DNA of 32,486 nt, from positions 1 to 32,486 of the forward strand of contig CADCDY010000024.1 in assembly GCA_902800245.1 (NCBI GenBank). The letters run 5' to 3'. The notes under the pieces are model-generated. The model ran no database searches. It was not told the origin of the DNA and saw nothing but the letters and a program-made list of their open reading frames with translations. A program made the translations under genes and the position numbers. The stretch is from an uncultured Prevotellaceae bacterium. Its GTDB lineage: Bacteria > Bacteroidota > Bacteroidia > Bacteroidales > Bacteroidaceae. This document shows, piece by piece, positions 1-32,486 of the stretch; the stretch's first letter is position 1, and each line of letters starts with the position of its first letter.

Positions 1-95
1 TGAAAAAGGATACTATTAACAAAATCGTTCAGATCATCATTACGATCCTGACGGCCATCAGCTCAACCATCCTCGTACAGAGCTGTAAGATGTAA
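1..95 (+). CDS. Smalltalk family small protein (first base of start codon outside window)
   Basis: The window opens at the second base of an ATG, so the 31-residue product is complete except for that one base. The protein begins MKKDTINKIVQ, continues with one hydrophobic helix (IIITILTAISSTILV, about residues 12-26) and ends in SCKM. A charged Lys-rich start, a single Ile/Thr-rich helix, and a Cys near the C-terminus match the tiny Bacteroides/Prevotella proteins named 'smalltalk'. Their function is not known to me; a membrane location is inferred from the helix. A strong hairpin terminator follows directly, so this is the last gene of a transcript entering from the left. The family call rests on recalled resemblance, not on a search. 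Confidence 0.72.
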   Translation, partial: KKDTINKIVQIIITILTAISSTILVQSCKM

Positions 96-133
96 GAGGC
101 AAGGGGCTTATTTGCAGTCGCAAATGAAATGAA

Positions 134-174
134 AAGAGGATGTGCCAAGTGTGACACATCCTCTTCTCTTTTTT
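134..174 (+). terminator. Rho-independent terminator after the smalltalk gene
   Basis: An 11-bp perfect stem (134-144 with 155-165, core AGAGGATGTG/CACATCCTCT) encloses a 10-nt loop and is followed by a T-rich run at 167-174. This is a clear plus-strand terminator. The phosphoglucomutase gene ends convergently at 187, and the A-run at 132-135 would give a short U-tail on the other strand, so the element may also serve that transcript. Confidence 0.85.
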
Positions 175-186
175 GTCGCTTATCAC

Positions 187-1932
187 TTAGAGGTTCAGGC
201 TCTTCTTGATAGCCTCAATCTTCTGCTCAGCAGCCTTCGAGCAGCGCTCGTAGTCAGCAGCACCAGCGAAGCTGGCATCCTTGACCTCCGTGTAGAACTT
301 AATCTTCGGCTCGGTACCAGAAGGACGGACGCTGACCTTCGTGCCATCCTCGCAGAACCACTGCAGCACGTTAGAGGTGTCAGGCATGTCGAGTTTCTCG
401 ACACTACCATCAGCCTTCTTGGCCTCGAGGCTCTTGAAGTCCTTAGCCAACACAATCTTCGAGCCACCCAGATCCTTCGGAGGATTAACGCGGAAGTCGG
501 TCATCATCTGCTTGATTTCATCGGCACCGCTCTTGCCCGGACGTACCACATTGATGGTTACCTCCTTCGAGAAGCCGTACTCCTTGTAGATGTTCATCAG
601 CAGGTCGTAGAGCGTCATACCATTGTCGCGAGCCCATGCGGCAATCTCACAGATCAGACAGATTGATGCGGGGGAGTCCTTATCGCGAACCTTGTCGTAA
701 GGCAGGAAGCCGAACGACTCCTCACCACCGCCGATGTACTTCTTCTTACCCTCGTTGACGCGAATCTCGTTGGCAATCCACTTGAAGCCGGTGTAGCAGT
801 CCTTGTACTCCACTTCGTTCTTCTGTGCAATCTTGGCAATCACCTCGGTGGTCACGATGGTCTTTACCAGGAACTCGTTGCCCTTCAGCTGGCCGAGCTT
901 CTTCTTGTTGGCGATGATGTACCACGAGAACATCATACATGTCTGGTTACCATTCAGTATCTCCCACTCTCCCTTCGAGTTGCGGCAGACGATGGCCAGA
1001 CGGTCAGCATCGGGGTCAGAAGCAATCACGAGGTCAGCATTGAGCTTGGTACCTAACTTCATACCCAAGGTCATAGCCTCAGCATTCTCCGGGTTGGGGC
1101 TGACAACCGTTGGGAAGTTGCCGTCGATGACCATCTGCTCGGGTACAACGTGGATGTTCTGGAAGCCCCAAGAGCGCAGAGCCATCGGGACGATTACGCG
1201 ACCTGTACCGTGCATGGGCGAATAGACGATGTTGAGGTCCTTCTGGCGCAGGATGACGTCCTGATCGACCATAGCCTCCTTGACAGCCTGGATGTAGTCC
1301 CAGTCCATCTCACCACCGATAGGAATGATGAGGTCCTTGTTGCCCTCGAACTTCACATCCTCGATCTTCACCTTGTTCACCTCGTCGATGATACCCTTGT
1401 CGTGCGGAGCCAGCACCTGTGCACCGTCGTCCCAGTAAGCCTTGTAGCCGTTGTACTCGCGTGGGTTGTGGGAAGCGGTGACGTTGACACCAGCCTGACA
1501 GCCGAGCTGACGGATGGCGAACGAAATCTCCGGCGTAGGACGCAGGCTCTCGAAGAGATACACCTTGATGCCGTTAGCCGAGAAGATGTCGGCAACGGTC
1601 TCAGCGAACATACGTCCGTTGTTGCGGCAGTCGTGACCTACAACGACGGCACTCTGCTTGCCAGGGAATGCCTTGTTGATGTAGTTGGCGAAACCCTGTG
1701 TAGCCATACCTACGATGTACTTGTTCATGCGGTTCGTACCAGCACCCATGATGCCGCGCAGACCGCCTGTACCGAACTCGAGGTTCTGATAGAAAGCGTC
1801 GATAAGATCCGACTTGTCGGGGTTGTCCAACATAGCCTGTACTTCCTTACGTGTCTCCTCGTCGAAGGCCGGAGAGAGCCATACTTTTGCCAATGCCTCG
1901 CACTGTGCAATTAACTGAGCGTTATTTTCCAT
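187..1932 (-). CDS. Phosphoglucomutase/phosphomannomutase (alpha-D-phosphohexomutase family)
   Basis: 581-residue cytoplasmic enzyme interconverting hexose 1- and 6-phosphates, feeding glycogen, nucleotide-sugar and cell-surface polysaccharide synthesis. All four family signatures are visible in order: TASHNP with phosphoserine Ser154 (residues 152-157), the Mg-binding DPDADR loop (306-311), the sugar-binding GEESFG loop (403-408) and the phosphate-binding RPSGTEPKIK near 536-545. The length fits the long PGM/PMM subfamily common in Bacteroidetes and Firmicutes. It starts at MENNAQ, 37 bases downstream of a TATCTTTG -7 box. Which hexose is preferred cannot be told from sequence, so no symbol is given. 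Monocistronic by context. Confidence 0.95.
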   Translation of the reverse strand: MENNAQLIAQCEALAKVWLSPAFDEETRKEVQAMLDNPDKSDLIDAFYQNLEFGTGGLRGIMGAGTNRMNKYIVGMATQGFANYINKAFPGKQSAVVVGHDCRNNGRMFAETVADIFSANGIKVYLFESLRPTPEISFAIRQLGCQAGVNVTASHNPREYNGYKAYWDDGAQVLAPHDKGIIDEVNKVKIEDVKFEGNKDLIIPIGGEMDWDYIQAVKEAMVDQDVILRQKDLNIVYSPMHGTGRVIVPMALRSWGFQNIHVVPEQMVIDGNFPTVVSPNPENAEAMTLGMKLGTKLNADLVIASDPDADRLAIVCRNSKGEWEILNGNQTCMMFSWYIIANKKKLGQLKGNEFLVKTIVTTEVIAKIAQKNEVEYKDCYTGFKWIANEIRVNEGKKKYIGGGEESFGFLPYDKVRDKDSPASICLICEIAAWARDNGMTLYDLLMNIYKEYGFSKEVTINVVRPGKSGADEIKQMMTDFRVNPPKDLGGSKIVLAKDFKSLEAKKADGSVEKLDMPDTSNVLQWFCEDGTKVSVRPSGTEPKIKFYTEVKDASFAGAADYERCSKAAEQKIEAIKKSLNL

Positions 1933-1969
1933 AATAATACAATTTGTTTTAGATTGGTTTTATAATACG

Positions 1970-1977
1970 CAAAGATA
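1970..1977 (-). promoter_or_regulatory. -7 element (TATCTTTG) of the phosphoglucomutase gene
   Basis: Read on the minus strand this is TATCTTTG, matching the Bacteroidetes TAnnTTTG -7 consensus, 37 bases before the start codon. No TTTG sits 19-21 bp upstream; the nearest TTTTG is only 12 bp away. Part of the box (TATC) lies inside an inverted repeat at 1974-2002. Confidence 0.65.
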
Positions 1978-2002
1978 CTGATTCTTTTTCAAAATCAGTA
2001 TC
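1974..2002. repeat. Perfect 10-bp inverted repeat overlapping the phosphoglucomutase promoter
   Basis: GATACTGATT (1974-1983) and AATCAGTATC (1993-2002) are exact inverted copies separated by 9 bases. The repeat lies 24 bases past the end of the TPR gene and overlaps four bases of the -7 box of the next gene. It could be a terminator for the TPR transcript (only TTT follows on the minus strand), an operator, or both. Confidence 0.7.
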
Positions 2003-2026
2003 ACTTGACGTATTTTTTTGCTTTTT

Positions 2027-3241
2027 TTAAGTATTCAGCGTCTTCAACACCCTGTCAATCTCATCAAAACGCTTCCCCATGTTCAAATTCAGGTAGATGC
2101 GGTAAAGTGCCGGAGCCCATCGTTTTTTGTCGTCCGGAGCCAGTTTCCGATAGGTTTCCATATAGGGCCGTGCATCCTGATACAGTTTGATGAGCTTGGC
2201 ATGATTCTTACGCGGTTCGTTTTCCTGTTCAACCTTCAAGGCCCTGTTCAAATAAACCGTTGCAAGATTATAATAAGCCTCAGGCATGCTGTCGTTGAGG
2301 GCAATAAGCCGCTCGCTGGTTTCCAGGCATTCGTCGTAGTAGCCGGCATTCAGCTGTGCCACAGACTGAGCCAAAAGGAAAAGCTGGTTGTCGGCATTTT
2401 TCTTCAGTCCCTGCTCCGTCAGTTTCAACACGTCGTCATACTGTCCATTATCCGTATAGTAGTCTGCCAGCCGTGGGAAGAAGTAAGGATGTTCAGGATA
2501 TTCGTCGTAGCCCAGATTCAACATAGCCACCAAGCCAGAATCATTTTGCTGCTGACTATATGCCTCACAAACATATTGCAACGTAAAATCCCGTTTGTCG
2601 GTATCATTCAGAGCCAACGTATGATAGCGCAACGTTTCCTCAGGCTGACGCAGCTTATAGCCACAGAATGTTGCCCAATAGGCAGCCTGCGCCATCAGCG
2701 AGTCGTTCTTCAGGTAGTCATAACCCTGAAAGAGCGGCTGGTAGGCAGCATCCAGGTAAGTGGACAAGAAACTGAAGGCATCGGCATACTGCGCCTTACG
2801 CACCTGAAAAGTTCCTCCATAATATAGGTTACGACGCAGGAGGTCAAGCTGGCGGGCGTGGTCAGAACGGTATTCCGGACGGACGCGTCCCTTCTTGTCC
2901 GGACGGGCATCCAGGGTGTCGAGCGTCTCTGCGATCTGGTAGAGTTTGCGGATAAGGCCAAAGAACTGTACCGTGTCGTACTTTTGCTTCAGGTAAAGTT
3001 TCTCGTTGGCGGCCTCATACTGTTTCATGACAGCCTCGTACCAGGTGTCGTAAATCTTGGGATTCTGCCTGTTGGCAGTATCCTTCGCCAACAGACCCGT
3101 CATCAGCTTCTCGGCTGAAACGAATTCCTTGTCCTTGCCGCTCTTGATATATGTCTTTGCCTGACTGATTTCCTTCTTCTGTGCCCCAACAGCGAGCACC
3201 ATCAGCAAACAGCAGGTTATGGCTATTATCCTTTTCATCAT
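2027..3241 (-). CDS. Secreted tetratricopeptide-repeat protein, function unknown
   Basis: 404 residues. A type I signal peptide is evident (MMKRIIAITCCLLMVLAVGA, likely cut before Gln21), so the protein is exported to the periplasm. The rest is alpha-helical with TPR-like spacing: clear repeat-like segments occur around EAYYNLATVYLNRALKVE and in the preceding ~34-residue blocks (residues ~220-345). No catalytic motif is seen, so a scaffold or binding role is the most that can be inferred. The start is a double ATG, and either Met is possible. It is separated from the upstream DUF4293 gene by a long-stem hairpin, so it may have its own promoter, but I see no good TAnnTTTG box in the 98-base gap. 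Confidence 0.8.
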   Translation of the reverse strand: MMKRIIAITCCLLMVLAVGAQKKEISQAKTYIKSGKDKEFVSAEKLMTGLLAKDTANRQNPKIYDTWYEAVMKQYEAANEKLYLKQKYDTVQFFGLIRKLYQIAETLDTLDARPDKKGRVRPEYRSDHARQLDLLRRNLYYGGTFQVRKAQYADAFSFLSTYLDAAYQPLFQGYDYLKNDSLMAQAAYWATFCGYKLRQPEETLRYHTLALNDTDKRDFTLQYVCEAYSQQQNDSGLVAMLNLGYDEYPEHPYFFPRLADYYTDNGQYDDVLKLTEQGLKKNADNQLFLLAQSVAQLNAGYYDECLETSERLIALNDSMPEAYYNLATVYLNRALKVEQENEPRKNHAKLIKLYQDARPYMETYRKLAPDDKKRWAPALYRIYLNLNMGKRFDEIDRVLKTLNT

Positions 3242-3278
3242 TTACACCTTATTATATTATAGAGAAGAAGACACAAAG

Positions 3279-3326
3279 AAGTGGGAAGCGTGCCTTATCA
3301 GAACGAGGTGGCCGTTTTTCCCACTT
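3279..3326 (-). terminator. Putative terminator after the bamD-rpoZ-DUF4293 operon
   Basis: A perfect 9-bp stem, AAGTGGGAA (3279-3287) with TTCCCACTT (3318-3326), encloses about 30 bases. On the minus strand the closing arm is followed by a pyrimidine-rich CTTTGTGTCTTCTTC stretch. It lies in the gap between the DUF4293 gene and the TPR gene. The loop is long, so termination is plausible rather than certain. Confidence 0.5.
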
Positions 3327-3339
3327 ATGCTTCTATTGT

Positions 3340-3690
3340 TCAACGTATCCTGTCGGCAGCACGTACCAGCTTCTCGTCGGCAAGTATCGCCCTGCGAGCC
3401 ATAAAGCAAAGAATGGCCGCAACCATCGGCAATGCCGCTGTCAGAGGCAGTTGTTCAGTGAGTTTCCCCTGATGGATGAGTACTGCCAGCACAATATACC
3501 ATATCAGGCATACAAATATGCTGCACAGGCAAAGGTTTGCCTGAACCTTACGGCGCTTGTAGAGGAAGATGGTATATAGGCTGATGGCCGATGCCAGTAT
3601 CTGGACGATGAACAACGGCCACGCCAGGAAGAACACCATCCCCAGAATGACTGCTACCAGCAGATACAGTGTTTGTATACGCTGTATCAT
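3340..3690 (-). CDS. DUF4293 family membrane protein
   Basis: 116 residues with four predicted membrane helices (about 7-24, 25-43, 54-72 and 83-99) and a basic C-terminus ending RAADRIR. The opening MIQRIQTLYLLVA is characteristic of DUF4293, an uncharacterised Bacteroidetes inner-membrane family. The protein seems short for the family: helix 1 runs almost straight into helix 2 where I would expect a longer loop. Its ATG overlaps the TGA of rpoZ by four bases (ATGA), which indicates translational coupling. It is the last gene of the bamD-rpoZ-DUF4293 operon. Function unknown. Confidence 0.82.
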   Translation of the reverse strand: MIQRIQTLYLLVAVILGMVFFLAWPLFIVQILASAISLYTIFLYKRRKVQANLCLCSIFVCLIWYIVLAVLIHQGKLTEQLPLTAALPMVAAILCFMARRAILADEKLVRAADRIR

Positions 3691-4046
3691 GACAGACGCT
3701 CTCCTTCAGAATTTGCAGACTGCTGAGAATCACGGGCAGGGTCGCGCCAGTAGATCTTACCCTCGACGAACTCCTGCGTAGCCAGCAGTGAGGGCTTGGG
3801 GAGTTTCTCGTAATAGCGTGAGATTTCTATCTGTTCACGATTCTCAAATACCTCCTCCAACGAGTCGTTATACGAAGCAAACTCAGCCAGTTTCTTGCTG
3901 AGGTCTTCCTTAATCTGTACGCTAATCTGGTTGGCGCGCTTGGCAATGATTGCCACACTCTCATAGATATTGCCTGTATCTTCGCAAAGATCCATGATGT
4001 TACGGGTCACGGTATTAACCGGTGCTTTTGATTTCTTGTAATCCAT
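3687..4046 (-). CDS. rpoZ: DNA-directed RNA polymerase omega subunit (Bacteroidetes type)
   Basis: 119 residues. The start MDYKKSKAPVNTVTRN followed by IYESVAIIAKRANQISVQIK matches the Bacteroidetes omega subunit; the ESVAIIAKRANQI segment (~residues 29-41) is the conserved Rpb6/omega helix contacting beta-prime. It is longer than the ~90-residue enteric omega, with a C-terminal extension (EISRYYEKLPKPSLLATQEFVEGKIYW) typical of this phylum. Omega aids assembly and stability of RNA polymerase. It lies 26 bases after bamD and overlaps the DUF4293 gene by four bases, an arrangement I recall as usual in Bacteroidales. Confidence 0.88.
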   Translation of the reverse strand: MDYKKSKAPVNTVTRNIMDLCEDTGNIYESVAIIAKRANQISVQIKEDLSKKLAEFASYNDSLEEVFENREQIEISRYYEKLPKPSLLATQEFVEGKIYWRDPARDSQQSANSEGERLS

Positions 4047-4072
4047 ATTCTATAATAAACTTTCTTATTTTA

Positions 4073-4900
4073 TCAATCTTTTGTTATCTTCTTGCATTTG
4101 GCAATAAACTTCTCAGCCGTCTTGCAGTTTTCCGACTCTGGGAATTCATTGAGGAATCCGTAACACTCGTCTTCTGCATCGCGGTAACGTTCCAGACGCT
4201 TTTCTTCAGAACTATTCTGAGCCAGTTCAAACTTACTCTTCATAATGAGCACCGAGAACTTCTCGCGCAACGACGTATAAGGATACGTCTTCAGTGCATT
4301 CTCTGCCGTAATGATGCACGACTCGTAGTTGGACTCCGTATTGGAATTGATATTGCCGAAATATCCTCCCAAATTGTAATAGAGTTCAGCAGACAAATAC
4401 TCCTTCATGACCAGATTGTCCTGCAGGATGAAAAGTCGCTTCTGAGCCTCCTCCCTTAATGACGACTCAGGGAAGTAGTCCATGAAATTCTGGTAGGCAT
4501 TAATGGCTCCTACCGTTGACGACTGGTCCAGACGGGGGTCAGGCATACTCTCGAAGAGCGACTGTCCCACATAGAACGATGCCTGCTCGGCAAAATCACC
4601 TTTCGGATAACTCTGGAAATATTTACGGAAGGTAGCACTTGCAGCCTCATAATCCCTATTGCAATATTGTGCCATAGCCAGCATATAGAGACTTTCCTGG
4701 GCATTCTGCCTACCCTTCTGTGCCGTCACCACCTCAGAGAGCAACGTGATGGCGTTGCCGAATTTTCCTTGTGCAAAACATTGTTTGGCATATTCATATT
4801 TAAAATCCCTGTCAGTAGACTTTAAAACGGTACTGAACTCAGACGCGCAACCTGTCGTCAGGAATGCCATACAAAGTGTTATGATGCTGTTTTTATTCAT
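4073..4900 (-). CDS. bamD: Outer-membrane protein assembly lipoprotein BamD
   Basis: 275 residues. The N-terminus MNKNSIITLCMAFLTTGC is a lipoprotein signal with Cys18 as lipidation site; Thr rather than the usual Leu occupies the -3 position. The mature part is TPR-rich: FKYEYAKQCFAQGKFGNAITLLSEV, a second repeat around MLAMAQYCNRDYEAASATFRKYFQSYPKG, and a third with FMDYFPESSLREEAQKRL. The SYPKGDFAEQASFYVGQSL block is typical of BamD/ComL. As part of the BAM complex it would help insert beta-barrel proteins such as the porin encoded nearby. First gene of an operon with rpoZ, preceded by a strong promoter that diverges from that of uvrB. Confidence 0.9.
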   Translation of the reverse strand: MNKNSIITLCMAFLTTGCASEFSTVLKSTDRDFKYEYAKQCFAQGKFGNAITLLSEVVTAQKGRQNAQESLYMLAMAQYCNRDYEAASATFRKYFQSYPKGDFAEQASFYVGQSLFESMPDPRLDQSSTVGAINAYQNFMDYFPESSLREEAQKRLFILQDNLVMKEYLSAELYYNLGGYFGNINSNTESNYESCIITAENALKTYPYTSLREKFSVLIMKSKFELAQNSSEEKRLERYRDAEDECYGFLNEFPESENCKTAEKFIAKCKKITKD

Positions 4901-4919
4901 CTCTTTCGATTTTGACGTG

Positions 4920-4950
4920 CAAAATTACGCATTTTCCTGCGAAAACCAAA
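4920..4950 (-). promoter_or_regulatory. bamD operon promoter
   Basis: On the minus strand the sequence reads TTTG (4947-4950), 19 bp, TAATTTTG (4920-4927), a very good match to the Bacteroidetes -33/-7 consensus. The -7 box ends 19 bases before the bamD ATG. Confidence 0.8.
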
Positions 4951-5001
4951 GGTTTTTTGATAAAAATTAGGGATTTAGGCTGTTTATTAGGAAATATTTC
5001 G

Positions 5002-5009
5002 TAATTTTG
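5002..5009 (+). promoter_or_regulatory. -7 element (TAATTTTG) of uvrB
   Basis: TAATTTTG matches TAnnTTTG and ends only seven bases before the uvrB ATG, so the transcript should have a leader of only a few bases. No good TTTG is present 19-21 bp upstream. It lies back to back with the bamD promoter in a 116-base gap. Confidence 0.68.
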
Positions 5010-5016
5010 CACCATT

Positions 5017-7041
5017 ATGGACTTCCATTTAACATCAAAATACAAACCGACAGGCGACCAGCCCGAAGCTATCCGCCAATTGACGGACGGTTTGGAACGT
5101 GGCGACCAGGCACAGGTGTTGCTGGGTGTCACGGGTTCTGGTAAGACTTTTACTATTGCCAATGTCATTGCCAACGCTGGAAGACCTACGCTCATCCTGA
5201 GCCACAACAAGACGCTGGCAGCCCAGTTATACGAAGAGATGAAGGGCTTTTTCCCAGACAATGCGGTGGAGTATTATGTCAGTTATTATGACTATTACCA
5301 GCCAGAAGCCTATCTGCCGACAACAGATACATACATAGAAAAAGACCTGTCCATCAATGACGAAATAGACCGCCTTCGTCTGCGAGCAGTAAGTAACTTA
5401 ATGTCAGGGAGGAAGGACGTTATCGTTGTATCTTCTATTTCATGTATTTACGGCATGGGGAGTCCAGTGGCATTGAACGAAAACATCATTGAAATTCATC
5501 GCGGACAAATCATCGACCGCAATGTTTTGTTAAGAAAATTAGTCGCTGCCTTATACGTCCGTAACGACATTGAACTGAAGCGTGGCAACTTCCGCGTGAA
5601 AGGTGATACCGTTGACATCGCCATTCCCTACAGTGAGGCCATTTTGAGGGTCACATTCTGGGATGATGAGATAGATGCCATTGAGGAACTGGATGCCTAC
5701 ACCATGTTACGAATGTCCTCTTTCGACGAATACAAGCTTTATCCTGCCAATCTCTTTATGACGACAGAGGAACAGACCAACATCGCCATCCGTCATATTC
5801 AGGACGACCTGGTGAAGCAGATAGCCTTCTTCGAGGAACTGGGCGACAACATCAAGGCCCAGCGTATCAAGGAACGCGTAGAATACGACATGGAGATGAT
5901 TAAGGAACTGGGCCATTGTTCAGGCATTGAGAACTATTCGCGCTATTTCGATGGACGCGAGGCTGGCGAGCGCCCCTACTGTCTGCTGGACTTCTTTCCT
6001 GACGATTTCCTGATGGTCATCGACGAGAGCCACGTCTCCGTACCCCAGATTGGCGGCATGTATGGTGGCGACAGGGCTCGCAAGACAAATCTCGTAGAAT
6101 ATGGATTCCGTCTTCCAGCGGCTTTCGACAACCGTCCGCTGACCTTTGACGAATTCAAGCAACTGACCCATCAAATCATCTATGTCTCAGCCACCCCTGC
6201 TGATTATGAACTGAATGAGGCCGAGGGTGTCGTCGTCGAACAGCTTATCCGCCCCACTGGACTGTTAGACCCAGAGATTGAGGTGCGTCCCACAGAAAAC
6301 CAGATTGACGACCTGATGGAGGAAATCCAGCAACGCATCAGCCGTAAGGAGCGTACATTGGTGACTACACTGACCAAGCGCATGGCAGAGGAACTGTCGG
6401 AATACCTGTTGAACCACGGTGTGCAGACAGCCTACATCCACAGCGAGGTGACAACATTGGACCGCGTAAAAATTCTCGAGAACCTGCGCAACGGCACTTA
6501 CGATGTGCTGGTGGGTGTAAACCTGCTACGCGAGGGTCTCGACCTGCCAGAAGTATCGCTGGTGGCCATTCTCGATGCGGATAAAGAGGGATTCCTGCGC
6601 TCACACCGCAGTCTGACACAGACGGCTGGCCGTGCTGCACGAAACGTCAATGGCAAGGTCATCATGTATGCCGATACCATCACGGCCTCCATGCAGCTCA
6701 CCATCGACGAGACCCTGCGCCGACGTACCAAGCAACTGAAATACAACGAAGAGCACGGCATCACACCTACGCAAATCAAGAAGGCGCTGAGCGTCTCGTT
6801 GACGACGGGAGACTCCAGCGATGCCAAAGAGTTGCAACGTGCCTCGTTTGGTATTGAAGGCGCTCAGGCTGCCTTTGCTGCCGATCCCATCATCGAGCGC
6901 ATGACGCGTCCTCAGTTGGAAAAGAGCATTGCCGAGACTACTCGTCTGATGAAAGATGCTGCCAAGAAACTCGATTTCCTACAGGCTGCACAATATCGCG
7001 ATGAGATCATCCGACTGCAAAAGGAGTTGGAGCTTAAATAA
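5017..7041 (+). CDS. uvrB: Excinuclease ABC subunit UvrB
   Basis: 674-residue helicase-like subunit of nucleotide excision repair, which verifies DNA damage after loading by UvrA and recruits UvrC. Seen: KPTGDQPEAI near the start, Walker A GVTGSGKT (37-44), the damage-probing beta-hairpin around YYDYYQPEAYLPTTDTYIE (90-108), Walker B-type DESHVS from residue 336, helicase motifs VGVNLLREGLDLPEVSLV and QTAGRAARN, and a C-terminal UVR motif (KKLDFLQAAQYRDEIIRLQ) that binds UvrC. Length is normal. The start MDFHLTSKYKPTGDQP aligns with other UvrB N-termini and is the only sensible one, although it follows its promoter almost directly. Monocistronic; an inverted repeat spans its stop codon. Confidence 0.98.
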   Translation: MDFHLTSKYKPTGDQPEAIRQLTDGLERGDQAQVLLGVTGSGKTFTIANVIANAGRPTLILSHNKTLAAQLYEEMKGFFPDNAVEYYVSYYDYYQPEAYLPTTDTYIEKDLSINDEIDRLRLRAVSNLMSGRKDVIVVSSISCIYGMGSPVALNENIIEIHRGQIIDRNVLLRKLVAALYVRNDIELKRGNFRVKGDTVDIAIPYSEAILRVTFWDDEIDAIEELDAYTMLRMSSFDEYKLYPANLFMTTEEQTNIAIRHIQDDLVKQIAFFEELGDNIKAQRIKERVEYDMEMIKELGHCSGIENYSRYFDGREAGERPYCLLDFFPDDFLMVIDESHVSVPQIGGMYGGDRARKTNLVEYGFRLPAAFDNRPLTFDEFKQLTHQIIYVSATPADYELNEAEGVVVEQLIRPTGLLDPEIEVRPTENQIDDLMEEIQQRISRKERTLVTTLTKRMAEELSEYLLNHGVQTAYIHSEVTTLDRVKILENLRNGTYDVLVGVNLLREGLDLPEVSLVAILDADKEGFLRSHRSLTQTAGRAARNVNGKVIMYADTITASMQLTIDETLRRRTKQLKYNEEHGITPTQIKKALSVSLTTGDSSDAKELQRASFGIEGAQAAFAADPIIERMTRPQLEKSIAETTRLMKDAAKKLDFLQAAQYRDEIIRLQKELELK

Positions 7042-7070
7042 GTTCTGCAACAGGAATCAGAACTTAAATA
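7036..7070 (+). terminator. Inverted repeat spanning the uvrB stop codon
   Basis: A perfect 6-bp stem GTTCTG (7042-7047)/CAGAAC (7058-7063) with a 10-base loop extends outward, through CTTAAATAA repeated on each side, to a ~14-bp imperfect stem (two mismatches). No T-run follows, so it is a weak terminator candidate or a 3'-end stabilising hairpin. Confidence 0.4.
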
Positions 7071-7136
7071 AATTTAAAATAGAGGATGAAAGTTTAAAAA
7101 CAGCCCTTTTTCTGTCCGATTGACAATTATTATTCG

Positions 7137-7144
7137 TACTTTTG
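7137..7144 (+). promoter_or_regulatory. -7 element (TACTTTTG) of the DUF4468-porin run
   Basis: TACTTTTG fits TAnnTTTG, 28 bases before the ATG at 7173. The -33 region is weak: only TCTG at 7111-7114, 22 bp away. This is the only promoter-like site I see ahead of the DUF4468, 55-residue, porin, HD and menA genes. Confidence 0.65.
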
Positions 7145-7172
7145 CACGAAAATAGACAAAAACGACAAGATT

Positions 7173-7793
7173 ATGAAAAAGTTACTGATGATATTGCTGG
7201 CCGTTATACCCGTCAGCATGCGGGCACAAGAGAACGCTTGGGAGCTGCCCGAATTTCAAGAGATGGATACCGTAAAGGTTGAAAAAGATAATCCTAACGC
7301 GAAGTATCTCCGCGGTGCCGTCCCTGTGGTAGACGGAAAGGTCGTATTCACCAAGACCATCAAGGCTCCAGGAAAAAGTGCCACCCAGATTTATGACATT
7401 CTGCACAACTACATCGACAGGATGACCAAGGCTTCGAACCAGATACATAGCCTGTTTGTCGTCGAAGATACAGAAAATCACAAAATCGGAGCCAGCTTTG
7501 AAGAATGGCTGATATTTAAGAAGTCAGCACTCATGCTCGACCAGACCCGTCTGTATTATGTCATTGAGGTCAATTGCAAGGACGGCGAGGCAGAGGTCTC
7601 TTTCAAACACATCCACTATCTTTACGACGAGAATCGCAAACCTCAGAAGCTCAGAGCTGAAGAGTGGATTACCGACGACGTGGCTGTGAACAAGAAGAAC
7701 ACGAAGCTTTATCCTTTCATGGGCAAGTTCCGTCGTAAGACCATCGACCGCAAGGATTTCATATTTAACAAATTCGAATCACTGCTGAAATGA
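7173..7793 (+). CDS. DUF4468 domain protein, exported
   Basis: 206 residues with a type I signal peptide (MKKLLMILLAVIPVSMRA, cut before QEN). The core (residues ~50-135: VFTKTIKAPGKSATQIYDIL ... FEEWLIFKKSALMLDQTRLYYVIEV) has the pattern of DUF4468, a Bacteroidetes periplasmic/outer-envelope family with a predicted alpha+beta, TBP-like fold and unknown function. The end KLYPFMGKFRRKTIDRKDFIF is basic. The TGA stop overlaps the ATG of the next small gene (ATGA), so the two are probably translationally coupled, and the porin follows in the same way. A role alongside the porin is an inference from this coupling only. Confidence 0.78.
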   Translation: MKKLLMILLAVIPVSMRAQENAWELPEFQEMDTVKVEKDNPNAKYLRGAVPVVDGKVVFTKTIKAPGKSATQIYDILHNYIDRMTKASNQIHSLFVVEDTENHKIGASFEEWLIFKKSALMLDQTRLYYVIEVNCKDGEAEVSFKHIHYLYDENRKPQKLRAEEWITDDVAVNKKNTKLYPFMGKFRRKTIDRKDFIFNKFESLLK

Positions 7794-7957
7794 ACACTAC
7801 CGTAATACGCAATTGGCTGAACATCATCTTCATGTTGGGAGCCATCGTAGGACTCATCTTCTACTTTACACACCATAAGGAGACTGGCATCTACATCATC
7901 CTCATCTCTATGGTTGTCAAGTTTGCAGAGGCCTCATTGCGCATGTTTAAAGTATGA
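7790..7957 (+). CDS. 55-residue two-helix membrane protein, unknown function
   Basis: A small gene held between two ATGA overlaps: its ATG overlaps the stop of the DUF4468 gene and its TGA overlaps the porin ATG. The product starts MNTTVIRNWLNIIFMLGAIV and has two hydrophobic helices (about 10-27 and 33-48) with a short charged turn (HHKETG), ending SLRMFKV. Both overlaps being four bases strongly suggests a real, translationally coupled gene rather than spacer. I do not recognise a named family. It would sit in the inner membrane and could serve export or assembly of its neighbours, but that is conjecture. Confidence 0.75.
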   Translation: MNTTVIRNWLNIIFMLGAIVGLIFYFTHHKETGIYIILISMVVKFAEASLRMFKV

Positions 7958-10320
7958 AAAATATCATCACTCTGCTCTTGCTGCTGGTCTGCACGACAAC
8001 CATCGTGCAGGCTCAGACGTATAACCAACTGGATGACAACGGTAATTTCACCCAGCGCGACGAATACGGCAACAGCAGCAATTTCAATCCCAATAGCAAC
8101 GACACCACATCGAGAAATAAAGAAGTGCCGTATGGTGTGCGTTTCTGGACGATAGACCGTCGGTTTGGCGACATTCGGCCTACCGTCCCTGACACGCTGC
8201 ACCACCTGTTTCAAAACACCATCTACAACACAGGTGTCTATGGAGAATACAATACGATAGGCAATAACTACACAGCCCGTCAGAGCCGTATTTTCATAGA
8301 CCGCCCTTATATGAGCACTTTTTTCTTCACCGATGCCTATAGTTATACCACAAAGGATCCTGACCAGTTTCAGTTTATGAACACCCTGTCGCCATATACG
8401 AACATTACCTACGACAACTGCGGCGACCAGCAACATGGTGAGGACCACATCGATGGGAAGTTTGGTGTCAACGTCAACAAAAACCTTGGAATCGGGTTCG
8501 ACCTTGACTACCACTATGGCATGGGCTACTATGACAATCAAAGCACAGCCCATTTCCGTTCCTCGATATACACATACTATACTGGTGACAAATACCAGAT
8601 GCACTTCCTCGGTACGTTCTACCATCGCAAGACCGCTGAGAACGGAGGTATCGTCGATGATGACTACATCACCCACCCAGAGGCCCAGCAGGAACAGTAT
8701 ACGGAGGATGAAATCCCCACCGTGCTGGAGCAGAACTGGAACCGCAACAATTCCCAGCACATCTTCTTCTCTCACCGCTATAACGTCGGATTCTACAAGA
8801 AGGTGCAGATGACCGAAGCGGAAATCAAGGCCCGTGAATTTGCCGAGAAGTCAGCCAAACAGAAGGAAGAGCGTGAAAACAAAGGCAAAAAACCGAATCT
8901 GTCGATGTCCGAAGGTCGCAAGGGTGGCACCATTGCCGACAAAAAGCCTCTTGGCCGTCCTGACGATGCAAAAATCATGGGCGACCAGCCTGATATGGCA
9001 AAGACAGACATCGCCAACGACTCGACACGTATCAAGGTGGATACAGATGAAAAGATGGACAGTCTGCGGGCAGTGGCTGAGAAAGAGGCCGAAGAAGATA
9101 AGAACATGAAGAAAGTCTTCGTACCTGTGACTAGTTTTATCCACACGCTGGAACTTAACAACTACGACCGCATCTATCAGGCCTACCAGACGCCCCAGAA
9201 CTACTATGGCAACACGTATTACGACATGAACGACGAGCATGCCTACAGTGGTGACTCCATCTACGACAATACCAAATACCTCTACGTCAAAAACACCCTC
9301 GCGCTGGCATTGCTCGAAGGGTTCAACAAGTACATGAAAGCTGGTTTAAAGGGTTTTGTATCCTTCGCGATGGAGAATTGCAAGATGCCTGTTCTGAATA
9401 GTGACTCGACAGGATACATGATGAACAAATGGTCAGACCACGCGCTCAATGTCGGTGGTCAGCTGTCACGCCACGAAGGCGACACTTTCCATTTCAATCT
9501 GAGCGCCGAGATAGGCTTGACAGGTATGAATTCCGGAGGATTAGCAATTGATTTTGATACCGACCTGAATTTCCGACTGTTCGGCGATACTGTGACACTG
9601 GCAGCAAATGCCTATTTCCACCGCATAATGCCACAATTCTTCCAGAAGAGTTACCACTCGAAACACCTCTGGTGGGACCAGTCGCTGGAAAAAGAAACAC
9701 GCACCCACATCGAAGGCAACTTCAATTATCAAAAGACCGACACCCGTCTGCGCGTGGCCATCGACGAGATACAGAACTATACGTATTTCGGCATGAGTTA
9801 CGAGCTTGATGCTCAAAAGAACAGAACGGGATTGACAGGCGGTATATACCAGGAATCTGGCAATATCAACGTGTTGACCGCCCAACTGATGCAGAACTTC
9901 CGCTTAGGCCCGCTGAACTGGGAGAACATCGTCACCTATCAGAACTCCAGCAACAAGGAAGTATTGCCCTTGCCTTCGATAAACCTCTTCTCGAACCTCT
10001 TCTTGAAGTTTAAGATTGCCCGTGTGCTCGACGTTGAACTGGGTGGATGTGTCACCTATTTCACCAAATACGATGCTCCTGACTACCTGCCGCAAATCGC
10101 TCAGTTTGCCATCCAGCAGAATCCTGACTGTCGTATTGAGCTGGGAGGTTATCCGTTTGTCGATATCTATGCCAACATGCAGTTGAAGCGTGCCCGTTTC
10201 TTCATTTCCATGAGTCATATCAACGCAGGCTCCGGCTCGAAAATGCAGTTCCTGGCACCCCACTACCCCATGAACAACCGTACACTCCGCATGGGTGTTT
10301 CATGGACTTTCATCAATTAG
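7954..10320 (+). CDS. Putative beta-barrel porin (Porin_10-like)
   Basis: 788 residues. Signal peptide MKNIITLLLLLVCTTTIVQA, cut before QTYN. The mature sequence alternates short aromatic-rich strands (TFFFTDAYSYTT, GFDLDYHYGMGYYDN, YQMHFLGTFYHRK, HIFFSHRYNVGFYKK, LSAEIGLTG) with polar turns and ends GVSWTFIN with the terminal aromatic region typical of outer-membrane barrels. This fits the Bacteroidetes putative porin family PF14121. Residues ~286-388 form a Lys/Glu-rich, strand-poor insertion rather than barrel. The substrate is unknown. The gene is coupled to the 55-residue gene upstream; the HD gene begins 30 bases downstream with no terminator between. Confidence 0.82.
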   Translation: MKNIITLLLLLVCTTTIVQAQTYNQLDDNGNFTQRDEYGNSSNFNPNSNDTTSRNKEVPYGVRFWTIDRRFGDIRPTVPDTLHHLFQNTIYNTGVYGEYNTIGNNYTARQSRIFIDRPYMSTFFFTDAYSYTTKDPDQFQFMNTLSPYTNITYDNCGDQQHGEDHIDGKFGVNVNKNLGIGFDLDYHYGMGYYDNQSTAHFRSSIYTYYTGDKYQMHFLGTFYHRKTAENGGIVDDDYITHPEAQQEQYTEDEIPTVLEQNWNRNNSQHIFFSHRYNVGFYKKVQMTEAEIKAREFAEKSAKQKEERENKGKKPNLSMSEGRKGGTIADKKPLGRPDDAKIMGDQPDMAKTDIANDSTRIKVDTDEKMDSLRAVAEKEAEEDKNMKKVFVPVTSFIHTLELNNYDRIYQAYQTPQNYYGNTYYDMNDEHAYSGDSIYDNTKYLYVKNTLALALLEGFNKYMKAGLKGFVSFAMENCKMPVLNSDSTGYMMNKWSDHALNVGGQLSRHEGDTFHFNLSAEIGLTGMNSGGLAIDFDTDLNFRLFGDTVTLAANAYFHRIMPQFFQKSYHSKHLWWDQSLEKETRTHIEGNFNYQKTDTRLRVAIDEIQNYTYFGMSYELDAQKNRTGLTGGIYQESGNINVLTAQLMQNFRLGPLNWENIVTYQNSSNKEVLPLPSINLFSNLFLKFKIARVLDVELGGCVTYFTKYDAPDYLPQIAQFAIQQNPDCRIELGGYPFVDIYANMQLKRARFFISMSHINAGSGSKMQFLAPHYPMNNRTLRMGVSWTFIN

Positions 10321-10350
10321 TCGATAGTTGAGAATTGAAAGTAGAAAGTT

Positions 10351-10986
10351 ATGATGACACAGAACCCTTCACTTGATTTGGTAGAATTTGTGGAGACCAA
10401 GATTCTGCCCCAGTATGCCAACTTTGACAAGGCACACAATATGGAGCATGCCACACGCGTCATACGCCGTTCATTGGACTTGGCACGCAAGATTGGGGCT
10501 GACCTTAACATGGCATACACCATTGCCGCCTACCACGACTTGGGACTCTCAGGCCCACGTGCCATCCACCACCTGACAAGCGGTAAGATCCTGATTGCCG
10601 ATGCACGGCTCAAACGTTGGTTCTCGACAGACCAGTTGAAGATGATGAAGGAAGCCGTTGAGGACCACCGTGCTTCTGCATCGAGGACTCCGCGCAGTAT
10701 CTACGGAAAAATCGTTGCTGAGGCCGATCGTGACATCGACCCCGAGACGGTCATCCGACGTACCATCCAGTATGGGCTGGCCAACTATCCCGAACTCAAT
10801 ACGGAAGGCCACTGGCAACGCTTCATGCAGCACATGAACGAGAAATACTCCGTCAACGGCTATATCCGTCTGTGGATTCAAGGTTCAGAAAACGAGCGCA
10901 AACTAAATGAACTGCGCAAACTGATTACCGAACCGAAGGAAATGAGAAAGGTGTTTGATAAGCTGTTTGAAGATGAAAGAAGATAA
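10351..10986 (+). CDS. HD-domain phosphohydrolase-like protein
   Basis: 211 residues, cytoplasmic. The HD-superfamily metal ligands are in place: His33 (NMEHATRV), the His62-Asp63 pair (AAYHDLG), His106 (VEDHRAS) and Asp126 (AEADRD). Such proteins hydrolyse phosphate esters of nucleotides or related metabolites; the substrate here cannot be read from sequence. The double ATG at 10351 leaves a one-codon uncertainty. The stop codon lies inside menA, whose ATG (10973) is 14 bases upstream of it, so the two are co-translated. The leader contains an AT-rich string of short GTTGA/GAATTGA-like repeats. Confidence 0.82.
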   Translation: MMTQNPSLDLVEFVETKILPQYANFDKAHNMEHATRVIRRSLDLARKIGADLNMAYTIAAYHDLGLSGPRAIHHLTSGKILIADARLKRWFSTDQLKMMKEAVEDHRASASRTPRSIYGKIVAEADRDIDPETVIRRTIQYGLANYPELNTEGHWQRFMQHMNEKYSVNGYIRLWIQGSENERKLNELRKLITEPKEMRKVFDKLFEDERR

Positions 10987-11884
10987 CGTTCGTCAGAATT
11001 CCCTGAAAGCCTGGCTGTTAGCAGCACGTCCGAAAACACTGACAGGTGCTGCCGTTCCTGTCATGATAGGCCTGTCGCTGGCCTTTGTCGACTGTCGCGA
11101 ATATGGCGACGACGTATTCAGTTGGCTGGCGGCAGCATTGTGTATGCTGTTTGCTTTCATTATGCAGATTGACGCCAACTTCGTCAACGATTTCTTCGAT
11201 TATGCCCGTGGCAACGACGATAGTGCCACAAGGTTAGGGCCGCTTAGAGCCTGCACACAAGGCTGGGTAAGCATCGAGGCCATGAAACAGGCCATCGCCT
11301 CAACCACCGTTGTAGCGTGCCTTGTAGGACTGCCCTTGGTGTGGTACGGAGGACTGGAAATGATTGCCGTCGGACTGTTGTGTGTTGTGTTTTGCTTTCT
11401 TTACACCACCCACCTGTCCTACCTCGGACTGGGCGACGTGCTGGTGCTGGTATTCTTCGGCATTGTGCCCGTCTGTTGCACCTACTACGTCCAGTTGCAT
11501 ACCGTCACGTGGCAGGTTTTTCTGGCTTCCGTGGCTTGCGGACTGGTCATCGACGGACTGCTCATCGTCAACAACTATCGCGACCGCTATAACGACCAGG
11601 CTGACGGCAAACGAACGCTGGTGGTACTGATTGGTGCCGATGCTACGGAGTGGCTCTATTTGGCACTGGGTTGTACGGCCTGCCTCATCGGACTGGTATT
11701 CTGGATGAACGGCCATGTGCTGGCCTTTGTGTTGCCATTGCTCTACCTGCTGTTTCACACATTCACATGGCTGAAGATGCGCCGTATGAACTACGGACGT
11801 CAGCTGAACGAATGCTTAGGCGAAACGGCCCGCAACATCTTTATCTATGGACTCTGCGTCAGTGCTGGTATATTGCTACTTTAA
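10973..11884 (+). CDS. menA: 1,4-dihydroxy-2-naphthoate polyprenyltransferase MenA
   Basis: 303-residue integral membrane prenyltransferase that attaches the isoprenoid tail to 1,4-dihydroxy-2-naphthoate to give demethylmenaquinone. Both Asp-rich UbiA-family motifs are present: NDFFDYARGNDD (72-83) and YRDRYNDQADGKRT (202-215), separated by several hydrophobic helices; the start KAWLLAARPKTLTGAAVPV is typical of MenA. I chose the ATG at 10973: a longer frame begins at TTG 10955, but that gives no family-like sequence and overlaps more of the HD gene. menG, which performs the following methylation, is 4 kb downstream. Confidence 0.93.
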   Translation: MKEDNVRQNSLKAWLLAARPKTLTGAAVPVMIGLSLAFVDCREYGDDVFSWLAAALCMLFAFIMQIDANFVNDFFDYARGNDDSATRLGPLRACTQGWVSIEAMKQAIASTTVVACLVGLPLVWYGGLEMIAVGLLCVVFCFLYTTHLSYLGLGDVLVLVFFGIVPVCCTYYVQLHTVTWQVFLASVACGLVIDGLLIVNNYRDRYNDQADGKRTLVVLIGADATEWLYLALGCTACLIGLVFWMNGHVLAFVLPLLYLLFHTFTWLKMRRMNYGRQLNECLGETARNIFIYGLCVSAGILLL

Positions 11885-12031
11885 ATATAACCAGTAGATA
11901 GCTGCGGCGGCCAGGATGAGTATGATGCCCACAACGGACTTAATCATGCACGAGGCCACTTTCTTCACCACGATGAAACCGATGATGATCAGCGCCAGCA
12001 ACGCAAGGTAATAACCAATATTGTTTTCCAT
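11876..12031 (-). CDS. 51-residue two-helix membrane protein, unknown function
   Basis: Minus-strand frame starting MENNIGYYLALLALIIIGF, with hydrophobic helices at about 6-22 and 32-50 split by VVKKVASCMIK, ending YWLYLK. It begins 15 bases after the stop of the RluA-type gene behind a purine-rich leader (AAAAAGAAAATAGAAG), which suits Bacteroidetes initiation, and ends convergently, overlapping the last nine bases of menA. The coherent hydrophobic pattern and position argue for a real gene. The sequence resembles short conserved hypothetical proteins of Bacteroidales, but I cannot name a family. Confidence 0.68.
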   Translation of the reverse strand: MENNIGYYLALLALIIIGFIVVKKVASCMIKSVVGIILILAAAAIYWLYLK

Positions 12032-12046
12032 TCTTCTATTTTCTTT

Positions 12047-12952
12047 TTATCTCTTTCTATCTTCTTCTATCACTCTCTTAAACTGAGACGGTACAGGAGT
12101 CTCAAACTCCAGGGGCTGGCGTGTCACGGGGTGGTAGAAACACAACAGCCACGCATGCAGACAGAGGCGGTGCAGAGGGTCGTCACCATTGCCGTATTTC
12201 GTGTCGCCACAAACGGGATGTCCCATATCGGCAGCATGCACGCGAATCTGGTTCTTACGGCCTGTCTCCAGTTTGAATTCCACCAGCGAATGCTCCGTCG
12301 TACGGTCCATGACGTAGAAGTGGGTAATGGCATACTTTCCGCCATTGTCAACAGGCGACGAATAAGTGATGTAGGCCTTGTTGTCCTTCAGCCAGTTCTC
12401 AATAGTGCCCTCGTCCTGTTCCATCTCGCCCGACAGCACGGCGACGTAGCGGCGGTCATACACCATCTGGTGCCAATTGTGCTCCATCAGCTGTTCCGTA
12501 TCCATATCCTTCGCATAGACCATCAGTCCGCTGGTGTCACGGTCCAGACGATGCACCACGTGGGCCGTACAGTTCTGGTGCGACTTCTTGAAGTAATCAT
12601 CCAGCACCGTTTTGACGTTCAGCGACGAGTGGCCTGCCGCCATCGACAGAATGCCTACGGCTTTCTCCACCACGATGAGCCAGCGGTCTTCGTACACTAT
12701 CTTCACGTAGCGCGAGCGGAAGGGTTGCTGATTGCGCTTGGTTTTGCTGACTGCGACCTTCATGCCAGGCTGCAGCGGGTAATCGAACTGCGTCACCGTC
12801 TTGCCGTTCACCTTGATACCCTGACCCTGCAGTGTCTGTTTGATCTTGGTGCGGCTCTGTTTCACGTTCGCAAGCAGGAATTCGAGAAGCGGCTGTTCCT
12901 GCTGGACCGTCAGATGGTCCCATTCTCCCTGAGCATTTGTATTGTACCTCAT
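12047..12952 (-). CDS. RluA-family 23S/tRNA pseudouridine synthase
   Basis: 301 residues. An N-terminal S4 RNA-binding domain (QPLLEFLLANVKQSRTKIKQ ... GIKVNGKTV, ~20-70) precedes the catalytic domain, with the signature HRLDRDTSG (134-142) containing catalytic Asp137, then ETGRKNQIRVHAADMGHPV for substrate handling. It converts specific uridines in RNA to pseudouridine; the target base is not deducible. The open frame extends 13 codons further upstream (MALSFFCRTFVAV), but that stretch overlaps a good promoter, so the ATG at 12952 is preferred. It diverges from phoH and precedes the 51-residue gene. Confidence 0.9.
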   Translation of the reverse strand: MRYNTNAQGEWDHLTVQQEQPLLEFLLANVKQSRTKIKQTLQGQGIKVNGKTVTQFDYPLQPGMKVAVSKTKRNQQPFRSRYVKIVYEDRWLIVVEKAVGILSMAAGHSSLNVKTVLDDYFKKSHQNCTAHVVHRLDRDTSGLMVYAKDMDTEQLMEHNWHQMVYDRRYVAVLSGEMEQDEGTIENWLKDNKAYITYSSPVDNGGKYAITHFYVMDRTTEHSLVEFKLETGRKNQIRVHAADMGHPVCGDTKYGNGDDPLHRLCLHAWLLCFYHPVTRQPLEFETPVPSQFKRVIEEDRKR

Positions 12953-12960
12953 AACAGCGA

Positions 12961-12992
12961 CAAAGGTACGGCAAAAAAACGAAAGTGCCAAA
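12961..12992 (-). promoter_or_regulatory. Promoter of the RluA-type gene
   Basis: On the minus strand: TTTG (12989-12992), 20 bp, TACCTTTG (12961-12968), a perfect consensus. Only eight bases separate the -7 box from the ATG at 12952, so the leader should be very short. The match also decides against the longer upstream start. Confidence 0.82.
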
Positions 12993-13051
12993 CAAATTGG
13001 TCAAAAAGGTATCAAAAAAATGTGCATTTAACACTGAAAAACGGAAAAACA

Positions 13052-13083
13052 TTTGCGTATATCGATTATTGTTTGTACCTTTG
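13052..13083 (+). promoter_or_regulatory. phoH promoter
   Basis: TTTG (13052-13055), 20 bp, TACCTTTG (13076-13083): a perfect Bacteroidetes -33/-7 pair, 16 bases before the phoH ATG. It is the only promoter of this quality until pyrF ends, so it may drive much of the phoH-to-pyrF run. Confidence 0.85.
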
Positions 13084-13099
13084 CACCATATTATAATAT

Positions 13100-14068
13100 A
13101 TGATAGAGAAGCATATTGTATTAGAAGACATAGACCCCGTAGTGTTCTACGGCATTGGCAACCAGCACCTGCAGATGCTGCGAGCCTTGTACCCCAAGCT
13201 ACGCATTGTAGCGCGCGACAACGTCATCCGCATCCTCGGCGACGAGGAACAGATGGCCTCCTTCGAGGAAGCGTCCGAGAAGCTGCGCCAGCATATTGTA
13301 CGGTTTAACACCCTCCGCGAGGAGGACATTCTGGACATCGTCAAGGGACACCGCACGAAGGATGAAGTAGCTGACGGTGTGGTGGTCTATTCGATGTCGG
13401 GACGAGCCATCAAGGCCCGCTCAGAGAACCAGCAGAAGCTGATTGATGCTTATGCCGAGAACGATATGGTATTCGCCGTAGGCCCTGCAGGAACCGGCAA
13501 GACGTACCTGTCGATAGCCCTGGCCGTGAAGGCCTTGAAGGAAAAGACGGCGAAGAAGATCATCCTCTCCCGCCCTGCCGTAGAGGCTGGCGAAAAACTG
13601 GGATTCCTGCCTGGCGACATGAAGGACAAGATTGATCCTTACCTGCAGCCGTTGTACGACGCCCTGGAAGACATGCTGCCACAAGTGAAGCTACAAGACA
13701 TGATGGAGAAGCACGTCATCCAGATAGCCCCGTTGGCATTTATGCGCGGGCGCACGTTGAGCGATGCCGTCGTCATACTGGACGAAGCCCAGAACACGAC
13801 CCCACAGCAAATCCGGATGTTTCTGACGCGCATGGGTTGGAACACGAAGATGATTATCACGGGTGACATGACGCAGATAGACCTGCCGAAGTCGCAGAAG
13901 AGCGGACTGGTGGAGGCACTGCACATCCTGAATGACGTCGAGGGTATCGGCATTGTCGAACTGAACCGCAAGGACATTGTCCGCCACAAGCTGGTAACCC
14001 GCATCGTCAACGCATACGAAAAATTCGATAAAGAACAACATAAAGATGAAAGCATTAACAAAGACTGA
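13100..14068 (+). CDS. PhoH family ATPase
   Basis: 322 residues. An N-terminal KH-like region ([17 protein letters not shown]) precedes a P-loop ATPase domain with Walker A GPAGTGKT (128-135), the [16 protein letters not shown] loop, and Walker B DEAQ (228-231) in [22 protein letters not shown]. This is the PhoH/PhoL (YbeZ) type, a cytoplasmic RNA-associated ATPase tied to ribosome or RNA metabolism in other bacteria. It starts 16 bases after a consensus promoter. Its last 23 bases overlap purC in another frame, an unusually deep overlap suggesting coupling. Confidence 0.92.
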
Positions 14069-15017
14069 TTTCCATTTCAATGGACAGAAAAGCGTGTACC
14101 ACGGAAAGGTACGCGATGTGTACAACATCAACGACGACCTGATGGTGATGGTGGCCACCGACCGCATCTCCGCTTTCGACGTCGTGCTGCCAAAGGGCAT
14201 CCCCTTCAAAGGTCAGGTGCTGAACCAGATTGCCGCGAAGTTCCTGGATGCCACTACCGACATCTGTCCGAACTGGAAACTGGCTACCCCCGACCCCATG
14301 GTCACCGTGGGTCTGAAGTGTGAGGGTTTCCGTGTGGAGATGATTATCCGCTCTATCCTCACTGGCTCTGCCTGGCGTGAGTACAAGAATGGTTGCCGTG
14401 AGTTGTGTGGCGTGAAGCTGCCCGACGGCATGAAGGAGAACGAGCGTTTCCCCGAGCCCATCATCACCCCGACCACCAAGGCCGACGAGGGTCACGACAT
14501 GAACATCTCGAAGGAAGAAATCATCGCCCAGGGCATCGTTTCTGCCGAGGACTACGCCATCATGGAGGACTACACCCGCAAGATTTTTGCCCGTGGTCAG
14601 ATGATTGCCGAGAAGCGCGGACTCATCCTCGTCGACACCAAGTACGAGTTTGGCAAGCGCGACGGTAAGGTGTACCTCATCGACGAGATTCACACGCCCG
14701 ACTCCAGCCGCTACTTCTATGCCGACGGCTATGAGGAGAAATTGGCCAAGGGCGAGCCCCAGCGCCAGCTGTCAAAGGAGTTCGTGCGTCAGTGGCTCAT
14801 CGAGCACGACTTCATGAACGAGCCCGGTCAGGTGATGCCTGAGATTACCGACGAATATGCCGAGAGCGTCTCAGACCGTTACATCGAGCTCTACGAGCAC
14901 ATTGTAGGCGAGCGCTTTGACAAAACCACTGTGCTCGGCGATTCTGTCGCCGAGGAAGACCTCGCCGCCCGCATTGAGAAGAACGTCAGCGAATGGCTTA
15001 CCAGCAGGAACAAATAA
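14046..15017 (+). CDS. purC: Phosphoribosylaminoimidazole-succinocarboxamide synthase
   Basis: 323-residue purine enzyme joining aspartate to CAIR with ATP. Seen: GKVRDVY (20-26) of the nucleotide-binding loop, [11 protein letters not shown] (39-49), [21 protein letters not shown] and [17 protein letters not shown], all hallmarks of SAICAR synthetase. It belongs to the longer (~310 residue) form rather than the ~240-residue enteric form. The start ATG lies inside the end of phoH, and its own end overlaps menG by 25 bases, so three successive genes are nested head to tail. Confidence 0.96.
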
Positions 15018-15727
15018 ACCCATATACCTGCGGAGATAAAGCTCAACAGGTGGAGGCGATGTTCGACAACATTGCCCCTACCTATGACACACTCAATCAC
15101 CGACTTTCCTGGAACATCGACAAGGGGTGGCGCCGTAAGGCCATCAAGCTGTTAGAGCCCTTCGCCCCCAAGACCCTCCTCGACGTGGCAACAGGCACAG
15201 GCGACTTTGCCATACAGGCCTGTCAGATGCTGGACGGCGTACATGTCACAGGCATCGACATCAGCGAAGGTATGATGGACGTCGGACGGAAGAAGGTCAA
15301 CGAGGTGGGGCTCACTGAACGCATCGCTTTCGAGCATGAAGACTGTACCAGTCTCTCCTACCCTGATGCAACTTTTGACGCCGTAACCGCGGCCTTCGGC
15401 ATTCGCAATTTTGCCGACCTCGACGCAGGACTGCGCGAGATGTGCCGCATACTACGGCCTGGTGGACATCTCAGCATCGTGGAACTGACGACACCCGTCT
15501 CGTTCCCCATGCGACAGTTGTTCCACATCTACTCTCATACGGTGCTGCCCGTCTACGGACGACTCATCTCCAAGGACACCAGCGCCTACTCTTATCTCAC
15601 CAAGACCATCGAGGCGTTCCCGCAAGGCGAGCGCATGGTGGATATCCTGAAGAAGGCAGGCTTTGCCGAGGCATCATTCCGACGACTGACCTTCGGCATC
15701 TGCACAATGTATTTTGCAAAAAAATAG
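14993..15727 (+). CDS. menG: Demethylmenaquinone methyltransferase (UbiE/MenG family)
   Basis: 244-residue SAM-dependent methyltransferase, the last step of menaquinone synthesis. Motifs: [16 protein letters not shown] (24-39), SAM-binding [10 protein letters not shown] (64-73), GIDISEGMM (87-95), [17 protein letters not shown] and [14 protein letters not shown]. Annotated UbiE in many genomes, but menaquinone is the quinone of Bacteroidetes and menA is nearby, so menG is the better name. The ATG sits 25 bases inside purC. The alternative dual function in ubiquinone synthesis is unlikely here. Confidence 0.94.
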
Positions 15728-15751
15728 TTTCAACCCAACAACCCAACCACT

Positions 15752-16501
15752 ATGGACAAGTACGGACTCATCGGTTATCCACTGGGACACTCGTTCTCCA
15801 TCAGCTACTTCAACCAGAGGTTTCATGATGAAGACATAGACGCCGTCTATGAGAATTTCGAGATTCCCACCATCGACATCCTGCCCGAGGTGCTCAGTCA
15901 GAACCCAGAACTGAAAGGCCTCAACGTTACCATACCCTACAAGGAGAAGGTGATACCGTTCCTCGACAGCATATCGCCAGAGGCACGGGCCATCGGAGCC
16001 GTCAACGTCATCCGAGTCATCCACGAGGGTAAAAATATCAAGCTGAAGGGCTATAACTCGGATGTCATCGGATTCACACAGAGCATAGAACCCATGCTCG
16101 AAAAGAAATGGCACCAGAAGGCACTTATTCTGGGAACAGGAGGAGCGTCGAAAGCCATCGACTACGGACTGCGCAACCTGGGACTCGAGACAGTCTTCGT
16201 CAGTCGCTACGAACGTCCTGGCACCATCCAGTACGAACGTATCACGCCCGAAGTCGTGAAAGAGTATAACGTCATCGTCAACTGCACCCCGCTGGGTATG
16301 TATCCCAAGACGGAGGAGTGTCCGATGTTGCCTTACGAGGCTATGGACAGCCACACCATCCTCTACGACCTGATCTACAACCCAGACGAAACGCTGTTTA
16401 TGCGCAAAGGTGCTGCACAAGGTGCACAAGTGAAGAACGGACTGGAAATGCTGCTCCTGCAGGCTTTTGCCTCGTGGGAGTTCTGGCACGAAAACAAATA
16501 A
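15752..16501 (+). CDS. aroE: Shikimate dehydrogenase
   Basis: 249 residues; reduces 3-dehydroshikimate to shikimate with NADPH in the chorismate pathway, which supplies aromatic amino acids and menaquinone. Seen: the substrate loop GYPLGHSFS (8-16), catalytic Lys64 in NVTIPYKEKV, the paired Asp104 in NSDVIGF, the nucleotide-binding GTGGASKA (128-135) and NCTPLGMYP near 176. The C-terminal KNGLEMLLLQAFASWEFW is also conserved. Slightly shorter than the ~270-residue enteric AroE, normal for Bacteroidetes. The gap to menG is 24 bases; an 8-bp hairpin follows the gene. Confidence 0.95.
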   Translation: MDKYGLIGYPLGHSFSISYFNQRFHDEDIDAVYENFEIPTIDILPEVLSQNPELKGLNVTIPYKEKVIPFLDSISPEARAIGAVNVIRVIHEGKNIKLKGYNSDVIGFTQSIEPMLEKKWHQKALILGTGGASKAIDYGLRNLGLETVFVSRYERPGTIQYERITPEVVKEYNVIVNCTPLGMYPKTEECPMLPYEAMDSHTILYDLIYNPDETLFMRKGAAQGAQVKNGLEMLLLQAFASWEFWHENK

Positions 16502-16508
16502 CATTGTG

Positions 16509-16529
16509 CTTGGCGGTTCTGCCGCCAAG
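16509..16529 (+). other. Strong hairpin between aroE and the TPM gene
   Basis: A perfect GC-rich 8-bp stem CTTGGCGG/CCGCCAAG closes a 5-base loop, eight bases after the aroE stop and 18 bases before the TPM-gene ATG. No T-run follows, so it is not a standard terminator. It may be a processing or 3'-stabilising site within the transcript. Confidence 0.6.
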
Positions 16530-16547
16530 ACCCAAACAAAAAATGCA

Positions 16548-17669
16548 ATGGCAGAATATATAGAGAAAATCGACGAACTGACCCGTCAGTACAATGACGC
16601 CATCAACGCGCTGGAGGATTCATATAACATGGAGTCTTCACAGGTTTCTGGTTTGCAGATTCTGACATCGTCAAAACTGAAACACCAGTACTCTAAGAAA
16701 TATGAAGATTTGGCGAAGGAATATCTTGGCAAGCGAAAAGAGATTTTCGAAGAATACAAGAAGAACAACCCTGAATGGACGAAGAACCGTAAGATATGGG
16801 GCTGGATGTTCATCATAGGCATTATCTGCGCAATGGTTTGTTGCGGAGCATCGTTGCCATCATCGGAGGAACCGGCATCAGCCGTTGCTTCGCAGGCTGC
16901 TAGCAACAATCAGGAATCAACGCTGTGGAATGCTGAGAATATCCCCATCCCCTACTTACAGGACTCGACACAATATGTCTCTAACCCCGACTACGTGCTG
17001 AAACAGGAAACTGTCGACAAGATGAACGTCACGCTAAAGCGTCTGGAAAACGAGTTGGGCGTGCAGTCGGTAGTCATCGTGGTCAACAATATCGAAAACG
17101 ACGACCCCTTCCGTTTTGCACAGGAAGTGGGTAACAAATATGGCGTAGGCTATGGCAACAAGGGACTCGTGGTGGTCGTAGGCTACCAAGACCATAGCAT
17201 CAACATCTCGCCAGGACGCGCATTGGAGGCTGACCTGACGGATGCCGAATGCCATCGTCTGGAACAGGAATACGTTGTGCCTGCCATGCGCGCAGAAATG
17301 CCCGACAGTGCGATGTACTACCTGACGGAGGCCATCTATTCTACCTTGCAGAAGAAAGAACTGCCACAGATGTCGAATCTGTTGGGCGATAGTGGTGATG
17401 ATGGTCTGGGAACCATCGGACTCACCACGCTGGCAATCATTGCCTGGTGTGTGTTCTACCTGCGCAAAAACCGCGAATACCACTGGCTAGGCATGGCTGG
17501 TGCTGCATCACTGCTTGCTAACCCGTTCTACGAGGCATCCCGCAGTAGTGGTGGCGGAGGCGGTTTCGGAGGCTTCAGCGGTGGCGGTGGTCACTTCGGA
17601 GGCGGTGGCGGAGGCGGCCACTTCGGAGGAGGTTCCTTCGGCGGTGGTGGTGCTACGTCACGCTGGTAA
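16548..17669 (+). CDS. TPM-domain membrane protein with Gly-rich tail
   Basis: 373 residues. Order: a charged helical/coiled-coil N-terminus (1-80), membrane helix at ~85-101, a TPM domain (~140-270, with YVSNPDYVLKQETVDKMN, VVIVVNN, YGVGYGNKGLVVVVG and the ISPGRALEADLTD segment), a second helix (~288-304), and a Gly-rich tail (334-369) ending GATSRW, as in other TPM proteins. Start chosen at MAEYIEK; the frame is open for 27 codons upstream but that part overlaps aroE and the hairpin. Many TPM proteins begin with a signal peptide; this one has a cytoplasmic-looking helical region instead. lemA follows, a common pairing. Function unknown; TPM domains have been linked to phosphatase activity and photosystem repair. 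Confidence 0.8.
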   Translation: MAEYIEKIDELTRQYNDAINALEDSYNMESSQVSGLQILTSSKLKHQYSKKYEDLAKEYLGKRKEIFEEYKKNNPEWTKNRKIWGWMFIIGIICAMVCCGASLPSSEEPASAVASQAASNNQESTLWNAENIPIPYLQDSTQYVSNPDYVLKQETVDKMNVTLKRLENELGVQSVVIVVNNIENDDPFRFAQEVGNKYGVGYGNKGLVVVVGYQDHSINISPGRALEADLTDAECHRLEQEYVVPAMRAEMPDSAMYYLTEAIYSTLQKKELPQMSNLLGDSGDDGLGTIGLTTLAIIAWCVFYLRKNREYHWLGMAGAASLLANPFYEASRSSGGGGGFGGFSGGGGHFGGGGGGGHFGGGSFGGGGATSRW

Positions 17670-17705
17670 AAACGATTTTATTAACTTTTTAAATAATAAC
17701 GCATT

Positions 17706-18293
17706 ATGAAATTAAGTAAATCAACTATCGGAATCATCGCAGCTGTTGTCGTTGTCGTCATGTGGGCTGCAAGTGCTTACAATTCAATGGTCGGAGAGCA
17801 GGAGAAAGCTACTACTGCCTTCGCTAACGTACAGTCGGCTTATCAGCGTCGTGCTGACCTCATCCCTAACCTCGTCGAGGTAGTCAAAGGCTATGCTTCA
17901 CACGAGAAAGAAACCTTCGAGGCTGTCGTCAACGCTCGCGCAAAGGCTACTCAGGTAACCATCGACCCCTCAAACATGACTCCTGAGAAGATGAAGGAAT
18001 TCCAGCAGGCACAGGGCGAGCTGGGTTCTGCACTGGGACGTCTGCTTGCCGTACAGGAAAACTATCCTGAACTGAAGGCCAACGAGAACTTCCGCGACCT
18101 GCAGGTACAGTTGGAAGGCACCGAGAACCGCATCAACGAGGCCCGCAACACGTTTAACGGCGTCGTACAGAACTACAACACCTATATTCGTAAGTTTCCC
18201 AAGAACATCATCGCTGGTGTCTTCGGCTTCAACACCATGGACAAGTTCCAGGCCGATGCTGACGCTCAGAATGCTCCAAAAGTAAAATTTTAA
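17706..18293 (+). CDS. LemA family protein
   Basis: 195 residues. One N-terminal membrane helix (~8-25) is followed by the conserved YNSMVGEQEKATTAFANVQ and YQRRADLIPNLVEVVKGYA blocks and long amphipathic helices, ending with FPKNIIAGVFGFN, typical of LemA. The fold is a helical bundle displayed outside the inner membrane. It directly follows the TPM gene (36-base gap), the usual LemA-TPM partnership, and precedes purM by one base. The biochemical role is unresolved. Confidence 0.92.
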   Translation: MKLSKSTIGIIAAVVVVVMWAASAYNSMVGEQEKATTAFANVQSAYQRRADLIPNLVEVVKGYASHEKETFEAVVNARAKATQVTIDPSNMTPEKMKEFQQAQGELGSALGRLLAVQENYPELKANENFRDLQVQLEGTENRINEARNTFNGVVQNYNTYIRKFPKNIIAGVFGFNTMDKFQADADAQNAPKVKF

Positions 18294-18294
18294 T

Positions 18295-19458
18295 ATGAAC
18301 AACCGCTATATGCAGCGTGGCGTCTCTGCCGCTAAGGAGGACGTCCACGCTGCTATCAAAAACATCGACAAGGGTATCTTCCCGCAGGCATTCTGCAAGA
18401 TTATCCCTGACATACTCGGAGGTGACCCCGAGTACTGCAATATCATGCATGCTGACGGAGCAGGCACCAAGTCTGCTCTAGCCTACATGTATTGGAAGGA
18501 AACAGGCGACCTCAGCGTATGGAAGGGCATTGCCCAGGATGCCATCGTCATGAATACCGACGACCTGCTCTGCGTGGGTGCAGTCGACAACATCCTTGTT
18601 TCGAGTACTATCGGTCGCAACAAGATGCTCATCCCAGGTGAGGTCATCTCAGCCATCATCAATGGTACCGACGAACTGTTGGCAGAGCTCCGCGAGATGG
18701 GCATCGGCATCTGGCCCACAGGTGGTGAGACGGCTGACGTGGGCGACCTTGTTCGCACCATCATTGTCGACTCTACCGTCACTTGCCGCATGAAGCGTTC
18801 TGACGTTATCGACAACGCCAATATCCGTCCGGGCGACGTCATCGTGGGTCTTTCATCCACAGGGCAGGCTACCTATGAGAAGCGCTACAATGGTGGTATG
18901 GGCTCAAACGGTCTGACCTCAGCCCGTCACGATGTCTTCGCAAAGTATCTGGCCGAGAAATACCCTGAGAGCTTCGACCATGCCGTGCCCGACGACCTCG
19001 TCTATAGCGGCAAGTACGAACTGACGGATGCGGTCGATGGTTCCCCCGTCGATGCTGGCCAGCTCGTGCTCTCCCCCACCCGCACCTATGCGCCCGTCAT
19101 CAAGCGCCTGCTCGACGAGCTGCGCCCCGAAATCCACGGTATGGTGCATTGCACAGGTGGCGCCCAGACCAAGGTGCTCCACTTCGTCAACGACAACTGC
19201 CGCGTCGTCAAGGACAATATGTTCCCCGTTCCTCCGTTGTTCCGTGTCATTCACGATTGTTCTGGCACAGACTGGAAGGAAATGTACCAAGTGTTCAACA
19301 TGGGACACCGCATGGAAATCTACGTACGTCCTGAGGTTGCCGATCAGGTCATCGCCCTCTCTCGTTCGTTCAACATCGACGCACAAGTCGTAGGTCACAT
19401 CGAGGAAGGTCCCAAGGACCTGACTATCCAGTCCGAATTCGGCACCTTCAATTATTAA
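18295..19458 (+). CDS. purM: Phosphoribosylformylglycinamidine cyclo-ligase (AIR synthetase)
   Basis: 387 residues; closes FGAM to AIR with ATP, the fifth step of purine synthesis. AIR-synthase features: YMQRGVSAAKEDV near the start, HADGAGTKSALAYM (substrate/ATP loop), DDLLCVGA, PTGGETADV, PGDVIVGLSSTGQATYEKRYNGGMGSNGLTSAR and HCTGGAQTKVLHF. It is longer than the ~345-residue enteric enzyme, consistent with the diverged Bacteroidetes form. The next in-frame Met (MQRG) at 18310 is a less likely start. One base separates it from lemA, and prfA follows 43 bases on. Confidence 0.9.
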   Translation: MNNRYMQRGVSAAKEDVHAAIKNIDKGIFPQAFCKIIPDILGGDPEYCNIMHADGAGTKSALAYMYWKETGDLSVWKGIAQDAIVMNTDDLLCVGAVDNILVSSTIGRNKMLIPGEVISAIINGTDELLAELREMGIGIWPTGGETADVGDLVRTIIVDSTVTCRMKRSDVIDNANIRPGDVIVGLSSTGQATYEKRYNGGMGSNGLTSARHDVFAKYLAEKYPESFDHAVPDDLVYSGKYELTDAVDGSPVDAGQLVLSPTRTYAPVIKRLLDELRPEIHGMVHCTGGAQTKVLHFVNDNCRVVKDNMFPVPPLFRVIHDCSGTDWKEMYQVFNMGHRMEIYVRPEVADQVIALSRSFNIDAQVVGHIEEGPKDLTIQSEFGTFNY

Positions 19459-19501
19459 GTGTTCCGTACACTGAGGTTACGCTTCAGCCCCTAAAGAGAA
19501 T

Positions 19502-20611
19502 ATGGAAAATAACAGTATACTACAAAAATTAGACGGTCTGGAGGCTCGCTTCGAGGAGGTGTCGACACTGATTACCGACCCTGACGTGATAGCCGACCAG
19601 AACCGTTTCGTGAAACTGACAAAAGAGTACAAGGATTTGGGCGACATCATGGACGCCCGTAAGCGCTACATCGCCTGTTTGAACAGTATCATGGAGGCAA
19701 AGGACATTCTGGCCAACGAGAGTGACCCAGAGATGAAGGAGATGGCTCGCGAAGAGCTGACGGAGAACGAGGCGCTACAACCAAAGTTAGAAGAGGAAAT
19801 CAAGATTGCACTCATCCCCAAGGACCCTGAGGATGCCAAGAATGTGCAGATGGAGATTCGTGCAGGAACAGGTGGCGACGAGGCTTGTCTCTTTGCCGGC
19901 GACCTATTTAAGATGTACAAGAGCTACTGTGACTCGAAGGGTTGGCAGCTCAGCATTACCAGCGTCAGCGAAGGTGCCGTGGGTGGTTTCAAGGAGATTG
20001 ACTTTGCCGTCAGCGGTGCTGATGTCTATGGTACCTTGAAGTATGAATCGGGGGTACACCGTGTACAGCGTGTACCAGCTACCGAGACACAGGGACGCAT
20101 GCACACCTCTGCCGCTACCGTTGCCGTACTGCCTGAAGCTGATAAGTTCGAGGTACACGTCAACGAGGGTGAGATCAAGTGGGATACCTTCCGCAGTTCT
20201 GGTGCCGGTGGTCAGAACGTGAACAAGGTGGAATCGGGTGTTCGTCTGCGCTATATGTGGAAGAACCCTAATACGGGCGAGACGGAGGAGATACTTATTG
20301 AATGTACCGAGACGCGCGACCAACCCAAGAACAAAGAGCGTGCCCTCTCGCGCCTGTACACCTTTATATATGATAAGGAGCACCAGAAGTATATGGACGA
20401 TATCGCCTCTCGTCGTAAGAGCCTCGTCTCTACAGGTGACCGTTCAGCCAAGATCCGTACCTACAACTTCCCACAGGGACGCGTGACAGACCATCGTATC
20501 GGCTACACGACTCACGACCTGCAGGGCTTCCTCGGTGGCGACATTCAGCCCATGATTGATGCGCTGACTGTGGCTGAAAATGCAGAACGTATGAAAGAAT
20601 CAGAATTATAA
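19502..20611 (+). CDS. prfA: Peptide chain release factor 1
   Basis: 369 residues; recognises UAA and UAG stop codons and triggers peptide release. The codon-reading motif PAT (192-194, in RVPATETQGRMH) identifies RF1 rather than RF2, and the catalytic GGQ is at 236-238 in SSGAGGQNVNKVESG. The coiled N-terminal domain (EARFEEVSTLITDP) and the C-terminal RIGYTTHDLQGFLGGD are also typical. Length is as expected. The stop is seven bases before an ATG that opens the in-frame segment leading into pyrF. Confidence 0.97.
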   Translation: MENNSILQKLDGLEARFEEVSTLITDPDVIADQNRFVKLTKEYKDLGDIMDARKRYIACLNSIMEAKDILANESDPEMKEMAREELTENEALQPKLEEEIKIALIPKDPEDAKNVQMEIRAGTGGDEACLFAGDLFKMYKSYCDSKGWQLSITSVSEGAVGGFKEIDFAVSGADVYGTLKYESGVHRVQRVPATETQGRMHTSAATVAVLPEADKFEVHVNEGEIKWDTFRSSGAGGQNVNKVESGVRLRYMWKNPNTGETEEILIECTETRDQPKNKERALSRLYTFIYDKEHQKYMDDIASRRKSLVSTGDRSAKIRTYNFPQGRVTDHRIGYTTHDLQGFLGGDIQPMIDALTVAENAERMKESEL

Positions 20612-20618
20612 TTGAATT

Positions 20619-20801
20619 ATGGGATTTTGGAAAGAAGTTAAAAAAGAATGGACATGGTCTAGCATCAAGAAGCAATGGTCTGACTTTCTGGCAATATTCA
20701 TTGCCGCAGCAATCGCATGGCTTTTGGCTTTATTGGCTGGTATGGTTAATCGTCTTCTTCCTATCAAGATTTATCCTATTATTAATAAAGAAAAGCATTT
20801 C
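20619..20801 (+). other. 61-codon membrane-segment frame running without stop into pyrF
   Basis: From the ATG at 20619, seven bases after prfA, 61 codons read in frame into pyrF with no stop. The product starts [20 protein letters not shown], then a hydrophobic helix ([21 protein letters not shown], about 23-43), then [19 protein letters not shown] basic amphipathic start plus one clean helix looks like protein, not spacer, and base composition is more A/T-rich than neighbouring genes. It is either a membrane-anchored N-terminus of PyrF, a small membrane protein that lost its stop codon, or chance. Confidence 0.5.
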
Positions 20802-21656
20802 ATGACAAGAACAGAATTAATAGAACAGATTCGTGAGAAACGCTCGTTTCTATGCGTAGGTCTCGATACGGACATCAACAAGATACCGCAGTGCATCATC
20901 GACGAGGCAAAGGAAAAGGACGGCGACGACTACATCTTCCGCGCCTTGTGCGAGTTTAATGCCCTGATTATCGATGCCACAGCCCCCTACTGCGTAGCCT
21001 ACAAGCCCAATCTGGCTTTCTACGAGGCTTACGGAGTAGATGGCATTCTGGCTTTCGAAGCCACCATCGACTACCTGAAAGAGGAATACCCCAACCACTT
21101 CATCATCGCTGATGCCAAGCGTGGTGACATTGGCAACACGTCGAAGATGTATGCCAAGACGTTCTTCGAGGAGTACGACGTCGATGCTCTGACCGTTGCT
21201 CCCTATATGGGCGAAGACAGCGTCACCCCCTTCCTCGGTTACGACGACAAGTGGGTCATCCTGTTGGCACTGACCAGCAACAAGGGTTCGCACGACTTCC
21301 AGCTGACGGAGGATGCTCAGGGTGAGCGTCTCTTCGAGAAGGTGCTGAAGCAAAGTCAGCAGTGGGGCAACGAGGATAACATGATGTATGTCGTCGGAGC
21401 CACGCAGGGAAAGATGTTCGAGGACATCCGCAAGGTAGCCCCCAAGCACTTCCTGCTGGTTCCTGGTGTTGGTGCACAAGGTGGAAGTCTCGAAGAGGTA
21501 TGCAAATACGGTATGATTCCTGATGAGATTGGGCTGTTAGTGAATTCCTCTCGTGGAATTATCTATGCTTCTCAGAATGAGGACTTTGCCGAGGTAGCAG
21601 GACAGAAAGCAAAGGAGTTGCAAGAGCAAATGGCAAAAATAATTCATAGTTCATAG
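20802..21656 (+). CDS. pyrF: Orotidine 5'-phosphate decarboxylase (type 2)
   Basis: 284 residues from the preferred start [22 protein letters not shown]; decarboxylates OMP to UMP, the last step of UMP synthesis. The catalytic Asp/Lys block is [12 protein letters not shown] with Lys106; VGLDTD (19-24), [30 protein letters not shown] and [10 protein letters not shown] are the other family motifs. Other type 2 PyrF proteins start at an equivalent of this Met, which has an A-rich leader (ATTAATAAAGAAAAG). The frame is open upstream to 20619. The C-terminus IIHSS is encoded by TTCATAG direct repeats, so the end of the gene has probably been remodelled. Confidence 0.93.
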
Positions 21657-21664
21657 TTCATAAT
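21642..21664 (+). repeat. Short tandem TTCATAG-type repeats at the pyrF 3' end
   Basis: Three tandem near-copies of the 7-mer (TTCATAG, TTCATAG, TTCATAA) span the pyrF stop codon and continue into the gap. They resemble the degenerate A/T-rich heptamer strings seen between many Prevotella and Bacteroides genes; a related string (GTTGAGAATTGAAAG) lies at 10327-10341 before the HD gene. Confidence 0.55.
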
Positions 21665-21673
21665 TATTTAGTA

Positions 21674-21733
21674 CCTTTTCGCTTCGCGAGAAGGCACTCC
21701 CGTTCGGAAAAGTCCAAATTTTATTTGGTTTTT
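21674..21733 (+). terminator. Double hairpin terminator region after pyrF
   Basis: Two hairpins follow pyrF. The first has a 9-bp stem with one G-U pair (21674-21682 with 21686-21694, CCTTTTCGC/GCGAGAAGG). The second is CCAAAT/ATTTGG (21714-21719 with 21723-21728) followed by five Ts. The second overlaps the -33 box of the pheS promoter. Confidence 0.6.
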
Positions 21734-21755
21734 CGCTCACTTATTCGTACCTTTG
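21724..21755 (+). promoter_or_regulatory. pheS promoter
   Basis: TTTG (21724-21727), 20 bp, TACCTTTG (21748-21755): consensus -33/-7 pair, 30 bases before the ATG. The -33 TTTG is part of the terminator hairpin ATTTGG arm. Confidence 0.82.
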
Positions 21756-21785
21756 CAGGCAAAATAGAATTCTATATATAGAAAC

Positions 21786-22844
21786 ATGATACTTGACAAG
21801 ATTGACCAACTTCTGAAAGAAGTACAAACATTAAACGCGCAGAATGCCGAGGAAGTAGAGCAGCTGCGCCTTAAATACCTGAGTAAGAAAGGCGAGATTA
21901 CGCTCTTGATGAACGATTTCCGCGAAGTACCTGCTGACCAGAAAAAAGAGGTCGGCATGAAGATTAATGAGCTTAAGACGTTGGCTACAGAGCGCATCAA
22001 CCAGTTACGCGAGAATTGCTCTACTCAGGAAGGCGACAACGAAGGCATCGACCTGACACGTACGCCCTACCCCATTGGACTGGGTACGCGTCATCCGCTG
22101 ACCATCGTGACCAACGAGATTATCGACATTTTCTCGCGAATGGGATTTGTCCTTGCAGACGGTCCTGAGGTAGAGGACGATTTGCATGTCTTCACAAAGA
22201 TGAACTTTGCCGCCGACCATCCGGCTCGCGACATGCAGGACACCTTTTTTGTCAGCCAGCATCCAAACGATGTCACCAAGAACATCCTGTTGCGTTCACA
22301 CACATCAAGCGTTCAAGCTCGTGTGATGGAGAATATGCACACGGAAGACGGTAAACTGACAGCACCTATCCGCGTCATTTGTCCTGGACGTGTATATCGT
22401 AATGAGGCCATCACGGCACGTGCACACTGTTTCTTCCATCAGGTGGAAGGATTGTATATCGACAAAAATGTATCGTTCACTGACCTGAAACAGGTGCTAC
22501 TGTCCTTCGCTCGCGAGATGTTCGGACCAGATACCCAGATTCGCCTGCGTCCCTCATATTTCCCATTCACTGAGCCCAGTGCAGAGATGGATATCTCGTG
22601 CTTCATCTGTGGCGGCGAGGGTTGTGGATTCTGCAAGCACACAGGATGGGTTGAGATTCTCGGATGTGGTATGGTTGACCCCAACGTGCTGGAGCAGTGT
22701 GGCATCGACTCCAAAGAGTACAGCGGCTATGCTTTCGGCATGGGCGTCGAGCGCATTACCAACTTGAAATACCGCGTGTCAGATCTCCGTATGTTCTCTG
22801 AAAACGATGTACGTTTCCTGAAAGAATTTGAATCTGCTAACTAA
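21786..22844 (+). CDS. pheS: Phenylalanine--tRNA ligase alpha subunit
   Basis: 352 residues; catalytic subunit of the alpha2beta2 synthetase charging tRNA-Phe. An N-terminal coiled coil for tRNA contact (1-85) precedes the class II catalytic core: motif 2 around ICPGRVYRNEAITARAHCFFHQVEG, RPSYFPFTEPSAEMDI, and motif 3 GYAFGMGVERITNLKY. A four-cysteine knuckle (Cys272, Cys275, Cys280, Cys283 in CFICGGEGCGFC) suggests a metal site, found in many bacterial PheS but absent from the enteric one. pheT is not adjacent in this window. Own consensus promoter upstream. Confidence 0.96.
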   Translation: MILDKIDQLLKEVQTLNAQNAEEVEQLRLKYLSKKGEITLLMNDFREVPADQKKEVGMKINELKTLATERINQLRENCSTQEGDNEGIDLTRTPYPIGLGTRHPLTIVTNEIIDIFSRMGFVLADGPEVEDDLHVFTKMNFAADHPARDMQDTFFVSQHPNDVTKNILLRSHTSSVQARVMENMHTEDGKLTAPIRVICPGRVYRNEAITARAHCFFHQVEGLYIDKNVSFTDLKQVLLSFAREMFGPDTQIRLRPSYFPFTEPSAEMDISCFICGGEGCGFCKHTGWVEILGCGMVDPNVLEQCGIDSKEYSGYAFGMGVERITNLKYRVSDLRMFSENDVRFLKEFESAN

Positions 22845-22850
22845 AAGGGC

Positions 22851-23459
22851 ATGAAACTCGTTCTCATGACACAACCCACGTTCTTCGTGGAGGAAGATAA
22901 AATCCTGACGTCACTCTTCGAGGAGGGACTCGACAACCTGCATCTTTATAAGCCAGGTTCCGAGCCCATCTATTCTGAACGACTGCTGACATTGCTGTCG
23001 GACGATTACTATAAGAAGATTACCGTTCACGACAATTTCTACCTCAAGGAAGAATACAAGTTGCGTGGTATCCATATTGACGACGAGACCACTCCTGCAC
23101 CAAAAGGCTATCGCGGAAACATCAGTCGTACATGTACGCATCTGGACCAATTGAAAACGGCCAAGAAGAATGCTGATTATGTGCTGTTGAAATACATCTT
23201 TGACAGTCAGACGGAACCAGACCAGAAGGCGTCATTCACCGCCGAGGAACTGAAAGAGGCATCGCGTCGTGGACTCATCGACCGCCACGTCTATGCATTG
23301 GGAGGCATGAATCTCGACACTATCAAGATGGCCAAGGACTTAGGTTTCGGAGGTATCGTCATCAGCGGCGACCTTTGGAATCGTTTCAACATCCAGCAGG
23401 AACTGGACTATCAGGCACTGATTGATCATTTTGCAAAACTACGTAAAGCTATAGGATAA
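22851..23459 (+). CDS. ThiE/TenI-like TIM-barrel protein
   Basis: 202 residues with a pattern matching thiamine-phosphate synthase/TenI barrels: a substitute for the NDR loop (VHDNFYLKEEYKLRGIHIDD, ~59-78), the equivalent of the S-HT loop (SRTCTHLDQLKTAK), ADYVLLKYIFDSQTEPDQ in place of the GP-F-T-TK motif, and ALGGMNLDTIKMAKDLGFGGIVISG as the final phosphate-binding strand. Several ThiE-defining residues (NDR, LGQ, TK) are altered, so true thiamine-phosphate synthase activity is doubtful; a diverged TenI-like role is at least as likely. It lies six bases after pheS and three before prs, so is probably co-transcribed. Confidence 0.68.
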   Translation: MKLVLMTQPTFFVEEDKILTSLFEEGLDNLHLYKPGSEPIYSERLLTLLSDDYYKKITVHDNFYLKEEYKLRGIHIDDETTPAPKGYRGNISRTCTHLDQLKTAKKNADYVLLKYIFDSQTEPDQKASFTAEELKEASRRGLIDRHVYALGGMNLDTIKMAKDLGFGGIVISGDLWNRFNIQQELDYQALIDHFAKLRKAIG

Positions 23460-23462
23460 GCT

Positions 23463-24352
23463 ATGAACAATAAAAACTACATGGTATTTTCAGGTACGGC
23501 AACAAAGTACCTCGCGGAGAAAATCTGCCAAAGCCTTGGGTGTCCGTTAGGTGAACTTCTTATCACCAAGTTCTCCGACGGCGAGTTTGCTGTTTCATAT
23601 GAGGAAAGCATCCGTGGACGCGACATCTTCCTCGTACAGAGCACGTTCCCAAACTCTGACAATCTGATGGAGTTGCTCTTGATGATTGATGCCGCCAAGC
23701 GCGCATCTGCACGTACCATCAATGCGGTCATTCCCTATTTCGGATGGGCACGTCAAGATCGAAAGGACAAGCCACGTGTCAGCATAGGCGCAAAATTGGT
23801 GGCCGACCTGCTGAGTGCTGCTGGTGTCAATCGCGTGATTACGATGGACCTCCATGCAGACCAGATTCAGGGGTTCTTCGATGTTCCTGTCGACCATCTC
23901 TATGCGTCGAACGTTATTCTTCCCTATCTGCAGAGTCTGAAACTTGAGGATATGGTGATAGCATCGCCTGACGTAGGTGGTTCCAAGCGTGCTAATACCT
24001 ATGCCAAGTATCTAGGTTGTCCGCTGGTGCTGTGTAACAAGACCCGTGCTCGTGCTAATGTGGTAGCCACGATGCAGATTATCGGTGACGTGGAAGGTAA
24101 GAATGTGGTGATTATCGACGACATGGTGGATACTGCAGGTACCATTACCAAAGCTGCAGATATCATGAAGGAAGCTGGCCCGCCAGCGAACGTGTTCAGA
24201 ATTCAGCCCTCGAGGAGATCGTATTTACCGACTCCATCCCCTACTCTCAGCGGTGCGCCAAAGTGAAACAGCTGAGTGTAGCAGATTTATTCGCAGAAAC
24301 AATCCGTAGAGTTATCAACAATGAAAGCATCTCTAGCCAGTATATTATTTAG
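23463..24352 (+). pseudogene. prs: Ribose-phosphate pyrophosphokinase, disrupted by a ~46-base deletion/frameshift
   Basis: Prs makes PRPP for purine, pyrimidine, His and Trp synthesis. The first 240 codons are normal: the RQDRKDKPR loop, MDLHADQIQGFFDVPVDHL, and the PRPP-binding VVIIDDMVDTAGT. After KEAG (~24178) the frame shifts and stops at 24266, giving only 267 residues ending in unrelated sequence. The +1-shifted frame immediately continues as Prs (PASERVQNSALEE, then TDSIPYSQRCAKVKQL and SSQYII) to a stop at 24350-24352. Compared with the family, about 15 residues between EAG and GPASE are missing; restoring 46 bases would give exactly 312 codons, the usual size. Either a real lesion or an assembly error; the rest shows no decay. 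Confidence 0.88.
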
Positions 24353-25424
24353 TGTTGCCCTGCTGACATCCTGTCAGTCAAATAGTTACAAGATTAGCGG
24401 TTCGGTTAGCTCTTCTGAAGGACTGGCCGACGGTGACACGCTGTTTATCACCAAGGATTTGCAGACAGGTATTCCTAGTGATACGCTCATCATTCAGGAT
24501 GGAAAATTCAAATTGAGCGGTGAGACGGATTCTACAGCATTGTGCATGATATATAGTACCAAACGCAATGAAATCAATGCTGCATTCTTTATGGAGCCTG
24601 GCACCATTAACATTCAGTTGACAGGCCAACCTGGCGGTTCGCGTGTGGGAGGAACAACCTGCAATAACCAATGGCAGACACTCAACGATAGTGTGATGTC
24701 TATCGGTAAGGAAATCAATCGTATTGCAGAACATATCTATGGCAATAATCTTTCGCAGGAAGAGCAGCAGAAAGGTATGGAGCAGATTGACAAGCTGAAC
24801 AAGCGGTTTGCTGAACTGGTGGTTAAGACTGCAGAGAAAAACATCGACAACGAGTTTGGATACTTCCTTCTGACGTACTATCCTGAGGAACTCATTGACA
24901 ACAATACTCGTGCAAAACTGATTAAAGATTTGCCTGCAGAGATGCGCCAGCGAACAGCTATCAAGCAGTTGGAACAGGCCATCAATGCTACAGCAAAGAC
25001 TGCTGAGGGTGCCACCATCAAAGACTTCACGCAGAAAGCTCCAGACGGAACGGAAATCAGTCTGATGGACGAAGTCAAGAAACACAAAGTAACCGTCATC
25101 GATTTCTGGGCCTCATGGTGTGGTCCATGCCGTCAGGAAATGCCATTCATGATGCAAATGTATGACAAACATAAGACGAAAGGACTCGGCATCATTGGTA
25201 TATCGCTCGACAACGACAAGGATGCATGGGTAAAGGGCACGGAAGCATTGGGATTCACATGGCCTCAGATGAGCGACTTGAAGGGTTGGGAGAATGAAAT
25301 CGCCCAGCATTTCCAGGTGACAAGTATCCCCCACACCATCGTTGTCGACCAAAAGGGTACTATCCTGCGTCGTGGACTTCGCGGTGAGGAACTGGAGGCT
25401 TTCGTCGCTGAACAACTGAAATAG
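24321..25424 (+). CDS. TlpA-family thioredoxin-like lipoprotein with DUF4369 domain
   Basis: 367 residues. Signal MKASLASILFSVALLTSC is a lipoprotein signal (LTSC lipobox, Cys18). A DUF4369-like beta domain follows (YKISGSVSSSEGLADGDTLFI ... DGKFKLSGETDST, ~23-130), then a helical linker (~130-235) and a C-terminal thioredoxin fold with CGPC active site (Cys267-Cys270 in FWASWCGPCRQEMP) and the cis-Pro in VTSIPHTIVVD. Likely a periplasmic-facing, membrane-anchored thiol:disulfide reductase. Its ATG lies inside the shifted 3' part of prs (32-base overlap), so expression probably depends on the upstream transcript. A bidirectional terminator follows. Confidence 0.88.
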   Translation: MKASLASILFSVALLTSCQSNSYKISGSVSSSEGLADGDTLFITKDLQTGIPSDTLIIQDGKFKLSGETDSTALCMIYSTKRNEINAAFFMEPGTINIQLTGQPGGSRVGGTTCNNQWQTLNDSVMSIGKEINRIAEHIYGNNLSQEEQQKGMEQIDKLNKRFAELVVKTAEKNIDNEFGYFLLTYYPEELIDNNTRAKLIKDLPAEMRQRTAIKQLEQAINATAKTAEGATIKDFTQKAPDGTEISLMDEVKKHKVTVIDFWASWCGPCRQEMPFMMQMYDKHKTKGLGIIGISLDNDKDAWVKGTEALGFTWPQMSDLKGWENEIAQHFQVTSIPHTIVVDQKGTILRRGLRGEELEAFVAEQLK

Positions 25425-25454
25425 TCTGTATCGTCTGTTCGCTTTATCAAAGCA

Positions 25455-25512
25455 AACACAATAAAGCCCAAGACTTGAGCATCAACTCTTGCCTTGGGCT
25501 TATTCTTTGTGT
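25455..25512. terminator. Bidirectional terminator between the TlpA and DUF3127 genes
   Basis: A 9-bp stem AAGCCCAAG (25464-25472)/CTTGGGCTT (25493-25501) is extended inward by TTGA/TCAA pairing and outward by ACACAA/TTGTGT. It lies between two convergent genes (ends 25424 and 25524), with A-rich and T-rich flanks on either side, as expected for two-way termination. Confidence 0.82.
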
Positions 25513-25523
25513 AACCAATTTCC

Positions 25524-25940
25524 TTAGAAGGGCAGGTCGTCGGCCGAACCTTCACCAGCGGGTTCCTGTGCAGGAGGGAATGGTGAAGTACTGTCGTTAG
25601 GAGCAGCTGCCTGCTGGGGAGGGAAAGGAGTAGCGCCAGCAACAGGAGCGGCACCAGCAACGGGAGCGACACCACGAGTCACGTTATAAGCGCGAATCTC
25701 GTTAAACCAACGTCCCTGATATTCATGGGCGTCAATGTCAAACGACACAGTAATATCTTCACCCATCTGAATATTGAACTGTTTGATGCGATCTTCACCG
25801 AAGATACGGAACAAACATTTACGAGGATACTGACCTGGTACCTCAATTACATACTCTTGCGACATCCAAGGGTTACCTGTACGTGCAGAGACTCCACTGT
25901 TAGCCGGCAAAACGGCTATTACTCTACCTGTTAAATCCAT
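25524..25940 (-). CDS. DUF3127 protein with SSB-like acidic C-terminal tip
   Basis: 138 residues from MDLTGRVIAVLP. The N-terminal ~90 residues (QEYVIEVPGQYPRKCLFRIFGEDRI, ITVSFDIDAHEYQGRWFNEIRAY) match DUF3127, a Bacteroidetes domain that looks like a small OB-type beta barrel. A low-complexity Pro/Ala linker with a repeated APVAGA unit leads to the terminal DDLPF, essentially the peptide by which SSB proteins recruit partners. The open frame extends 25 codons upstream (from MHKFEF), but that stretch is A/T-rich promoter sequence and not family-like. It diverges from dnaN. A single-stranded DNA or replication-linked role is inferred from fold, tail and neighbour. Confidence 0.82.
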   Translation of the reverse strand: MDLTGRVIAVLPANSGVSARTGNPWMSQEYVIEVPGQYPRKCLFRIFGEDRIKQFNIQMGEDITVSFDIDAHEYQGRWFNEIRAYNVTRGVAPVAGAAPVAGATPFPPQQAAAPNDSTSPFPPAQEPAGEGSADDLPF

Positions 25941-25982
25941 AATAAATATTACTTTTTTCTTGTTATTACGTGTTTCAGATTG

Positions 25983-25990
25983 CGAAATTA
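25983..25990 (-). promoter_or_regulatory. Possible -7 element of the DUF3127 gene
   Basis: On the minus strand this reads TAATTTCG, one mismatch from TAnnTTTG, 42 bases before the ATG at 25940. No convincing -33 box is seen, so this is tentative. Confidence 0.38.
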
Positions 25991-26030
25991 CATAAAAAAA
26001 TTCGAATTTGTGCATTTTTTACGAAATATT

Positions 26031-26062
26031 TTTGCTATTGAGCCAGACTTTTTGTATTTTTG
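26031..26062 (+). promoter_or_regulatory. dnaN promoter
   Basis: TTTG (26031-26034), 20 bp, TATTTTTG (26055-26062): consensus Bacteroidetes promoter, 42 bases before the dnaN ATG. It probably serves dnaN, the exonuclease, coaBC and the SpoU gene, which follow with gaps of 8-21 bases. Confidence 0.82.
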
Positions 26063-26104
26063 TACTCAATTTGAATAGAATAGAAACTAAAAACAGATAT
26101 ACAT

Positions 26105-27229
26105 ATGAGATTTACCGTATCAAGTACTGCACTTAGCAGCAAGCTTAATGCTCTTTCAAGAGTTATCAACAGTAAGAATTCTCTGCCCATTTTGGCAGAC
26201 TTTGTTTTCGACATTCAGGACAATGTGCTCCACCTGACAGCCTCGGACAGCGAGAATGTCATGAAGACACAGGTTGAACTGATTGAAAGCGACGGCAACG
26301 GTCGTTTTGCAGTAGGCAACCACGACTTACTAGAGGCCGTTAAGGGTTTCTCCGAGCAACCTATCACGTTCGATGTAGACCAGCAGGCCAACATCGCAAA
26401 GATCAGTTATCAGAATGGTATGTTCTCACTGCCTGTCGAGAGTGCCGATGAATACCCTGTCACCCAGACAGTCAGCGACGGTGCCACAGAGATTGTCATT
26501 GAAAGTGCCGTGCTGGCCGAGAACATCACCCGCTCGCTCTTCGCCACAGCGCAAGACGAATTGCGCCCCGTCATGAATGGTATCTATTTCGACCTCACTC
26601 CTGAGTGCCTGTCTATCGTGGCTTCTGATGGTCATAAGTTGGTGCGCAATAAGATTCTGAACATTCATAGCGATCAGCCCGCATCGTTCATCCTGCCCAA
26701 GAAGCCTGCTTCTCTGCTGAAGACGCTTCTGAGCAAGGACGGTGAGGATGTCATCATCCGCTTTGACGAGCGCAACGCACTCATCGACTATACCGATGGT
26801 GAAATCACCTGTCGACTCATTGAGGGCCGCTACCCCAACTACAACTCTGTCATTCCGCAGAGCAACCCCAATCAACTCACCGTCGACCGTCAGGGTCTGT
26901 TGGCAGCATTGCGTCGTGTTCAGCCATTCTCCAGCGACTCCAGCAACCTCATCCGTTTCCATGTTGAGGGTGGTACGCTGCAGCTCGATGCTGAGGACTA
27001 CGACTTCTCGAAGACTGCTACTGAGCGCATGGCGTGCCAATACGAAGGTCAGCCCATGAGCATTGGTTTCAAGGGTTCTTCATTCATTGAGATACTTGGC
27101 AACTTCGATTGCTCTGAGGTACTCATCCAATTGGCAGATCCTAGCCGTGCAGGTTTGGTTCTTCCTACAGAACAGTCTGAGAATCAAGATGTTCTGATGT
27201 TGATGATGCCCATGTTGATTAATGACTAA
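26105..27229 (+). CDS. dnaN: DNA polymerase III beta subunit (sliding clamp)
   Basis: 374 residues; forms the ring that tethers replicative polymerase to DNA. Three clamp domains are visible: MRFTVSSTALSSKLNALSRVINSKNSLPIL (domain 1), ITRSLFATAQDELRPVMNGIYFDL (start of domain 2), and the third beginning near NQLTVDRQGLLAALRRVQPFSSDSSNLIRFH, ending VLMLMMPMLIND. The hydrophobic partner-binding cleft lies between domains 2 and 3 in this family. dnaA is not nearby, so this is not evidence for an origin; in Bacteroidetes dnaN is often separated from dnaA. First gene of a four-gene plus-strand run. Confidence 0.97.
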   Translation: MRFTVSSTALSSKLNALSRVINSKNSLPILADFVFDIQDNVLHLTASDSENVMKTQVELIESDGNGRFAVGNHDLLEAVKGFSEQPITFDVDQQANIAKISYQNGMFSLPVESADEYPVTQTVSDGATEIVIESAVLAENITRSLFATAQDELRPVMNGIYFDLTPECLSIVASDGHKLVRNKILNIHSDQPASFILPKKPASLLKTLLSKDGEDVIIRFDERNALIDYTDGEITCRLIEGRYPNYNSVIPQSNPNQLTVDRQGLLAALRRVQPFSSDSSNLIRFHVEGGTLQLDAEDYDFSKTATERMACQYEGQPMSIGFKGSSFIEILGNFDCSEVLIQLADPSRAGLVLPTEQSENQDVLMLMMPMLIND

Positions 27230-27237
27230 AGGCAAAT

Positions 27238-28050
27238 ATGAAACTGAACTTAACAAAACCACTTGTTATATTCGACTTGGAAACTACGGGACTTGACATG
27301 GTCAAGGACCGTGTCATCCAGTTGTCATATATTAAGGTATACCCAGACGGACGCGAGGAAAGAGGTAACGAACTGATTAACCCTGAGAAGCACATCGACG
27401 ATATCATCACCCAACTGACTGGTATCAGCAACGAGGATGTAAAGGACAAACCCACTTTCAAGCAGATTGCGAAGAAGATGGAGACCGTGTTCTCAGGTTC
27501 TGACATTGCAGGATTCAATTCCAATTTCTTCGATGTTCCCTTGCTCGCTGAGGAATTCCTACGTGCTGGTATCGACTTTGATTTCTCCAAGTGTCGCCTT
27601 ATTGATGCTTGCACCATCTTCAAGAAGATGGAACGTCGTAACCTGGCATCGGCCTATCGGTTCTACTGCGGACGTAAAATGGAGGAAGACTTCGAGGCGC
27701 ACCGTGCCGATCAGGATACTGAAGCGACTTATCGCGTACTGATGGGCGAGTTGGACAAATATGCCCCTGGTGTCAACGAAGATCCTGAGAAAGTACTTGA
27801 GAATGACATGCAGGCTTTAGCTGATTTCTCGAAGCAGAACGATAACGTCGACTTTGCAGGTCGTATCGTCTGGGCTGACGTCAACGGCAAGCGCACCGAG
27901 GTTTTCAACTTTGGTAAACACAAAGGGCTTCCTGTTGCCGACGTTCTCCGCATGGATCCTGGATACTATAGCTGGATATTGGCTGGCGACTTCACGTATA
28001 ACACGAAACAGGTGCTCACACGTATCCGTCTGCGCGAAGCAACAAAGTAA
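27238..28050 (+). CDS. DnaQ-like 3'-5' exonuclease
   Basis: 270 residues. The DEDDh exonuclease motifs are clear: DLETTG with Asp13 and Glu15 (Exo I), AGFNSNFFDVPLL (Exo II) and HRADQD (Exo III, His/Asp). The C-terminal part (FNFGKHKGLPVADVLRMDPGYYSWIL, ~220-245) matches the extra domain found in ExoX-type exonucleases. Next to dnaN, it is a candidate proofreading or repair exonuclease acting on single-stranded 3' ends; whether it is the epsilon subunit of DNA polymerase III cannot be decided from sequence alone, so I leave out dnaQ. Gap to dnaN is eight bases. Confidence 0.9.
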   Translation: MKLNLTKPLVIFDLETTGLDMVKDRVIQLSYIKVYPDGREERGNELINPEKHIDDIITQLTGISNEDVKDKPTFKQIAKKMETVFSGSDIAGFNSNFFDVPLLAEEFLRAGIDFDFSKCRLIDACTIFKKMERRNLASAYRFYCGRKMEEDFEAHRADQDTEATYRVLMGELDKYAPGVNEDPEKVLENDMQALADFSKQNDNVDFAGRIVWADVNGKRTEVFNFGKHKGLPVADVLRMDPGYYSWILAGDFTYNTKQVLTRIRLREATK

Positions 28051-28058
28051 GTAACAAG

Positions 28059-29258
28059 ATGTTGAAAGGCAAGAAAATCGTATTGGGCATTACAGGTTCC
28101 ATAGCAGCCTACAAAGCCTGCATGATAATCCGTGGACTTGTAAAGGCAGGTGCTGAGGTGCAGGTTGTTATCACCCCTGCTGGCAAGGAGTTCATCACCC
28201 CTATCACACTTTCCGCACTGACACAGAAACCAGTCATCAGCGATTTTTTCTCCCAACGCGATGGCACGTGGCATTCCCATGTGGCATTAGGTCTTTGGGC
28301 AGATGCCATGCTCGTGGCTCCATGCACGGCATCAACACTGGGAAAGATGGCAAACGGTATTGCCGACAACATGTTGATTACGACTTATCTTTCCATGAAG
28401 GCTCCCGTATTCATTGCCCCTGCGATGGATCTTGACATGTACCAACATCCGACTACCCAACAGAACATGGAACGTCTGCGTTCATTCGGCAACCACATCG
28501 TAGAACCACAGAGTGGATTCCTGGCTTCAGGGCTGGAAGGTAAGGGACGCATGGAGGAACCAGAACGCATTGTTGAAACGCTGGACTATTTCTTCGAAAC
28601 GAAAGACTTGATAGGCAAACACATCATGATTACTGCTGGTCCTACTCATGAGAAAATCGATCCCGTCCGTTTCATTGGCAATTACTCCAGTGGTAAGATG
28701 GGATTTGCCCTTGCTGAGGAGTGTGTACGTCGTGGCGCTGATGTAACGCTGGTTTGCGGACCTGTTTCTACACAATTGTCACCGAGGACTGCGCAACTTA
28801 TCAAGCGCATCAACGTGGAGAGTTGCCAGGAGATGTTCGACGCTGCTACCACTGTATTTCCCAATTGCAATGCCGCCATCCTTTGTGCTGCTGTGGCCGA
28901 CTTCCGTCCTGACCACCAAGCTGACCAGAAGATTAAGCGCGAAGGCGACGATCTGCGACTCCGTTTGCTACCCAATCCCGATATCGCTGCAGAATTGGGA
29001 CGTATGAAACAACCTGGACAACGACTTGTCGGTTTTGCCCTCGAAACCAACGACGAACAAGCTAACGCCCAGAAGAAGCTACAAAAGAAGAACCTCGACT
29101 TCATCGTGCTGAACTCGCTCCGCAATGAAGGAACATGCTTCCAGTCGGACGAAAACCAAATCAGCATCATCAACGCTGACGGACAGCGCGACTACGAACG
29201 CAAGTCCAAGAGTGCCGTTGCCAAAGATATAATTGACCAGTTGGCAATGCTGCTGTAG
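28059..29258 (+). CDS. coaBC: Bifunctional phosphopantothenoylcysteine decarboxylase/phosphopantothenate--cysteine ligase
   Basis: 399-residue flavoprotein catalysing two steps of coenzyme A synthesis. The CoaC half has GSIAAYKA (13-20), the catalytic His74 in HSHVALGLWAD and the PAMD loop (121-124); the substrate flap reads LASGLEGKGRM (155-165). The CoaB half begins about residue 185 with HIMITAGPTHEKIDPVRFIGNYSSGKMG and includes AAVADFRP and FALETND. Two positions usually Asn (PxMN) and Cys (ACGD flap) in well-studied CoaC are Asp124 and Ser157 here; this may be normal in Bacteroidetes. Follows the exonuclease by eight bases. Confidence 0.95.
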   Translation: MLKGKKIVLGITGSIAAYKACMIIRGLVKAGAEVQVVITPAGKEFITPITLSALTQKPVISDFFSQRDGTWHSHVALGLWADAMLVAPCTASTLGKMANGIADNMLITTYLSMKAPVFIAPAMDLDMYQHPTTQQNMERLRSFGNHIVEPQSGFLASGLEGKGRMEEPERIVETLDYFFETKDLIGKHIMITAGPTHEKIDPVRFIGNYSSGKMGFALAEECVRRGADVTLVCGPVSTQLSPRTAQLIKRINVESCQEMFDAATTVFPNCNAAILCAAVADFRPDHQADQKIKREGDDLRLRLLPNPDIAAELGRMKQPGQRLVGFALETNDEQANAQKKLQKKNLDFIVLNSLRNEGTCFQSDENQISIINADGQRDYERKSKSAVAKDIIDQLAMLL

Positions 29259-29279
29259 CATAAAAGTAATCACAATTAC

Positions 29280-30089
29280 ATGATTGAAATCACTACGCTC
29301 GACGACCCTCGCGTAAGTCCATATAGCAGGCTTACCGAGAGTCAGTTACGTATGGCACTGGAACCCGAAAAGGGATTATTCATTTGCGAAAGTCCGAAAG
29401 TCATCCGCGTAGCATTGGATGCTGGTTGGGAACCCGTGTCGTTATTGTGTGAACGAAAGCACATCGAGGGTGATGCCAAGGACATCGTCGACCGTATCGC
29501 CTCGCGCGTACCTATTTATACTGGTAGTCGTGAACTACTTGCGCAACTTACGGGCTACACTTTGACACGCGGTGTATTATGTGCCATGAGACGTAGAAAA
29601 GCTCCAACACTGGATGAATTACTAGACGATGCCAGACGTGTGGTAATCATCGACGCCGTGACGGACACGACAAACATCGGAGCCATCTTCCGTTCAGCAG
29701 CAGCATTGGGCATCGACGCCGTCCTACTGACTCGCGACACCTGCGACCCACTGAATCGCCGTGCCGTACGCGTGTCTATGGGTAGCGTGTTCCTCGTTCC
29801 CTGGACGTGGCTCGACGGGTCGATTACAGCGACACTCCACAACTACGGATTCCGTACAGCAGCAATGGCATTGACGGATAAAAGCATCGCGCTGGATGAC
29901 ACACGGCTGAAGGCTGAACAACACCTGGCGATTATCATGGGGACAGAAGGTGACGGACTGCCACAGCAAGTTATCGACGAGGCAGACTATACAGTTCGCA
30001 TACCGATGGCGCATGGCGTTGACTCGCTGAACGTTGCCGCAGCTGCTGCAGTAGCATTCTGGGAATTGAGGTATGTTGCTATGACATAG
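29280..30089 (+). CDS. SpoU/TrmH-family RNA 2'-O-ribose methyltransferase
   Basis: 269 residues. The SPOUT knot motifs are in order: TNIGAIFRSA (131-140), IIMGTEGDGLP (218-228), and RIPMAHGVDSLNVAAAAAV (240-258). The N-terminal ~110 residues (LEPEKGLFICESPKVIRVALDAG) form the L30e-like substrate-binding region seen in many rRNA and tRNA methylases. It methylates a ribose in RNA; the target is not deducible. The stop codon lies inside a 21-base palindrome, and nspC ends convergently 15 bases later. Confidence 0.9.
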   Translation: MIEITTLDDPRVSPYSRLTESQLRMALEPEKGLFICESPKVIRVALDAGWEPVSLLCERKHIEGDAKDIVDRIASRVPIYTGSRELLAQLTGYTLTRGVLCAMRRRKAPTLDELLDDARRVVIIDAVTDTTNIGAIFRSAAALGIDAVLLTRDTCDPLNRRAVRVSMGSVFLVPWTWLDGSITATLHNYGFRTAAMALTDKSIALDDTRLKAEQHLAIIMGTEGDGLPQQVIDEADYTVRIPMAHGVDSLNVAAAAAVAFWELRYVAMT

Positions 30090-30094
30090 CAACA
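30074..30094. repeat. 21-base palindrome across the SpoU-gene stop codon
   Basis: TGTTGCTATG (30074-30083) and CATAGCAACA (30085-30094) are exact inverted copies around a single A. As a hairpin it gives an 8-bp stem and 5-base loop. It lies where the SpoU and nspC genes converge, so two-way termination is plausible, though neither side has a T-run. Confidence 0.6.
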
Positions 30095-30104
30095 AACACA
30101 ACGA

Positions 30105-31250
30105 TTAATCCATGCGGTCTCGGTAGTCCTCGTAGGTGAATCGGCGCAGAAGTTCCAATGTATCGTCTTCATGAAGCATGCAAATGGACGGATGGGTAAT
30201 GCCGTTAAACGTATTGGTTTTCACGGTGGTATAATGAATCATATCCTCGAACACTATCTGCTCACCTACCTGCAACTCATGGTCGAATTGCCAAAGGCCC
30301 ATGAAATCACCTGATAAGCAGCTATTGCCACCAAGGCGATAAACAAAATCTGAGGACTGAAGATCTGATGGTAGTCCACCCATTTCCGATGGTTCAATAT
30401 GCTCAGCACCACGAACATCCGGATAATACGGCATTTCCAAACAATCAGGCATGTGGCACGTAAAGCTGACATCAAGGATAGCGGTACGGATGCCTTTGTC
30501 TTCGACAACGTCAACAACAGAGGAAACTAACGGTCCCGTCTGCCAGGCAAAGGCACTACCAGGTTCGAAGATGACTTTCAGATGTGGCCAACGCTCATGG
30601 AATTTCTGCATCATACTGACAAGCAGTTCTATGTCATAATCCTTGCGCGTAACCAGATGTCCGCCACCGAAATTAATCCATTCCAACTGTGGAAACCACC
30701 GAGAAAACTTTTCTTCTATATGCTGGAGCGTACGCTGGAACACGTCTGACCCACTCTCGCAGTGGCAATGACAATGAAAACCTCGGATATCACTAGGCAA
30801 CGTCTCGGGCAGTTTATCCGCCGTAACACCAAAGCGCGTACCTGGTGCACATGGATTATATAGTAGCGTGCCGACCTCGGAATATTCTGGATTAACACGA
30901 ATACCGAGTGAACATGTTGCAGCGCGCTCATGAAAGCGCTCGTACTGCGAGAGCGAATTGAATGTCAGATGACTGCTGCAACGGATAATGTCGTCCATCT
31001 CATCTTCCTTGTAAGCTGGCGAAAATGTATGGGCTTTCGCACCGAACTCCTCCAATGCCAGACGGGCTTCGGACAATGAACTTGCCGTTGTAGCGCTGAT
31101 ATATTCGCGGAAAATGGGGAATGTTTTCCACAATGCAAAAGCCTTGAAGGCAAGTATCCATTCTGAGTCTGTGCGACGGGCAACATCGCGAATGAGTGCG
31201 AGGTTGCGACGAAGGAGTGACTCCTCTATCATATAATATGGTGTCTGCAT
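30105..31250 (-). CDS. nspC: Carboxynorspermidine/carboxyspermidine decarboxylase
   Basis: 381-residue PLP enzyme of the alanine-racemase-fold decarboxylases, forming spermidine (or norspermidine) from its carboxy precursor, the route used by Bacteroidetes in place of the AdoMet pathway. Seen: PLP lysine Lys36 in LAFKAFALWK, TTASSLSEARLALEEFG, the GFHCHCHCESGSDVF strand, NFGGGHLVTR, EPGSAFAWQTG for phosphate binding, and SCLSGDFMG near the C-terminus. The partner carboxyspermidine dehydrogenase is not in this window. Last gene of the DUF2520-kdsC-maf-nspC operon, 11 bases after maf. Confidence 0.93.
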   Translation of the reverse strand: MQTPYYMIEESLLRRNLALIRDVARRTDSEWILAFKAFALWKTFPIFREYISATTASSLSEARLALEEFGAKAHTFSPAYKEDEMDDIIRCSSHLTFNSLSQYERFHERAATCSLGIRVNPEYSEVGTLLYNPCAPGTRFGVTADKLPETLPSDIRGFHCHCHCESGSDVFQRTLQHIEEKFSRWFPQLEWINFGGGHLVTRKDYDIELLVSMMQKFHERWPHLKVIFEPGSAFAWQTGPLVSSVVDVVEDKGIRTAILDVSFTCHMPDCLEMPYYPDVRGAEHIEPSEMGGLPSDLQSSDFVYRLGGNSCLSGDFMGLWQFDHELQVGEQIVFEDMIHYTTVKTNTFNGITHPSICMLHEDDTLELLRRFTYEDYRDRMD

Positions 31251-31261
31251 GTCAAATGGCT

Positions 31262-31837
31262 TTAAAAAGTTCTAAGTGCTTCGTAGATACGCTGCACTGG
31301 CAGGCCCATGACATTGAAATAGCTGCCGTTCAGGGCCGTGACACCAATGTAGCCAATCCATTCCTGAATGCCGTAAGCACCAGCCTTGTCAAAAGGGCGG
31401 TAATGGCTAACGTAGTAGTCTATCTCGCTGTCCGTGAGCGACTTAAATGTCACGTCGGTGGTAACAGAGAAACTTGTCTGACGATCCGTCGTAGTCAGCG
31501 TGACACCAGTGATGACCTGATGTGTTTGTCCACTCAATTCGCGCAGCATATTGTGAGCCTCAGCGGCATCTTTGGGCTTGCCCATCACATGAGTGCCCAA
31601 TACTACAATAGTGTCTGCAGTAATGATTAACTCGTCCGGAGCCATCGTCTGACGATAGGCTGCAGCTTTCTTCTGGGAAATATACTGTGCAATGTCACGC
31701 GTGGGCAAATCGTCGGGATAACTCTCGTCGATGCCATCGATGACGCGTACATCGAACTCAACATCCAAACCTGCCAACAACTCCTTGCGACGCGGCGAAT
31801 TGCTGGCAAGTATAATATGATAATCTTTTGCTACCAT
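31262..31837 (-). CDS. maf: Maf-family nucleotide pyrophosphatase
   Basis: 191 residues; Maf proteins hydrolyse non-canonical or canonical NTPs to the monophosphate (house-cleaning). Seen: [14 protein letters not shown] (11-24) of the nucleotide loop, IITADTIVV with catalytic Asp75, [13 protein letters not shown] (86-98), and [12 protein letters not shown]. The open frame reaches a GTG at 31864, but the ATG at 31837, which begins [17 protein letters not shown], is the family start and overlaps the kdsC stop by seven bases. Which Maf subgroup (YhdE- or YceF-like) is not settled; the YhdE-like ADT signature favours dTTP/UTP activity. Confidence 0.92.
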
Positions 31838-32349
31838 CCGAATGCCTTTTCGTCGTACAACCACTTGTGCTGAGCCTTCAATACTTGCTCTATCACATCA
31901 CGTCCACAACCATAACCACCGCAGTAGTCGCTGACATAGATACTGGCAGCCTTGACTTCAGTACAAGCATCCTTGGGACACACTGGGCAACCGACACGAC
32001 GCATGATTTCGAGATCAGGAATATCGTCACCCATATACATCACCTCTTCGTCCTCATAGCCGTATTTAGCCACATACTCCTCATAGGTCTGAATTTTTAC
32101 GGCTGCACCCAGATAGACGTCGTCGACACCTAGGCCGTGATAACGCAACGCAACGGATGTAATGCGGCAACCAGTGATGATAGCAATGCGCAAGCCCATT
32201 TTCTGTGCTAGCTGAATGGCATAACCATCTTTGATATTCACCGTACGGCAAGGAACACCATCGGTTCCAAGGGGAATCGTTTCACAGGACAGCACCCCGT
32301 CAATATCAAAAACGATGGTGCGAATCTTTGTCAAGTCGTAATTAATCAT
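31831..32349 (-). CDS. kdsC: 3-deoxy-D-manno-octulosonate 8-phosphate phosphatase
   Basis: 172-residue HAD phosphatase releasing Kdo for lipopolysaccharide inner core. Motif I DIDGVL (nucleophile Asp15, Asp17), motif II ITG (58-60), Lys85 in [12 protein letters not shown], and motif IV GDDIPD (107-112) are present. The small cap-less size is typical of KdsC. Its start shares four bases (ATGA) with the end of the DUF2520 gene and its stop overlaps maf, so the three are translationally linked. A related HAD phosphatase specificity cannot be wholly excluded. Confidence 0.9.
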
Positions 32350-32486
32350 TTATTCGTAGACTTTTCGTAAATACTATTTGTAAGCAGGTCGTAGACATTT
32401 TGCATCTTGGGATTGTCGTCTAACAAGTGATGCTGACCGATAATGACGTTATTGTCGTGGCGCACAGCAGGACCAGTCTGCGCGTC
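32346..32486 (-). CDS. DUF2520 / Rossmann-like protein, C-terminal end only
   Basis: Only the last 46 codons are inside the window. The visible end starts [20 protein letters not shown] and continues [23 protein letters not shown]. QTGPAxRxD followed by a helix of this kind is the C-terminal signature of DUF2520, found in NAD(P)-binding Rossmann proteins resembling ketopantoate and pyrroline-carboxylate reductases. The TGA overlaps the kdsC ATG by four bases. The rest of the gene, and the operon promoter, lie to the right of the window. Confidence 0.78.

Follow-up and report, generated by a model that had tools for sequence, protein, structure and literature searches.

Chen et al. (2020, PMC7111523) describe errors of local assembly in metagenome-assembled genomes, through which incorrect protein-coding sequences enter the databases. 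The gene analysed in this work matches in both of its pieces the ribose-phosphate diphosphokinase family (Prs; TIGR01251), from which it differs in lying in two frames and in being short of 15 codons and one base. It is carried by a stretch of 32,486 nucleotides (the window), which makes up the whole of contig C24 in a draft genome, G000 (3,478,266 bases in 204 contigs, 88.17% complete). The draft state of G000 and the identity of its nearest named relatives (uncultured Prevotella and Prevotellaceae genomes, of which several come from ruminants) indicate that it is very probably itself a metagenome-assembled genome. As argued below, the split prs is most likely an ordinary artefact and not a real feature of the organism.

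The prs gene as deposited and its neighbourhood

The prs gene spans 23463-24352 in total, with a frame shift after codon 239 and a stop of the first frame at 24266. The gene and its two neighbours are laid out as follows:

22851..23459, + strand: intact upstream neighbour of prs, matched end to end and in one frame in G007, G033 and G035
23463..24266, + strand: first prs frame, 267 codons and then a stop; genuine Prs sequence through codon 239, later out of frame; TIGR01251 positions 1-237
24177..24182, + strand: junction at which 46 bases are missing by comparison with 109 loci, free of N
24179..24352, + strand: remainder of prs, carrying the C-terminal peptide in another frame, to the normal stop at 24350-24352; TIGR01251 positions 253-307
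24321..25424, + strand: downstream gene, with its start inside the 3′ end of prs, matched over positions 1-367 of 367 in G007 and G033

No single open frame spans the whole TIGR01251 profile (309 positions), as positions 1-237 and 253-307 are found in separate frames, although the first frame alone reaches 303.8 bits against a curated cut-off of 113. The 890 bases present plus 46 make 936, that is, 312 codons with the stop included. The whole contig was checked for N, and none was found. Prs as deposited, lacking 15 residues and the C-terminal part, would be expected to be enzymatically inactive. The original prediction had described a deletion of 46 bases with a frameshift, a stop at 24266 and another frame running to 24352, with about 15 residues gone and 312 codons once the bases are restored. 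This description proved exact, the number of TIGR01251 positions missing between the two pieces being 15.

The upstream gene is presumably thiamine-phosphate-synthase-like, and of 118 prs loci that were scanned, 66 contain a homologue of it (3 of them are the window's own DNA). The downstream gene, which we take to encode a thioredoxin-like lipoprotein, overlaps the last prs codons in another frame (24321-24352), and the same overlap occurs in G007 and G033 (L004 and L005). Since the downstream gene starts within the 3′ end of prs in these two genomes as well, the DNA past the junction is in its usual place. The gene order around prs is that found in both. Among the 31 other genes of the window, 14 have a counterpart in the compared stretches of G007, G033 and G035, and 17 do not; 13 of the 14 are in one piece and one frame, while the last is split in G033 and intact in the window.

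Comparison with other prs loci

A total of 111 prs loci were compared, two of which (L001 and L002) are the window itself, leaving 109 for comparison (sets of 29 and 80 loci, the latter from species genomes, with some genomes possibly common to both sets). From the G codon of the KEAG motif to the P codon of the PASERV motif, all 109 loci have exactly 45 bases in one frame, whereas the corresponding value in the window is -1; therefore, 46 bases are gone from the window prs. The two pieces on either side of the junction are 94.9-98.3% and 94.7-96.5% identical, respectively, to their counterparts in G007, G033 and G035.

We considered whether a stretch ultra-conserved between species could have tangled the assembly graph and so caused the break in the window. 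A test on 53 prs genes did not bear this idea out: the deleted stretch is of average conservation (mean pairwise identity 0.744 vs 0.748 for the whole gene, with 57.5% of windows higher), and 9 of 400 exact matches of at least 25 bases overlap it, fewer than the mean of the gene. It could fit G130 and G080, in which the breaks touch the most conserved parts of prs.

Within the genus, prs was found over the cut-off in 227 of 249 genomes. The best E-value was 2.6e-105 or better in 222 of the 227, and the remaining five (G000, G080, G123, G130 and G232) have a partial gene. In G123 the position corresponding to the loss in the window is occupied by 33 N; judging from related genomes, about 70 bases should be present there. 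The prs of G130 (L142) lacks about 20 codons and changes frame without any N, that of G232 (L143) changes frame at another place than in the window, and in G080 a contig end is reached, so that the sequence begins inside prs. That G000 and G123 are broken at the same place was not taken as meaningful, since among five partial prs genes in 249 genomes two breaks could well coincide by chance.

The 22 of 249 genomes without prs over the cut-off could be read as a sign that loss of prs is common in the genus. We rejected this reading, because masking or incompleteness can explain the absence. One of the 22, G024, is a closed genome, in which a gene whose beginning resembles that of the gene normally found upstream of prs leads into a run of N; its lack of prs is thus not readable, the expected place being masked. 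A search with PF13793 of 11 of the other 21 genomes gave no match over the cut-off. Three genomes, G068, G205 and G008, are at least 90% complete, and yet prs was not found in them over the cut-off.

Other cut genes in the same genome

The rest of the assembly was sampled through the first 20 kb of contigs C1-C20 (400 kb), a non-random sample in which contig starts are possibly worse than average. A frame scan using in-frame hexamer statistics over 432,486 bases (the 400 kb sample plus the window) listed 41 changes, one of which was the known one in prs. Sixteen of the 41 were read: 8 were accepted (prs included), one was a run of 9 N in L168, and 7 (L158, L160, L161 at 7176, L163, L169, L174 and L177 at 13735) were discarded on visual inspection as neighbouring genes or shadow frames. 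After separate searches with the pieces, seven further conserved genes were accepted as cut in 400 kb, each through the loss of a short stretch that leaves no N and shifts the frame, five of them by complementary profile positions and two on weaker evidence. The eight genes, with the profile positions missing between their pieces, are:

prs: 15 positions (TIGR01251)
gyrA: 25 positions (TIGR01063)
aroC: 32 positions (NF003793)
cls: 24 positions (TIGR04265)
mlaE: 20 positions (PF02405)
bcp: 9 positions by PF00578, 2 by NF006960
histidine kinase: weaker evidence, the HisKA match ending at 30 of 66, ahead of the frame change
outer-membrane efflux protein: cut with a frame change, weaker evidence

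Elsewhere in G000 no gyrA was found over the cut-off of 877; the search returned only the two pieces and one match of 236.7 bits, which is probably the paralogue parC.

The 400 kb sample also contains runs of N, of 13 bases in L161 (C4), 9 bases in L168 (C11) and 19 bases in L169 (C12). The run of 9 N falls close to the beginning of an acyl-CoA dehydrogenase gene, at a place where, as we assume for this family, about 20 residues belong. Because this run and that of 33 N in G123 each replace a longer sequence, both are read as scaffold gaps, while the runs of 13 and 19 N could alternatively be masked stretches.

As a control, 99,658 bases of G007, G033 and G035 were scanned with at least 120 bases on both sides of a change. 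Four rows were obtained, two in G007 that read as adjacent genes and two inside one gene of G033. No break was therefore accepted in G007 and G035 (74,013 bases together), and one broken gene was accepted in G033 (25,645 bases), stretches too short to rank G000 below its relatives; under the same length filter the G000 set gave 15 rows, 8 of them accepted. In L146 of G033, the homologue of the window methyltransferase gene (14993-15727) is split over three frames, with changes near 4465 and 4733. Such breaks are thus present in draft genomes of related organisms as well.

PRPP metabolism in the source genome

A second prs elsewhere in the genome had been proposed as one way out of the apparent loss. 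The genome, 88.17% complete, was searched for it with the protein, with a profile of the N-terminal domain and with a whole-family profile, and none was found. PhnN is a bypass enzyme; the search for it in G000 gave nothing over the cut-off, and its best match, at 36.8 bits against 156, is probably another kinase. Four phosphoribosyltransferases that use PRPP, hpt, apt, pyrE and xpt, are intact in G000 by profile search. Because these four enzymes consume PRPP, the suggestion that the strain depends on salvage is left unsupported, and a true loss of prs is likewise not supported.

Origin of the break

The 46-base loss in the window, the presence of the full stretch in the 109 comparison loci and the recurrence of like breaks in the assembly are observations. 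The explanation that we hold with high confidence, judging from these sequences, is that the missing bases reflect a local assembly error in the draft genome, in which case the join and not the cell would have lost them. The contig would probably have arisen from two pieces that read pairs or a weak overlap had brought next to each other; a short intervening stretch may then have been left unassembled, with the ends joined directly. The argument comes from the other conserved genes that are cut alike in the same genome. GyrA is indispensable, and it is implausible that a cell could live with both gyrA and prs out of action, whereas the omission of short stretches where assembled pieces are joined accounts for all eight genes. 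We also count in favour of an assembly error the N runs in the sample, the partial prs genes in four other genomes of the genus and the 33 N in G123, as well as the intact PRPP-using enzymes and the gene order shared with G007 and G033. An intact prs is very probably present in the organism itself. A wrong assembly was one of three outcomes that the original prediction had offered, and the seven other genes cut in 400 kb make it the best supported of them; the deletion as a statement about the organism is not supported.

A real deletion would mean that the function of prs was lost recently and that the cell survives on another source of PRPP, for example a second prs that escaped detection, a bypass enzyme or uptake. 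The deposited sequence does show the loss, at a junction free of N, a second prs could be missing from an assembly of this completeness, and the genomes of the genus without prs over the cut-off might be cited as parallels, subject to the masking and incompleteness noted above. We nevertheless regard this explanation as very unlikely, since neither a second prs nor a PhnN match over the cut-off was found, the enzymes that use PRPP are kept, gyrA and other genes are broken in a like manner, and the rest of prs is well preserved, at the identities to G007, G033 and G035 given above. Its boldest form, a Prevotella population in which a recent deletion has truly removed PRPP synthase and which depends on an undescribed PRPP source or on uptake from its neighbours, appears to us less probable still. 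Strains can presumably be merged in metagenome assemblies, and the deletion could accordingly belong to a minority strain that was picked by the assembler; yet eight genes in 432 kb, with gyrA among them, would all have to be explained in this way, and such a mixed population seems to us hardly credible.

If an assembly error is accepted, its consequences extend beyond prs. Extrapolated from seven genes in 400 kb, about 60 breaks would be expected in 3.48 Mb, so that apparent pseudogenes in G000 should not be taken as biology without reads. More generally, before a gene is taken as lost from the evidence of a single draft genome, other conserved genes of that assembly need to be checked.

Comparison with described assembly errors

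The errors treated by Chen et al. (2020, PMC7111523) were identified by their lack of read support, whereas the break in the window was identified by sequence comparison. The assembler that they suspect above all is IDBA-UD. In its form, though, the break in the window resembles the errors described there: that is, a short loss at one point, which yields a wrong protein-coding sequence and is repeated elsewhere in the same draft genome.
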